64,000 nucleotides of DNA, taken from the NCBI GenBank assembly GCA_902810745.1, contig CADDYW010000001.1, positions 1-64,000 on the forward strand. The letters are read 5' to 3'. The notes under the pieces are model-generated. The model made no database searches, was not told the origin of the DNA, and saw nothing but the letters and a program-made list of their open reading frames with translations. This document shows positions 1 through 64,000 of this stretch, piece after piece. Within the stretch, counting starts at the first letter, position 1, and every line of letters starts with the position of its first letter. Origin of the DNA: Chloroflexota bacterium. Lineage in GTDB: Bacteria; Chloroflexota; UBA6077; FW602-bin22; CADDYW01. A program made the position numbers and the translations under genes.

Positions 1-845
1 TTCCCTTCACGTTCACAAAGTTGGTGCGTGGCTGCGTGCCGAGGAAGTGCTCTTGACCGTCGTGGGTCGTCGGCTCCTTCAAATATAGACGAACAATCGG
101 GGTGACGACAAGCAGTTGTCGCGCACCTGCCGAGAGAGGATCATCACCCGACTTCCTGGTGCCGGTTCAGTGAGATTTTCGAAAGGCGAGACGAAGATCA
201 CCTTGATAGCAATCAGGCACACGGTCGAGTGTGGTGGTGCGCGTGACATCGGAACGACTGATGATCTTGTGATCTTGCGGGAGTTTCCCGTGGCTGCTGG
301 CTCCCGGCGAAAGGTCGGGGCTGGAGATAGACGCCGAGGAGCGAAAGCCAGGATCGATTCACCGTCGGTAGCCTTTCACCACGCCTCCTTCCAATGGCTG
401 GATCTGGAGGCTGGTAGATCGCGTTCGGCGTGACTGCGCCATCGGCGGCTCGATAGATCTTTGCGTTCGCGAGTAAGACTGAACCATTGGTTCGGCCGGC
501 CAGTATGACATGTTCTGCGGCAACGGCGTGCCGAGGCGGGACAATCGGATCCCGCTCCGTCACGCGAGGTGCCTGCGGCGCGCGGGGCGCGTCCGACATT
601 CACCGTCCCGCGAGACCCAACACTGGGGTCCCATCGGATCGTGAACGCGTGCCAGTTCCGGAACGACGGGGGTCACTGCGTCTCGTCCGTGGTTGTGTTC
701 GACGTCATCCTTACGAGGGCGCTGGATGATGCCGACAGGAGCCTGGGTCGTCGACCCGAGGCCGGGCTCGACCGACGGGTAACAAAATACCCTCGTGCGC
801 GGACCGTCCAACAAGGGACGGCTCGCCAGGAGGGTAATCGCGGGG
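1..845. other. Left-edge region without a recognisable gene
   Basis: I recognise no protein or RNA gene here. Open frames exist on both strands, but none gives a familiar motif and their compositions look random. On the minus strand one frame stays open from about position 170 to the window edge and could be the start of a gene lying to the left. A promoter-like pair (minus strand, -35 TTGTCG at 111-106 and -10 TATATT at 87-82, spacer 18) points the same way. Without the flanking sequence this cannot be decided. Confidence 0.4.
82..111 (-). promoter_or_regulatory. Possible promoter reading out of the left edge
   Basis: On the minus strand TTGTCG (111-106) and TATATT (87-82) are 18 bases apart. 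An AAGGAG stretch follows within a few bases, but no ATG/GTG sits at the right distance, so any gene served would begin near or beyond position 1. Confidence 0.25.
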
Positions 846-919
846 TACCCCCAGCCGGATTCGAACCGGCGATCTTCACCTTGAAAGGGTGATGTCCTAG
901 GCCACTAGACGATGGGGGC
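846..919 (-). tRNA. tRNA-Glu (anticodon TTC)
   Basis: Reading the minus strand, a full cloverleaf is visible. The 7-bp acceptor stem closes with one G-T pair. The D arm and TTCGAAT T-loop are normal, and the anticodon loop CTTTCAA gives TTC. The 3' CCA is not encoded, since the discriminator A is followed by CCCCG. It lies downstream of 5S rRNA, but a terminator-like hairpin and a separate promoter lie between the two, so it is probably its own transcription unit. Confidence 0.95.
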
Positions 920-934
920 AGATTGACCGCATAT

Positions 935-964
935 AGTATACCAAAAGAGAACCCATCGACGCAA
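935..964 (-). promoter_or_regulatory. Promoter of tRNA-Glu
   Basis: Minus strand -35 TTGCGT (964-959) and -10 TATACT (940-935) with an 18-base spacer. Transcription would begin only about 9 bases before the tRNA 5' end at 919. The -35 box lies inside the loop of the upstream rRNA terminator hairpin. Confidence 0.6.
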
Positions 965-977
965 ACTGCCGATGGGT
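941..977 (-). terminator. Intrinsic terminator after 5S rRNA
   Basis: On the minus strand an 8-bp stem (977-970 pairing with 958-951, ACCCATCG with CGATGGGT) encloses an 11-base loop and is followed by TCTCTTTT. It is placed just after the 5S gene, so it probably ends the rRNA operon transcript. Confidence 0.65.
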
Positions 978-987
978 CAAAACAAAG

Positions 988-1110
988 CTTCCTGGCAGTG
1001 ACCTATTTTACCGGCGGGTTGCCCCGCCAGAATCGTCGGCGCTGCGGCCTTTCACGACCGTGTTCGGGATGGGAACGGGTGGGGCGACCGCGCTGCAACC
1101 ACCAGGAAGC
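988..1110 (-). rRNA. 5S ribosomal RNA
   Basis: The minus strand carries the 5S signature CCCGTTCCCATCCCGAACAC, with complementary termini CTTCCTGG and CCAGGAAG that form helix I. Ends are estimated from the pairing of the two termini. It follows 23S rRNA in the usual 16S-23S-5S order. Confidence 0.93.
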
Positions 1111-1124
1111 GTTACCGGATTTCC

Positions 1125-1183
1125 GGAGGAAAGTGAATGAACAGCGGGATCAGGGGGAGAGGTCACGAGAGCGAGGGCGCGTG
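1125..1183 (-). other. 23S rRNA processing stalk, 3' half
   Basis: The sequence just beyond the 23S 3' end is largely complementary to 4171-4226 just before the 23S 5' end. It includes an uninterrupted match covering CGCGCCCTCGCTCT. In bacteria this pairing forms the double-stranded stalk cut by RNase III. Confidence 0.7.
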
Positions 1184-1184
1184 G

Positions 1185-4170
<2,986 letters not shown>

Positions 4171-4226
4171 CGCGACGCGCCCTCGCTCTTGCGATCTCTC
4201 GTACGCCTGATCTCGCTGTTCACTTG
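4171..4226 (-). other. 23S rRNA processing stalk, 5' half
   Basis: Leader segment immediately before 23S, complementary with few mismatches to 1125-1183 beyond the 23S 3' end. The pairing supports the chosen 23S ends. Confidence 0.7.
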
Positions 4227-4304
4227 GTAACGTGCACCACGACGTGCTACCAGCCCCGTCCGCAACCACCTGGCCCCGGACTTGGCACCCCGCACGACGT
4301 GGGG

Positions 4305-4377
4305 TGGAGATGAGGGGATTCGAACCCCTGCCCTCCTCCGTGCAAGGGAGGCGCTCTCCCAGCTGAGCTACATCCCC
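4305..4377 (-). tRNA. tRNA-Ala (anticodon TGC)
   Basis: Minus-strand cloverleaf in the 16S-23S spacer: acceptor GGGGATG pairs with CATCTCC, the D arm is AGCTCAGCTGGGAGAGC, the anticodon is TGC and the T-loop is TTCGAAT. CCA is not encoded. Its position next to 23S is the usual one in an Ile-Ala spacer. Confidence 0.96.
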
Positions 4378-4410
4378 AGCGGTCCCTCCGTCTCGCCCCC
4401 TCGCACCCGG

Positions 4411-4484
4411 TGGGCCTTTCTGGACTCGAACCAGAGACCTCAGTCTTATCAGGACTGCGCTCTCACCAGCTGAGCTAAAGGCCC
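4411..4484 (-). tRNA. tRNA-Ile (anticodon GAT)
   Basis: Minus-strand cloverleaf in the 16S-23S spacer: acceptor GGGCCTT pairs with AAGGCCC, the anticodon loop CTGATAA gives GAT, and the T-loop is TTCGAGT. CCA is not encoded. It lies between 16S and tRNA-Ala. Confidence 0.96.
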
Positions 4485-4501
4485 TCGGGGCCCCTTCCCC
4501 G

Positions 4502-4521
4502 CTGAAGAGTGACAGGAAAGC
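4502..4521 (-). other. 16S rRNA processing stalk, 3' half
   Basis: Twenty bases beyond the 16S 3' end are the exact reverse complement of 6237-6256 in the 16S leader. This perfect 20-bp pairing would loop out the 16S precursor as an RNase III substrate. Confidence 0.8.
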
Positions 4522-4659
4522 CAGAGACAGGCTCCATCCAGGGCACGCCCTGGATGATCGACCTGGAAGTGCCGCCCGCGCCCAGACGGTCGGCGGTGCC
4601 GCGGGGATTCTCCCCGCGACAGCCCAGCCCTCCGCCGTGGCACGGCGGGTACTCCCTAG

Positions 4660-6161
<1,502 letters not shown>

Positions 6162-6236
6162 TCCAGAGTAAGCTTTCCCTTACTCCTCCGTCCAGTCGAG
6201 TGTCCCCACTCGACCGTCACGCTCTCCGTTGGCTCC

Positions 6237-6256
6237 GCTTTCCTGTCACTCTTCAG
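6237..6256 (-). other. 16S rRNA processing stalk, 5' half
   Basis: Leader segment exactly complementary to 4502-4521 in the spacer after 16S (CTGAAGAGTGACAGG and its complement). Together they form the 16S precursor stem. Confidence 0.8.
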
Positions 6257-6299
6257 TTGGTAAGGTGCCCCGCGTGCCCCCCACCGAGCACACCCCCTG

Positions 6300-6328
6300 A
6301 GTATACCCGGTGCTGCTGCCCGCGTCAA
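6300..6328 (-). promoter_or_regulatory. rRNA operon promoter P2
   Basis: Minus strand -35 TTGACG (6328-6323), 17-base spacer, -10 TATACT (6305-6300). It is the downstream member of a tandem pair and lies before the 16S leader stem. Confidence 0.75.
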
Positions 6329-6426
6329 GGATTCGCAGCGCCCAAACCGCTCTCGTCTCTGACTGTTCCAGCAAAACGGGGGTCGGTCGCCACGCTACGA
6401 CGGGGACTTTGGTCGCAGCACTAAAA

Positions 6427-6455
6427 ACTATACTACATCGGCGCGCACATGTCAA
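6427..6455 (-). promoter_or_regulatory. rRNA operon promoter P1
   Basis: Minus strand -35 TTGACA (6455-6450, perfect consensus), 17-base spacer, -10 TATAGT (6432-6427). The -35 box starts one base after the recR stop codon. Tandem promoters are typical of rRNA operons. Confidence 0.8.
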
Positions 6456-7061
6456 CTACATTTCTCGGCGACCTTCGAGCGCCCGAATCAAGGTCACCTC
6501 GTCAGCATACTCCAGGTCGCCCCCGACCGGTAGCCCCCGCGCCAGACGCGTCACACGCATGCCCAGCGGCCGCAGCAGCCCATGCAGATACATCGCGGTT
6601 GCCTCGCCTTCCAGGTTTGGATTCGTCGCCAGTACGATCTCCTTGACCTGGTCTCGACTGACACGCGCGAGTAGCTCGTGGACCCGCAGCTCCTCCGGAC
6701 CGATCCCATCCACCGGCGAAATCGCTCCGTGCAGAACGTGATAGAGCCCCTTGTACGTGCGCGTTCGCTCCAGCGCGAGCACATCCAGAGGTTCCTCGAC
6801 GACGCAGATGGTCTGGTGATCCCGCTCCGGGTTCCGGCACAGTGCACACGGGTCTTCTTCGGTGATGTTGAAGCACTGCGAGCAAAAGATCGTCCGCTCC
6901 TTCAGACGAATCAACGCCTCGGCAAGCGAACGGCTTTGCTCGGCCGGAGCTCGCAGCAGAAAGTACGTCAGCCGCTGCGCTGTCTTCGGACCGATCCCCG
7001 GCAAACGGTTGAACTCTTCGATCAGCCGCGCCACCGGCTCGGCGGTCGCCTCGGTAAACAC
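6456..7061 (-). CDS. recR: Recombination mediator protein RecR
   Basis: RecR, 201 aa, the usual length. It works with RecF/RecO to load RecA on single-stranded gaps during repair. Residues 1-50 hold the helix-hairpin-helix region with the LPGIGPKTAQR motif. A four-cysteine zinc finger follows (C60, C63, C72, C75), then a Toprim domain from about residue 83 with VVEEP near its start. The start is GTG, about 20 bases from a minus-strand TATAAT, so the leader is very short and no clear Shine-Dalgarno is seen. It lies directly upstream of the rRNA operon promoters and is divergent from fabF. No dnaX or YbaB gene is next to it, unlike many genomes. Confidence 0.95.
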   Translation of the reverse strand: MFTEATAEPVARLIEEFNRLPGIGPKTAQRLTYFLLRAPAEQSRSLAEALIRLKERTIFCSQCFNITEEDPCALCRNPERDHQTICVVEEPLDVLALERTRTYKGLYHVLHGAISPVDGIGPEELRVHELLARVSRDQVKEIVLATNPNLEGEATAMYLHGLLRPLGMRVTRLARGLPVGGDLEYADEVTLIRALEGRREM

Positions 7062-7081
7062 GATACTCGCCTCCAGCCGAA

Positions 7082-7109
7082 ATTATACCTGATACCCAGC
7101 CGAATCCAA
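7082..7109 (-). promoter_or_regulatory. Putative recR promoter
   Basis: Minus-strand TATAAT (7087-7082) with a weaker TTGGAT (7109-7104) 16 bases upstream, ending about 20 bases before the recR start. Confidence 0.5.
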
Positions 7110-7141
7110 GAGCACCGGTGACGTTGGTGCTCCGCTGACGG

Positions 7142-7170
7142 TTGCGCTCGCCTAGCGACCTGCCTATAAT
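7142..7170 (+). promoter_or_regulatory. fabF-rnc-smc promoter
   Basis: TTGCGC (7142-7147), 17-base spacer, TATAAT (7165-7170), about 58 bases before the fabF GTG. The same TTGCGC/T -35 variant precedes tRNA-Lys and tRNA-Glu. Confidence 0.7.
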
Positions 7171-7228
7171 ACGGAGCCGGTACCGGATACGCTCGAGCGT
7201 GGGCTGCCGGGTCATACCAGGAGGATAG

Positions 7229-8470
7229 GTGACTCACCGGGTCGTCGTTACTGGAATGGGTGCGGTTACCCCGCTGGGTCTCGACGTTCCGTCCACGTGG
7301 GAGGCTCTTCTTGCCGGGCGTTCCGGTGCCGCCCCGATTACTCGCTTCGATACCGAGGGCTTCGAGACCCGGATCGCGTGCGAGGTCAAGAATTTCGATC
7401 CTGGTCAGTACCTTGATCGCAAAGAAGCCCGCCGTATGGATCGGTATACGCATTACGCGATCGCCGCCACGAGCGAGGCACTACGCGACGCGGACCTGAC
7501 GATCACCCCCCGGAACGCCGACGATATCGGGATCATCATCGGCAGCGGAATCGGCGGCATCGAGACACTCGGCCAGCAGTTCAAAGTCCTGTTCGACAAG
7601 GGGCCCAGTCGAATCAGCCCATTCCTCTGTACGATGATGATCGGAAACATGGCGGCCGGTCACGCGTCGATTGTCTTTGGGATGCGTGGGCCCAACTATG
7701 GGACGGTGTCAGCCTGCGCAAGTGGCGCGCACGCGATCGGCGAAGCGTTCGAGACGGTCCGCCGTGGTGTCTCGCCGGTGATGGTCGCGGGGGGTGCCGA
7801 GGCACCGGTCGTTCCCATTGGAATCGGCTCCTTCAACTCGATGCGAGCGCTCTCGACGCGCAACGACGAGCCCGAGAAGGCCAGTCGCCCCTTCGACGCC
7901 GAGCGCGACGGATTCGTCATCGGCGAGGGAGCGGGAATCCTGGTCCTCGAAGAGCTCGACTACGCCCGTGCACGCGGCGCGCGAATCTACGGCGAGATCG
8001 TCGGCTACGGTGCAACGGGCGACGCCTGCCACGTCACGGCACCGGCCGAGGGTGGAGCCGGCGCGGCAAAAGCCATGCTCCGGGCGCTCCAGGAAGCGGG
8101 CCTATCGCCTGACGACGTGGACTACATCAACGCCCACGGGACGTCGACGCCGCTGAATGACAAGGCCGAGACCAGCGCGATCAAGCACGTCTTCGGCGAA
8201 AGGAGCTATCGCCTGGCTGTCAGCTCGACGAAGTCCATGACCGGTCACCTCCTCGGAGCGGCGGGTGCCGTGGAAGCAATCATCTGCCTGCTCGCGATTC
8301 GTGATGGCATCGTTCCTCCGACGATCAATCAGGAGTATCCTGATCCTGATTGCGATCTCGACTACGTCCCGAATGTTGCTCGTCGGCAGCGGGTCAGGGT
8401 CGCGCTCTCCAACTCCCTCGGCTTCGGAGGACACAACGCGACGCTGATCGTCCGCGCCTGGGAAGGATAG
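7229..8470 (+). CDS. fabF: Beta-ketoacyl-ACP synthase II (FabF)
   Basis: FabF, 413 aa, condenses malonyl-ACP with acyl-ACP in fatty acid elongation. The catalytic triad matches the E. coli numbering exactly: Cys163 (SACASGAH), His303 (NAHGTSTPLND) and His340 (TGHLLGAAGAVE). The start is GTG with AGGAGG at 7219-7224. It is the first gene of a probable operon with rnc (14 bases downstream) and smc. No acpP or other fab gene is adjacent, which differs from the common fab cluster, but the rnc-smc link after a fatty-acid gene is common in bacteria. Confidence 0.97.
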   Translation: MTHRVVVTGMGAVTPLGLDVPSTWEALLAGRSGAAPITRFDTEGFETRIACEVKNFDPGQYLDRKEARRMDRYTHYAIAATSEALRDADLTITPRNADDIGIIIGSGIGGIETLGQQFKVLFDKGPSRISPFLCTMMIGNMAAGHASIVFGMRGPNYGTVSACASGAHAIGEAFETVRRGVSPVMVAGGAEAPVVPIGIGSFNSMRALSTRNDEPEKASRPFDAERDGFVIGEGAGILVLEELDYARARGARIYGEIVGYGATGDACHVTAPAEGGAGAAKAMLRALQEAGLSPDDVDYINAHGTSTPLNDKAETSAIKHVFGERSYRLAVSSTKSMTGHLLGAAGAVEAIICLLAIRDGIVPPTINQEYPDPDCDLDYVPNVARRQRVRVALSNSLGFGGHNATLIVRAWEG

Positions 8471-8483
8471 CAGAGGAGGTCCG

Positions 8484-9185
8484 ATCGACGTCGTCAGCAG
8501 CGCAGAGAAGCTGATTGGGATCCACTTCAAGAATCCGGCCCTCCTCGAGCAGGCGCTGGTTCATCGCTCGTACCTCAACGAGAACCCCGAGTTTCACCTC
8601 GGATCGAACGAGCGTCTGGAGTACCTCGGCGACGCAGTCCTTGGGCTGATCGTCTCCGATTATCTCTTCGCCCGGTTCCCCGATGCTCCGGAGGGCGTGC
8701 TTACCGCGCTCCGGTCGGCGCTGGTGCGGGCTCCGACGCTCGGACGCGTGGCTCGTAGCCTTGGACTGGGCGATCTGCTCTACCTCAGCCGCGGCGAGGT
8801 CGAAGCCGGGGGCCGCTTGCGACGCCGTTTGCTGGCTCAAGCGCTGGAGGCACTTGTCGGTGCGGTCTACCTTGATCAAGGGTTGGACGTCACCCGTCAC
8901 TTCGTCCTACGCCTGCTGCAGCCGGAGGCTGAACGTCTGGAACGAGAGCAGCCACTGACCGACGCCAAGTCGTACCTTCAGCAGCTTACCCAGGCCCGCA
9001 CCGGATCTCGCCCCGCGTATTACGTCATCTCGACGACTGGGCCTGGCCACCGGCCGCACTTCGTCGTCGAGGTGCGTCTCGACGATCAGGTTCTTGGCAC
9101 CGGCGAGGGCGACAAGAAGCAAGAGGCAGAACAGGCCGCGGCGCGCCAGGCTCTCCAAAACTGGCCATCCGCGAATCAGACGTGA
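8484..9185 (+). CDS. rnc: Ribonuclease III with non-canonical start
   Basis: RNase III, about 233 aa, a double-strand-specific endonuclease that matures rRNA. The signature [12 protein letters not shown] (about residues 42-53, catalytic E46 and D50) is intact. The C-terminal double-stranded RNA-binding domain runs from about residue 155 ([11 protein letters not shown]) to the end. No ATG, GTG or TTG lies in frame between the in-frame stop at 8445 and the signature; the first is the GTG at 8697, which would remove it. I place the start at ATC 8484, after GAGGAGG (8473-8479). In the second metal-binding motif the usual ADxxEA reads AQALEA, so Asp is replaced by Gln119 while E122 is kept. It lies between fabF and smc. 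Confidence 0.88.
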
Positions 9186-9198
9186 CTGTTGACGTAGC

Positions 9199-12100
9199 GT
9201 GTACCTGAAGGCCGTTACCATCCAGGGGTTCAAGACCTTCTCCCAGCGATCCGAGTTCGTCTTCCAGCCTGGCATCACCGCCATCGTCGGGCCCAACGGC
9301 AGCGGTAAGAGTAACTTCGCCGATGCGATTCGCTGGGTGCTCGGCGAGCAGAGTCTCCGTTCCCTTCGAGGGCGTCGTACCGAGGATATCCTCTTCGCGG
9401 GGGGCTCGGGGCGTCCGCCCGCCGGGATGGCGGAGGTCACTCTTCTCTTTGACAACGCCGAGCAAGCGCTCGACCTGCCGTACACCGAAGTGACGATCAC
9501 GCGACGGGCCTATCGATCTGGCGAGAACGAGTACCTTCTGAATCGAGAGCGAGTGCGATTGCGCGACGTCTCGGATCTCCTCGGACGGATGAGTCTGGGA
9601 ATCGACGGATTCGCGCTGGTCGGACAGGGCACGGTCGATGCCGCGCTCAGCCTGCGAGCAGAGGATCGACGCGAGCTGATCGAGCACGCAGCCGCCATCG
9701 GCCATCTCTACACGCGCCTTGACGATGCACGAAGTCGCCTGGTCAGCGCGCAGCAGAACCTGGTGCGAGTCGAAGACCTGATCTCGGAGATATCCCCTCG
9801 TCTCCGATCGCTCGAGCGGCAGGTTCGCCAGGCGCGTGAGCGCGAAGCGCTGCAGATGGAGCTTGCCCGCGGGCTGATCCGCTGGTACGCGCACCTCTGG
9901 GCCGGGCCGTCGGCGCGGCGCCATCAGGCGGTCATGGACCGAGACGGGGCACGCGGGGAGCTCGAACGCGCAGCCGTTGAGCGGGAAGGCAGTGAGCTGG
10001 CCCTCCGTCGGGCACAGGACTGTCGGGCTCGAATCGAGCAAGAGTTCAAAGCTGCATCCGATCGACTGACCCGTCTCCACGCAGCGCTGGCCTCCCTCGA
10101 CCAGGCCACGACCCTCGATCGCGCCCGAATTAGCCAGCTTCGCTCGACCAGGGAGGAATACCAGGCTATCCTCGCCCAGAATCAGCACGATGCCGAGCGC
10201 GAGCAGGTGAACCTGGAAGCCCTGGCCGGAGAACGTTCCACCCTGGTCGCCAAGCTCGGCGACGCCCAGGATGCCCTCGAAGCCGCCGAGCAGCGCGCTG
10301 GAGATTGGGCGGCCAGGCGTGCGGCAGTCGATCGTTCAATGCAGGAGGCGCGCCGTCTCCAGACTCGCGCCGAAGCCCAGCGCGCGGCCGCATCTGCACG
10401 ACTTCAGGCCGCACAGGATCGCCTCTCCCGCAGCGAGCAAGTACTCGTCGATCAGACAGATCGGATCGCAAGCCTCGAAGCCGAGGCGCGTCGGCACGAT
10501 CAGCACGTCGCAGAGCACCGCGAAACCGCGGACGCTGCCCGACGCACCCTTGAAGACCTGGCCGTGGAGCGGGCTCGCGTCTCGGTCGATTTGGAACGCG
10601 CGCAATCGGAGGTGGCCCAGCGGCAGGGGCGGGTTGCCGACATTGATCGCGATCTCCATTCCCTGCGCGCTCGCCTGGAGGCGCTCGAGCAGCTGGAGAC
10701 TTCCGGGGCAGGCTACTTCGCGGGGGTCCGCGCTGTCCTCCAGGCCGCGAACGGCCACGGCCCGGTCCATCTCGACGGAATCGTCGGCGTCGTCGCAAAG
10801 CTGATCGAGGTCAGTCCCGACAAGGAGCTTGCGATCGAGACCGCGCTCGGCAGCCATCTGCAGGACATCGTCGTGCAGCGATGGGCTGATGCCGAGGCGG
10901 CGATCGCTCACCTGAAGAAGCACGGGGCGGGACGCGCAACGTTCCTTCCCTTAGACACGCTCCGGCCGGCGCGTCGCTCTGCTCCTCCCGAGAGTCCCGG
11001 GCTCCTGGGCGTCGCTTCTGCGCTCGTCCACGTTGCACCACGCTTTCAGGTCGTCAGTGATTTTCTCCTCGGACAGACGCTGGTCGTTGAAAACCTCGCG
11101 GTTGCCCGCTCGATTCTCCCCCAATGCGCTCCTTTCTGGCAGATCGTGACGCTGGAAGGCGAGATCACCCGCCCGACCGGTGTGGTAACCGGAGGATCGG
11201 CAAGCCAATCACGAGGAGCCCTCGCGCGCCACCGCGAGCTGCGAACGATTCGGAGGCTCGTCGCCGAGCGGGAGCGAGAGCGCGAACAAGCGGTAGCCTC
11301 ACTTGCGGCATCGCGGGAGACTGCCGAGGCTATCTCCTCGCACATCGCCGAGCTCGATCGTGCAAAGCGCGTCGCCGAAGAGCGGCACCGCCACGCCTCG
11401 CGATTGCTTCTCGAGGCAACGCAGGATAGCCAGCGAGCTGCTCACGCCCTGGCGCTGCGTCGTGACGAGCTGAAGCGATTGTTGGCCGAGCGGGCCACGG
11501 CGGAACACGAGGTCGTCGAGTCACGTTCGGCGCTCGAGAAGGCCGAGCACGCCTGCGCCTCGGCCGCCAACGATCTCGCGACCGTCGAGCGCGAGCGTGA
11601 ACTGCTCGAGCGTGACCTCGGAGACAGCATCGCGACGCTCGCGTCGAAGCGCTCCGAGTGCAACACCCTGCGCGAGCGCCTGGCCACCGTCGAGGCAGCC
11701 CTTGCCCAGGCAGCCGATCGACAGAGACGAATTGAATCTCACGCGCGGGAGACCCGGGCAAAACTGGCGGACATGGATGGCGTTATCGCCGATCTTGAGC
11801 AGTCGCTGGCACGCCGGCTGGTCGAACGTCGTACGGTCGCAGACGACCTGGCAGCAGCAGAGCAATCCGAGGCAAGCCTTCGGACCGAACTGGACCGCGT
11901 GAAGGAGGCGGAACGCGCGGCGGAAGGAGCTTGCCGTCGCTGGGAGCTTGCCGAGCGTGAGACGACCTCGCGCCTCCAGGACGCCGAGCGACGCCTTCAG
12001 CTTGCCGATGCCGAGCTGGACGGGCTTCGCCAGCAGGTGCTACTCGAGCTAGGACCAGTAGACGATCAGGCACTCGGGCAAGGTGAGCTTCGCGCGATGC

Positions 12101-12792
12101 CCCCCGAGGGCCCTCCAGTCGTCGCCAAGATCGAGACTTTACCCGAGGCCGAACGCCTCCGCAGCCGCCTGGATTCCCTGCGCAGCCGGCTCCGTGGCCT
12201 GCCGATCATGAGGGATGCCGTTACCGAATATGAATCGGCTCGCTCCCGATTCGACTTTCTCAGCGCACAGGCTGCTGATCTCCGACGCACGATCACAATG
12301 CTACACGAGACCATCGACGAGACGAGATCGACGATGAGCGCGCGCTTCGACGAGACCTTTGCCACTGTCTCGGCGGCATTCGCGCGGCGATTTGTCGAGC
12401 TCTTCGGGGGAGGCTGCGCGCGTCTCGTCCTGGAAGGTGAGGACGACGATGCAGCGGGCATCGAGGTGATTGCCCAGCCACCCGGAAAGCGAGCGAATAG
12501 CCTGGCGATGCTCTCCGGTGGGGAACGCGCTCTGACCGCCGCTGCCCTGCTGTTTGCCCTGATCGAAGCAAACCCGCCGCCTTTCTGCGTGCTCGACGAG
12601 GTCGACGCCGCGCTCGACGAGAGTAACGTCGGTCGCTTCTGCTCGGCCCTGCAAGGCCTGAGTGAGCGGACCCAGTTCATCGTCATCACCCACAACCGCC
12701 GAACGATGGAGGCCGCGGCGCGGATCTATGGGCTCGCCCTCGAGAACCGGTGCGAAACGCGGGTGCTGGCGGTGCAGCTATCCGGGACCTGA
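9199..12792 (+). CDS. smc: Chromosome segregation protein SMC
   Basis: SMC, 1197 aa, the normal length. It is the ATPase that compacts and separates chromosomes with ScpA/ScpB. Walker A GPNGSGKS is at about residue 32. Long coiled coils flank a hinge at roughly residues 500-650 ([13 protein letters not shown] onward). The ABC signature LSGGERAL is near residue 1104, followed by Walker B with [12 protein letters not shown]. The start is GTG 14 bases after rnc. The fabF-rnc-smc order suggests cotranscription. ftsY, often next, is absent here. Confidence 0.96.
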
Positions 12793-12878
12793 AGCAGGCA
12801 TCCGGCCATCTGGCATAAGAAGTGCGACAAATACAGGCGAGATAACATAAAAGCGCCGACTGGCTACCGACCGTGTGC

Positions 12879-12884
12879 TATAAT
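12879..12884 (+). promoter_or_regulatory. dnaE promoter -10 box
   Basis: TATAAT at 12879-12884, 32 bases before the dnaE ATG. The -35 position (12856-12861, CCGACT) matches consensus poorly, so only the -10 box is firm. Confidence 0.5.
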
Positions 12885-12916
12885 CTGGCCGCCTTCACCT
12901 ACTCTCTGGGGTTCCG

Positions 12917-15900
12917 ATGGCTGAGTTTGCCCACCTACACGTTCACAGTGAGTATTCTCTCCTCGATGGTGTGGGGCGCCTGGATCAGATCGTAGCGCGC
13001 GCGCGAGAGCTCAACATGCGATCGCTCGCCCTCACCGACCACGGTGTGCTCTATGGCGCGATCGACTTCTACACGGCCGCCAAATCCGCGGGTCTCAAGC
13101 CGATCATTGGCTGTGAGGTCTACGTCGCCCCGGGAAGCCGGACCGACCGACGGGCCAAGGCCGACGCCAGCCCCCAGCACCTGGTCCTTCTCGCACAGAA
13201 TGAGGTTGGCTACCGAAATCTGATACAGCTCGTGACGAAGGCCCATTTGGAGGGCTTCTACTACAAGCCGCGTATCGACAAGGAGCTCCTCCGCACCTAC
13301 CACGATGGTCTCATCTGCTTGAGTGCCTGCATCTCCGGCGAAGTGCCTCGGCTGATCCAGGCGGGCGATCTGGACGGCGCCCGCGCTGCTGCTGCCTGGT
13401 ACCGCGACACGTTTGGGAAGGACAACTACTTCATCGAGGTCCAGCGACACGACGGCCTCGAATGGCTCGACGACATCAACCGCGAGCTCGTCGCGATCGC
13501 CCGCGCGCTTGACCTGAAGGTCGTCGCGACGAACGATGCGCACTACGTGCGTCCCGCCGATGCTCGGGCCCAGGACCTTCTCCTGTGTATCCAGACAAGC
13601 TCGACGATCGATGACACGAAGCGTATGCGCATGACGGGCCAGAGCTACTACCTGAAGTCGCCGGAGGAGATGCATCAGCTTTTCGCCGATTACCCGGAAA
13701 CGCTGACGGCATCACTTGAGATCGCCGAACGCTGCGAGCTGAATCTTGACTTTGGACGGGTCCACCTTCCGCAATTCGAGGTTCCGGCCGGCTATACACC
13801 CGAAACCTACCTGGAGGCCCTGTGTCGCGAGGGGCTCAAGCGGCGGTATACGCAGCTGACGCCCGAGATCGACGAGCGCCTGCGCTACGAACTGGACGTG
13901 ATCCGGGAGACCGGGTTCGCCCTCTACATTCTCATCGTCTGGGATATCGTCTCGTTCGCACGCAAGCGCGGAATTATGTACGGACCACGCGGGTCGGCCG
14001 CAGGAGCACTCGTGCTCTACCTGCTCGGGATCAGCGACGTTGATCCGATTGCGAACAATCTCACGTTCGAGCGCTTCCTCAACATCGAGCGCAAAGAGAT
14101 GCCCGATGTCGACATGGATTTCGCCGACGACCGCCGCGACGAGATGATCGAGTACGTTACCCAGAAGTACGGGCGAGACCACGTGGCTCAGATCATCACG
14201 TTCGGAACACTGGGGGCGAAAGCGGCGATCCGTGACGTGGGACGAGCACGCGGCCTGCCCCTCGGCGACGTGGATCGAGTTGCCAAGCTGATTCCCTCGC
14301 TGCCGGTCGGCATTACCATCGATCAGGCGCTCGAGGAGAACCCGGAGCTCAAGCAGCTCTACGAGGAAGACGAGGTGGTCCGTGGCCTGATCGACGATGC
14401 CAAGAGCGTCGAAGGTATCTCGCGGCACGCCTCGACCCACGCCGCGGGCGTCGTCATCTCGCGTGATCCACTCGATCAGATCGTCCCCCTGCAATACACC
14501 AGCCGCAGCGACAGCAGTGTGATGACGCAGTATCCGATGGCCGCGCTGGCGAAGATCGGACTGCTCAAGATGGACTTCCTCGGCCTGACCAACCTGACGA
14601 TCCTCGGACGGACGCTGGAGATCATCAAGCAGACACGCGGTATCTCGATCGATCTCCAGCGGATTCCTCTGGATGATCAAAAGGCGTTTGCCATGCTGGG
14701 ACGCGGCGAGACGGTTGGCGTCTTCCAGGTCGAGGGACGTGGGATGACGCAATATCTGAAAGAGCTGCGACCAACCAACATCGGCGACATTGCCGCGATG
14801 ATCGCGCTGTACCGACCCGGTCCGATGGTCAATATTCCACACTACATCGCGCGCAAGCACGGCCAGGAGCCAGTCGAGTATCCGCACCCGCTGCTTGAAG
14901 ATACCCTTCGCGATACGTTCGGTGTCCTGACCTACCAGGATCAGGTTCTTCAGGTTCTGAGGAAGGTCGCGGGCTACAGCCTTGGCCAGGCGGATATCGT
15001 CCGCAAGGCGATGGGAAAGAAAGATCGAGCGCTGATGGAGAAAGAGCAGCCGCGCTTTCTCGAGGGCGCGCGCCGGAACGGCCTGTCTGACCAGGAAGCG
15101 CTACGGATCTGGGAGCTTCTCGAGCCTTTCGCGGGCTACGGCTTCAACCGCGCTCACGCGTGCTGCTACGCCATGGTCGCCTACCAGACGGCCTACCTCA
15201 AGGCAAATTACCCGGCCGAGTACATGGTCGCGGTGTTGCGCGCCGCGACCGGCAATACCGATAAAATCGTTCACGCCGTGACCGAGGCTCAGCGGCTCGG
15301 GATTCCGATTCTCGGTCCAGATATCAATCACAGCGACATCGAGTTCACCATCGAGCCAACCCCACGCGGCCCGGCGATTCGCTGGGGCCTCGCAGCGGTG
15401 AAGAACGTTGGCGAATCCGCGGTTCAGCCCATCATCGAGGCCCGTGCTCGACACGGACAGTTCGGTTCAATCGACGAGTTCTGTCAGCGGGTAGATCTGC
15501 GCGGGGTGAACAAGCGGGTCCTCGAGAGCTTGATCAAGGCGGGTGCGTTCGATAGCATCGGACGACGATCACAGCTCCTCGCCGCCCTCGATCGCATCAT
15601 CGGCGTCGCCCAGAAGAGCCAGGAAGCAACGCAATCAGGCCAGGTGAGCCTGTTCGAGATGCTTCCCGTCGACACCAGGAGTATCTCGATCGCGCTCCCG
15701 GACACGCCGGACGTCCCTCAGAAGGAGAAGCTCGCCTGGGAGAAGGACCTGCTGGGCCTCTATCTCTCGGATCATCCACTCCAGCAGTACGCGTCGGCCC
15801 TGCTCGACGCGGTGACGGTCCAGGTCAGTGAGATCAGTGTCGACCTAGTCGGGCAGAAGGTCACCGTTGGAGGGATGCTGGTGTCGACGCGATCTCTCTA

Positions 15901-16549
15901 CACCAAGAAGCGGGATCCCATGATCTCGGCTGTACTGGAAGACCTCACCGGCTCGATCGACCTCGTCGCGTTTCCGCGGGTCTACGACAAGACCAAGGAG
16001 CACTGGGTGGCAGACACGGTGGTTCTGGTCACCGGAAAGCTGGATGAGCGCGAGGAACGATTCCAGGTCATTGTCGACAGCGTGACGCCGCTCAGCCCAG
16101 CGCCGTCACCTCCCACGGGGCAGTCTGCATCGGACGTGCCTGGTGACGGCGACTCGGAGGCATCGCTCCACACGGTCAGTACAGACGGCACGAACGGCCA
16201 CTCGGTCTCCTCGGCTGCACTTCGCGCCGCTCCGGTCTCGACCCAGGTCTCGCCCCGCTCCTCGTCCGGGCGTCGGCGCCTCATTCTTGAGCTGCGGCGT
16301 ACTGGAGATGAGAAGGCCGACCTGCAACTTTTGGGTCAGACCAACGTTATATTGAGTGAGCACCGCGGCGGTTCTGACGTCGTGGAGATGATCATCTCGG
16401 GCATGAATCGTCCGCGTGTTGAGCTCGAATGGCCCTCCCTGGCAGTTCGCTGGGATCGTCAACTGGAGCGCAAGCTCACCGTCCTCTTGGGACCCGCGGC
16501 AGTCCACGTCGAAAACTTGGAAGAACGAGAGAAGGCGATTGAGCGGTGA
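12917..16549 (+). CDS. dnaE: DNA polymerase III alpha subunit
   Basis: Replicative polymerase of the DnaE1 type, 1210 aa. An N-terminal PHP domain starts at once (HLHVHSEYSLLDG, then ALTDHGVLYG near residue 40). The palm motif PDVDMDFADDRRDEM lies around residues 395-409. The helix-hairpin-helix region and a C-terminal OB fold (from about residue 980, VTVGGMLVSTRSL) follow. Residues of about 1060-1120 form a Ser/Pro-rich low-complexity linker before a final folded segment. No embedded exonuclease domain is present, so it is not PolC. The stop overlaps the next gene by four bases (GTGA), implying coupled translation. Confidence 0.97.
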   Translation: MAEFAHLHVHSEYSLLDGVGRLDQIVARARELNMRSLALTDHGVLYGAIDFYTAAKSAGLKPIIGCEVYVAPGSRTDRRAKADASPQHLVLLAQNEVGYRNLIQLVTKAHLEGFYYKPRIDKELLRTYHDGLICLSACISGEVPRLIQAGDLDGARAAAAWYRDTFGKDNYFIEVQRHDGLEWLDDINRELVAIARALDLKVVATNDAHYVRPADARAQDLLLCIQTSSTIDDTKRMRMTGQSYYLKSPEEMHQLFADYPETLTASLEIAERCELNLDFGRVHLPQFEVPAGYTPETYLEALCREGLKRRYTQLTPEIDERLRYELDVIRETGFALYILIVWDIVSFARKRGIMYGPRGSAAGALVLYLLGISDVDPIANNLTFERFLNIERKEMPDVDMDFADDRRDEMIEYVTQKYGRDHVAQIITFGTLGAKAAIRDVGRARGLPLGDVDRVAKLIPSLPVGITIDQALEENPELKQLYEEDEVVRGLIDDAKSVEGISRHASTHAAGVVISRDPLDQIVPLQYTSRSDSSVMTQYPMAALAKIGLLKMDFLGLTNLTILGRTLEIIKQTRGISIDLQRIPLDDQKAFAMLGRGETVGVFQVEGRGMTQYLKELRPTNIGDIAAMIALYRPGPMVNIPHYIARKHGQEPVEYPHPLLEDTLRDTFGVLTYQDQVLQVLRKVAGYSLGQADIVRKAMGKKDRALMEKEQPRFLEGARRNGLSDQEALRIWELLEPFAGYGFNRAHACCYAMVAYQTAYLKANYPAEYMVAVLRAATGNTDKIVHAVTEAQRLGIPILGPDINHSDIEFTIEPTPRGPAIRWGLAAVKNVGESAVQPIIEARARHGQFGSIDEFCQRVDLRGVNKRVLESLIKAGAFDSIGRRSQLLAALDRIIGVAQKSQEATQSGQVSLFEMLPVDTRSISIALPDTPDVPQKEKLAWEKDLLGLYLSDHPLQQYASALLDAVTVQVSEISVDLVGQKVTVGGMLVSTRSLYTKKRDPMISAVLEDLTGSIDLVAFPRVYDKTKEHWVADTVVLVTGKLDEREERFQVIVDSVTPLSPAPSPPTGQSASDVPGDGDSEASLHTVSTDGTNGHSVSSAALRAAPVSTQVSPRSSSGRRRLILELRRTGDEKADLQLLGQTNVILSEHRGGSDVVEMIISGMNRPRVELEWPSLAVRWDRQLERKLTVLLGPAAVHVENLEEREKAIER

Positions 16550-16887
16550 AGGGTTTTGTCGTCAACTGGGTCGTTATCGTGATCGCGGTTTTCATCGCGG
16601 CGGCGCTCCTACCCACGCAGATCACCTACCGTTCGACGGCCGACGTGGCCATTTTCGCGCTGATCCTGGGCCTGCTCGATGCCTTCGTTCTGCCAGTCCT
16701 TCGCGTGATCTCATTTCCTCTGACCCTCGTCACTTTCGGCTTGTTTTCCCTGGTTCTCAACGCGCTCCTGTTCTGGCTCGCTGCGATCGTGGAAGGAAAC
16801 ATCGGCGTGGCGGGCTTTATCACGGTCTTTATCGCGGCGATCATCGTCAGCGCAGTCAACGTCGTCGTTGGACGAGCTCTGGGATGA
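16546..16887 (+). CDS. Four-helix membrane protein, phage holin family IV-like
   Basis: Small membrane protein of 113 aa with four predicted transmembrane segments. It has the LGLLDAFVLPVLRVISFPLTLVTFG-type pattern known from the PF04020 (YvlD-like) family, called holin-like but found as an ordinary chromosomal gene. Residues of the pattern lie at about 43-67. Function is unknown. The GTG start overlaps the dnaE stop by four bases, and yvcK follows 39 bases later, so the three genes are probably one transcription unit. Confidence 0.75.
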   Translation: MKGFVVNWVVIVIAVFIAAALLPTQITYRSTADVAIFALILGLLDAFVLPVLRVISFPLTLVTFGLFSLVLNALLFWLAAIVEGNIGVAGFITVFIAAIIVSAVNVVVGRALG

Positions 16888-16926
16888 TGCACGCGCCCTT
16901 CGACTTCTAAAGGGGGAAAGGCTCAA

Positions 16927-18258
16927 GTGAGCTCATATCTGAAGTTCCTCTATCCAGGGATGCACATCAAGCGGTGGCTCGCGTTGCTGCTGCTCGGAAT
17001 CACGCTGATCAGCCTTGGTATTGGCTACCTGATGGTACAGATGTACCGCACCCAGACGTTTCCCTGGTACGTTGGATACCTTACCCTCCAGTTCATCGAT
17101 CGTCCGGTACGCGGCGCGATGTTCATCGCGGTCGGCGCGGTCGTCTCCAGCCTTGCCATCTTGCAGCTCAATCGCTCCCTGCTCGCCCCCTTTCTCACGG
17201 CAGGTCGCGATAACATCTTCGACATCATCCATCAGCATCGCTATCGCCAGCGCGGCCCGAAGATCGTCGCCATCGGCGGCGGGACCGGGCTCTCGACGCT
17301 GCTTCGCGGTCTCAAGGAGTACACCGATAATCTGACCGCGATCGTGACCGTTGCCGACGACGGTGGATCCTCGGGACGCCTGCGGCAGGAGCTTGGGATC
17401 CTGCCGCCGGGAGATTTTCGCCAGTGTCTCGTCGCTCTTGCCGACGTCGAGCCCCTGATGACGCGGCTTTTTCAGTATCGGTTCACCGAGGGCCAGGATC
17501 TGGAGGGACATAGCTTCGGAAACCTCTTCATCGCCGCGATGACGGGAATCACCGGAAACTTCGAGCGCGCCCTCCGCGAGTCCAGCCGCGTTCTCGCGGT
17601 ACGAGGACAGATCGTCCCGTCGACCCTCGAGAATCTGACGCTGTGTGCCGAGTTCGAGGATGATGCGATCGCGCGCGGCGAGTCGGCCATTCCCAAGGCC
17701 CACAAGCACGTTCGGCGAATTTTCTTGCAGCCGCCTCACCCGGCGGCCTATCCCGAGGCGATCCGCGCGATCCTCGAAGCCGACCTGATCGTGATCGGGC
17801 CGGGGAGCCTGTACACCAGTGTGCTTCCGAATCTCCTCGTCGAGGACATTACTCGATCGATCCGGAGCTCGCGTGCCGCGGTCAAGGTCTACGTCTGCAA
17901 CGTGGCAACCGAAGCTGGCGAAACCGACGGGTTTGACGTGGCCGACTACATTCGTGCTTTCGACGAGCACGTGGGACCAGGACTGTTCCAGTACGTCCTG
18001 GTGAACAGCAATCTAAACGTCAACCTTCCGGAATCCTCCGAGGCGCACCTCGTCATGCTCGCCAACCGTGTCGTCGACAGCGGACACACCGTCGTCATGG
18101 CCGATGTCATCGACCCGATCGAACCACGGCGCCACAACCCGAAGAAGCTCGCCGATAGCCTCCTGAAGCTCTATTACGAGCACGATCACCTGAGCCAGCT
18201 CAACGGTCACGGACGAGACCGTGATGCCGAGGGGGTACTCGCGCGCGTCGACGTGTGA
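16927..18258 (+). CDS. yvcK: YvcK/CofD-like sugar-nucleotide-binding protein
   Basis: 443 aa, YvcK family, linked in other bacteria to UDP-N-acetylglucosamine binding, gluconeogenic growth and cell-wall control. The glycine-rich nucleotide motif GGGTGLSTLLRGLK is near residue 116, followed by VADDGGSSGRLR and PPGDFRQCLVAL. Unlike the B. subtilis protein it carries about 105 extra N-terminal residues with two membrane spans (about 17-39 and 60-85), so it is membrane anchored. The start is GTG after GGGGGAAAGG. Its last 52 bases overlap the 3' end of the convergent trehalose synthase gene. The usual partners yvcJ (RapZ) and whiA are absent. Confidence 0.9.
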   Translation: MSSYLKFLYPGMHIKRWLALLLLGITLISLGIGYLMVQMYRTQTFPWYVGYLTLQFIDRPVRGAMFIAVGAVVSSLAILQLNRSLLAPFLTAGRDNIFDIIHQHRYRQRGPKIVAIGGGTGLSTLLRGLKEYTDNLTAIVTVADDGGSSGRLRQELGILPPGDFRQCLVALADVEPLMTRLFQYRFTEGQDLEGHSFGNLFIAAMTGITGNFERALRESSRVLAVRGQIVPSTLENLTLCAEFEDDAIARGESAIPKAHKHVRRIFLQPPHPAAYPEAIRAILEADLIVIGPGSLYTSVLPNLLVEDITRSIRSSRAAVKVYVCNVATEAGETDGFDVADYIRAFDEHVGPGLFQYVLVNSNLNVNLPESSEAHLVMLANRVVDSGHTVVMADVIDPIEPRRHNPKKLADSLLKLYYEHDHLSQLNGHGRDRDAEGVLARVDV

Positions 18259-19577
18259 GACCCCAGCGTCTGGAACAACTGTAGATAATCGCTCAGCAGG
18301 CGGGTCGTGAGAAAGTTTTCTCGGACCCGCTCGCGGCCGTTGCGGCCGAGATTGTCCGCGAGGTCTGGATCCCGTAGCAGCTCGCCCGTCCTCTCGACGC
18401 ATTCGCGCATCGTCTTCACCAGGTAGCCGCACTGACCCGAAGCGACCTGCAGAGGAATTCCGCCCGCAGCGGTGGCGACGACCGGCCGTCCTTTCCAGAG
18501 CGCTTCCGAGACCGTGAGCGCGAATCCCTCGCGAATCGACTTCTGAAGCACCACCCGCGAGGCACGCTGGAAGGCGTTGACCTCGAAGTTCCCGACGCCG
18601 TGGAAGTTCGTGAGAAGATGGATATCGGGATCCTCGCCTGCGCGTCGTGCAGTAAGCTCGAAGTAGCGGAGACCCTCCGGATCGTCGGTCGCCATCGATC
18701 CCACCATCAGGAGCTGCAGGTCGCGAAAATCGCGCTTCAAGCGTTTGTACACATCTACTACTCCGAGCGGATCCTTCCACGGATCGAATCGCGACACCTG
18801 GGAGATGATGGGGCGATCTGGGTCGACGCCAAACTGTCTCAGAATATCGCGAATGGTTTCCGCGGGCAGGTCGACGTTCTTCGTGCTCAGGGGATCGATC
18901 GCCGGGGCGATCAGCGCGACCCGCGGAGTCGGCATGTCCTGCTTCACGTATTCGAGCATCGTGAAGATCGAGGCATCATAAGGCGCAAGATATGGTCGCA
19001 GGAAGTCCCAGACATCCGCGCGCGCCCGTGTCAGGTCGATATGGCATCGCCAGATCCACTTGCCGACGCGCAGCTCCGGACGTTGTTGGAGCAAGAAAGC
19101 GAGGACGCCGGCGGGCTGAGGATCGTGAATTACGACAAAGTCGTAGGTTCCTTCGAATCGCTCCGCTGTCAGCGCGTTGTAGCACCTCCAGACGTCGGCC
19201 ATCTCGGGCGTCCAGCAGGCGCCGATCGCCCTCTCCCGAATCGCTCCTCGCCTGCGAATGGCCGAAGCCAGCGGTGTGGCGGTTGGGCAGATGTACGCGC
19301 CCTGGAGTAGGTTGTGGATCGCCTTGGTCACCTCCCAGAGCTCGGGGGCACCGACCATTAGCCTCCACTCGGCATCCAGCCCGACGGATCTCATCAGCGG
19401 AACCACCGCCGAAAGGAGCTCTGCCACGCCGCCACCGAACGCGGTAGCGTTCAGGTGAAGGACGCGTGCGCCGCGCAGGGGCTTCGCCAGCGCGACGATC
19501 TCATCGACCCGCTGATCGCCGATGATTGGTCGGTAGTCGTCGATCTCCTTCGAGGAGATGGGTACCTGTTCAAGCAT
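18207..19577 (-). CDS. treT: Trehalose synthase, TreT-like GT4 glycosyltransferase
   Basis: 456 aa, GT4 family protein resembling the trehalose glycosyl-transferring synthase TreT, which interconverts NDP-glucose plus glucose with trehalose plus NDP. Supporting segments are HLNATAFGGGVAELL near residue 40, VVIHDPQPAGVLAFLL in the middle of the N domain, and the C-domain motif RASRVVLQKSIREGFALTVSEALW with the E-x7-E type loop. The ATG start has only a weak upstream AGGG. The gene converges on yvcK and overlaps its 3' end by 52 bases. Trehalose phosphorylase relatives share the fold, so substrate assignment is by resemblance only. Confidence 0.82.
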   Translation of the reverse strand: MLEQVPISSKEIDDYRPIIGDQRVDEIVALAKPLRGARVLHLNATAFGGGVAELLSAVVPLMRSVGLDAEWRLMVGAPELWEVTKAIHNLLQGAYICPTATPLASAIRRRGAIRERAIGACWTPEMADVWRCYNALTAERFEGTYDFVVIHDPQPAGVLAFLLQQRPELRVGKWIWRCHIDLTRARADVWDFLRPYLAPYDASIFTMLEYVKQDMPTPRVALIAPAIDPLSTKNVDLPAETIRDILRQFGVDPDRPIISQVSRFDPWKDPLGVVDVYKRLKRDFRDLQLLMVGSMATDDPEGLRYFELTARRAGEDPDIHLLTNFHGVGNFEVNAFQRASRVVLQKSIREGFALTVSEALWKGRPVVATAAGGIPLQVASGQCGYLVKTMRECVERTGELLRDPDLADNLGRNGRERVRENFLTTRLLSDYLQLFQTLGSHTSTRASTPSASRSRP

Positions 19578-20094
19578 GGTGATATCGCCCTACCTCGGCG
19601 CTGTGTGGAGGTGTCACGACGACTCGGACCGTGGCCGCGCACACGCTCGTATGGTGGTGTTCCGCCTTCGACCGCTGCCGCGCGAGCAGCCGGTCCCAGC
19701 GGTTCCGCCATCCGATCGCCGTGCCGCCTGTGCCTGGTGCGCTCGTCGTCAGACTCCTTCCTCATAGGGCATTCATCGCGCCAGTATAATTATGTAAAGT
19801 ATGCCTCTAATTATAGCGCAACACATCTTGAATGTCGGGTACAATATTGAAACCGAGGATGGTTTAGATCCGGTCCGTGGCAGTCTGGTGGACGGGCCGG
19901 CGAGGATCTCCCGCCCGCTTGCGCGGCAAACGCTGACAAATATCCTAGCCAACATGGCAGATACTCGCTGGCGCTTCGGTTAACGCTCTCGGGCAATCTA
20001 TGTTATGCTTGCTCTTGTGTAAGGTGGCTCACGTGAAGCGTACCGCGCGCCTGGTGACGCCATCGCCTGTCGTGAACCGTGCGAAGAGGTCGTT
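19578..20094. other. Divergent intergenic region before pyrF
   Basis: No convincing gene. It holds AT-rich promoter-like sites: TATAAT on plus at 19785-19790, and TATAAT on minus (19815-19810) with CCGACA 17 bases upstream (19838-19833), which could serve the trehalose synthase with a leader of about 230 bases. A plus-strand TTAACG (19980-19985), 18-base spacer and TATGCT (20004-20009) may serve pyrF. Short open frames here have no familiar motif. Confidence 0.4.
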
Positions 20095-20913
20095 TTGACG
20101 TTTCTTGAGAAGCTTCAGTCTGCAATCGCGCGGAACCGTAGTCTCCTGTGCGTCGGTTTGGATCCGGAGGTCGAGCGCTTACCGGCCGGCTTGCCCAGGA
20201 CGACCGTTGGCGTTTTGAGCTTCAATCGCGCGATCATCGACGCGACGGCCGATCTCGTCTGCGCGTATAAACCGAATCTCGCGTTTTACGAGGCGCTGGG
20301 GCCCGAGGGTCTGCGCTGCCTCGAGGCAACGCGTCGGGCGATCCCGGACCACATCCCGGTCATCGGCGATGCGAAGCGTGGCGATATCGGAAATTCCGCT
20401 CGGCTCTATGCCAGAGCTCTGTTCGACGGCTACGGATTTGACGCGGCGACAGTCAATCCGTACCAGGGTTCCGACGCAATTGAGCCATTTCTTGCGTACG
20501 CCGATCGTGGCGTCTTTGTCGTCTGTCGCTCGTCCAACCCCGGATCAGCCCAGCTTCAGAACCTGCTCGTATCCGAAGGTGGCATGACCTGTACGCTCTA
20601 CGAGTACGTCGCCTGGCGTGTCCGAAGCTGGAACCAGAGTGGCAACTGCGGACTCGTCGTCGGCGCGACCGCGCCGGACGAGCTGAGGCGAATCCGAAGT
20701 CTGGTGCCTGATCTCCCGCTATTAATTCCCGGCGTCGGCACCCAGGGTGGAGATCTTGCCGCCGCCGTTGCCGCGCACCGCGCCGAGGCCCCCGCGATTA
20801 TCAGCGCATCTCGCTCGATCCTGTACGCGTCCGGCGACGCCGCGTTCGATCAGGCGGCGCGTAGGGCCGCGGAAGAGCTGAGAAGCGCAATCCTTCTGAT
20901 GAGCCGGGCATGA
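20095..20913 (+). CDS. pyrF: Orotidine 5'-phosphate decarboxylase
   Basis: OMP decarboxylase, 272 aa, last step of UMP synthesis. The catalytic GDAKRGDIGNSA motif is intact (D92, K94, D97), and the N-terminal LLCVGLDPEVERLP is typical of the longer type 2 subfamily. The phosphate-binding region is IIPGVGTQGGD-like near residue 218. The start is TTG 20095 after GAAGAGG (20082-20088). It heads a run with the DUF951 gene and an MFS gene that overlap or nearly touch, so they are likely cotranscribed. No other pyrimidine gene is nearby. Confidence 0.94.
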   Translation: MTFLEKLQSAIARNRSLLCVGLDPEVERLPAGLPRTTVGVLSFNRAIIDATADLVCAYKPNLAFYEALGPEGLRCLEATRRAIPDHIPVIGDAKRGDIGNSARLYARALFDGYGFDAATVNPYQGSDAIEPFLAYADRGVFVVCRSSNPGSAQLQNLLVSEGGMTCTLYEYVAWRVRSWNQSGNCGLVVGATAPDELRRIRSLVPDLPLLIPGVGTQGGDLAAAVAAHRAEAPAIISASRSILYASGDAAFDQAARRAAEELRSAILLMSRA

Positions 20914-20916
20914 AGT

Positions 20917-21141
20917 ATGGTCATCGCCTTTCGGCTCGGAGATATCGTCAGGCTGCGAAAGCCTCACCCGTGTGGAAGCTACGAATGGCGGGTCGTTCGG
21001 CTCGGAGCAGATATCGGCTTGCGCTGTCTCAAGTGTGACCGGCGCGTCCTGCTGGCCCGGAGCGAGCTCGAACGACGCTTGAAGGCATTCGTCGCGCGAG
21101 GCGAGAACCAGCCATCTCCGGAGGCACCAAGTGGCGAGTAG
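20917..21141 (+). CDS. DUF951 family small protein
   Basis: 74 aa, matching the DUF951 pattern: N-terminal DIVRLRKPHPCGSYEW, then GADIGLRCLKCDRRVLL. The three cysteines (C in HPCG and the CLKC pair) could bind a metal. Function unknown. The family is widespread in Firmicutes and Chloroflexota. ATG start, three bases after the pyrF stop; it overlaps the following MFS gene by 11 bases. Confidence 0.88.
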   Translation: MVIAFRLGDIVRLRKPHPCGSYEWRVVRLGADIGLRCLKCDRRVLLARSELERRLKAFVARGENQPSPEAPSGE

Positions 21142-22477
21142 TGCAGTTGTCGAGTCGCCGCGGGCCTCGATCTTCCAGAATCGACCGTTCATGCTGCTGT
21201 GGGCAGCTCAGTTCATCTCCCAGACGGCGCAGCAGGCGATCTGGTTTGGCATGATCATCGTGGTCGAGCAGGTGAGCCAGTCGAGCGTCCACCTCAGCGC
21301 GGCAATCCTTTCGACAATCATCCCCGGTGTGCTGCTCGGGCTGATCGCGGGCGTGGTCGTCGATCGTACGAATAAGAAGACCGTCCTGGTCATCACCAAC
21401 TTCTTACGGGCGCTGACGGTCCTCGGCTACCTGCTCTACTCTACCTCGCTGTACGTCGTCTACGCGGTGAACTTCCTTTTCGTCGGGATCAGCCAGTTCT
21501 TTGGTCCGGCCGAGGCGTCGACCATACCCGCGCTCGTACCAAAGCGTCACCTGGTAACCGCGAACTCGCTGTTCAACCTGACCTTTACCATCTCGCAGCT
21601 TGTCGGGATCGTGCTCCTTGCCCCGTGGGTCATCAAGTTCTTCGGCGCCTCCGCACTTTTCGTGATTACGGCCGGTATCTACCTCGTGGCGGGCGTTCTG
21701 ACCTCATTGCTTCCGCCGGGAGTGGCTCCCGAGCGATCGCTCTCGTCCCTTCGCCGAAGTACGATCGTCGCCATCACGCGGAAGGAGCTCTCCGAGGCCT
21801 GGCGATTCATCACGTTTGACCGTCGGACCTGGTGGGCGATGGTCTTCGTCACCTTGTCGTCCACTCTGATGCTGATCTTGGCGATGCTGGCGCCGCGGTA
21901 CGTCGTGGTCGTCGTCGGGATTCAGCCTGAAGATGCGGTCTTCCTATTTGCCCCGGCCGGTTTCGGCATCCTGACGATGACACTTCTGCTCGGACGGCTG
22001 GCACGCCGGTACGGAGAGATGACGCTGGCCTATCTCGGTGGCTTTCTTTCTGGCATAGCACTCGTCGCCATGGCAGTCCTGCCGTCGTTCGCGCCCGTCC
22101 TGCGGCGCTACGGCACATTACTCTTCGGCGGACCGGTCCTTCCGACGGGTCAATCGATCCTGGTTCCGCCGCTGATGGTCCTTTCCGCGGCGATCGGCGT
22201 CGGGTTTGCACTCGCGACCATTCCGTCGCAGGCAGTATTGATGGAGCGCGCACCAGTGCAAAGTCGAGGACGAATCTTCGCCGTCCTCTTGATGATGGGA
22301 AACGTGGCGGCGATCGCCCCGCTAGCTTTCTTAGGGGCACTGGCTGATCTGATTGGAGTGAACGCGGTTGTCGCGCTTGTCGGCGCGGCCACGCTCCTGA
22401 TTGCGGGACTGGGCCTCCGCGAGCGCGACCAGGTGATCCTGGCTCGAGCACCACGCGAGGAGATTCCACTTCCGTGA
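21131..22477 (+). CDS. MFS transporter
   Basis: 448 aa with about 12 membrane spans. Cytoplasmic loop motif A-like sequence VVVDRTNKKTVL lies near residue 78, typical of the MFS_3 (EntS-like) exporter group. N-terminal FRPFMLL-type start (NRPFMLLWAAQFISQTAQQ). Substrate cannot be told from sequence. The GTG start overlaps the DUF951 gene, and the stop overlaps the next small gene by four bases (GTGA). Confidence 0.88.
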   Translation: MASSAVVESPRASIFQNRPFMLLWAAQFISQTAQQAIWFGMIIVVEQVSQSSVHLSAAILSTIIPGVLLGLIAGVVVDRTNKKTVLVITNFLRALTVLGYLLYSTSLYVVYAVNFLFVGISQFFGPAEASTIPALVPKRHLVTANSLFNLTFTISQLVGIVLLAPWVIKFFGASALFVITAGIYLVAGVLTSLLPPGVAPERSLSSLRRSTIVAITRKELSEAWRFITFDRRTWWAMVFVTLSSTLMLILAMLAPRYVVVVVGIQPEDAVFLFAPAGFGILTMTLLLGRLARRYGEMTLAYLGGFLSGIALVAMAVLPSFAPVLRRYGTLLFGGPVLPTGQSILVPPLMVLSAAIGVGFALATIPSQAVLMERAPVQSRGRIFAVLLMMGNVAAIAPLAFLGALADLIGVNAVVALVGAATLLIAGLGLRERDQVILARAPREEIPLP

Positions 22478-22725
22478 ATGCCCTGGAGGATGTCATGGTT
22501 CTCGACCGCGAGTACCTCGGACGCGTTCGCGAGGAGATCGCGACACTCGAGGAGGAGCTACGGTCCGGCGACGTTCGCGAACGTGTCCAGGCCGTGAGTA
22601 GGGCCCTCGAAGTTCCCGAGGATCTAGGCCTAGCAGCAATATATCGGGCGGCCCGACGGAGCGGCCTGACGCTGGCGCAGTTCCTCACGGATCTCGAACG
22701 AGCACTCGAGTCGGATTCACGGTAG
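22474..22725 (+). CDS. Small helical protein of unknown function
   Basis: 83 aa, soluble and mostly helical, rich in Arg and Glu (VREEIATLEEELRSGDVRERV). No family recognised. The GTG start overlaps the MFS stop in a GTGA, which argues that it is real and coupled. The C-terminal half (AAIYRAARRSGLTLAQFLTDL) resembles a short helix-turn-helix-like segment, but the evidence is weak. Confidence 0.6.
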   Translation: MNALEDVMVLDREYLGRVREEIATLEEELRSGDVRERVQAVSRALEVPEDLGLAAIYRAARRSGLTLAQFLTDLERALESDSR

Positions 22726-23029
22726 GGAGGCACTCCGCTCTGCCAACGCGACGTCGGGTCGGCTGTGCACCACGTCGTCGGCTACCTGCCGTTCTGCCAG
22801 GGCATCACCTGCCGGTCCCTGGACGCGTCGCCGCACTCCCGGGTCAGCGCTCTTGAAGTCGGCGGGACGAAACGGATCACGTCGCCACCGGCCAGAACCT
22901 TCAAAGACGTCTGGCCAGGTCCCGAAGCCGACGCGAGGCTTGCGCACACGCGCGGTCCCGTTTAGAATGTAAACTGTGCGGTCTCGCTTCCAGCCGCGCA
23001 GCAGCGCAACGGGCGAGACCATATTATGT
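22726..23029. other. Spacer before tRNA-Lys
   Basis: No supported gene. A minus-strand frame of about 100 codons crosses the region, but it runs through the tRNA-Lys promoter and has no recognisable motif. Confidence 0.45.
22940..22968 (+). promoter_or_regulatory. tRNA-Lys promoter
   Basis: TTGCGC (22940-22945), 17-base spacer, TAGAAT (22963-22968). Transcription would start about 55 bases before the tRNA. Confidence 0.65.
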
Positions 23030-23102
23030 GGGCCGTTAGCTCAGCTGGCAGAGCACCTGACTTTTAATCAGGGTGTCGCAGGTTCGAATCCTGCACGGCC
23101 TA
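23030..23102 (+). tRNA. tRNA-Lys (anticodon TTT)
   Basis: Plus-strand cloverleaf: acceptor GGGCCGT pairs with ACGGCCT (one G-T), D arm AGCTCAGCTGGCAGAGC, anticodon loop CTTTTAA giving TTT, T-loop TTCGAAT. CCA is not encoded. A hairpin terminator follows. Confidence 0.96.
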
Positions 23103-23137
23103 CCCGAAAACCTGGCGTTCTGACGCCAGAAACACCG

Positions 23138-23166
23138 AAAGCCCGTCGCGGATCGACGGGCTTTTC
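23138..23166 (+). terminator. Intrinsic terminator after tRNA-Lys
   Basis: An 8-bp GC-rich stem, GCCCGTCG with CGACGGGC, is flanked by AAA before and TTTT after, so it can work in either direction. It lies 36 bases after the tRNA. Confidence 0.85.
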
Positions 23167-23446
23167 GTTATTTCGCCGACCAGGGAGAACCGCCCACCAA
23201 GCAGAATCCTCCCCCCGCGCGAACAGGTCGCCCCCGCCTTCACCAGTGCGTGCCCGCTGGATCACCGCGCCGAGAGCCTCGCGGGTGATGCGCAGCAGCT
23301 TCTGGGCCTGCCGAGCGCATCCCACCGCGCCACGCCGATTCCGCGCCGATCATCTGAAGAGGCCGGAACGGTTACTGCATCAAGCCGACCTGGTGATTGT
23401 CGACGTCGACGACACCCGATCGTCACTGTATCTCCGTCGAGGTCAG
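23167..23446. other. Spacer between tRNA-Lys terminator and permease
   Basis: Nothing convincing is seen. No clear promoter could be picked out for the permease. Confidence 0.4.
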
Positions 23447-24964
23447 ATGCATCTGCCGCCTCACTGGCAGCAAGCGCAACCCTCCCGTGATCCTGCCATC
23501 ACAGAGGTCGCTGCTCCTCGTCCGACCCGTCGTCCTCGGGGTCCCAGGCTCCGTCGAACACTCGGCGTTCCCGGTCTTTTCAGCAGCGCCTACGGTAACG
23601 TCGGATCGTCAATCTATTACGCGCTCGGCGTTACTGCGCTCTACGCGCTCGGACTAACACCACCGGTCTTCATGGTCGCGGGCGTGCTGTTTGCTCTCAC
23701 TGCGCTCGTCTACGCGGAGGGAGCAACGATGTTCCCGGAGGCGGGCGGGTCGTCCAGCTTCGCCCGCCACGCTTTCAACGACTTCGTCGGCTTCGTCGCT
23801 GGCTGGGCCCTCATGCTGGATTACGTGATCACCATCGCCATCTCTGCCTTCAGCGTACCAAGCTATCTCGCCGTCTTTCTGCCTGTTCTCAAGACGTACC
23901 CGGTGAATAGCTTCTGCGCGATCGGGGTCGTCGCGGCCCTCGCCATCGTCAACGTCATCGGCGTCAGCGAATCGTCGTGGATCAATGTCGCCCTGTCTGC
24001 CCTGGACCTCGTCACCCAGACCGTCATCGTCGTCATCGGGCTCCTCGTCGTGTTCAGCCTCTCGACCCTGATTGAAAACGTTCACCTGGGGGTCGCTCCG
24101 ACGTGGCCAAATCTGATCTACAGTATCTCGATATCGATGATCGCCTACACCGGCATCGAGACGGTGTCAAACCTCGCCGAAGAGGCCCAGAATCCGGGCC
24201 GAGACGTACCCCGCGCGACCGTGCTGATCGTGGCCGCAGTACTGGGGCTGTATCTGTTGATCTCACTGATCGCGTTGAGTGCGATGCCCGTCCAGCTGGT
24301 CGGCGGGCAATGGACGACCCCGTTAGGCACGACCTTCCTCGCGGATCCGATTATCGGGATCATTCGAGGTTTCCCCTCGACCGTACCGACCTCGATCACC
24401 AACGCACTGGCAGCCTGGGTTGGCATCCTCGCGGCGACAATTCTGATCATCGCCACAAACGCGGGCATTCTCGGGTTGAGCCGGCTGGCCTATTCGCTGA
24501 GTGAACATCGAGACCTGCCACCGTTCCTCGGCGTCGTTCATCCTCGCTTCCAGACACCATACGCTGCGATCCTGATCTTCTCGGCTGTCGCGGCGGCGCT
24601 GATTGCCCCTGGCAGTCTTCCGATCCTGGCTGATCTCTACAGCTTTGGGGCGATGCTCGCTTTCACCTTTGCGCATTTGTCGATTCTGGCGCTGCGGATC
24701 CGACACCCCGACCTCGATCGTCCCTATCGAGCGCCGCTCAATGTCCGGTTCCGTGGTACCACGATTACGCTCGCCGCCGTCATCGGCGGCCTGGGAACCT
24801 TCGCGACCTGGCTGGTCGTCGTTGTGACCCACGTGGAAGGTCGAACCGTTGGATTTCTGTGGCTCGCCATTGGGCTGGCGGTCTACGTCCTCTATCGACG
24901 ATCGATCGGCCTCGGGCTCACCGAGTCGGCGCCGGACCCCGCGTCCCGATCTCGCTCACCCTAG
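23447..24964 (+). CDS. APC family amino acid permease
   Basis: About 505 aa with about 12 membrane spans. The first helix begins RRTLGVPGLFSSAYGNVGSSIYYALG, with the SSxYY break typical of APC transporters. EGATMFPEAGGSS and GTxxxFAxW-like features follow (FVGFVAGWALMLDYVIT). TM6 carries YTGIETVSNLAEEAQNPGRDVPRA, the characteristic family segment. The open frame extends upstream through tRNA-Lys, which is not coding. I chose ATG 23447 with GAGG just upstream; GTG 23393 is an alternative. Substrate unknown. C-terminal tail is short and Ser/Pro/Arg-rich. Confidence 0.85.
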   Translation: MHLPPHWQQAQPSRDPAITEVAAPRPTRRPRGPRLRRTLGVPGLFSSAYGNVGSSIYYALGVTALYALGLTPPVFMVAGVLFALTALVYAEGATMFPEAGGSSSFARHAFNDFVGFVAGWALMLDYVITIAISAFSVPSYLAVFLPVLKTYPVNSFCAIGVVAALAIVNVIGVSESSWINVALSALDLVTQTVIVVIGLLVVFSLSTLIENVHLGVAPTWPNLIYSISISMIAYTGIETVSNLAEEAQNPGRDVPRATVLIVAAVLGLYLLISLIALSAMPVQLVGGQWTTPLGTTFLADPIIGIIRGFPSTVPTSITNALAAWVGILAATILIIATNAGILGLSRLAYSLSEHRDLPPFLGVVHPRFQTPYAAILIFSAVAAALIAPGSLPILADLYSFGAMLAFTFAHLSILALRIRHPDLDRPYRAPLNVRFRGTTITLAAVIGGLGTFATWLVVVVTHVEGRTVGFLWLAIGLAVYVLYRRSIGLGLTESAPDPASRSRSP

Positions 24965-25005
24965 GGAATGGGCAATGCGCCGCTGCCTGGGCCAGGCCCG
25001 GACGA

Positions 25006-25602
25006 TTACCGCGTAAGCGGCGTGATTCCATCGCGAATCAGCTTGACGGCGATCGCGGCTAGCAGAAGACTCACGACCTTCGACACTGCGCGCAGACCGT
25101 TTCGGCCGAAGAGCGAGGTGATCGTTTCCGCCCCAAGGAAGAGCCTCCAGGCAAGGATCACATTCGCCAGGAAGGCTGCACCGGTCAGCAGGATACCGTA
25201 ACGATCGCTCAGGACGATCACGGTCGTGAGTGTCGCGGGTCCGACAAGAAGTGGCGTCCCGATGGGGACAACGCCAAGATCAGGTGATGAAAGGCTGCCC
25301 CGTCCCTCGTGCCCGCCACCGGCGACCAGATCACTCACGGCCAGGGCGAGCAGGACCACGCCACCGGCGATCAGGAAGTCGTCAACGTCCACCCCGAGGA
25401 TCGATAGCAGCCAGCGCCCGCCGACGATGAAGATCGCGCCAAGAGCCAGGGCGGTGATCAGCGCATCACGCAGCTGACGATGGCGCTCGGCGGCGGGCAG
25501 ATCTCCCATCCAGGCGGTGACGAGAGCAACCGCACTGACCGGATCCATCGCCACGAACACGGGAATGACCAGCGCGATCGCGGTATTCAGGACGGCAAGC
25601 AC
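25006..25602 (-). CDS. MarC family integral membrane protein
   Basis: 198 aa with about six membrane spans. The MarC pattern is clear: PVFVAMDPVSAVALV near the N terminus, a central PIGTPLLVGPATLTTVIVL (the family's P-x-G-P-A segment), and a final KxxGxxAVKLIRDGI-type helix. Function of the family is unsettled; E. coli MarC does not confer multidrug resistance by itself. The start is GTG 25602, with GAGGAG only two bases away, which is tight. An in-frame stop lies just upstream, so no longer start exists. It converges on the APC permease gene. Confidence 0.85.
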   Translation of the reverse strand: MLAVLNTAIALVIPVFVAMDPVSAVALVTAWMGDLPAAERHRQLRDALITALALGAIFIVGGRWLLSILGVDVDDFLIAGGVVLLALAVSDLVAGGGHEGRGSLSSPDLGVVPIGTPLLVGPATLTTVIVLSDRYGILLTGAAFLANVILAWRLFLGAETITSLFGRNGLRAVSKVVSLLLAAIAVKLIRDGITPLTR

Positions 25603-25955
25603 ATCTCCTCATCCAGCGCAGAGCGGACGGCGACCCGGATCCGGGAACCGTTGGTGAAATCGTAACTCGTAGAGCATCGCGTGAGCGAGCATGCCGACGC
25701 GCCGTGTCGCGCCGAAGCAAGGCTGCCCGGAGCTTCTGCAACTCGTGAACCAGCACGGTCAGCTCGTGCCGCCAGCCTGCAGCCAGGGACCGCTGAACGT
25801 ACGGGATCCTGAGCTGTCTACCCGTGCACGCTTGTGATGGACTACCACCCGGAGAAGAGATCTGCTCATTGACAACGATTCGTTAGTGCTCTAGGCTGAC
25901 TTCGGTGAACGAGATAGCGGGCGATCGCATCGCGGCAGTCTGAGGCGAGGACGGA
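25603..25955. other. Intergenic region before the secreted HExxH gene
   Basis: No gene supported. It carries the promoter at 25869-25897. Short minus-strand frames here look like chance. Confidence 0.45.
25869..25897 (+). promoter_or_regulatory. Promoter of the HExxH protein gene
   Basis: Perfect TTGACA (25869-25874), 17-base spacer and TAGGCT (25892-25897), about 58 bases before the ATG at 25956. Confidence 0.65.
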
Positions 25956-27110
25956 ATGTCCAGGCGGTTGATCTTGGTTGTCCTGGCCCTTTCGACTGCC
26001 GCCGCTCTCGTTGTCGGCCCGTCCCCGGCGGCCGCGGAGCCGCAGTGCCGGTTCGTGCTTGGCTTCAAGACACTCCACGATATGATCCCGGATATCGTCG
26101 GCGATTGCCTGGTCAACGAGCATTTCAATCCCAGGAATGGCGACAGCCTTCAAGAAACGTCGCACGGTCTGATGGTCTGGCGCAAAGCGGACAACTGGAC
26201 CGCCTTTACCGATGGGTATCGAACGTGGATCAATGGCCCTTACGGTCTTCAGGTGCGGCTGAACACCGAACGCTTTCCCTGGGAGCCACCGTTGAGTGCG
26301 TGTTCGATTCCGAGCGATGCCCTGACCTTCAACCCCGCGACAATTGGTCCTGACGGATCGGCACTGGGCAGCTTCACTGTCGAAAACCCGTGTGAGCTAC
26401 CCGCCAATCTGATGATCGACATCTTCACCCAGTCCCCGACCGACAGCAACGTCATCGCCGATGCGCCCACGATCTTTGTTCAGGATCTGCCGCCACACGT
26501 CAGTCAGACGTTCAGCTATCGGGTACTGATGGCCATCCCCGGCAGTGCTCCCCAGACCGGCTTCTCGTGGTTTACTGGCTCCGCCGATCGCTGGCTCTGT
26601 GTCGACGTCGGGGCTACCCGCTGCCTCAAGATCGATCCCTGGCTCAAGAGCACCGTGACTGCGCTGCGTTCTCTCGACGAGGGTCAGGCACTCCTCAAGA
26701 TTGCCGCGGATTCCGGCACGCGGATCCAGAGAGACGTCACCACCGCCGGCCTGATTGCATCCTACGCACCCGCGACCCGCACGATCTCCCTCGACCCGCG
26801 CCTGGACGCGTATTCCTCCTGGGTTCGAGCGACGGTTCTGTCCCACGAGCTACAGCACGCCGCCGATGATGCCGCGGGAAATCTCAACTTCACACCGGCG
26901 AACTGCTACCTCGCCGAGGAGACGGCGTTCCGTCGTCAGGCACAGGTCTGGAGTGACTTCTGGCACGACCGTCTGCCGCCGAATCTCGACGCGATGCACA
27001 AGATGCTGAACGACGTAACTCTGACGGTGGCACGAGATCCGTCCGGATTCGTCACGTCTCTGGTGAGCGCGTATCGGAGCGAGTGTAATCCCTCCACGAG
27101 CGGCAGCTGA
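25956..27110 (+). CDS. Secreted protein with HELQH zinc-peptidase motif
   Basis: 384 aa with a clear signal peptide (residues 1-27, cut near AAA-EP). Residues 31-110 form a module with paired cysteines and GLMVWRKADNWTAFTDG, which I recall recurring in secreted Chloroflexota proteins, usually followed by RLNTERFPWE as here. Residues 115-225 look like a beta-rich linker domain with further cysteines. The C-terminal part has a zinc-binding SHELQHAADDA (H297, E298, H301) and a possible third ligand in the AEETAF segment (E321 or E322), so it may be a metallopeptidase. Substrate unknown. It stands alone, converging on the next gene. Confidence 0.7.
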   Translation: MSRRLILVVLALSTAAALVVGPSPAAAEPQCRFVLGFKTLHDMIPDIVGDCLVNEHFNPRNGDSLQETSHGLMVWRKADNWTAFTDGYRTWINGPYGLQVRLNTERFPWEPPLSACSIPSDALTFNPATIGPDGSALGSFTVENPCELPANLMIDIFTQSPTDSNVIADAPTIFVQDLPPHVSQTFSYRVLMAIPGSAPQTGFSWFTGSADRWLCVDVGATRCLKIDPWLKSTVTALRSLDEGQALLKIAADSGTRIQRDVTTAGLIASYAPATRTISLDPRLDAYSSWVRATVLSHELQHAADDAAGNLNFTPANCYLAEETAFRRQAQVWSDFWHDRLPPNLDAMHKMLNDVTLTVARDPSGFVTSLVSAYRSECNPSTSGS

Positions 27111-27430
27111 GAGCGGAGCCCCGGATCCTGGCCGATCGGGTGCTTCGGGCCCAACGAGTTTCTGGCGTTCGGGTTAGCAGGCGCCGTGATCTGCCGAGTC
27201 GCCCACTGCCGTGGTAACAGCAGTACCCCGGGCACGTGAGCCTCCAGGAGAACCTCGCCGTGCCCCCTGTCAGAGGCGAGATCCGCTCGTGGCGTCCGAC
27301 CGACAGCGAGGTTGGAGGCAGCTGCGGTCAGATCGCTCCGTCCGAGCTAAGCGGCGCCAGCCACAGCGACCCACTGCACAATGATGAGGAATCGAGCCCT
27401 CTAGGGATCGCGGGCCACGCCCGAGCCGGG
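27111..27430. other. Convergent spacer
   Basis: No gene or clear terminator is seen between the two converging genes. Confidence 0.4.
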
Positions 27431-29035
27431 TCAGGCCACCCGCGCACTCATCCTCGGCGTGCCGACAACCTCCTCGGGCGGGCCGCCCTTACCCACAATC
27501 GCCAGAATGAACAGGAGTGCCGCGCACAGGAAGAAGATCTGGCCGTTCGCGGCGACGAACCGAAGCGCCACGATCGAGATCAGGCCACTCACGATGGCGG
27601 CGTAGCGGCCACTCGTCGATCCATCGGTGACGCTAAACGAGAGCAGGAAGTACCACACGGCCAGAAGAATGGGCGCGACGTCTGCCGCGGAAAGAGTGCT
27701 TGGCAGCAGGGGTTCGACGAGATTGGGCGGGAGGTGGATCGTGACATTTGGCAGCTCGAAAATCGGCATCGTCGTTCTCAGCGTGTAGAGGCCCACCATC
27801 CCCAGCGCGTCCAGGACCGGCTTTCCCAGCCAGAGCAAGCCGAGAATAAAGGCGGGAACGCTCGCGAACTCAAGTGCGAGTCGGCGGACAACGCCGATGC
27901 TGCGCGACAGGACCGATGGTCCCGGCGGGATCTGCTCGGCCTCCTGGGCGGCCTGCCGCGCCGCCGCGAGCGACCGCTCGCGGTCGCGCCGCAGCTTCGC
28001 CAGTGCCAGGTCATCCTTGGCTTCCTGGCTCTCCGGCACCGCTGCCACCATCTGCTCAAGGCAGGCGATGACGTCATTCAAGGTCGCAGCAGTTCGGCAC
28101 CGCCAGCGCCAGGCCAGCTCGCTGTGCGGATTGGCCTGCGTCGCCAGGGTAAAGTACCGATGCGCGCCCTCCTCGTCACCCCCCATCAGGGCCTTGAGCC
28201 CATCCAGAGTGAAGAAATCTTCCTTCGCAAGGAGCTCTTCTTCGATCTTCGACGACAGTCGTCCGCATTGCTGGCAGAACGTCATGGTCGGGGGATTGAA
28301 CGTGAAGCAATTTGCGCATTCCCACTTCATTCCCGCGATCGCACTCCGGGTCGACACGACCGTCGCGGGCCCTTCGACAGTCGGCGTGGGATACACGCCG
28401 TCGGCCAGCGCTGGCTCCTCGGCTGACGGCGAAACCGGTGGCTCGTCTACCAAAGTTTCAGCTGGCTTCGGGCGCATCATCACTCGCGCACGGGAAAGCC
28501 CCGAGATGCTCGGACGCACGTTGAGCGTGGGAGCCCGAAGCTGCCGGCCGCGGATCGACATCCACGCGCGGACCGCACCTGCCTGAACGTGGACCCAGAG
28601 ATTGGCGAGAATCGGACCGACGACCGGCGCGGCGATTCGCCAGCCCTCGACCACGCCGGTGATCACAAGCTGGCCGATAAAGACGAGAACCGCGAGGAAG
28701 GCCCTCGGCCAGCGGTTGCGCATAGTCACGCGCTCCATCTCATCGAATCGTTCGCGCAGCGAGGCGGTGAACTGATGCCAGCGACTGTCCGGCGTTTCGG
28801 CTGCGGCGGGCGAAACCATCAGCCAGGGACACTTCAGGTAGTTCGTCGTCAGGCAGTAGCGCTCCTGGTGCGATTGATCGATGCGCTCGCGCTGCATATA
28901 CAGATAGCATCGATGCTCGGATGAGGGCTCCGGCAGATGCCCAAACTGGTCGTGCGCGAGACCCAGGTACGGGCACGTCGGCTTCACTGCCTCGGCCGGC
29001 TCACTCTTGTTACTACCCAGGATTCGGTCACGCAT
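27431..29035 (-). CDS. Cys-motif, zinc-ribbon membrane protein
   Basis: 534 aa, not assignable to a characterised family. Residues 21-72 hold four spaced cysteines (C21, C43, C61, C69) in a pattern CPYLGLAHD... HRCY... YCLTTNYLKCPWL. I recall this module near the ends of several Chloroflexota membrane proteins; it may bind a metal or cluster. One membrane span (about 111-131) follows. A zinc ribbon CxxC-x10-CxxC lies at C240-C257, then a TPR-like helical repeat region (about 262-345), a charged helix, and four C-terminal membrane spans. The ATG start has GGAGGG upstream. It lies 12 bases after the preceding gene, so the two form an operon. Confidence 0.6.
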   Translation of the reverse strand: MRDRILGSNKSEPAEAVKPTCPYLGLAHDQFGHLPEPSSEHRCYLYMQRERIDQSHQERYCLTTNYLKCPWLMVSPAAAETPDSRWHQFTASLRERFDEMERVTMRNRWPRAFLAVLVFIGQLVITGVVEGWRIAAPVVGPILANLWVHVQAGAVRAWMSIRGRQLRAPTLNVRPSISGLSRARVMMRPKPAETLVDEPPVSPSAEEPALADGVYPTPTVEGPATVVSTRSAIAGMKWECANCFTFNPPTMTFCQQCGRLSSKIEEELLAKEDFFTLDGLKALMGGDEEGAHRYFTLATQANPHSELAWRWRCRTAATLNDVIACLEQMVAAVPESQEAKDDLALAKLRRDRERSLAAARQAAQEAEQIPPGPSVLSRSIGVVRRLALEFASVPAFILGLLWLGKPVLDALGMVGLYTLRTTMPIFELPNVTIHLPPNLVEPLLPSTLSAADVAPILLAVWYFLLSFSVTDGSTSGRYAAIVSGLISIVALRFVAANGQIFFLCAALLFILAIVGKGGPPEEVVGTPRMSARVA

Positions 29036-29047
29036 GCCGCCCTCCGT

Positions 29048-29758
29048 TCATTGAGACCCCGCGCTCGTGACGCCCACCTCGTGCTTCGACGTCCACGGGG
29101 ACAATCGCCAGCGAATGCTCCGGTGACGGGGATTGGTCGCGTCGACGGTCTCCGATCGTTCGACACGACCCGTTTCACTGAGATGATCCAGCAGCTGGCT
29201 CAACGTACGCAGGCTGTGCGGCCCACGGCCATTCAGCCGCTGAGCAATCTCCTTCGCAGTCGCCCACTCGCTTCGGGAAAGCGTGCTGCAAACCTCCTGC
29301 TCCCACTGCCGCCGCAAGCGCTCACGCCGACTGGGCGGTCGGGCTGGGCGGCCGCCCGTGGGCCCGTTCGCATCACCTACCCAGCTTCGCAGGACCGGAA
29401 AATACGGTTTGAGGTCACCAAGCGCGCCGTCAAACGTTCCCCCTTCGGCAAGGTAACGCTTCAGCCACGACATGATGACCTCGATACCATCTGCGAATCC
29501 CTGGCAGAAGCCCGGACCGTCGACCGGCGACACCTCGGACACGAGCTGGTAGCCGTACAGCGCGCCAACGTAAAATCCAGTTCGGTAGGCCAGCGACGCC
29601 GCCGGCTCGTAGGTGCACGCCTGCCCGCCCTCTGTACTGACGTACCTGTCGCTCTCCGGGGACTCGAAATCCGGTTCAGGTCGACGTGTACGATCGATCG
29701 GGGCCGAGCACACCCTTGCCTCGCGCAGTAAGCGTCGCTGAGCGCTTCCAGCGAGCAT
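29048..29758 (-). CDS. Unknown protein with C-terminal winged-helix-like domain
   Basis: 236 aa. The middle part (about 55-125) is helical with Gly/Tyr-rich GFYVGALYGYQLV and FADGIEVIMSWLKRYL. The C-terminal part (about 150-225) reads like a winged helix: EWATAKEIAQRLNGRG, then SLRTLSQLLDHLSETGRVERSE and a beta hairpin ending RSIRWRL. No family recognised. The ATG at 29758 overlaps a minus-strand TATAAT, so the real start may be the GTG about 15 codons in. It precedes the Cys-motif membrane protein gene by 12 bases; a regulatory or signalling link is a guess. Confidence 0.55.
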   Translation of the reverse strand: MLAGSAQRRLLREARVCSAPIDRTRRPEPDFESPESDRYVSTEGGQACTYEPAASLAYRTGFYVGALYGYQLVSEVSPVDGPGFCQGFADGIEVIMSWLKRYLAEGGTFDGALGDLKPYFPVLRSWVGDANGPTGGRPARPPSRRERLRRQWEQEVCSTLSRSEWATAKEIAQRLNGRGPHSLRTLSQLLDHLSETGRVERSETVDATNPRHRSIRWRLSPWTSKHEVGVTSAGSQ

Positions 29759-29921
29759 TATAGAAACAAGGCAGGCACATAACTAGAGGAAAATTCCCCT
29801 CAACCGGACAAAGAATCGTGTTGTCCCACCCTTTCGACGCGGGCCTCCTCGTCGACGCTCGGTGTTTCGCTGAACTGGAGCCCGCGGAGCTCGGGAAAAA
29901 GCAGACGTGCTGCCGGACCTG

Positions 29922-31427
29922 TCAGCCAGCCTCCGCCGCCACGCTAGGACCGAGCTCACACACGAGATCCCACAGCTGCCGAACGTGCTCACGCGTGGTT
30001 CGAAGATTGCCAATCGCAGCGTGCAGAGCATAATGTCCCCGAATGCGCGTGTGCGAGATGAAGGCACGGCCGGTCGCGTTGACCGCCGCTTCGAGCCTCG
30101 CGTTGATGCGATCCAGCCACTCCTCGGACCGCGAATCCACTCCCGCGACGGCCCGCGACGGACGATAGCGGAAATTGACCGTCGACAGCGGAACCGGGGC
30201 AAGGCGTTCGAAATCCGGCGCCTCGTCGATCCAACGGGTCAGTTCCTTGGCTAGCTGTACGTGCTCGCGGAGGCGCGCAATCAAACCCTGTCTCCCGAAG
30301 TATCTCAAGACGAACCAGAGCTTGAGCGCGCGGAACCGCCTTCCAAGTGACACTCCATAATCCATCAGGTTGCGCACGGTGCCGTCCTCGCTCGTTCGCA
30401 GGTACTCGGGGACGAGGCTGAAGGCGTCTCGGACCGTGTCGGGATGCCTGGTATAGAGCACGCTGCAGTCGATCGGCGTAAACAGCCACTTGTGAGGATT
30501 CACCACGATCGAGTCGGCACGGTCACAGCCATCGAGGACCCATCTGAGCTCGGGAACAATCGCGGCGCTACCGCCGTACGCCGCATCGACGTGCAGCCAC
30601 AGCTTCTCCCTCTCGCAGATCTCGGCAATCGCTGGCACCGGATCGACGCTGGTCGTGGATGTCGTCCCGACGACCGCGACGACGGCAAACGGCAGCCATC
30701 CCCGCTGCCGGTCCTCGGCGATGGCACGAGCAAGCGCAGCCGGATCAAGCCGAAAAGCGCTATCGGTTGGAATCTTCCGCACGCCTTCCTGGCCAATTCC
30801 AAGAACGATCGCTGCCTTATCGACTGAGGAGTGAGCCTCCTCGGAGGCGTACAGGCGCAACCGGGGCACGCCCTCGCGACCCGCGAGCCCGAGCCGGCGA
30901 ATCTGCAGACCCTGGAGTGCCTCGCGCGCGGCGGCCAGAGCGTACAGCGTGCTCGACGACGCGGTGTCGTTAATCGTGCCGAAGAACTCCGACGGAAGGC
31001 CGAGGAGCTGACGGAGCCAGCTGAGCGTCACCTCCTCGAGCTCAGTCGCCGCGGGCGACGTCATCCACAGCATCGCGTTGACATTGAGCGCTGCCGCGAG
31101 CATCTCCCCCAGGATGCCCGGACCCGATCCAGTAATTCCAAAGTAGCCCATGAATCCGGGGTGATTCCAGTGGGTAATCCCTGGCAGGACTTTATCCTCG
31201 AAGTCCGCCAGGATGCGCTCCATCGGCTCGGGATCGTCGGGCGGACTCGTCGGCAGCTGCCGCCTGACCTCGCCCGGTACCACCTTCGCGGCCACTGGAA
31301 ATCGATCGATATGTTCGAGATAGTCCGCAATCCACTCGACGGCCTGATATGCCGTCCTGCGGAACTCCTCCGGCCCCATGTCGCCGAGGCTGCCCTGGTC
31401 AATCTGATCGTGCAATGAATCCGTCAT
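29922..31427 (-). CDS. PLP-dependent decarboxylase, aromatic/glutamate type
   Basis: 501 aa, group II pyridoxal-phosphate decarboxylase. The PLP lysine is K313 in VNPHKWLFTP, with D281 in HVDAAYGGSA and the stacking H199 in EEAHSSVDKAA. The active-site region THWNHPGFMGYF near residue 86 is closest to aromatic-L-amino-acid decarboxylases of animals and plants. Substrate is not proven. The ATG 31427 has AGAGGA before it. The frame stays open for 54 more codons upstream, but those look non-coding. It stands downstream of the PPOX-nitroreductase gene on the same strand, 145 bases away. Confidence 0.9.
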   Translation of the reverse strand: MTDSLHDQIDQGSLGDMGPEEFRRTAYQAVEWIADYLEHIDRFPVAAKVVPGEVRRQLPTSPPDDPEPMERILADFEDKVLPGITHWNHPGFMGYFGITGSGPGILGEMLAAALNVNAMLWMTSPAATELEEVTLSWLRQLLGLPSEFFGTINDTASSSTLYALAAAREALQGLQIRRLGLAGREGVPRLRLYASEEAHSSVDKAAIVLGIGQEGVRKIPTDSAFRLDPAALARAIAEDRQRGWLPFAVVAVVGTTSTTSVDPVPAIAEICEREKLWLHVDAAYGGSAAIVPELRWVLDGCDRADSIVVNPHKWLFTPIDCSVLYTRHPDTVRDAFSLVPEYLRTSEDGTVRNLMDYGVSLGRRFRALKLWFVLRYFGRQGLIARLREHVQLAKELTRWIDEAPDFERLAPVPLSTVNFRYRPSRAVAGVDSRSEEWLDRINARLEAAVNATGRAFISHTRIRGHYALHAAIGNLRTTREHVRQLWDLVCELGPSVAAEAG

Positions 31428-31572
31428 CGCCTGTCCTCTACCCGTGGCTGTCGAGGGAAAGAAGCCGGTCGCAGCGCTCTTGGCGGCGTCGGTTGCCGCC
31501 CGATGGATCGGTCCTTTCGGCGGCGCCAGTGTACCATGGATCTCCGCACCCACCAACCAGCGCCAGCCCGCA

Positions 31573-32664
31573 TCAATCGAATCGTACAATCAACGACTCG
31601 AGTGGGAGCCGCTCCCGCCGGACCGGGTCCCGTGCCGCGTAGCCCACCGTGAGGAGCGCGTGCGGCTCGAGGTCCGAGTCAAGCCCAAGCGCCGCGCGCA
31701 CGGTGTCAGAGCAAAATAGCGGCGCGCACATCCAGCCCGCGTCGAGGCCAAGCTGGTAGGCAGCGAGCAAGAGGTTTTGCGCGGCCGCGCCCAGGCTCTG
31801 CACAGCCATGGTACGTTCTGCTTCCTGCCGCACGGGATCCGGATAGCGATCCAGGTCGACCAGGTAGAGACAGAGAACGATACACGCCGGCGCTTCGAGG
31901 ATACGCTGGCGAGATCGAAGCTTTCGCCTGGCGATGATCTCGGGCGCCTCCCCGTCGAGCGCAAGCTGGCGCTCCCATTCGTCGCCCATGGCGTCGGCCA
32001 GCTTGAGCTTGAGGTCTGGACGGGTCACGACGACGAATCGCCACGGCATCCGGCCGTGGGGCGAGGGTGCCCAGCGCGCGGCTTCGAGCAGACGTTGGAT
32101 CAGGGCGGGAGGCACCGCGTCCGGCCGAAACGCTCGAACCGACCGGCGGCCGCGAATGATGGCATCGAAGTCGAGGTTCCGGACCAGAGATGCCTGCCTC
32201 CAGTCGAAGAAACCTGGCGCCGATGACCAGACGTGCGACGCGTATGGCACGATGCGAATGAGCGGATTCCGGTCGATTGCCATCGCTTCGTACTGAGGAT
32301 ACTTCTCCCGCAGAAGAGTAATCACGTCCCGGTGACGCTGATCATCGGGGTCCAGCAGGTCTGCCAGCCCACGGACTAGGACATAGGCTAACCGACTCCA
32401 ATCCTCGGCATAGTCGTCGACGAGGAAGGCGACGTCAGGATGGTCGATCAGATTGCGGACGCGCCGAAGGCGGAGTGGCGACACGCGCTTGGGCTTCTCG
32501 TCGAGGGGGATGTAGATCGCGCTACCGTCGACGACGTAGCAGACCGGCACCAGGTGCGGCCGTCCGCGATCATCGACCGTGGCGAGATGGGCGAGGCGGC
32601 GACTAGCCAGGTATTGCCACGTACTCGGCGCCACGGACGCCGGGACAGACATGCTCTCGGCCAT
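31573..32664 (-). CDS. PPOX-type and nitroreductase fusion, probably F420-linked
   Basis: 363 aa made of two flavin-type domains. Residues of about 10-145 resemble the split-barrel PPOX proteins thought to use F420 (Rv0121-like): LASRRLAHLATVDDRGRPHLVPVCYVVDG. Residues of about 165-363 form a nitroreductase domain (IIRGRRSVRAFRPDAVP and RWAPSPHGRMPWRFVVV), similar to the C-terminal domain of FbiB, the mycobacterial F420 maturation enzyme. The start ATG overlaps the folC stop (TGATG), so the pair is coupled. This suggests a folate/F420 glutamylation theme, since FolC-like and FbiB-type activities both concern glutamate tails. The link is inference. Confidence 0.75.
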   Translation of the reverse strand: MAESMSVPASVAPSTWQYLASRRLAHLATVDDRGRPHLVPVCYVVDGSAIYIPLDEKPKRVSPLRLRRVRNLIDHPDVAFLVDDYAEDWSRLAYVLVRGLADLLDPDDQRHRDVITLLREKYPQYEAMAIDRNPLIRIVPYASHVWSSAPGFFDWRQASLVRNLDFDAIIRGRRSVRAFRPDAVPPALIQRLLEAARWAPSPHGRMPWRFVVVTRPDLKLKLADAMGDEWERQLALDGEAPEIIARRKLRSRQRILEAPACIVLCLYLVDLDRYPDPVRQEAERTMAVQSLGAAAQNLLLAAYQLGLDAGWMCAPLFCSDTVRAALGLDSDLEPHALLTVGYAARDPVRRERLPLESLIVRFD

Positions 32665-33962
32665 CAGCGCTTCACGAGCCAGGGACGTACCGTCCCGACG
32701 AGATAGAGCGAGCCGGTGACGCAGATCAGATCCGTCGGCCCGGCCATGCCCAGGGCACGCTGGACCGCACAGTAAGGATCGGCGTCGACGTGCTGCTCCA
32801 GGTCGGGTCGCAGCCGGGCGCACAGCCTCGCAACGGCCGCCGGGTCGAGCGCCTGGCCCTGCCCATAGTCCGTGTCGCTGTCGAAACGGGTAAGAATGAC
32901 CCGCCGCAGCAGAGGGAGAATCGCCGCGAGCGTCGCCTCGAGATCGTGACCCCGTTTGAAGGCCAGCACGGCGGTAATCGAACGACCAGCGTACAGCGAT
33001 GCAAGTGCCTCCGCCAGTGCGGTCATCTTCGCCGGGTTGTGCGCGCCATCCAGCAGCACGAGAGGATCACGCGCGGCCACCTCCAGCCGTCCGGGAACCT
33101 CGACCGTCGCCAGGCCACGACGTATCGCCTCGTCCGGTGCGTCGAATCCGGATTCGCCCAGCGCGTCGACGGCGGCGACGGCCAGTGCCGCGTTCGCCAC
33201 CTGATGGGCGCCACGCGGTCGGAGGCTCAGATCGGCCAGCCGCCGCCGGGGAATCTGAAGGTCAAAAGAGCTGCCATCGGGTCCCAGGGCGCTGATCGTA
33301 TACTGAATCTCGCGGCCAACCTGCCACAGCGGCGCGTGAACGTCTGCACATCGCTGCTCGACGATTGCTCTGACCGATGGCTGCACCGCACCACTGATCG
33401 CCGGCACGCCGGGTTTCATAATCCCAACTTTGTCCCGCGCGATCTTCTCCACGGTGTCGCCTAGCACCTCGGTGTGATCGAGGTCGACATTGGTCAGCAC
33501 GGCAACCCGAGGTGATACGACGTTCGTTCCGTCGTAGGTTCCGCCCAGACCAACCTCCACGACCGCGACGTCGACGCGCTCGCGACGAAAATACTCGAAA
33601 GCAACGGCGACGGTCAGCTCATACCACGTAGGATTGACTCGCCGCGCGGCCGGTGCCACCACTTGAATCAGATCGATCAGTTGGTCCGACGGAATCGACA
33701 TCCCATCAATCACAAAGCGCTCCTCGACACGTTCGAGGTGAGGCTTGACGTGAAGACCGACGTGATAGCCGGCCTCCCGAAGAATGGCAGCCGCGATGGT
33801 TGCCGTCGATCCCTTGCCGGACGTTCCACCGATGTGGAGGACGTCGAGGTGGGCCTCCGGGTTGCCAATCTCGGCGAGCAGTCGCCGCATGCGTTCCAGC
33901 GTGGGCTTCTCGCCGGGACGGGATGGTACCGCCAGCTTCCAGAGTAGCTCGTCGGCGGTCAC
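32664..33962 (-). CDS. folC: Folylpolyglutamate synthase/dihydrofolate synthase
   Basis: 432 aa Mur-ligase-fold enzyme adding glutamate to folates. The P-loop is GTSGKGST (residues 46-53). A VDVAVVEVGLGGTYDGTNVV segment (folate loop and metal site) and LLDGAHNPAKM in the C-terminal domain are typical of FolC. The start is GTG 33962 with AGGAGG eight bases upstream; a frame extending to 34004 lacks such a site. The stop overlaps the start of the PPOX-nitroreductase gene. Confidence 0.93.
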   Translation of the reverse strand: MTADELLWKLAVPSRPGEKPTLERMRRLLAEIGNPEAHLDVLHIGGTSGKGSTATIAAAILREAGYHVGLHVKPHLERVEERFVIDGMSIPSDQLIDLIQVVAPAARRVNPTWYELTVAVAFEYFRRERVDVAVVEVGLGGTYDGTNVVSPRVAVLTNVDLDHTEVLGDTVEKIARDKVGIMKPGVPAISGAVQPSVRAIVEQRCADVHAPLWQVGREIQYTISALGPDGSSFDLQIPRRRLADLSLRPRGAHQVANAALAVAAVDALGESGFDAPDEAIRRGLATVEVPGRLEVAARDPLVLLDGAHNPAKMTALAEALASLYAGRSITAVLAFKRGHDLEATLAAILPLLRRVILTRFDSDTDYGQGQALDPAAVARLCARLRPDLEQHVDADPYCAVQRALGMAGPTDLICVTGSLYLVGTVRPWLVKR

Positions 33963-34084
33963 CGCTTGACCTCCTGGCGGACACGTTGCGCCGCGTGGGG
34001 ACACGGACGAGCAAGCCGAGCGGCGTCGCCTCGCCGAATCGTCGCAATCATCTCAACAGTCCCGTCGTGCAGATCCTCGATGGG

Positions 34085-34090
34085 ATTATA
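34085..34090 (-). promoter_or_regulatory. Possible folC promoter -10
   Basis: Minus-strand TATAAT (34090-34085) about 120 bases before folC. No good -35 is seen. Confidence 0.3.
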
Positions 34091-34218
34091 CTGGAGCGCC
34101 GTCGGACACGATACCACCTGCCGCGACGAGACGGCGCGACGAAGAATGTCCCGCGCGGTTTGACGCGGCGGTCGTGACGCGTGTACGCTTCCCTTCGAGT
34201 CCGGCGACGAGTACAGGT

Positions 34219-35310
34219 ATGGAGCAGGAGCGAGCACACCCGGATCACGACGACGCGCGCTGGATCACCCCCGCGACGGCCGAAGAGGCAGTTCACGTTT
34301 TCGTCGACGTATGGTCTCAGGGGCGGCCGACGGCGGTGGGTGACGCTCGAAGGATGCATTCCCCGCCACCAGATCTAACCTTGATCTCGACGGAGCGTCT
34401 CAATCGGATTCTTCACGTCGATCGTGAGAATGGTGCAATCGTCCTGGAAGCGGGGACCACGATTGACGACGTTCGCACCACGACCAGTCGCGTTGGCCTC
34501 TGGTGCCCGGCCCTGCGCTGGCTACCGGGACGGACGAGCATCGGCGCGGCCGTCACCGGAGGGCACGGGCGTCGCGGACGCCGGTACGGATCGGTTCCCG
34601 ATTATATCCTCGGGATGCGCTTCATCTGCCCGGAAGCAGGTCTCGTCCGCCACGGCGGGATGACGATCAAGAACGCGACGGGGTACAACCTGAGCGCAGC
34701 CGTCGCGGGGTCGCGTGGCACTCTCGGAGTCGTCGTCGAAGTTATCCTGCGACTGGTGCCGATTCCCCCCGCCCGCCTGGTCCGTCGCGTGGACTTCGCG
34801 TCGGCGGATGAGGCCCTCGCCGCGACGCGCACGCTCGCCGACGTGACGCTCGGAGTCGACGCGCTCGAGCTGGCCAGCAGTTTGCCAGACGGCACCGGCC
34901 AGCTTCTCCTCGAGATCGAGGACGCGGCGACGACCGTAGCGCAGCGACGGCTCGCAACTCTGATCGAACGCGCTGCCTCTCTGGGCGGTTGGACCGACGT
35001 CGAGACGGCGTGGCCGCCCTGTTCAACCGAGCCAGATCGCTCGGCCGCACGCGCGGCGGTCGAGCCGCGACGACTCGCGGCGGTTGGCGCCCAGATCGTA
35101 GGTGCTGCGCGTGACCGTGGCGTGAAGGGATGGCTTCTCGCCGAGGCGACCGGTGGCGCCGTGGAGCTGATTGGGGCTTCCGAGAGCCAAGCATCTATCG
35201 TCGAGATTATCCGAGGCACCCGCGCGTCGCAGGCTCCCGGCGTGGCGGGTCATCTCCATGCCGCCCTCAAAGCCGCTTTTGATCCCGCCGGCCTTCTTCA
35301 CGCGCTCTGA
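34219..35310 (+). CDS. FAD-binding oxidase subunit, GlcE-like
   Basis: 363 aa. The N-terminal half is a PCMH-type FAD-binding domain with the PGRTSIGAAVTGGHGRRG-type loop and VRHGGMTIKNATGYNLSAA, close to glycolate oxidase subunit GlcE. The C-terminal half is weakly conserved and ends AAFDPAGLLHAL, the family ending (FDPxGxLxPG). GlcD and GlcF genes are not adjacent, which is unusual. I chose ATG 34219; the frame continues upstream to 34174 without a better ribosome site. Confidence 0.8.
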   Translation: MEQERAHPDHDDARWITPATAEEAVHVFVDVWSQGRPTAVGDARRMHSPPPDLTLISTERLNRILHVDRENGAIVLEAGTTIDDVRTTTSRVGLWCPALRWLPGRTSIGAAVTGGHGRRGRRYGSVPDYILGMRFICPEAGLVRHGGMTIKNATGYNLSAAVAGSRGTLGVVVEVILRLVPIPPARLVRRVDFASADEALAATRTLADVTLGVDALELASSLPDGTGQLLLEIEDAATTVAQRRLATLIERAASLGGWTDVETAWPPCSTEPDRSAARAAVEPRRLAAVGAQIVGAARDRGVKGWLLAEATGGAVELIGASESQASIVEIIRGTRASQAPGVAGHLHAALKAAFDPAGLLHAL

Positions 35311-35401
35311 CGGTCGCTCGACACGGGGTCGCAAGTGGGCCGATCCTACACCGGCAGCCGCTTCCGCCATCAGGTACAACCGACTTCCAATGCGTTCTTC
35401 C

Positions 35402-35429
35402 TTGACTTCTCCCCGGGGCAGACTAGAAT
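35402..35429 (+). promoter_or_regulatory. dcw cluster promoter
   Basis: TTGACT (35402-35407), 16-base spacer, TAGAAT (35424-35429), followed by AAGGAG (35440-35445) and the rsmH TTG start. Confidence 0.65.
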
Positions 35430-35451
35430 TTTGGTAGACAAGGAGCCAGGT

Positions 35452-36393
35452 TTGCGCGCCGCCGATCACGTACCCGTGTTGCTTGACGAGACGGTGGATC
35501 TGCTCCAGCCGCGCGCAGGCGGTACCTACGTGGATGGAACAGTCGGCGGTGGCGGGCACGCCGAAGCGATCCTGGAGCGTTCGTCCCCGGATGGACGGCT
35601 TCTCGGGCTGGATCTAGACCCGGAAGCATTGGACCGAGCAGCTGAACGGCTGAGACGCTTTGGCGATCGGGTCACCCTCGTCCACGAGAGTTTCGCCGAT
35701 CTCGAGCGAGTCGTTCGCTGGAACGGGTTCGCACCGGCCGACGGTATCCTGCTTGATCTGGGCCTCTCGTCATTCCAGCTAGAACATCCGAAGCGCGGCT
35801 TCGGGTTCCGGGTCGAAGCTCCACTGGATATGCGATTCAACCCACTTCAGCAGACACCGACCGCCCGTGATCTCGTCAATAAGCTCGATGCGCGGGAGCT
35901 TGCCGATCTGCTCCGACGATATGGCGAAGAACCACTTGCCAAGCCGATCGCCCGAGCGATCGTCACACGACGACAACGACGGCCGATCGAAACGACCGCC
36001 GAGCTCGCTCGCATCGTCGAGAGCGTCGCCGGGCGCGCTCGGGGCAAAATTCATCCGGCAACGCGGACCTTCCAGGCTCTGCGCATCGCCGTGAATCGCG
36101 AGCTGGACGCGCTGGAGCGCGCGCTTCCTCAGGCAATCGAGGTTCTTGGTCCCGGGGGGCGGCTCGCGGTGATCTCATTCCATTCACTCGAGGACCGCAT
36201 CGTGAAACGGTTCTTCGTCGACCAGGCCGCGACCTGCGTGTGCCCGCCCGGGCTTCCGGTGTGTGTCTGCGGTCGCAAACCAACGATTCGGATCCTGACA
36301 CGAAGAGCAGTTCGGCCCACGCCGCGAGAGGTCGCCGAAAACCCTCGTAGCCGGAGCGCGATCCTGCGCTGCGCAGAGCGACTGGCCGGATGA
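35452..36393 (+). CDS. rsmH: 16S rRNA (cytosine-1402-N4)-methyltransferase
   Basis: RsmH (MraW), 313 aa. The SAM-binding motif YVDGTVGGGGHAEAIL lies near residue 25, and LLDLGLSSFQLEHPKRGF and ISFHSLEDRIVK are family hallmarks. The TTG start is six bases after AAGGAG; an upstream open extension to 35335 is not supported. It is the first gene of the dcw cluster. mraZ, which usually precedes it, is absent. Confidence 0.95.
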   Translation: MRAADHVPVLLDETVDLLQPRAGGTYVDGTVGGGGHAEAILERSSPDGRLLGLDLDPEALDRAAERLRRFGDRVTLVHESFADLERVVRWNGFAPADGILLDLGLSSFQLEHPKRGFGFRVEAPLDMRFNPLQQTPTARDLVNKLDARELADLLRRYGEEPLAKPIARAIVTRRQRRPIETTAELARIVESVAGRARGKIHPATRTFQALRIAVNRELDALERALPQAIEVLGPGGRLAVISFHSLEDRIVKRFFVDQAATCVCPPGLPVCVCGRKPTIRILTRRAVRPTPREVAENPRSRSAILRCAERLAG

Positions 36394-36409
36394 GCACGAG
36401 GTGGCGTGA

Positions 36410-36871
36410 CTGGAGGTTATTCCGATCGAACACGTCATTACTCGCCAGGGCGTTCTGCCGCGGATTCCTCGGAGAGTCTGGCTGATTCCCGCGTTCCTGT
36501 CCGCGGCGGTGCTCAGCCTGGTCTACCTCAGTCAGACGAGTGATATCGCCGCCAGTGGCTACGATATCGCGAGCCTTCAGGCGCAGAGGGAAGTCCTGGA
36601 GATGCAGAACGAGCAGCTTCGTTTCCAGGTCGCGCAGCTCCAATCACTCGATCGTATTGATCGCGAGGCGTCGAGCCGGCTACACATGGGTCCGCCGGAG
36701 CGAGAGATCTTCATCTCTGCTCCACCCGTCGAGGTTGCGACGCCGAGACCGTCGCCAACTCCTGTTGATCGTCGTCCGGAACAGCGTCTCGAGTCACCCT
36801 GGCAGCTGGTGCAGGATGATATCCGTGCGTTCCGGACGTATCTCGCATCCAGGTGCGGCATCGGATGCTGA
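36410..36871 (+). CDS. ftsL: FtsL/DivIC-like septum protein with non-canonical start
   Basis: About 153 aa (148 if ATC 36425 is used). A single membrane span (RVWLIPAFLSAAVLSLVYL) is followed by a short coiled coil (IASLQAQREVLEMQNEQLRFQVAQLQSLDRI) and a Pro-rich tail. The location between rsmH and ftsI is the ftsL position, and this topology fits. The in-frame stop at 36407 and the first usual start (GTG 36509, inside the membrane span) bracket a region with no ATG/GTG/TTG. Candidates are CTG 36410 (GAGG eight bases before) and ATC 36425 (GGAGG eight bases before). In another frame an ATG at 36390 overlaps the rsmH stop and opens a 31-codon frame ending at 36485, so an indel is also possible. 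Confidence 0.72.
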   Translation: MEVIPIEHVITRQGVLPRIPRRVWLIPAFLSAAVLSLVYLSQTSDIAASGYDIASLQAQREVLEMQNEQLRFQVAQLQSLDRIDREASSRLHMGPPEREIFISAPPVEVATPRPSPTPVDRRPEQRLESPWQLVQDDIRAFRTYLASRCGIGC

Positions 36872-36887
36872 AAGCCGTTGCTGTGCA

Positions 36888-38648
36888 ATGAGATCTGGAC
36901 GGTCTCCCCTCGACATCGACCCGAGCTACCTCGAGACGCGGCGCTGGCGCGTGTACGTGCTCGTCGCGGTCTTTGCCACGTTTTGTGGCGTGCTGACCGC
37001 GCGGCTAATCTTCATCCAGGCGCTGCAGAGTGCTCACTTTCGCTCGATGGCAACAGAAGAGCACTGGCGACGAACAGTGCTCCCGCCGCGACGCGGCGAT
37101 ATTCTCGACAGTAACGGGGTCCCCCTCGCGACCAGTGTCCCCTTCCAGTCGCTGTACGCGGCGACCTCCGAGATCAGGAACACTGAACGCGTCGCCGCGG
37201 CCCTGGCACCCCTTCTTGATGAATCTCCTGCCTTGCTCGGGGCGAAGCTATCGGCGAAACAGCTCGCGCCAGTACTGATCAAGCGGTGGCTTCCTGACGA
37301 CGTGGCTTCCAGGGTCAGCAAGCTTGGCTTCGACGGACTGTTTCTGCAGATCGAGCCGCGGCGTGTCTATCCCCAGGGCACCCTTGCCGCGCAGCTACTC
37401 GGAGTGGTAGGCGTCGATAACAATGGCTTGAGCGGGCTCGAGCTTGAGTTCAACTCGGACATCGCGGGCAAGCCCGGGGAGCTCGTCGCCGAGCGGGATA
37501 CGGCGGGGGACGCAATCGCGCTCGGGCCACACCAGTACACGCCTCCGGTCGATGGATCCACGATCACGCTGACGGTCGACCGCTACGTGGAATGGGTCGC
37601 CGAGCGCGAGCTCCAGGCGGCAATTCGCCAATACGGCGCCCGCGGTGGTAGTATTGTCATCCTCGATCCGCGAACCGGCGCCGTCCTCGCGATGGCCGGC
37701 GCGCCAAGCTTTCGTCCGGACGACCCCAACCTGTACAGCGAGGAGAACATCGCTCACTACAATATTCCGGGCGTCTCCAGCGCCTACGAGCCTGGCTCAA
37801 TCTTCAAGGTCATCACGATGGCGGCAGCGCTCGATACGGGGACCGTGGCGCCAGATACCGCGTTTGTCGACCCCGGCGTTTTCACGTATGATGGCGGAAC
37901 CATTCACAATGCGAGCCCGCGCCCCCTCGGACTCGAGACGATGACCCAGACGCTCATCTATTCATCCAACGTCGGTGCAAGCTGGGCCGCCGCTCGCGTG
38001 GGTGCCACGAATTTCTATCGGTACGTCCAGGCGTTTGGATTCGGCAAGCCAACCGGCATCGAGCTTCCTGGCGAGGCGAATGGCACGGTGCGCCTGCCTT
38101 CTGACCCGGTCTGGTTTCCCTTCGATCTGGTGACGAACGCGTTTGGTCAGGGAATTTCAGTCACACCGCTCCAGATGGCAGTCGCCGTCGCCGCGATCGC
38201 GAATGGCGGCACTTTGCTTAAGCCGTATGTTGTTCAGAAAGTCTCCGGTCCGGACGGAACGCGCGTCTACTACCCGACTGTCCGAGGACAGGTGATCCAC
38301 CAGGAGACGGCGGCGAATCTGACGCGCATGCTGGTCGCGGTCGTGGACGATCCGAAAAACACCCCAGCCAGCGCGGCACGGGTTCCGGGATACTCCATCG
38401 CGGGAAAGCCCGGCACCGCCGAGGTCCCGGGGGATAACGGATACAGTAAGACCGACACGATCGCCTCGTTCGTCGGGTACGCGCCGGCCGAGGCCCCGCG
38501 CTTTGTCATCGTGGTTCGCATTGACGGGCCCAGGGAACCTCAGGGGAGTGATGCGGCCGCGGCGCGAGTCTTTGGCGCAATTGCCCGGCAGCTGTTACAG
38601 TACTATCAGATACCACCGAACCGGCCAGATGGTGAAAATGGTACGTAA
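36888..38648 (+). CDS. ftsI: Peptidoglycan D,D-transpeptidase FtsI (PBP3-type)
   Basis: 586 aa, class B penicillin-binding protein that crosslinks septal peptidoglycan. A membrane anchor spans about residues 21-43, a dimerisation domain follows, and the transpeptidase domain has S304-I-F-K307 (SxxK), S359-S-N361 (SxN) and K507-P-G-T510 (KxGT). ATG 36888 is the start that gives the normal short cytoplasmic N terminus; the open frame extends much further up within ftsL and is not coding there. No C-terminal PASTA repeats are present. It sits 16 bases after the ftsL-like gene. Confidence 0.95.
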   Translation: MRSGRSPLDIDPSYLETRRWRVYVLVAVFATFCGVLTARLIFIQALQSAHFRSMATEEHWRRTVLPPRRGDILDSNGVPLATSVPFQSLYAATSEIRNTERVAAALAPLLDESPALLGAKLSAKQLAPVLIKRWLPDDVASRVSKLGFDGLFLQIEPRRVYPQGTLAAQLLGVVGVDNNGLSGLELEFNSDIAGKPGELVAERDTAGDAIALGPHQYTPPVDGSTITLTVDRYVEWVAERELQAAIRQYGARGGSIVILDPRTGAVLAMAGAPSFRPDDPNLYSEENIAHYNIPGVSSAYEPGSIFKVITMAAALDTGTVAPDTAFVDPGVFTYDGGTIHNASPRPLGLETMTQTLIYSSNVGASWAAARVGATNFYRYVQAFGFGKPTGIELPGEANGTVRLPSDPVWFPFDLVTNAFGQGISVTPLQMAVAVAAIANGGTLLKPYVVQKVSGPDGTRVYYPTVRGQVIHQETAANLTRMLVAVVDDPKNTPASAARVPGYSIAGKPGTAEVPGDNGYSKTDTIASFVGYAPAEAPRFVIVVRIDGPREPQGSDAAAARVFGAIARQLLQYYQIPPNRPDGENGT

Positions 38649-38716
38649 GTTGCGCACGCTCGAATGATCGGTTGTGAGGCGTTCGTGAAAAGCTCCGCTG
38701 ATGACAGAGAGAACCG

Positions 38717-39673
38717 ATGAGTGCTGCCTTCATTATTGGCCTGGTGCCGCTCAGCTTCCTCATCGGGATGCTGTGGGCACCACCGTTCATTCGGCTGCTG
38801 CGTCGGGTGAAGTTCGGCAAGCAGATCCGCCTTGAAGGTCCGGCCAGCCATCAGGCGAAGGCGGGAACGCCGACGCTGGGCGGATGGTTGTTCATCCTGA
38901 CGTCGGCCGTCATCTCCGTCGCGATCGCGCCCGATCGTCTTTCCGTGGCGCCGCCGATCGTCGCGATGCTCGCGTTCGGCACCGTCGGTGCGCTCGATGA
39001 CTACGCGAATATGAAGAGCAAGGAAGGTGTCGGTTTTCGTGTTCGCCACAAGTTCGTATGGCACGGATTGATGGCGCTCGCGCTGGCGTGGTGGCTTTTC
39101 CAGACGCCTGCGCTGCGGGTACAGCGCTTTCCCGCCGGGCTGACGCTCGATCTTGGCTGGGCCTTCATTCCATTCGCCGCGTTTGCAATCTTTAGCTGCA
39201 CGGCAGGCGTGAACGAGATCGATGGCCTGGATGGCCTCGCCGGTGGAACGTCGCTCGCCGCGTACGCGAGCTACCTCGGGCTGGCGCTCTCGGCACACCT
39301 GCAGGCGCCCGCGATCGTCGCGGCGACGGTGATCGGCTCGCTCCTCGCCTATCTCTGGTTCAATGTCAACCCGGCACGCGTGTTCATGGGAGACACCGGC
39401 GCCCTCGCGCTCGGGGCCGGTCTGGCGGTCCTGGCGTTCCAGACGCGCTGGGCACTTCTGCTGCCGATCATTGGCATCGTTTTCGTCATGGAGCTTCTCT
39501 CGGTGATCTTGCAGGTTGGTTACTTCAAGCTTACAGGCGGGCGTCGTCTCTTCCGGATGACGCCGATTCATCACCACTTCGAGCTGGGTGGTGCCTCCGA
39601 ACCACTCATCGTCTCTCGATTCTGGATCGCCGCGGCGGTCGCGGCAGCCGTGGGGCTGGCACTGGGATTCTAA
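38717..39673 (+). CDS. mraY: Phospho-N-acetylmuramoyl-pentapeptide transferase
   Basis: MraY, 318 aa with about 10 membrane spans, transfers phospho-MurNAc-pentapeptide to undecaprenyl phosphate, giving lipid I. Hallmarks are HQAKAGTPTLGG (residue 50 onward), a DDYANMK segment, NEIDGLDGLAGGTS and MTPIHHHFELGG near the C terminus. It follows ftsI by 68 bases; murE and murF, which usually lie between them, are not here. The stop overlaps the murD start (TAATG). Confidence 0.95.
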   Translation: MSAAFIIGLVPLSFLIGMLWAPPFIRLLRRVKFGKQIRLEGPASHQAKAGTPTLGGWLFILTSAVISVAIAPDRLSVAPPIVAMLAFGTVGALDDYANMKSKEGVGFRVRHKFVWHGLMALALAWWLFQTPALRVQRFPAGLTLDLGWAFIPFAAFAIFSCTAGVNEIDGLDGLAGGTSLAAYASYLGLALSAHLQAPAIVAATVIGSLLAYLWFNVNPARVFMGDTGALALGAGLAVLAFQTRWALLLPIIGIVFVMELLSVILQVGYFKLTGGRRLFRMTPIHHHFELGGASEPLIVSRFWIAAAVAAAVGLALGF

Positions 39674-41076
39674 TGGATCGAGCTGGGCATTCGCTTCCAG
39701 AAGACTTCCGAGGTCGGCAGGTCACGCTGGTCGGCCTGGGAACCAGGACGCACGTCGCGCTCGCCCGTTATCTCGTCGGGAAGGGTGCACGCGTGCGCAT
39801 CAGCGAACGAAAACCTCGCGAGCAACTGTCGAGGGAGCTGGAGCTGATCGCGGATCTTCCGGTGGAGCTCCGCCTCGGCGGGCACCAGCCGGAAGACGTA
39901 CTCGACGCGGACGTCGTCTTCGTATCCCCCGGGGTACCGCGGGAAATTCCAGTTCTCGGAGTGGCATGCGAGCGTGGTATTCCGATCTCAAGCGAGATCG
40001 AGCTTCTGTTCGCGCGCTGTCTCGCGCCAATCGTCGGGATTACCGGCTCGGCCGGGAAGACGACGACGACGACGCTCGTAGGAGAGATGCTCCGAGCAGA
40101 CGGCCGTGCGGTTTACGTGGGTGGCAACATCGGCATCCCACTCATCGAGAAGGTCGACGACATTGCTGCCGATAGCTGGGTTGTGCTCGAGCTGAGCAGC
40201 TACCAGCTCGAGGCGCTCGATCGCAGCGCGCACGTCGGAGCAATCCTCAACGTGACGCCAAATCATCTCGATCGCCATCCATCCTTCGAGCACTACCGAG
40301 AAAGCAAGTTCAATCTGGTGCGCCACCAGAGCCCGGGCGACACGGCGATTCTTGGCGCGGATGATCCCGTCGCGGCGTCACTCGCCCCGCGTTGCACCGG
40401 GTCGGTCCGCTGGTTCTCCAGCGATCACGACGTGACGGTCGGAGCGTATCGGCGCGGCGACGAGCTCATCGTTCGTGACGAATCGGTCGACGCGAGGTTC
40501 GCGGTCACCTCCGATCTCAAGGTGCCGGGCGCTCACAATGTCTTGAACGTCCTTGCCGCAGCGGCGGTCGCTCGTGCCACGGGCGTGAGGCTTGCCGCGA
40601 TCAGCCAGATCGCTACGACGTTCACCGGCGTCGAGCATCGCCTCGAGTTCGTGCGTCAGATCGACGGCGTATCCTACTACAACGACTCGATCGCGACGTC
40701 ACCCGAACGGACGCGCGCTGGACTTCAAAGCTTCACCTGCCCCATCGTTCTCATCGCAGGCGGTCGCAGCAAGCACCTCCCGATGGAGGATCTGGCCAGG
40801 ACGATTGTCGAAAAGGTGCGTGCCGTGGTGACGATCGGGGAGATGGCCGACGAGATCGAGGAAGCGGTGCGGGCGCAGAGTGGTGGCGAGAAGCTTCCAA
40901 TCGAGCGCGCTTCCGATCTCGCCGGAGCCGTTCGCATCGCGCGGACCCTGGCGCGGCCAGGCGATGCCGTTCTCCTTTCACCATCAGGGACGAGCTTTGA
41001 TCAATTCCAGGATTTCGAAGACCGTGGACGCAGATTCAAGGCCGAAGTATGGGCGCTGGAGGCGCGGCTGTCGTGA
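39673..41076 (+). CDS. murD: UDP-N-acetylmuramoylalanine-D-glutamate ligase
   Basis: MurD, 467 aa, adds D-Glu to UMAG in the cytoplasm. The ATP motif GSAGKTTTT is at residues 125-133, then LELSSYQLE and NVTPNHLDRH are typical. SGTSFDQFQDFEDRG near the end is the MurD C-terminal signature. ATG start inside the mraY stop. The stop overlaps the ftsW start. Confidence 0.96.
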   Translation: MDRAGHSLPEDFRGRQVTLVGLGTRTHVALARYLVGKGARVRISERKPREQLSRELELIADLPVELRLGGHQPEDVLDADVVFVSPGVPREIPVLGVACERGIPISSEIELLFARCLAPIVGITGSAGKTTTTTLVGEMLRADGRAVYVGGNIGIPLIEKVDDIAADSWVVLELSSYQLEALDRSAHVGAILNVTPNHLDRHPSFEHYRESKFNLVRHQSPGDTAILGADDPVAASLAPRCTGSVRWFSSDHDVTVGAYRRGDELIVRDESVDARFAVTSDLKVPGAHNVLNVLAAAAVARATGVRLAAISQIATTFTGVEHRLEFVRQIDGVSYYNDSIATSPERTRAGLQSFTCPIVLIAGGRSKHLPMEDLARTIVEKVRAVVTIGEMADEIEEAVRAQSGGEKLPIERASDLAGAVRIARTLARPGDAVLLSPSGTSFDQFQDFEDRGRRFKAEVWALEARLS

Positions 41077-42233
41077 GCGATCGATCGACCGGGACGCGGC
41101 CTGACATCGTGCTCCTCGCGACCATTGGCATCCTTCTCGTGATCGGTCTCGACATGGTCTATAGTGCGAGCTACGTGATTGCGCATAACAATCCTCAGTA
41201 CGGCTCGGATACCTACTTCCTGATGCGGCAGATCATCTGGTCGGCAGTCGGAACGATGCTCCTGTTCATCTTGCAGTCCGTCGATTATCACGTCTTGCGC
41301 CGGCTGACCGTGCCACTGCTGGCACTGGTCGTCGTCCTCCTCGCCGCCGTGCTCGTCTCGCACTTCGGTCACGCGGCATACGGCGCGCAGCGCTGGCTCC
41401 GTGTCGGTCCGCTGCCACCAATCGAGCCAAGTGAGTTTGCCAAGCTCGCACTTGTCCTGTACCTCGCCGACTGGCTCTCGCGCCGACCCCGAGCGGTCGC
41501 GACGCTCAGTGGCGGCTTCGTACCGTTCGGCTTGATTCTCGCGGTTCTGTGCGGTCTGGTCGTCATGGAGCCCGACCTCGGCAGTGCATTCGTCATTGCC
41601 GCGACGGCGATTTCGATGTTTTTCATTGCGGGCGCCGACATTCGACACCTCGTGCTCGGCCTGGTCGGTGGCGGTGCCTTGCTTGCCGCTGCCATTGCGA
41701 GCGCGAGCTACCGATTCGAGCGCATCGCCGCGTACCTGGATCCCATGAAAGACCCGCTCGGCATTGGCTGGAACACGCTTCAGGCTGAGATTGCGCTCGG
41801 ATCAGGCGGCATCTTCGGCCTGGGACTCGGAGCCAGCCGTCAGAAGTTCTATTACCTGCCGAACGCCCACACTGATGCCATTTTCGCGGTGATTGGCGAA
41901 GAGCTCGGGCTGATCGGTACGATCACGGTGCTTGGCCTCTTCGCCCTGATCGCATTTCGGGGCTATCGCGTAGCTCTTCGTGCCCCGGACCCGTTTGGCG
42001 CCCTGATCGCCGCGGGCGTCACGTCGTGGCTGGTGGTCCAGGCTCTGATCAACATCGCCGTCGTCACCGCGACCGTTCCCTTTACCGGGATCCCGTTGCC
42101 ATTCGTCAGCTTCGGAGGGTCGTCGCTCATCGTCTCGCTGATGGCGATGGGCATTGTGCTGAACGTCTCTCGTCACTGCACGAGCGATCAGAGCAGCTCA
42201 GTCGGGCGGGCCTCTGTCGAGGTGGCAGTATGA
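41073..42233 (+). CDS. ftsW: Septal lipid II polymerase FtsW
   Basis: 386 aa SEDS protein with about 10 membrane spans, the peptidoglycan glycosyltransferase partner of FtsI. GIGWNTLQAEIALGSGGIFGLGLGASRQKFYYLPNAHTD-type segments (about residues 230-268) and GIPLPFVSFGGSS near the end are characteristic. The start GTG overlaps the murD stop (GTGA), with GGAGG ten bases upstream. Confidence 0.94.
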   Translation: MSDRSTGTRPDIVLLATIGILLVIGLDMVYSASYVIAHNNPQYGSDTYFLMRQIIWSAVGTMLLFILQSVDYHVLRRLTVPLLALVVVLLAAVLVSHFGHAAYGAQRWLRVGPLPPIEPSEFAKLALVLYLADWLSRRPRAVATLSGGFVPFGLILAVLCGLVVMEPDLGSAFVIAATAISMFFIAGADIRHLVLGLVGGGALLAAAIASASYRFERIAAYLDPMKDPLGIGWNTLQAEIALGSGGIFGLGLGASRQKFYYLPNAHTDAIFAVIGEELGLIGTITVLGLFALIAFRGYRVALRAPDPFGALIAAGVTSWLVVQALINIAVVTATVPFTGIPLPFVSFGGSSLIVSLMAMGIVLNVSRHCTSDQSSSVGRASVEVAV

Positions 42234-43375
42234 CACGCGGGACGCGGCGGATCCTTCTGACCGGTGGCGGCACCGGCGGGCACGTCTATCCCGCGCTGGC
42301 GGTCGCGGCTCGTGGCCGCGACGGGGACGGCGACCGAAGCGAGTTTCTGTACGTGGGTACCAGCCGGGGCCTCGAGCGCGATATTGTCGAGAAAGCCGGC
42401 TTACCTTTCCGGTCCATCGACGCGGGCGCGGTTCGGGGACGGTCGATTGTCGCGGGCTCCATCGGAATCGCCCGGACGGTCCACGGAATCATCCAGGCAC
42501 GACGTGTCATCGGCGACTTCCAGCCCGACGTCGTGCTCGCCACGGGAGGCTTTGTCTGCGTCCCGGTCGTCCTGGCCGCGCGCGCTGCCGGGGTTCCGAC
42601 CGTCGTGTACCTTCCAGACCTCCGCCCCGGCTGGGCGGTCCGATTCCTGTCCCGCGTGGCCACCGCGGTCGCCGTGTCGTTTGAGGATGTTCGGCCACAC
42701 ATCGCGAGCCGCCAGGTCTACGTCACCGGATATCCGGTCCGACCAGAGCTCTTGCGCTGGAATCAGATCGAAGGGCGGCGGGCACTGTCTATCCCGGAGA
42801 ACGCACGTGTCGTGCTCGTGATGGGTGGCAGCCGCGGCGCCCAGTCGATCAACGAGGCCATCCGCCGGGGCATCCGAAGGATCCTCGCGCAGGCCTGGGT
42901 GATTCACGCGACCGGAGTGAGTAACTTCAGCGAGATCGAGCGGCAGCGAGCGGAGCTACCCGAGGACGTGCGGGACCGCTACCGTGTCTACCCGTATCTG
43001 GATGAGGAGCTCGCGCCCGCGATGGCATCGGCAACCCTCGTGATCTGTCGGGCAGGGGCGTCGACGCTGGGCGAGCTCCCTGCGGTCGGGCTGCCAGGGC
43101 TGCTGGTACCGTATCCGCACGCTGGCGCCCACCAGAGGCTGAATGCCGAATTCCTCGCTGCGCGTGGTGCAGTGGAGACGGTCGACGACGAAACCGCACG
43201 GACCGGCGGTCTCGTCGACGCGGTGCTGGCGCTTCTCGAGAGACCGGACAAGCTCGCGAAGATGGCCGAGGCAGCGCGCCGAATGGCGCGTCCGGACGCG
43301 GCGGACCAGCTTTTACGACTGGTAAGCGATCTTGCAGACTCCAGGGTGGGGAAGTCGATGGAGAGGTTGGCGTGA
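42230..43375 (+). CDS. murG: MurG lipid II synthase
   Basis: 381 aa GT28 enzyme that adds GlcNAc to lipid I. The N-terminal GGGTGGHVYPALA (residues 12-24) and the C-domain GAS-TLGELPAVGLPGLLVPYPHA motif, with MGGSRGAQSIN, fit MurG. The ATG lies in the ftsW stop (ATGA). The stop overlaps the next gene (GTGA). Confidence 0.96.
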   Translation: MTRGTRRILLTGGGTGGHVYPALAVAARGRDGDGDRSEFLYVGTSRGLERDIVEKAGLPFRSIDAGAVRGRSIVAGSIGIARTVHGIIQARRVIGDFQPDVVLATGGFVCVPVVLAARAAGVPTVVYLPDLRPGWAVRFLSRVATAVAVSFEDVRPHIASRQVYVTGYPVRPELLRWNQIEGRRALSIPENARVVLVMGGSRGAQSINEAIRRGIRRILAQAWVIHATGVSNFSEIERQRAELPEDVRDRYRVYPYLDEELAPAMASATLVICRAGASTLGELPAVGLPGLLVPYPHAGAHQRLNAEFLAARGAVETVDDETARTGGLVDAVLALLERPDKLAKMAEAARRMARPDAADQLLRLVSDLADSRVGKSMERLA

Positions 43376-43989
43376 TTTACTCGTATCTGATCGTCGCTCT
43401 GTTGATCGTGTTCGGCGCCATTGGATTCTGGCGTGGCTGGCTGCGCGAGGTCGGAACGCTTGCGGGCTTGCTGCTGGGCTGGATGATCGTTATTGCCGCC
43501 GGTGAAGCTTTCGTCAACGTCACCAACCGCCTCTACCTGATGATTGCATTCATCCTCCAGGATGGATTCGACGCGCGGCAGCCGGCGGCGCTGATCCAAT
43601 CGTTGCGGCGCAATCCAATCGTTGACCCGCGCCATCCGGATCTATTTCTCGGTGTTGTCTTCGCCGTTCTGGCTGTTGTCGCGTTCGTCGCGGCAAGTCG
43701 GTACATTGCTCCGGCGACCGGCTGGTCGTCACAGGCACTGGGTTCTCTCGTCGGCGTTGCCAATGGCTACCTGGTGACGTACCTGGCCCTTCACTACTTC
43801 GCGCCCACGGCCCGCGTGAGGCTACCGATCTGGCCTGGTGCGGGCGACGCGGCAGACGCACTTGGCCGCTTCCTCCCGACCCTTCTCGTCGCGGGCGTTC
43901 TCTTCGCCATCGGCGTCGCGTTACTCAGCTCGCGTCGCTTCCCAGCCAAAGGCAGTCCCAGGGCCGCCCCGGGTCGGACGAAAGGATGA
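43372..43989 (+). CDS. CvpA-like membrane protein
   Basis: 205 aa with about four membrane spans. The N terminus IVFGAIGFWRGWLREVGTLAGLLLG matches the CvpA family pattern (FxRGxxRE). CvpA proteins are linked to colicin V production and cell-envelope integrity; a precise role is unknown. A Lys/Arg/Pro tail ends the protein. Its place inside a dcw cluster, overlapping murG by four bases, suggests an envelope role. Confidence 0.65.
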   Translation: MIYSYLIVALLIVFGAIGFWRGWLREVGTLAGLLLGWMIVIAAGEAFVNVTNRLYLMIAFILQDGFDARQPAALIQSLRRNPIVDPRHPDLFLGVVFAVLAVVAFVAASRYIAPATGWSSQALGSLVGVANGYLVTYLALHYFAPTARVRLPIWPGAGDAADALGRFLPTLLVAGVLFAIGVALLSSRRFPAKGSPRAAPGRTKG

Positions 43990-44098
43990 TACCCGTGAAG
44001 GAGTATCCTCGCCCGACGAACGTCGCGTGCACGACGAAGATCGACCGGCGACGCCGAGCTGGTATGCCGTCGACAGCCACCGTGGGGAGACCCTCGCC

Positions 44099-45499
44099 AT
44101 GCTGACGAGACGTGAGCTTCCCTTCCCGTCACACGGGACCATTCACCTGGTCGGAATCGGCGGCACTGGGATGAGCGCGCTCGCAACACTCCTGTGGCAG
44201 GCGGGCTACACCGTGACCGGCTCGGACCTCAAGCCCTCCGCGGTCATCGAAAAGCTTCGGGCGGACGGTGTCTCGATCTCGATCGGACATGATCCGAGAA
44301 ACGTCGAGGGATCGGCGATCGTCGTCCGCTCGTCGGCCGTCGCCGACGCGAACGTCGAGGTCCAGCGCGCCCGAGCCCTCGGAATCAACGTGCTTAAGCT
44401 GGCCGAGTTCATCGGTCTGATCAGCCAGAGCTACCGAACTCTCGCTGTCGCGGGCACCAGTGGCAAGACAACGACGACGGCAATGCTTGCGTCCATTGCT
44501 CTGGAGGCCGGCCTCGATCCGACAGTCATCATCGGCGGAGTTCTGCCAACGCTGGGATCCGGTGCGCACCTCGGATCCGGTGAGTTCCTGATCGTCGAGG
44601 CTGACGAGTTCGATCAACGTTTCCTGCACCTGCGTCCAGAAATCGCCGTGGTGAGCAACGTCGAAGCAGATCACCTCGACTACTTCGGAAGCCTGTCGGC
44701 CATTGTCAAGGCCTTCGAGGCTTTCGTCGATCTCGTCCCTGATGACGGCTGGATCGTCGCCTGTGCCGACGATCCGATCGCGGCAAGGCTCGCGGAGCGG
44801 AAGCCAGAGACCTCCGTTACATTCGGGCTTGGCGAGAACGCCGACTGGCGGGCCGTGGGGGTCTCGCGCAACGATGTCGGAGGAAACGACTTCTACGTGA
44901 TGGCCCACGATACACTCGTCGGCCATTTCCGCCTGCGCATCCCCGGTCTCCACAACGTCTACGACGCCCTGGCGGCAACGGTCGCGGCGGGGCGCATCGG
45001 GGTCGACTTTACGACCGCGGCCAGCGCGCTGGAGCGGTTCGGCGGCGTGCGACGGCGACTGGAGCGCATCGGCGAGGCGGCCGGTGTCGTCGTCTTCGAC
45101 GACTACGCGCACAACCCGACCAAGGTCCGCGCGACTCTCGCGGCACTCCGCGAGCAGCACGCGGGACGAATCATCTGCCTGTTCCAGCCTCACACCTTCC
45201 ATCGCCTGGCCAGCCTCTTCGACGATTTCACCCACAGCTTCGACGATGCGGACCTGGTCGTCGTCACCGATGTCTATGAGCCGTTCGGGCGCGGCCCCGG
45301 ACACGGATCTCGAACTGCCGAGGACCTGGCGCGGGCGATCGTCGGAACCGCCGCGCGTTACGGTGGCGACCTGCGAAGCGCGGTTCAAACGGTTGCTCGC
45401 ATTGCGCGGCGTGGAGACACGATCGTGACCATGGGAGCCGGCGATGTGACCGACGCCGGCCCCGAGCTGCTGTCGATCCTCGCGTCTGATGAGGTGTGA
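44099..45499 (+). CDS. murC: UDP-N-acetylmuramate-L-alanine ligase
   Basis: MurC, 466 aa, adds L-Ala to UDP-MurNAc. The Rossmann start HLVGIGGTGMSALA and the ATP motif GTSGKTTTT (residues 119-127) are clear, as is DDYAHNPTKVRATL and FQPHTFHR. I chose ATG 44099 after GGGGAG; a longer open extension to 43838 overlaps the CvpA-like gene and is not supported. The stop overlaps murB (GTGA). Confidence 0.96.
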   Translation: MLTRRELPFPSHGTIHLVGIGGTGMSALATLLWQAGYTVTGSDLKPSAVIEKLRADGVSISIGHDPRNVEGSAIVVRSSAVADANVEVQRARALGINVLKLAEFIGLISQSYRTLAVAGTSGKTTTTAMLASIALEAGLDPTVIIGGVLPTLGSGAHLGSGEFLIVEADEFDQRFLHLRPEIAVVSNVEADHLDYFGSLSAIVKAFEAFVDLVPDDGWIVACADDPIAARLAERKPETSVTFGLGENADWRAVGVSRNDVGGNDFYVMAHDTLVGHFRLRIPGLHNVYDALAATVAAGRIGVDFTTAASALERFGGVRRRLERIGEAAGVVVFDDYAHNPTKVRATLAALREQHAGRIICLFQPHTFHRLASLFDDFTHSFDDADLVVVTDVYEPFGRGPGHGSRTAEDLARAIVGTAARYGGDLRSAVQTVARIARRGDTIVTMGAGDVTDAGPELLSILASDEV

Positions 45500-46443
45500 G
45501 ATCCGTGCGCTACGTTATCCCCGAGCAGATCCGGCGACGGTTTGGCGAAGCCCTGCGCATCGACGAGCCCCTTGCCCCGCATACGAGCTTCCGAATCGGC
45601 GGGCCTGCCGATCTCTTCATCGCGGCGCGAACGCGCGACGACATTGCCGATGCCGTGACAGCCGCCGAAGCGGCAGGTCTCCCCTGGATCGTCCTCGGGC
45701 GCTGCAGCAATGTCTTGATCCACGAGGACGGCATTCGAGGATTGGTCATTCGCAACGACGCCAGCTCATTTACCTTCGATCCCCGGACAGGCGTCGTCCA
45801 GTGTGACAGCGGTGCCAGGCTTCCGAGTGTGGGGGCACAGACCGCCAGGGCCGGTCTCGCCGGGCTCGAGTGGGCTGTTGGAATTCCGGGCAGCGTCGGC
45901 GGTGGCGTTGTCATGAACGCGGGCGCACACGGTGGCTGTATTGCCGACGTTCTCGCGTACGCCGAGATCCTCGACCACGGTCAGCGGTCGCAATACCCCG
46001 CGGCCGCACTCGAGCATTCCTACCGAGTGAGTCGCCTTCAGCGCGAGCGAGACCTGGTTGTGCTCGGCGCCGAGTTTCACCTCACCCCCTGCGCTCCAGC
46101 CGAGTGCCTCGCGCGTGTCCAGTCATTCCGACGACATCGCCAGGAAACCCAGCCGACGGATCCTGGTGCCGGATCAATCTTTCGCAATCCTCCACAGGCG
46201 TCGGCTGGCGCGTTAATCGACCGCGCCGGACTGAAGGGCACCAGGCACGGTGGGGCGTTGATCTCGCCCAAACACGGAAACTTCATCGTCAACGTCGATC
46301 ACGCGACGTTTGCCGACGTCGTCGCGCTCATCGACGTGGCACGGACCACCGTCGCGCGCCAGTTTGGTATCGACCTTCATCCCGAGGTCGAGTTCCTCGG
46401 ACCCGAGGGGCGACTGTCGCTCGATGAGGTACACCGGTTGTGA
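45496..46443 (+). CDS. murB: UDP-N-acetylenolpyruvoylglucosamine reductase
   Basis: MurB, 315 aa FAD enzyme that makes UDP-MurNAc. TSFRIGGPADLF near residue 30, GIPGSVGGGVVMNAGAHGG near 130-148, and GSIFRNP with the catalytic serine are family marks. LHPEVEFLG closes the protein, with the catalytic Glu. GTG start in the murC stop; the stop overlaps ftsQ. Confidence 0.95.
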   Translation: MRSVRYVIPEQIRRRFGEALRIDEPLAPHTSFRIGGPADLFIAARTRDDIADAVTAAEAAGLPWIVLGRCSNVLIHEDGIRGLVIRNDASSFTFDPRTGVVQCDSGARLPSVGAQTARAGLAGLEWAVGIPGSVGGGVVMNAGAHGGCIADVLAYAEILDHGQRSQYPAAALEHSYRVSRLQRERDLVVLGAEFHLTPCAPAECLARVQSFRRHRQETQPTDPGAGSIFRNPPQASAGALIDRAGLKGTRHGGALISPKHGNFIVNVDHATFADVVALIDVARTTVARQFGIDLHPEVEFLGPEGRLSLDEVHRL

Positions 46444-47240
46444 GCTGGAATCCGACGGACCGCCCAATCTATCGAGAGCACGGACGATTCGGTGCCATCC
46501 TGGGCGTGGCCAGGCTTATCGTAGGTGCCGTTCGGCTCACGCGATTGGTGCTGCACCGTCGCGTCCGCTACCTGGTGTTTCTTGCCGTGATCATTGCCGG
46601 GCTTGTGACGGTGATGGGCGATTCGGCGTTCCGGATCACGCACGTCGACGTTTACGGTACGCTGCTTCTCGATCGGTCAGCAGTGGTGAGAGCCGCGGGA
46701 TTGGTCGGCCAGAACCCGTTCACCGTGGAAACCAGCACGGTAAGGCAGCGTATCCTGGCCCTCGGCGTACCCGAAGAGGTATCGATAAGCTTCCATCTGC
46801 CGGATACTGCGATCGTCCAGGTAATCGAGCGCCAGCCAGCCTACGTCTGGAAGGCCGAAACGACGCTGTATCTGGTGTCGGACGATGGCACGATCCTGGG
46901 CCCGACGCGCGGGGTCCACGGACGCGTGGTCCTGGTGGATCTGGACCAGCGTCCGGTTCGCGTCGGGCAGAAGATCGATCCTCGCCCGCTTCGCGAAGCC
47001 GCGAACCTGCGTAACGCGTTGCCTCGCGTTGCCTCCCTCTCGCCAGCGACCTTCTCGTACTCACACGACCTCGGCGTTGTCATCTCGCTGAGCGACGGCC
47101 TGCAGGTCGCATTCGGCGACGACGACGATCTGGACGCGAAGCTGCGGGTGCTCGCGCCGGTGCTCCGAGCCGCGCTCGCGCAAAATCCGCGTCCTCGACT
47201 GGTCGACCTCCAGCTTGCCGATCATCCATTCTTCCGCTAG
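46440..47240 (+). CDS. ftsQ: FtsQ-type cell division protein
   Basis: 266 aa. A cytoplasmic tail (1-42), one membrane span (43-60), and an extracytoplasmic POTRA domain (about 64-133, FRITHVDVYGTLLLDRSAVVRA) followed by an FtsQ-type beta domain. It ends the dcw run. ftsA and ftsZ do not follow. GTG start overlaps murB; its TAG stop lies inside the first copy of the palindromic repeat. Confidence 0.85.
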   Translation: MSWNPTDRPIYREHGRFGAILGVARLIVGAVRLTRLVLHRRVRYLVFLAVIIAGLVTVMGDSAFRITHVDVYGTLLLDRSAVVRAAGLVGQNPFTVETSTVRQRILALGVPEEVSISFHLPDTAIVQVIERQPAYVWKAETTLYLVSDDGTILGPTRGVHGRVVLVDLDQRPVRVGQKIDPRPLREAANLRNALPRVASLSPATFSYSHDLGVVISLSDGLQVAFGDDDDLDAKLRVLAPVLRAALAQNPRPRLVDLQLADHPFFR

Positions 47241-47347
47241 TGGTGTGTCAAGCAGAAATTGATGGGTGGAGGCATTTGGGAAAATTGGCCCTGCGGGCCA
47301 ATTTTCCCAAATTGCTCCTCCTCATATTTCCGTTGGCGGGGCACTAG
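47234..47347. repeat. Palindromic repeat element, copy 1
   Basis: About 111 bases shared, with few differences, with 53445-53556. The core is an 18-bp perfect inverted repeat with a three-base loop TGC (47274-47291 and 47295-47312). The ends read CTAGTG (47237-47242) and CACTAG (47342-47347), 6-bp inverted termini. The left end includes the ftsQ stop codon. No ORF. It looks like a non-autonomous element (MITE or REP-like), family unknown. Confidence 0.8.
47274..47312. other. Hairpin of repeat copy 1
   Basis: Perfect 18-bp stem, ATTTGGGAAAATTGGCCC with its complement, loop TGC. Strong enough to stall or end transcription or to protect a 3' end after ftsQ, but no U tract follows. Confidence 0.75.
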
Positions 47348-47533
47348 ATGGAAGTCCGTGCAGACGTGCGAACCCGGCCTCGGCGCTGGCCCGCTCGCCT
47401 GCTCGCCCTCCTCGCCCACCCGTCTGACGCGCTCAGTCGGTCGCATCGCCGCGTCGTTCGGTCGTGGCGCCCCTCTGGCCCGCAGTGTGCAGTTCAAGGG
47501 GTGAGAAAATCTCCACGCTAAGGAGGAGGTCTC

Positions 47534-47788
47534 GTGGCTCACGTTCCTCTCGACGACGCGAAGCAGCTGTTTCATGAAACCAACCCCAAGACCTGGTCAC
47601 AGTTCGGGAAGGTGCTACACCAGCACAAGGGGAAGGTGGACGGTATCTCGGACACGTTGATCGACCTGATGATGGAGATGGTGCCGTACTTCGAGCAGAC
47701 CCACCAGCCATTCCCGAATACCCCGGAGCAGCTCCAGGATCTCCTCAATCGTCGCCTGGCCGCGACGGGACACAAGGGGGTTCCGTAA
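47534..47788 (+). CDS. Small soluble protein of unknown function
   Basis: 84 aa with a strong ribosome site AAGGAGGAGG (47521-47530) before a GTG start. Mostly helical: AKQLFHETNPKTWSQFGKVLHQHKGKV and DTLIDLMMEMVPYFEQTHQPFPNTPEQLQDLL. No membrane span, signal peptide or known motif. It lies alone between the repeat element and an MFS gene. I do not recognise a family. The start site and composition argue that it is real. Confidence 0.65.
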   Translation: MAHVPLDDAKQLFHETNPKTWSQFGKVLHQHKGKVDGISDTLIDLMMEMVPYFEQTHQPFPNTPEQLQDLLNRRLAATGHKGVP

Positions 47789-47946
47789 GCGCGACGCGAG
47801 GGAGACGCACCATGCGCTATCCTGGAGGAGTCGAGCGCCCGGACCGCCCATAGGACGCGAGTCGGCCGGGCGGCATCCGTGCGGGGCTTGCCAGCGGCAA
47901 TCGGTGAGGGCTATGATTGCCAGGCACCATCCACGCGGAGGCCCGG

Positions 47947-49182
47947 TTGCGGCTGTTCTGGCGACTCCTCAAGATCGACCCAAGCACGACCGAAGGGCGC
48001 CGTCTGGTCGCCTTCCTGGGTCTCACATTCTGCGCGGGTATCCTGGGTGGCCCCGTCTCGTCACTGCTCTCGATCTACGTCGACTCCCAGCTTCGTCAGC
48101 CGCCGACCTTCACGTCCACCCTGCTCGCCTTTCAGCTCGCGATGACCGGCGTCTTTGCCGTCGTCAGTGGTGTCGTCGCCGATGGCCTGGGCCAGAAGCG
48201 GACGCTTCTTCTGGGCCTCGTCGGTCTCCCGCTCGCGTCGGCCGTCTTCATCTTGCACAGCTTTTGGATTCTGGCCGGGGTGGTTCTCAGCCTGGGAATG
48301 ACCAACGCGCTACAGACCATCGGAGGACAATCGTATCTCCTCGCCGCAGCGCCGCGAGCAAAGCTCGGCGGCTTGACCGCGTTGTATTTCCTCGGGAACA
48401 CGCTGGGAGGAGCAGTCGGCAACGCAATCGCTGGACCTGCTGCCGATCGCTGGGGCTTCACCATCGTCGGCATCGGCGGCCTCGCGCTGTCACTCGTGCT
48501 CCTCGCGATCACGCTGGTGCTCCTCCCCGAAGCCGCGGTCGCGCCGGAAAGCCGGCGCGCGAGACCGTTGGAGCTCCTGGTAGCCTACGGACAGCTGATG
48601 CGACGGCGGCAGATCGTCCTGGTCGGCGTGATTCGCTTCCTCCCCACCTGCTTCTACGGAACGACGAGCCTGCTGATCCCGTTGCTCGTCTATCGGCTCA
48701 GCCACAGCGTCGCGGTCGCCTCGCTGTACGCGACCGCCAGCTTGCTGCTGTCGACCACGGCGCAGCAGATTGTCGGTCGCGTGATCGATCGGGTCGGTCC
48801 GTTTGGTCCGGTGCGAATCCTCACGGGATTTCTTCCGATCGTTGCCTTCCTGACCGCGCTGGCCACCGAGAACCTCCCGGCGCTCATCCTGGCCGGGCTC
48901 GGTGCCACGGCAACGCTCTGGTGCATCTCGACAACGATCCCGCCGCTCGTTCGCGAGGTTTCACCCGTCGCCTCCCAGGGTCGCGCCCTCGGCCTAGTCC
49001 ATCTGATCTGGAGCTCGGGAATGCTGATTGGCACCATCACGGCCGGGCCGTTCGTGATCATTAGCTCGCACCTTCCATTCGCCCTGTTCGCGGCCTGCAG
49101 CGTGCTCGCGTTCCCCGCTGCGATGGCTCTCCGCCGCTTCATCCCGGCCATCACCGATCGCGTGGTCGAGACTGCCGGATAG
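47947..49182 (+). CDS. MFS transporter
   Basis: 411 aa with about 12 membrane spans. Motif A-like VVADGLGQKRTLLLG near residue 78, then GNTLGGAVGNAIAGPAADRWGF. Substrate unknown. The TTG 47947 start has GGAGG (47937-47941) five bases upstream, better than the further TTG at 47917. The HAD gene follows 12 bases after its stop and may be cotranscribed. Confidence 0.86.
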   Translation: MRLFWRLLKIDPSTTEGRRLVAFLGLTFCAGILGGPVSSLLSIYVDSQLRQPPTFTSTLLAFQLAMTGVFAVVSGVVADGLGQKRTLLLGLVGLPLASAVFILHSFWILAGVVLSLGMTNALQTIGGQSYLLAAAPRAKLGGLTALYFLGNTLGGAVGNAIAGPAADRWGFTIVGIGGLALSLVLLAITLVLLPEAAVAPESRRARPLELLVAYGQLMRRRQIVLVGVIRFLPTCFYGTTSLLIPLLVYRLSHSVAVASLYATASLLLSTTAQQIVGRVIDRVGPFGPVRILTGFLPIVAFLTALATENLPALILAGLGATATLWCISTTIPPLVREVSPVASQGRALGLVHLIWSSGMLIGTITAGPFVIISSHLPFALFAACSVLAFPAAMALRRFIPAITDRVVETAG

Positions 49183-49194
49183 GGGAAAGGCGAG

Positions 49195-49566
49195 ATGCCA
49201 GATAAAACGGTGTGCATCGACCTGAACGGTACGCTCGACACCTACACGGGTTGGCGTGGCGCGGACTACTGGTATCCGCCGCGTGCTGGCGCCGACAGGT
49301 TCCTACGTGAGCTGAGACAGCGAGGCTACGATGTTGTCATCTTCACGACCCGCGATCCTGCCGCGGTCTGGGAGTGGCTCCGCCAGAACGGCCTTGCTCA
49401 GCACGTGAGCGACGTCACGAACGTAAAGGTGCGCGCGATCGCGTACGTCGACGACCGAGCCATTCCCTTCCGCGGCGACTACGCCGAGACTCTTCGGGAG
49501 ATCGAGGCATTTCGACCCTACTGGGAGAAGCACAGAACGGCGGGGAAAAGGGGAGTGGACGATTGA
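49195..49566 (+). CDS. HAD superfamily protein with altered motif I
   Basis: 123 aa, a compact HAD fold without a cap domain. Motif I reads D9-L-N11-G-T-L, so the second Asp (usual general acid) is Asn. Motif II has FTTRDP (Thr51-Thr52), and motif IV is YVDDRAI (D86, D87). The Asp-to-Asn change argues against simple phosphatase chemistry, although some HAD proteins tolerate it. GGGGAAAGGCGAG precedes the ATG. It converges on the next MFS gene. Confidence 0.75.
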   Translation: MPDKTVCIDLNGTLDTYTGWRGADYWYPPRAGADRFLRELRQRGYDVVIFTTRDPAAVWEWLRQNGLAQHVSDVTNVKVRAIAYVDDRAIPFRGDYAETLREIEAFRPYWEKHRTAGKRGVDD

Positions 49567-49587
49567 GACCTCGACCGCGTCTCCCAT

Positions 49588-50889
49588 TTAGACGGACGTA
49601 ACTGGACGAGGAAGCTCCTTCTCCGCGCCCGGACTGCGCCGTCGAAAGGCCGCAAAGTAGACCACGCATCCCGCGAGCAGCAGGACCGCGCTCGCGGTAA
49701 AGATCGAGCCGAATCCCAGGTTGATGATCATGAGTCCCGCGAGCCCGCTCGCGATGGACCAGCCCAGGTTCCAGCTCGTCGAGCGCAACGCGGCCAGCGT
49801 CGCGCGTGACCGAGCTGGCACGAGCTCCATCGAGAACGCGTTATCGGTCGGCCACGTGAGAGTGAAGAACAGCGTCCTAACGACGTACAGAGCGCTTCCG
49901 ACCCAGATATCCGAGGTGAAGGCAAGACCCAGGAGGACTGGCACACACGCAACGCGACAGATGACAACGGTGGGAATCGTACCGAAGCGCTTCCCGACCG
50001 CTGGGCCGGCCAGGCTTCCGATCGTCATTGCACCTGCCCCGACGGCGAAGATCCCGCCAATCGTGGCCGTCGAGGCGTGGAGCCGCTGATCGAAGAAGAC
50101 GTTGAGGAACGGAATCGCGAAGCCGGTCGAGGCCGCGGTCAGTCCATTCGCGACGACCATCCAGGCGAGGTCACGATGGACCTGCCGTGCGTCGTCGGCT
50201 CCGGTCGACGATGCGACCATCGAGGTATGGCTGTCCGCCTCCTTACTGTCGTCCGCCAGCCGTAAAGGTAGGAAAGCCAGTCCGGCGACGCCTGCCGCGA
50301 TGGCCAGGGTCCACGCGTAACCAGTGCGAGCCTGCCCTGGCGCCGGGGTCAATAGTGGCGGCAGTATTCCCCCGAGAATGCTACCGACCGTCGAGGCCAG
50401 TGCCTGCGCTGCGAAGTATCCGGCGAAAGCGCGGGCACGCTGCTCTGGCCTGGCATTATCCATGATGAAGGGCGCGCTCGGAACGAAGATGTGCGCGAGA
50501 GCGATGCCATTGAGGATCGCAAGGAGAATCAGGGGAATCGCGGCTACTGTCGCGACAAGACCTGCCGTCGAGAGGGCCAGAACGGCGATCGCAGCGAGCA
50601 GGACGCGGCGGTTGCCGAATCGGGTACAGAGCGGGCTTGCCAGCAGCGCGGCCCCACCGATGGCAGCTGTATTTGCGAAGGAGAAGAGTCCGAGAAAATC
50701 TGCACGGTACCCGATCTCGATCAGGTAGAGATTAAGGATAACCGCCTGGATGCCAATTCCGACGAACACCAGGAAGACGCTGATGAGAAGCATCCAGAGA
50801 TTGTGGCGAAAGCCAGCTCGTCCAGGGAGGGAGCACGGGTACTTGACGGGATTCCGATCGCGGTGGCGCACTCGGGGCTGAACCGACAC
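49588..50889 (-). CDS. MFS transporter
   Basis: 433 aa with about 12 membrane spans and a long central loop (about residues 205-235). Motif A-like region ASPLCTRFGNRRVLL near residue 85. Substrate unknown. The GTG 50889 start has GAGG nine bases upstream; a GTG six codons in is an alternative. It diverges from the methyltransferase gene. Confidence 0.86.
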   Translation of the reverse strand: MSVQPRVRHRDRNPVKYPCSLPGRAGFRHNLWMLLISVFLVFVGIGIQAVILNLYLIEIGYRADFLGLFSFANTAAIGGAALLASPLCTRFGNRRVLLAAIAVLALSTAGLVATVAAIPLILLAILNGIALAHIFVPSAPFIMDNARPEQRARAFAGYFAAQALASTVGSILGGILPPLLTPAPGQARTGYAWTLAIAAGVAGLAFLPLRLADDSKEADSHTSMVASSTGADDARQVHRDLAWMVVANGLTAASTGFAIPFLNVFFDQRLHASTATIGGIFAVGAGAMTIGSLAGPAVGKRFGTIPTVVICRVACVPVLLGLAFTSDIWVGSALYVVRTLFFTLTWPTDNAFSMELVPARSRATLAALRSTSWNLGWSIASGLAGLMIINLGFGSIFTASAVLLLAGCVVYFAAFRRRSPGAEKELPRPVTSV

Positions 50890-51034
50890 GGATATTTACC
50901 TCGGCGAAAGGATCGGAGCCAGCTCGCGTTTCGGGTACCGCCGAGCACGCGTTGCCCACGGCTGAAAGCATTGTACAACAGGTCGTGAGCGTTTTCGCGC
51001 TTGGTAATCGATGCAGCGCGAGACGCTGGCGATG

Positions 51035-51040
51035 TACAAT
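51035..51040 (+). promoter_or_regulatory. Possible promoter -10 before the methyltransferase gene
   Basis: TACAAT at 51035-51040, about 146 bases before the GTG start; the -35 region is unconvincing. The leader is long enough for a regulatory RNA, but I see no SAM-I, SAM-II or cobalamin riboswitch consensus. Confidence 0.3.
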
Positions 51041-51185
51041 TAGGTGGGTAAAAGTATCCGGATCTGAACGCACGAGGGGCCACCGGCGCAAACGCGATCG
51101 GACGGACTGCTTGAACGTCTTTTCGACGCCCTGCGCTTCCTGCTCCGAGGTGGTGACGCCGGTCGACGGCCAAACAGGAGTGATC

Positions 51186-53051
51186 GTGCAGCACCCATTT
51201 CTGGCCCGGCTCGATCAAGGTCCATTGCTGGCTGATGGCGCGATGGGCACCCAGCTCTTCGCCCGGGGTATTCGGTCGGATCAGTGCCTGGACGCGATCA
51301 ATCTGACCCAGGCCGATCTGGTCCAGCAAATCCACCGCGAATATATCGCGGCCGGTGCCGAGCTGATCGAAACCAATACCTTCGGTGCCAATCGATTTCG
51401 TCTCGCTGCGTTTGGGCTCGAAGACCGCGTCGGAGAGATCAATCGGCAGGGAGCACGCATTGCCCGTGAAGCCCGCGACATCATGGGCGAGTCCGTTTTC
51501 ATCGCCGGTGCCATCGGGCCCTCCGGAGCGCTCTTCCAGCCACTCGGCCCGGTGACGTACTCCGAGGTGGCAGATGCCGTTCAGGAGCAGGTCGAGGCCC
51601 TCGCCGAGAAAGGCGTCGACGTTCTGATCTTCGAGACCTTCACCGACCTCAACGAGCTGACAATCGCGGTGGACGCAGCTCAGAAGGTCTGCGACCTGCC
51701 GATCATCGCCCAGATGAGCTTTGACGACAATCGCCGCACGGCCTCTGGCCACGACGTGGTTCAGGTCGTCGAGGCTCTCGAGCGTCTCGACGTCGCGGTG
51801 ATGGGCGTGAACTGCGGCATCGGACCGCAGCAGGCGCTTGACCTCGTCGGACAGTTCAATCACATCACGGAGACACTCATCTCGGCGATGCCCAATGCCG
51901 GGTATCCGGTTCGTGTTGCCGGCCGGATCTCCTACATCGCGACTCCGGCGTACTTCGCCAGCTTTGCCCGTGGCGCGCTGGCTTCGGGTGCCCGTCTGAT
52001 CGGAGGATGCTGCGGCACAACCCCGGACCACGTCAAGGCCATGCGCGATGTGGTTCACGCGGGAGAGCCCAGCCGGCCAGTCGTCGTTGTCTCTCCTCGA
52101 CCGGTACCGACCGCCGCCCCGGCTCCTGGCGATCAGCCACCTCCGACCCGCCTGGCTCGAAAGCTGGCGAAGCGGGAGTTTGTCATCAGTGTCGAGCTGG
52201 ACCCGCCACGCGGGTCGAACCCGACGAAGGCTCTCAAGGGTGCAGCGCTGCTACGCGACGCGGGCGCGGACCTCATAAACATCGGCGACAACGTGATGGC
52301 GAAGGTGCGCATGAGCTCGCTCGGGCTGGCCCTGCTCATCCAGCAGCACGTCGGGCTCGAGACGCTGATCCATTTCACTCCGCGCGATCGCAATCTGATG
52401 GCGGTCCAATCGGACTTGCTCGGGGCACACGCGCTCGGCATCCGGCATATTCTTGCCGTGACTGGCGACCAGCTTCGGTCCAGTACCAACCCGCCGGTCA
52501 CGGCGGTGTGGGATGTGGACGCGATTGGGCTGATTGGAATTCTCAAACGGATGAACCAGGGATCCGACTACGCCGGTACGTCGATCGGGCGACCGACACA
52601 ATTTCTGATCGGCTGCGCGGTCGGCCCCAACGCGGCGGATCTCGATCACGAGCTCGATCGCCTGCAACGGAAGCTAGACGCGGGCGCGGATTTCGTGATG
52701 ACGCAGCCGCTCTTTTCCATGGAGCAGCTCGAGCGTTTCCTGGACCGCGTGGGATCGCTTCCGGTTCCATTGATTCTCGGCATTGTCCCCCTGGAGAGCT
52801 ATCGGCAGGCAGAGCTGCTGCACCACGAGGTTCCAGGGTTTAGCGTGCCGGACGACGTGCGCGAACGCATGCGACTGTCAGGTGACCACGGCGCCGAGGA
52901 AGGGCTGAGGATGGCTGACGAGTTCGTCGAGCAGGCGCGCACACTCGTTTCCGGAGTTTACATTATGACGTCCTACGGTCGCTACGACGCGGCAATTGCC
53001 CTGACGCGCAAGCTGGCGGCTTTGAGGAGGACAGAGGAAGAAGCATCGTGA
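51186..53051 (+). CDS. Bifunctional homocysteine S-methyltransferase/methylenetetrahydrofolate reductase
   Basis: 621 aa fusion of the kind known from B. subtilis YitJ. The N-terminal half (about 1-290) is a Zn-dependent homocysteine methyltransferase with ligands C210 (GVNCGIGP), C275 and C276 (GGCCGTTPDH). After a Pro-rich linker, the C-terminal half (about 325-600) is an FAD-dependent MTHFR with SVELDPPRGSNP at its start and DFVMTQPLFS. It can supply and use methyl groups for methionine synthesis in one protein. The start is GTG 51186, five bases after CAGGAG; GTG 51180 is less well placed. Confidence 0.92.
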   Translation: MQHPFLARLDQGPLLADGAMGTQLFARGIRSDQCLDAINLTQADLVQQIHREYIAAGAELIETNTFGANRFRLAAFGLEDRVGEINRQGARIAREARDIMGESVFIAGAIGPSGALFQPLGPVTYSEVADAVQEQVEALAEKGVDVLIFETFTDLNELTIAVDAAQKVCDLPIIAQMSFDDNRRTASGHDVVQVVEALERLDVAVMGVNCGIGPQQALDLVGQFNHITETLISAMPNAGYPVRVAGRISYIATPAYFASFARGALASGARLIGGCCGTTPDHVKAMRDVVHAGEPSRPVVVVSPRPVPTAAPAPGDQPPPTRLARKLAKREFVISVELDPPRGSNPTKALKGAALLRDAGADLINIGDNVMAKVRMSSLGLALLIQQHVGLETLIHFTPRDRNLMAVQSDLLGAHALGIRHILAVTGDQLRSSTNPPVTAVWDVDAIGLIGILKRMNQGSDYAGTSIGRPTQFLIGCAVGPNAADLDHELDRLQRKLDAGADFVMTQPLFSMEQLERFLDRVGSLPVPLILGIVPLESYRQAELLHHEVPGFSVPDDVRERMRLSGDHGAEEGLRMADEFVEQARTLVSGVYIMTSYGRYDAAIALTRKLAALRRTEEEAS

Positions 53052-53428
53052 CAGGTGGCTGGAATCACTCTCCGGAAGGGGCGCCGCCGCACGAACCGAT
53101 CGACTACGAGTCGGCGGTTCGGGATCTGTTTCGGCGCCGCCGTCGGAAGAGAATCATCTCCTGGCTCACAAAGCTGCCGGATCCGCGACCAACGGGACCC
53201 GGGCAGGTCGTTCTGGCTGGTTTGATCCTCATGCTCGTCGGCTGGCTGATACCGGTTGCGCATGGGGCTCTCCTGGTGGGAATCTTCGTCCTGGTGTTCG
53301 GATTCATCTCCGGACTGTTCCAGCCGCGCGGCCGCAGCGTCGTCTGGCGCAACCGCACAATCGAGATTCCACCCGAGCCACGGTCGACCGATCGTCTGTA
53401 CTATCTGGTCTACCGACGCGCGAAGTAG
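53048..53428 (+). CDS. Small membrane protein of unknown function
   Basis: 126 aa with two membrane spans (about 54-73 and 75-92) between a basic N-terminal stretch (FRRRRRKRIISWL) and a C-terminal tail. No family recognised. The GTG start overlaps the preceding stop by four bases, so it is cotranscribed with the methyltransferase. Confidence 0.6.
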   Translation: MTGGWNHSPEGAPPHEPIDYESAVRDLFRRRRRKRIISWLTKLPDPRPTGPGQVVLAGLILMLVGWLIPVAHGALLVGIFVLVFGFISGLFQPRGRSVVWRNRTIEIPPEPRSTDRLYYLVYRRAK

Positions 53429-53444
53429 CTGGCAACCCCGCCTG

Positions 53445-53556
53445 CCGCTACTGGTGTGTCAAGCAGAATTTGATGGGTGGAGGCATTTGGGGAAATTGGT
53501 CCTGCGGGCCAATTTCCCCAAATTGCTACCCCTCATATTTCCGTTGGCGGGGCACC
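53445..53556. repeat. Palindromic repeat element, copy 2
   Basis: Second copy of the element at 47234. The core stem (53485-53502 and 53506-53523) keeps the loop TGC. One pair is changed from A-T to G-C on both sides, and one becomes a T-G pair. The terminal inverted repeat is less exact than in copy 1. It lies in the convergent space between the 126-aa gene and nuoN. Confidence 0.8.
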
Positions 53557-53687
53557 ACAGTCGCTCGTCCACCGGGACGGCGCACGTCCGCCCGGGGCGA
53601 TGCGAGCCTGCCGATATGCGCTCTGCGTCGGAGCTCACCCGCTTTGTGGACGGCTCACCGAGTCGCGTCCAGCGCGGACGAGCCGGC

Positions 53688-55145
53688 CTATCTCAGGGCC
53701 ACCAGCGTTGCCTCGGCGGCATTCAGCGGAAAGACCGGCAGGATACCCATCTGGAGCGTCAAGATCACCGCGACCACGAGGATCAGTGCGAGTGAGCCAG
53801 GAATCCGGATTGCGGGCGCGCTCGCGCCAGCCGGCTGCATGTACATTGCGACGATGAGCTTGAGATAGTAGAACGTCGCAACGGCGCTGGTAAGAACACC
53901 GATAATTGCCAGATCAAGGTATCCGCCCTGGATCGCGGCGCTGAAGACGTACAGCTTCGCCATGAATCCTGCCGTCAGGGGCACGCCCGCCAGCGACAGC
54001 ATGAAGATCGCCATCGCAGCGGCGAGGATCGGACTGCGGCTCGCCAGTCCCTCGAAGGCAACCATGTTCGTGTCCTCGTCCAGCTTTCCACTCAGCCCCT
54101 GAACGACCGCGAACGCGCCCAGGTTCGTTACGGCGTAGGCAGCCACGTAGAACAGGAGGGCGTTCCGACCGGCCGTGCCCGATGCGACCACGCCAATGAG
54201 CATGTAACCCGCCTGGGCAACGCTCGAATAGGCAAGCATCCGCTTGACGTTTCGCTGCGTGACCGCCGCGAAGTTTCCGAGAATCATGCTCAGGATCGCG
54301 AGCCCCCAGAGAATGTTCGCCCACTCATTCTGCAGGGACGGAAGAGCCTCGGCGAGGAGGCGGAGCAGCGCGGCGAACACCGCCGCCTTGGTGCCCACCG
54401 ACATGAACGCCGTAATGGAGGTCGGGGCTCCTTCGTACACGTCCGGAGTCCACATGTGGAATGGCACGAGAGACAGCTTGAAGGCAAAGCCCACGAGAAT
54501 AAGACCGCAAGCCGCGAGCAGCAGTGGACTGTGAAGCACTGCGCCGTTCTGAATCGCCGAAGCGACGGCTCCAAACTGAGTCGAGCCGGTCGCGCCATAC
54601 ATCAAGGCGGTTCCGTAGACCAGGAAGCTCAGCGAAAACGCGCCGAGCAGAAAGTACTTGATCGCCGCTTCCTCGGAGGTCAGGCGATCTCGAGCAAAAC
54701 CAGCGAGGACGTACAACGAGATCGAGAGAACCTCGAGGCCGATCAAGAGAACGATCAGGTCCCGGCTCGAGGCGAGTATGAGCATCCCCGCACCGGTGAA
54801 CAGAAGGAGCGTGTAATACTCCCCCGCGCTGAATCCTTCGCGTGAGACGAACTCACTCGAGAGGATAATCGTGAGTGCGACAATGCCGAGACATACCGCG
54901 CCGAAGAAGACAAAGTAGCTATCGACGACGATTGACCCGCCATACGCGGAGCGGTTCTGACCCCACAGCGCAATCGCGGCGGCGAGGCTAGCTCCAACGC
55001 CGATCAGCGAAATCGCCGCGAGGACAGCGCTCTGCTCGTGGCGGACGAACAACCCAACAACCAGGACGATCATCGCCGTCACTGATATGATCAGCAGAGG
55101 CAGAATCGCCACCAGGTCGATCGGAGGTGGCTGGATCACTGGCAC
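53688..55145 (-). CDS. nuoN: NADH-quinone oxidoreductase subunit N
   Basis: 485 aa, antiporter-like membrane subunit of complex I, about 14 spans. Conserved segments are EYYTLLLFTGAGMLILASS, KYFLLGAFSLSF and LAYSSVAQAGYMLIG near the middle, with proton-channel lysines in TM7 and TM8 regions. The start is GTG 55145 with GGGAGGG seven bases before. A longer open frame to 55352 overlaps nuoM and is not supported. Last gene of the operon. Confidence 0.94.
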   Translation of the reverse strand: MPVIQPPPIDLVAILPLLIISVTAMIVLVVGLFVRHEQSAVLAAISLIGVGASLAAAIALWGQNRSAYGGSIVVDSYFVFFGAVCLGIVALTIILSSEFVSREGFSAGEYYTLLLFTGAGMLILASSRDLIVLLIGLEVLSISLYVLAGFARDRLTSEEAAIKYFLLGAFSLSFLVYGTALMYGATGSTQFGAVASAIQNGAVLHSPLLLAACGLILVGFAFKLSLVPFHMWTPDVYEGAPTSITAFMSVGTKAAVFAALLRLLAEALPSLQNEWANILWGLAILSMILGNFAAVTQRNVKRMLAYSSVAQAGYMLIGVVASGTAGRNALLFYVAAYAVTNLGAFAVVQGLSGKLDEDTNMVAFEGLASRSPILAAAMAIFMLSLAGVPLTAGFMAKLYVFSAAIQGGYLDLAIIGVLTSAVATFYYLKLIVAMYMQPAGASAPAIRIPGSLALILVVAVILTLQMGILPVFPLNAAEATLVALR

Positions 55146-55302
55146 GTTCGACCCTCCCGACCGAATTCTGCAAAAGAGTAACGGGCCCGGAGCGAGGCGG
55201 GATGGCCGCGCAGCGCCCAAGGGCCCTCGGATCCCGACGCTTCCCTCGCCTGCGTGTGCCCTCGGCACCAGCGCGCGAGCACGGCGACGTTCGGCGCGAT
55301 CA

Positions 55303-56838
55303 TCAGGTTCCCCGACCGGCGGGCGGGAGCAACTGGGCGGATGGCACGCCACTCACCGTCTGCACGTGCGCGGTGACCTGGTCGACACTTGCTTCGAGGC
55401 TGTTCAGGAGCGGCGCCGGGAAGATGCCAATCCCGACGATCAGGACCACCAGCGGGATCAGCGCGACAACCTCGCGGGCAGAGAGATCGGGTCCCGAGAG
55501 CGAGGGTAGCACTGAGCCATGCATCGCACGTCGGAACATCGTCAGGAGATAGACCGCGGCAATGATGATTCCTAGCGCCGCGACAACAGCGTAGCTCTGC
55601 CTGGCGATGAACGTCCCGTAGATGATCAGGAACTCGCCGACGAATCCGTTCAGACCCGGTAAGCCAACCGAAGACAGCATTGCGACGAGAGCAAATGCCC
55701 CGAGCACTGGCCATCTCGCCGCGACGCCGCCAAGCGAGTCAAACGACGTCGAGCCAGTACGCGCGTAGATCATCGACGCGATCAGAAACAGCGCGCCTGC
55801 CGAGATGCCGTGGTTGACCATCTGGACGACAGCGCCTTCGACGGCCTGGTGGGTGAACTCGAAGATCCCCAGGATAATAAAGCCCAGATGGGCAATGCTC
55901 GAATAGGCGATCACCAGAACGAAATCGCGCTGGATGAACGCGCTCAGCCCTGCGTAGATAATGCCGACCAGCCCGAGCGCCGCGATGAATGGGGCCAGCG
56001 ACAGGGCAGCAGCCGGAAATAGAGGTACTGCGAAGCGGATAAAGCCGTAGGCTCCGACCTTGACCAGCATCGTAATCAGAACCATCGCTCCGAGGGGTGC
56101 CTCGGAGTACAGGTCAGGAAGCCAGGTGTGAAGCGGCCAGATCGGTACTTTGATCGCAAAGGCGAGAGCCAGCGCCAGGAAAGGCCAGATCTGGATACCC
56201 GCTGGCACGGGTGACTGGGCGAGGACAAATAGATCGAACGTGGCCACGCCCGTCTGACGCAAATGGATGACGTACACGCTCAAGATGCCGATCAGCATCA
56301 GCAGGCTACCTACGGTGGTGTACAGGAAGAACTTGTACGCGGCGTAGATCCGCCTACTCCCACCGCAGGTACCCACGAGCAGATACGCTGGCACCAGCAT
56401 CGCTTCCCAGAAGACGAAAAACAGGATCAGATCCAGCGCGACGAAGGATCCCAGGACGCCAGCTTCGAGCAGAAGCAGGAACGCCGCGTACTCCTTGCAG
56501 CGCACCGTATCCATCGCGGCCCACGAGCCAATGACCGCGATGACCGTGAGGAACGTCGTCAAAAGTACCATCGCGAGACTGACGCCGTCGACGCCCAGGT
56601 AGTACTGAATGCCGACGCTCGGGACCCACGACACCCGTTCGACGAACTGAGGGGCCGCCACTCCCGTTTGGAACCCGGCCATCAGGACGATGGAGACGGC
56701 GAACTCGATCAGGGCGACAAGAAGCGTCCAGGTACGGATGAGCAGCGTATCCGACCGACGAAAGAAAAGAATCGGAATAGTTCCGACGATCGGCAGCACG
56801 ACCACGATCGTCAGAATTGGCAGCCCGATCTGTTCCAC
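55303..56838 (-). CDS. nuoM: NADH-quinone oxidoreductase subunit M
   Basis: 511 aa, antiporter-like subunit. GVDGVSLAMVLLTTFL (loop near residue 82), FWEAMLVPAYLLVG, and HTWLPDLYSEAPLGAMVLIT are the family marks, and AYSSIAHLGFIILG follows. GTG start with GGGAGG upstream. A 157-base gap separates it from nuoN. Confidence 0.95.
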   Translation of the reverse strand: MEQIGLPILTIVVVLPIVGTIPILFFRRSDTLLIRTWTLLVALIEFAVSIVLMAGFQTGVAAPQFVERVSWVPSVGIQYYLGVDGVSLAMVLLTTFLTVIAVIGSWAAMDTVRCKEYAAFLLLLEAGVLGSFVALDLILFFVFWEAMLVPAYLLVGTCGGSRRIYAAYKFFLYTTVGSLLMLIGILSVYVIHLRQTGVATFDLFVLAQSPVPAGIQIWPFLALALAFAIKVPIWPLHTWLPDLYSEAPLGAMVLITMLVKVGAYGFIRFAVPLFPAAALSLAPFIAALGLVGIIYAGLSAFIQRDFVLVIAYSSIAHLGFIILGIFEFTHQAVEGAVVQMVNHGISAGALFLIASMIYARTGSTSFDSLGGVAARWPVLGAFALVAMLSSVGLPGLNGFVGEFLIIYGTFIARQSYAVVAALGIIIAAVYLLTMFRRAMHGSVLPSLSGPDLSAREVVALIPLVVLIVGIGIFPAPLLNSLEASVDQVTAHVQTVSGVPSAQLLPPAGRGT

Positions 56839-58740
56839 TTAAAGGCCTCCCCGGGCCATAAAGGCGATGATGACGATTGCCCCCGTCAGGATTGCAACCG
56901 CGTAGGTTCGCACGTACCCCGACTCGAGGTGCGCGATGGCGACGCTGACCTCGCGCACGGAGTCCGCGACTCCGTTGACGATTCCGTCGAGGATCAGACC
57001 ATCGACGATCGAAGCGCACGCCTTTCCGAGACCGCGCGCGGCGCCAACAAAAACCGTATTGTACAGTGCATCGATGCCGTAATCGTTCATCAGTACCGTC
57101 CCGACGCCACCGAGGGACTTGCTCAGACTCGCCACCGCCTTCGGGTTCGCGTACCAGAGCGCCCACGCGATGACGATGCCGATCACCGCCACGGCGATCG
57201 AGGCGAGTGAGACGACGGCATTGAGCCCCTGTTCGTCCGCCGACGCAACCCCGAAGTACGTGAACGTCGGAGTCAGGAACTCGCCAAAGCTGCCGGTTGG
57301 GAACTGAACGTAGCCCCCGACGACCGACAGCGCTCCCAGAACAATCAGGGGAACGGCCATGACCAGGCCAGGATGGTGGAGATGCTCGGCAACCTGAGGC
57401 TCGAGCCGTGACTCTCCGTGGAACGTGAGGAAGAAGGCACGGAACATGTACACGGCGGTAAGGCCAGCCGTCACGAGCGCGATCAGGCCGAGAACCACAT
57501 TCCCTCGCGCCGACGTGAAGGCCAGTGAAATGATCTCATCCTTGGAGAAAAATCCCGAAAAGCCCGGGATGCCACAGATCGCCAGAGTAGCCACCAGGAA
57601 CGTCCAGTATGCCACTGGCAGCGCTCGCCGCAGCCCACCCATGCGGCGCATATCCTCTTCGCCCCCGAGCGCGTGAATCACCGCGCCCGCTGACAGGAAG
57701 AGCAGCGCCTTGAAGAAAGCGTGCGTCATCAGATGGAAGATGCCCGCGGCAAAACCGCCGATGCCAACTGCCAGGAACATGTACCCCAGCTGGCTAACCG
57801 TCGAATACGCAAGCACGCGCTTGATGTTCGGCTTTACTAGGCCGATCGTGGCCGCGAACAGCGCAGTGATCGCGCCAATCCAGGCAACAACGTCCATCGT
57901 GAACGGCGCGAGGGTGAAAAGGGGCGATGCTCGCGCGATCAGGTAGACACCCGCGGTCACCATCGTAGCGGCATGAATCAGGGCGCTAACCGGTGTCGGA
58001 CCAGCCATCGCGTCCGGGAGCCAGACGTAGAGCGGGAGCTGAGCCGACTTTGCGACCGCCGCCAGGAGCAAAAGCAACGTGATTGCTGTCACCGTGCTGC
58101 CACCTACCGGCAGCGCTTCCTTGGCGCTCTGAAAGACTGTCACATAGTCGAGCGACTTGAACGTGAGGAGAATTAGCGAGGCGGCAAGGATCAGTCCGGC
58201 ATCGCCGATGGCGTTCACGACGAACGCTTTGACGCCGGCAGCCGCTGCTTCGGGCCTCTCGAACCAGAAGGCAATAAGCAGGTAAGAGCACAGTCCGACG
58301 CCGGCCCACCCGACCATCAGCAGCAGGAAGTTACCGCTGAGAACCAGGAGGAGCATCGACAGGACGAAAAGGTTCATGTACGCGAAGAACCGGCCATAGC
58401 CGGGGTCGTCGTGCATATATCCGATACTGTAAACGTGAATGACAAAGGAAACGCCGCTGACGACGACAATCATGACCGTGGACAGGGGATCCACGAGGAT
58501 ACCGAGTGGAACGGCCACGCCTCCCGAGGCGATCCAGGTGTAGAGCGCGCCAACGCGCACCCGATCATTCGGCGCGAGTCCAAGCACCCCGAGAAGTACG
58601 GTGATGGCTGCGACGAATGAAAGCCCGACCATCAATACTGCAATCCACGCAGACAAACGGGGCCACAGACGCCCAAACAGCACGCACCAGATGAACCCGA
58701 TCAGGGGAAACAGCAGCACCAGCCAGACGTTGTTTTCCAT
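56839..58740 (-). CDS. nuoL: NADH-quinone oxidoreductase subunit L
   Basis: 633 aa, the largest antiporter-like subunit. Hallmarks are GVGLCSYLLIAFWFERPEAAAAG, LYVWLPDAMAGPTPVSALIHAATMV, and AYSTVSQLGYMFLA. The C-terminal extension that forms the long lateral helix is present in a short form. The start is ATG 58740; GTG and TTG one and three codons upstream are also possible. The frame overlaps nuoK slightly if the longer start is used. Confidence 0.95.
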   Translation of the reverse strand: MENNVWLVLLFPLIGFIWCVLFGRLWPRLSAWIAVLMVGLSFVAAITVLLGVLGLAPNDRVRVGALYTWIASGGVAVPLGILVDPLSTVMIVVVSGVSFVIHVYSIGYMHDDPGYGRFFAYMNLFVLSMLLLVLSGNFLLLMVGWAGVGLCSYLLIAFWFERPEAAAAGVKAFVVNAIGDAGLILAASLILLTFKSLDYVTVFQSAKEALPVGGSTVTAITLLLLLAAVAKSAQLPLYVWLPDAMAGPTPVSALIHAATMVTAGVYLIARASPLFTLAPFTMDVVAWIGAITALFAATIGLVKPNIKRVLAYSTVSQLGYMFLAVGIGGFAAGIFHLMTHAFFKALLFLSAGAVIHALGGEEDMRRMGGLRRALPVAYWTFLVATLAICGIPGFSGFFSKDEIISLAFTSARGNVVLGLIALVTAGLTAVYMFRAFFLTFHGESRLEPQVAEHLHHPGLVMAVPLIVLGALSVVGGYVQFPTGSFGEFLTPTFTYFGVASADEQGLNAVVSLASIAVAVIGIVIAWALWYANPKAVASLSKSLGGVGTVLMNDYGIDALYNTVFVGAARGLGKACASIVDGLILDGIVNGVADSVREVSVAIAHLESGYVRTYAVAILTGAIVIIAFMARGGL

Positions 58741-58745
58741 CACTC

Positions 58746-59051
58746 TCAATCCTTGAGGAGGTGGATGTCATCGACGTCGATGCTGGCGCGCGCCCGGAAG
58801 ATCGCGACAATGATCGCCAACCCGACCACGACCTCGGCCGCTGCGATCGTCATGATAAAGAAGACGATGACCTGTCCGTTCAAGGATCCCAGGTACCGGG
58901 CGAACGAGACGAAGGTGAGGTTGGCCGCGTTCAACATCAGCTCGATCGACATGAACATGATCAAAGGATTCTTGCGATACAGAAAGCCGAAGATTCCAAT
59001 GGTGAAGAGCAGGGCACTGAGCATTAGATAGTAGGGTAATGGAGCGAGCAA
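58746..59051 (-). CDS. nuoK: NADH-quinone oxidoreductase subunit K
   Basis: 101 aa, three membrane spans, with [24 protein letters not shown] carrying the conserved Glu for proton transfer, and [16 protein letters not shown] start four bases after GGAGG. It lies 106 bases after nuoJ. Confidence 0.95.
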
Positions 59052-59157
59052 AGTCCCTCCTTAGAGCATTTGTCAGCGCGACGTGACCCCGGACACCGTC
59101 ACTGTTTCGAAACCTACCCACGGCCGCCGCCACGGAACGAGCACGTCGCCGTCACCT

Positions 59158-59667
59158 TCACTGCAATCGGCGCTTGGCGAGGACCGTTGCGCCGACGATT
59201 GCCACGAGCAGCAGGATCGACGTGACCTCGAACGGAAAGAGGTATTGGCTATATAGCAATCCTCCGATCGCCTGCGCATTCTCGCTCCAGTCGACCGGCG
59301 GGGGCGTGGTTGGCGATGAGACCGTCGCGAAGACACCCGACAGAATCGCCGCCGCGACCTCGGCAAGCAGAACGACCGCCAGGATCCCCGCGATCCAGGG
59401 CTGGCCACGTAGCCGATCCGGAGTTTCGGCCTGACTCGGGTTCAAGAGTGTCACCACGAACAGGAACAGGACCATGATGGCCCCGGCATACACGATCACC
59501 TGGACGACGGCGAGAAAGTCGGCATTCAGGCTGAGATAGAGCAGTGCCACGCAAAACAGATTTGCCACCAGGAACAGCGCACTGTGGACCGCGTTGCGTG
59601 ACACCACCATCCCGATGGCACCTACGATCGCGACGATACCGATGATGAAGAACGCAATCAATCCCAT
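59158..59667 (-). CDS. nuoJ: NADH-quinone oxidoreductase subunit J
   Basis: 169 aa with about five membrane spans. FLAVVQVIVYAGAIMVLFLFVVTLL is the family signature. ATG start three bases after the nuoI stop. Confidence 0.94.
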   Translation of the reverse strand: MGLIAFFIIGIVAIVGAIGMVVSRNAVHSALFLVANLFCVALLYLSLNADFLAVVQVIVYAGAIMVLFLFVVTLLNPSQAETPDRLRGQPWIAGILAVVLLAEVAAAILSGVFATVSSPTTPPPVDWSENAQAIGGLLYSQYLFPFEVTSILLLVAIVGATVLAKRRLQ

Positions 59668-59670
59668 GGG

Positions 59671-60138
59671 CTATTCCTTGGCCTTCACTGGAGGCGGAAC
59701 AAGCAGCCGATCCTTGGTATAGATGAAATCGGGCCGCTCGTAGTCAGCAAGCTCATAGTCGTGCCCGAGTACAATCGCCTGAGTGGGACACGCCTCCTGG
59801 CAGTAGCCGCAAAAGATGCAGCGGATCATGTTGATCTCATACCGCTTCGCGTAGCGCTCGCCGGGAGAATAGCGCTCCTCGTCGGTATTTTCCGCCGCTT
59901 CCACGTAGATCGCCTGCGCCGGGCATGCCGCGGCGCAAAGCGAGCACCCGATGCACCTCTCCAGGCCATTGTCGTAGCGTAGCAGTCGATGCCTTCCCTT
60001 GAATCGAGGAAACATCGGTCGCTTCTGCTCCGGATACGACAGCGTGACCGGCTTCTTGAACAGGTGCTTCGAGGTCGTCCAGAGCCCTTTCGCGATGCTG
60101 ACGATGTCCTCGCCAAGGTCAGACCTGTCGGTACTCAT
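59671..60138 (-). CDS. nuoI: NADH-quinone oxidoreductase subunit I
   Basis: 155 aa, peripheral subunit with two [4Fe-4S] clusters: [16 protein letters not shown] (C62, C65, C68, C72) and [16 protein letters not shown] (C107, C110, C113, C117). It passes electrons toward the quinone site. N-terminal amphipathic region as in the family. Confidence 0.96.
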
Positions 60139-60172
60139 CGCCGTCTTCCTTTCCTCTTCCTCTGCCCCGTCC

Positions 60173-61168
60173 TCACGTCAGAATGAGAATGCCCCCCGCT
60201 GTCAGAATGATGTTCAGCAGCGCAAGCGGGAGCAAGACCTTCCAACCAAAGTTCATCAGGCGGTCATACCGGAGGCGGGGAAGCGTTGCCCGCAGCCAGA
60301 CGAACACGCACATGAAGATGAACACCTTGATGAAAAACCACCACGGACCGTCGATCAGCCCAAACGGGCCGTGCCACCCGCCAAAAAACAGCGTCGTCGC
60401 GATGGAGCTGACCGTGATCATGTTGATGTATTCGGCCATGAAGAACATCGCGAACTTCATCCCGCTGTACTCGGTGTGATAGCCTGCCACCAGCTCGGTC
60501 TCCGCCTCCGGGAGATCGAACGGAGCCCGATTCGTCTCGGCGATGGCCGAGATAAAGTAGATGATGAAGCCCAGTGGCTGCAGGAAGATAAACCACGTCG
60601 TCCGCTGAGCGTCGACGATGTCGGTCAGCCGCAGTGTTCCGGTGATCATCAGAACGCCGACCAGCGAGAGACCGAGGGCAAGCTCGTAGCTGATCATCTG
60701 GGCCGACGAACGGATCCCACCGAGCAGCGAGTACTTGTTATTTGACGACCAGCCCGCGAGGACGATCCCGTAGATTCCCAGCGACGTGACCCCGAGCACG
60801 TACAGCAGCGCCACGTTGACGTCCGCTAGCTCCAGGCCGATCGGCTGTCCAAAGAGATTGATCGTTGGTCCAACCGGAATTACCGCGAACGCGCACAACG
60901 CCATGACCGTGGCAATCAGCGGCGCAAGGGTAAATACTATCCGGTCTGCGCCCCGGGGTGCCGTATCTTCCTTGAATGCCAGCTTGATTCCATCGGCCAG
61001 CGGCTGGAGCAATCCCCACGGTCCCACGCGGTTCGGCCCGTAGCGGACCTGCATCCCGGCGACCAGCTTGCGCTCGAGCAGCGTGGCGTAGGCGAATCCA
61101 GTGAGCAGGATGCCAAGGATCAGAATGCTCTTGATGACCGCAACGAGCAGAAAGACGCCAGTGCTCAT
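60173..61168 (-). CDS. nuoH: NADH-quinone oxidoreductase subunit H
   Basis: 331 aa with about eight membrane spans, forming part of the quinone chamber. [34 protein letters not shown] (about residues 30-63) and [20 protein letters not shown] are textbook family segments. ATG start six bases after nuoG. Confidence 0.96.
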
Positions 61169-61174
61169 CTCCCG

Positions 61175-63469
61175 CTACCCTCGCACCGAGGTTTCACCCG
61201 CCGCGACTGGCGCACAGGTGAAGCTTTCCTCCTCATTACCGTAGAGCGACTCCGACCCAGAGCCATCTGCTGCCCAACGGGGCCACTGTAGGCCGTGCAG
61301 TCCCAATCGTCCCAGGGTGATGCCGTGATAGATCGGCGCCGCCAGCGCGATCTCTGCCAGGACGTCGGCACTGGTCTGGTAGTCAAAGTCGCCGCCGAGG
61401 GCGATACCGACATCTCGAATGATTCGCCAGTCCGGACGCGCTTCGCCACGCGGCTTGACCCCTACCTGAAGACGTTGAATCCGGCGTTCGAGGTTGGTAT
61501 AGGTACCGTCCTTCTCGCCAAATGCACATCCCGGCAGAACGATCGTCGCCTGCTTCGCCGTTTCGGTCAGGAAGATGTCCTGCACGATCAGAACGTCGAC
61601 GCGCTCCAGGGCCGCCCGCACGGCGGCGGCGTCGGCGCTGCCCAGTGGATCGTGGCCGATCAGATACAGCACGCTCAAACCACCGTCTCGGGCCCGCGCA
61701 AGCATCTCGGAACCCGTGAGACCAGGCTCGGATGGAACCGGTCGTCCCCAGAGATCCGCCAGTGCCTGGCGCGCCTCCACATCGCTGATCGAACGCTGAC
61801 CCGGCAGGCGATCCGGTACCGCTCCCACGTCGATCATCCCCTGCTCGTTCGTCTCGGCGACGAGCGGATAGACACCTGCCCCCGTCCGACCGATCTGGCC
61901 ACAGAGCAAGGCCAGGTTGACCAGGGCATCTGCGAGCCCGCTCGGGGAGCTGCGACGACGGAAGAGAATACTCGCATTCGCTGCTCCGGCGTACAGCTGC
62001 GCCACCGCGTCGATCTGCTCTCGCGGAACCTCGGCCTTTGACGCCAGTGCATCCAGGTCGAGCTTCGCAGCCCACGAGAGGACCGCCTCGGCATCGCGGA
62101 CTCGGTTCTGGACAAAGTCGCCTCTGACGAGATCGCCCTGCACCACGGCGCCTAGCAACGCGTGTGCGACGTCGACCACGGCCTCACGCTCGGTCTTTAG
62201 CCAGAGCGCCGCGTAACGCACCAGATCGATCTTCTCCGGTCCGATCACGACGATCTTTGCCCCTCGGTCCGCGGCTTTCTTGAGGCGAAGATCCAGGACT
62301 GGCTGCTCGACGATGGGATTGACGTCGGCCAGAATGATCACATTCGCCCGTTCCAGACCGACGATCGACCCGCTCGCCGCATCGAATCGGAGGGGAGTGG
62401 AGGGCGGGTGCGCCGCGAGCGTGTAATCCACGTTATTTGTCCCGATGGCCGTGCGCATCAGCTTCTGTAGGAGGTATCCCTCTTCGTTCGTCCCCTTCGG
62501 CGAAGCGACCGCAGCGATGGCACCTGGCCCGCGCTTGACCAGCATCTCCTGAATCCGGTCGCGGACCTCGACGATGGCTTCGTCCCAGGTAGCTGGCTGC
62601 AGCTCGCCGTTCCGACGGATCAGAGGCTGAGTCAGACGATCCGGGCTCGCCACGAACTGGTAGGTAAAGCGACCACGGTCACAGAGCCAGCCGTCGTCGA
62701 CGGGCGTGTTCTCACGAGACAGGATGCGCTTGATCTCGTTGTTTCGAACGGTAAGATTGACGTTGCAGCCCACCGGGCAGAGAGAGCACACCGTCCCGAC
62801 CGTCTTCACGTCGATATCCCACGGACGCGCGCGGAAGCGGTACAGGCTGCTGGTCAGCGCTCCAACCGGGCAAATCTCGATCGTGTTCCCCGAGAAGGGA
62901 GAATCGAAGGTTCGGCCTTCCATGACGCCGATCTGACTCCAAGAGCCCCGCTCGAGGACGGTGAGCGTCTCGTCGCCCGCGATCTCGCGAGTGAAGCGGA
63001 CGCAGCGGTAGCACATGATGCACCGCTCGCGGTCGAGCAGAATCTTGTCACTCAGGGGGATCGGCTTCACAAAGTGCCGCTTCATCTCGGCGAAACGACT
63101 GGTACCGCGGCCGTACCCAAACGTGTTATCCTGCAGTGGGCACTCTCCGCCCTTGTCACAGACCGGACAGTCGAGCGGATGGTTGAGGAGCAGAAACTCG
63201 ATCGTGGCGTTCTGCCCGGCGATCGCGCGCGGCGAGTTCGTCCGAACCACCATTCCGTCGGCAACGGGTGTCGTGCACGCCGTCTGGAGCTTCGGCGCCT
63301 TCTCGATCTCGACCAGGCACATGCGGCAGGCGCCGACCGGTTTCATCTTCGGGTGGTAACAGAAAACCGGAATGTCGATTCCAACCAGCTTCGCCGCATC
63401 GACGAGAATCATACCCTTGGGAAGCTGATACTCTCGGCCATTGATTGTAACTTTGACGGTATTATCCAC
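61175..63469 (-). CDS. nuoG: NADH-quinone oxidoreductase subunit G
   Basis: 764 aa. The N-terminal ferredoxin-like domain has the [2Fe-2S] ligands C37, C48, C51, C65. Then come the His-ligated cluster N5 (H97, C101, C104, C110), cluster N4 (C150, C153, C156, C200) and an additional CxxCxxxC...C site (C228, C231, C235, C263) matching N7, found only in some bacteria. The rest is a molybdopterin-oxidoreductase-like domain. The GTG 63469 lies five bases after AGGAG; GTG 63475 sits against it and is less likely. Confidence 0.95.
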   Translation of the reverse strand: MDNTVKVTINGREYQLPKGMILVDAAKLVGIDIPVFCYHPKMKPVGACRMCLVEIEKAPKLQTACTTPVADGMVVRTNSPRAIAGQNATIEFLLLNHPLDCPVCDKGGECPLQDNTFGYGRGTSRFAEMKRHFVKPIPLSDKILLDRERCIMCYRCVRFTREIAGDETLTVLERGSWSQIGVMEGRTFDSPFSGNTIEICPVGALTSSLYRFRARPWDIDVKTVGTVCSLCPVGCNVNLTVRNNEIKRILSRENTPVDDGWLCDRGRFTYQFVASPDRLTQPLIRRNGELQPATWDEAIVEVRDRIQEMLVKRGPGAIAAVASPKGTNEEGYLLQKLMRTAIGTNNVDYTLAAHPPSTPLRFDAASGSIVGLERANVIILADVNPIVEQPVLDLRLKKAADRGAKIVVIGPEKIDLVRYAALWLKTEREAVVDVAHALLGAVVQGDLVRGDFVQNRVRDAEAVLSWAAKLDLDALASKAEVPREQIDAVAQLYAGAANASILFRRRSSPSGLADALVNLALLCGQIGRTGAGVYPLVAETNEQGMIDVGAVPDRLPGQRSISDVEARQALADLWGRPVPSEPGLTGSEMLARARDGGLSVLYLIGHDPLGSADAAAVRAALERVDVLIVQDIFLTETAKQATIVLPGCAFGEKDGTYTNLERRIQRLQVGVKPRGEARPDWRIIRDVGIALGGDFDYQTSADVLAEIALAAPIYHGITLGRLGLHGLQWPRWAADGSGSESLYGNEEESFTCAPVAAGETSVRG

Positions 63470-63554
63470 GTCCACTCCTGACCCGCTTCTGCGCCTGCTC
63501 TTGCCCGCTCCGCTTCACCTTGGGCACATCCGGGCGATCGATGAGCTTCATCAT
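63462..63554 (-). CDS. Small coupled ORF between nuoF and nuoG
   Basis: 30 codons, very basic (MMKLIDRPDVPKVKRSG...). Its ATG overlaps the nuoF stop (TAATG), and its stop lies just inside nuoG, in another frame. It has no Shine-Dalgarno and no known homologue that I recognise. It might be a coupling leader or a small accessory peptide, or it may only bridge ribosomes from nuoF to nuoG. Confidence 0.3.
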   Translation of the reverse strand: MMKLIDRPDVPKVKRSGQEQAQKRVRSGRG

Positions 63555-64000
63555 TACGTCGCGACGAGCACGCGATTGACCAGACATTGCCCGGTCTTGG
63601 CGTGATATTCGAACTCCTCTCGGAACAGCCTGATCCCACTCGTCACGCAGCTCGTCGAAGCATCGCCGAGTGCGCACAGGGTGATGTTCGGCGGCCCAAA
63701 TCCAATCGTCTTGGCGACCCGGTCAAGCTGGTCGATGTCAGACGAATCGGCGTCACCATTCGTGATCCGCCGTAGGAGCTTGACCATCCACATCGTCCCT
63801 TCGCGGCAGGGAGTACACTTGCCGCAGGATTCGTGGTTGTAGAACTCCTCGATTCGCCGTACCGCGCACGGGATGCAGGTTCGGTCGTTCATGACGATCA
63901 CGCCTCCCGAGCCCAGCATCGATCCAAGACTGGCCAGTGTGTCGAAATCCATCTTTATGTCAAGATTTTCGCCGCTGAGCATCGCCGCCGACGATCCGCC
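63554..64000 (-). CDS. nuoF: NADH-quinone oxidoreductase subunit F (partial)
   Basis: The C-terminal 148 residues of NuoF; the rest lies beyond the right edge. The GSMLGSGGVIVMN segment and the [4Fe-4S] ligand motif SCGKCTPCREGT with a last Cys in LCALGDAS mark the N3 cluster that takes electrons from FMN. The stop TAA overlaps the ATG of the 30-codon ORF. Confidence 0.93.
   Translation of the reverse strand, partial: GGSSAAMLSGENLDIKMDFDTLASLGSMLGSGGVIVMNDRTCIPCAVRRIEEFYNHESCGKCTPCREGTMWMVKLLRRITNGDADSSDIDQLDRVAKTIGFGPPNITLCALGDASTSCVTSGIRLFREEFEYHAKTGQCLVNRVLVAT

Follow-up and report, generated by a model that had tools for sequence, protein, structure and literature searches.

Two near-identical palindromic repeats in a contig of a Chloroflexota bacterium raise the question of whether their hairpin persists because it is selected as a structure or because it is regenerated by mutation. 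In the window (the whole 64,000-nucleotide stretch that was analysed), these repeats were confirmed at 47231-47344 and 53442-53555, each 114 nt long and 93% identical to the other. We consider it very likely that they belong to a MITE-like, non-autonomous family of 103-bp elements that is moved by a transposase acting in trans and whose hairpin is maintained mainly by template switching. The case calls for caution, as stem covariation among repeat copies is usually taken as proof of a selected RNA structure; here it is accompanied by loop inversion, a sign of a mutational cause.

A dispersed 103-bp element and its target-site duplications

The first-pass annotation had described a two-copy element. 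The genome examined (5.59 Mb in 293 contigs) holds about 40 copies spread over many contigs: 34 of full length, together with derivatives shortened by deletion and copies truncated at contig ends. Identity among copies ranges from 88 to 100%. Their alignment delimits the element proper as 103 bp of non-coding DNA with the ends TGGTGTGTCAAG...GTTGGCGGGGCA and, over the 34 full-length rows, the layout TGGTGTGTCAAGCAGAAATTGATGGGTGGASGCATTTGGGAAAATTGGCCC-loop-GGGCCAATTTTCCCAAATTGCTACCCCTCATATTTCCGTTGGCGGGGCA. Terminal inverted repeats are present but imperfect (TGGTGTGTCAAGCAGAAATTGATGGG versus TGCCCCGCCAACGGAAATATGAGGGG), and the ends pair in the fold. An element of this size has no room for a transposase gene. 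The features of the two copies and their flanks are as follows:

46440-47240, + strand: ftsQ (Pfam POTRA_1 and FtsQ_DivIB_C), with copy 1 inserted at its stop codon
47237-47240, no strand: left target-site duplication of copy 1, CTAG, including the native ftsQ stop codon TAG at 47238-47240
47241-47343, + strand: copy 1 of the element (103 bp), TGGTGTGTCAAG...GTTGGCGGGGCA, with terminal inverted repeats that are imperfect
47344-47347, no strand: right target-site duplication of copy 1, CTAG
53448-53451, no strand: left target-site duplication of copy 2, CTAC
53452-53554, + strand: element copy 2, 103 bp, between convergent genes
53555-53558, no strand: right flank of copy 2, CCAC, one mismatch from CTAC

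The convergent neighbours of copy 2 are an ORF ending at 53428 and a gene for an NADH-quinone oxidoreductase subunit at 53688. The 6-bp inverted ends read earlier in copy 1 (CTAGTG/CACTAG) are correct as letters but not in meaning: they consist of the palindromic 4-bp duplication CTAG plus the element's terminal TG/CA.

Target-site duplications, which the first-pass annotation had proposed to look for, were found. Left and right 4-bp flanks are identical in 30 of 38 copies, or in 31 when the shorter left end of copy L031 is read as CTAG; over 20,000 trials with shuffled flank pairings, matches averaged 8.7 and never exceeded 20. Of the 25 copies whose left 4-mer is not CTAG, 18 have matching flanks. 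The duplicated 4-mers are CTAG, CTAC, GTAG, ATAG, CTAA, CTAT, and CTCA. The outer target bases covary on both sides (ATAG/ATAG, GTAG/GTAG, CTAA/CTAA, CTAT/CTAT), and the duplication is therefore 4 bp; a TA-only duplication, of the IS630 type, was ruled out, since these outer bases vary yet match on both sides. CTAG is the commonest target although CTAC/GTAG sites are ten times more frequent (84 versus 813 sites in 180 kb of sampled DNA). A transposase making 4-bp staggered cuts at NTAN-type targets, with CTAG preferred, would leave such duplications. The earlier suggestion of a mobile non-autonomous element thus agrees with the roughly 40 copies, their paired 4-bp duplications and the lack of an internal transposase, and a transposase supplied in trans would have dispersed the family. 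CTAG- or YTAR-like 4-bp targets occur in the IS5 and IS701 groups and in IS481 (CTAG). The element's preference is similar and serves as a lead only: not all of its targets CTAC, GTAG, and ATAG conform to YTAR, and no member of these groups with the element's ends was found in the genome.

Three copies (L012, L027, and L031) have a left end lying 5-6 bases further in, with CTAG directly before TGTCAAG or GTCAAG, as if the transposase could cut at an alternative end. Deletion derivatives were also observed (L036, L032:6683-6733, L038, L064, and L065). Three derivatives lack 27 nt of the hairpin, a loss that would fit a deletion between the AAATTG repeats bordering part of it. The other two, which run from GTCAAG to the right end with nearly the whole core gone, measure only 44 and 50 nt.

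A search of the genome for an autonomous partner, using end patterns with up to 3 mismatches, matched element copies only, and its rve, DDE_Tnp_1, and Y1 loci share no ends with the element beyond shuffled controls. One sub-threshold DDE_5 fragment lies at a contig end. The possibilities raised earlier of a known IS fragment or of a full-length IS with the same ends found no match, as no IS found in the genome shares these ends. Short-read drafts commonly lose multi-copy IS. As the search turned up no partner transposon sharing these ends, the enzyme that moves the element is hypothetical. Two IS that encode DDE_Tnp_1 transposases and have unrelated ends were seen, one at L059:953-2412 (G000 contig C2) with 45-nt imperfect terminal inverted repeats (87% complementary) and one at L060:687-2135 (G000 contig C219) with perfect 20-nt terminal inverted repeats.

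No copies were detected in 60 genomes, in 29 genomes of the class, or, by end pattern, in 150 relatives; the single 3-mismatch match in relatives, in G081, lies inside a coding sequence and the element is absent there. Exact pattern scans of the genome and viral collections gave one match each, with the rest of the element missing, and these were considered to be chance matches; the right-end pattern had zero matches in both collections, and the plasmid collection gave none. The element was unmatched in an Rfam covariance-model scan even at E up to 1.

The element is a new family of a known kind, the MITE-like elements (PMC2229807), in that it is short, non-coding, without a transposase, multi-copy and dispersed, with terminal inverted repeats and a target duplication. 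Bacterial MITEs such as RUP, Correia/NEMIS, and MITEAba12 are about 100-115 bp long, non-coding, bounded by terminal inverted repeats and a target duplication, and mostly intergenic with stable stem-loop transcripts (PMC2229807, PMC6382973). The element resembles these three in size class, non-coding nature, terminal inverted repeats, target duplication and mostly intergenic location, whereas its sequence is unrelated to theirs and it is set apart by an inner palindrome whose loops are inverted, by its heavy use of stop codons and by the lack of a partner IS among those found. Its duplication is a 4-bp NTAN; most MITE families have 5'-TA-3' termini according to a review (PMC2229807), and MITEAba12 duplicates 9 bp (PMC6382973).

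Insertion at stop codons

After the element and one duplication were removed by script, 12 of 39 insertion sites fell exactly on a TAG stop codon, compared with 32 of the 357 non-coding sites that carry these 4-mers (Fisher p = 3e-4); genes were called from codon usage with a simple, crude caller trained on this window alone. The four sites called "inside a gene" involve low-scoring ORFs only. The copies occupy 11 convergent and 6 divergent locations, a 3'-biased position that is explained by insertion at stop codons without any function.

Copy 1 illustrates how such an insertion is tolerated. The ftsQ stop codon had been placed inside this copy; it actually lies in the CTAG duplication, outside the element. 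The native FtsQ C-terminus reads ...HPFFR-TAG, and the ftsQ genes of same-family relatives, where the element is absent, stop at the homologous residue with TAG (HPFFR-TAG in one of them). The insertion of copy 1 therefore doubled the stop codon without altering FtsQ. A target duplication that contains TAG lets the element enter stop codons with the gene undamaged, and this would account for the many surviving copies found there. Survivorship may contribute to the enrichment, since insertions inside genes would be removed.

Covariation and loop inversion in the hairpin

An 18-bp stem with a TGC loop was confirmed in both copies of the window:

47274-47291, + strand: left arm of the hairpin, copy 1, ATTTGGGAAAATTGGCCC
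47292-47294, + strand: hairpin loop, copy 1, TGC orientation
47295-47312, + strand: right arm of the hairpin, copy 1
53485-53502, + strand: left arm of the hairpin, copy 2, with A-to-G at stem pair 42/66 and C-to-T at pair 50/58
53503-53505, + strand: hairpin loop, copy 2, TGC orientation
53506-53523, + strand: right arm of the hairpin, copy 2, with a T-to-C that compensates the left-arm change

The compensated stem pair first noticed there was confirmed, copy 1 reading GGGA/TCCC and copy 2 GGGG/CCCC; the T-G pair also holds, with GGTCC facing GGGCC in copy 2. The fold is very stable on both strands, at -63.8 kcal/mol for copy 1 (z -6.5) and -55.6 kcal/mol for copy 2 (z -4.5), and 0 of 200 shuffles were as good in either case.

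In the covariation alignment (34 rows, 32 distinct), pairing in the inner 18-bp stem reaches 99.3%. Two of its pairs changed on both sides, one from A-U to G-C in four copies and the other from U-A to C-G in one copy and to G-C in another. The covariation is real but limited, amounting to three two-sided events in the inner stem: six two-sided cells were observed compared with 0.7 in shuffles, and 0 of 500 shuffles reached six. The first-pass annotation had weighed the case of only two copies with no covariation elsewhere; many copies were found, and three compensated changes occur among them. Pairing in the outer stem is 91.0%, and the two cells there with two-sided changes sit at its very end, in columns of alternative left ends. 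Uncompensated inner-stem changes occur in five copies (L006, L017, L018, L025, and L028), so that arm correction is incomplete. The number of minor alleles per site is 0.44 and 0.17 in the stem arms versus about 0.53 outside, a lower variability that would also fit selection.

The loops fall into two types, TGC-type in 15 copies (13 TGC, one TAC, and one TGT) and GCA-type in 19 (18 GCA and one GTA), and TGC/GCA and TAC/GTA are reverse-complement pairs. When loop type was compared with the G/C variant at alignment column 31, and likewise with the compensated pair, all four combinations were seen each time; this free combination with linked variants indicates that the loop state changed, or was exchanged, repeatedly. 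Loop states could also spread by recombination between copies. Scrambling of copies by the assembly was judged unlikely to underlie the loop states, because the overlap between contigs ending within copies is exactly 127 bp, implying that the assembly word exceeded the 103-bp element in length.

Origin of the hairpin's pairing

Template switching between the arms of inverted repeats homogenises the arms and inverts the spacer (PMC8604942). RNA hairpins have been proposed to arise and be maintained in this way, leaving loop inversion as a footprint (PMC8794818). Cases are known from yeast genes and from rRNA and microRNA hairpins (PMC8604942, PMC8794818). The element has in common with them the homogenisation of arms and the full inversion of the loop, and it differs in that these features are read from dozens of copies of a single mobile element within one genome, where the two loop orientations are nearly equally frequent. 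A DNA polymerase that switched template between the palindrome arms would copy a change from one arm into the other, and the same switching would flip the loop between TGC and GCA, so that the stem would be kept near-perfect mainly by mutation. Since arm matching with loop inversion is the published signature of template switching, the covariation is more likely mutational than selected; template switching explains both the covariation and the loop inversion, whereas selection for RNA pairing explains the covariation only. We infer that template switching is the cause and that the hairpin itself is not under selection. Of the two options first put forward, a hairpin selected or regenerated, the evidence favours the second.

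A functionally selected hairpin, acting as RNA at transcript 3' ends to stabilise mRNA or stop transcription, with changes retained that keep the pairing, seems unlikely to us. The stability of the fold on both strands, the lower number of variants in the stem arms and the excess of two-sided changes over every shuffle all agree with it, as does the gene-end bias (11 convergent versus 6 divergent locations, 12 copies on stop codons). However, the stop-codon position is accounted for by target choice, six copies lie between divergent genes, and an intrinsic-terminator scan of 47000-53800 found no G+C-rich hairpin followed by a T run at either window copy. Such selection also does not predict exact reverse-complement loops at near-equal frequency. 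Finally, copies without the hairpin persist with their target duplications intact (three of the 70-nt core type and one of the 50-nt type), which indicates that the hairpin is unnecessary for a copy's persistence.

Loop inversion and stem homogenisation might instead take place in transposition, via a hairpin or single-stranded intermediate, and not in ordinary replication. Both features are spread over all copies, and the results do not separate this reading, which we regard as improbable, from replication errors. Double-strand transposition with staggered cuts typically leaves paired 4-bp duplications, unlike the single-strand transposition of the IS200/IS605 type. In addition, loop inversion of short palindromes is documented outside transposons (PMC8604942, PMC8794818). 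We give only a slim chance to a palindrome flipped and homogenised within the element's own transposition cycle; if this were true, loop orientation would record transposition events and the hairpin would be an active intermediate.

A REP/BIME-type palindromic repeat moved by a RAYT (Y1) transposase, for which the element's short, palindromic, intergenic and multi-copy nature and one Y1 match in the genome could speak, is scarcely credible, as the 4-bp target duplications are present and are not known to flank REPs, and as the REP-associated transposase check proposed earlier yielded only this lone, weak Y1 match, on a 4.5-kb contig without the element's ends.

About 40 copies in one genome allow arm correction, loop inversion and hairpin loss to be counted. 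Elsewhere in the window, a sub-threshold match to the SAM-SAH riboswitch at 52656-52726 (25.4 bits, gathering threshold 40), probably due to chance, lies inside a single ORF (51111-53051) that fuses a homocysteine S-methyltransferase domain to methylenetetrahydrofolate reductase.
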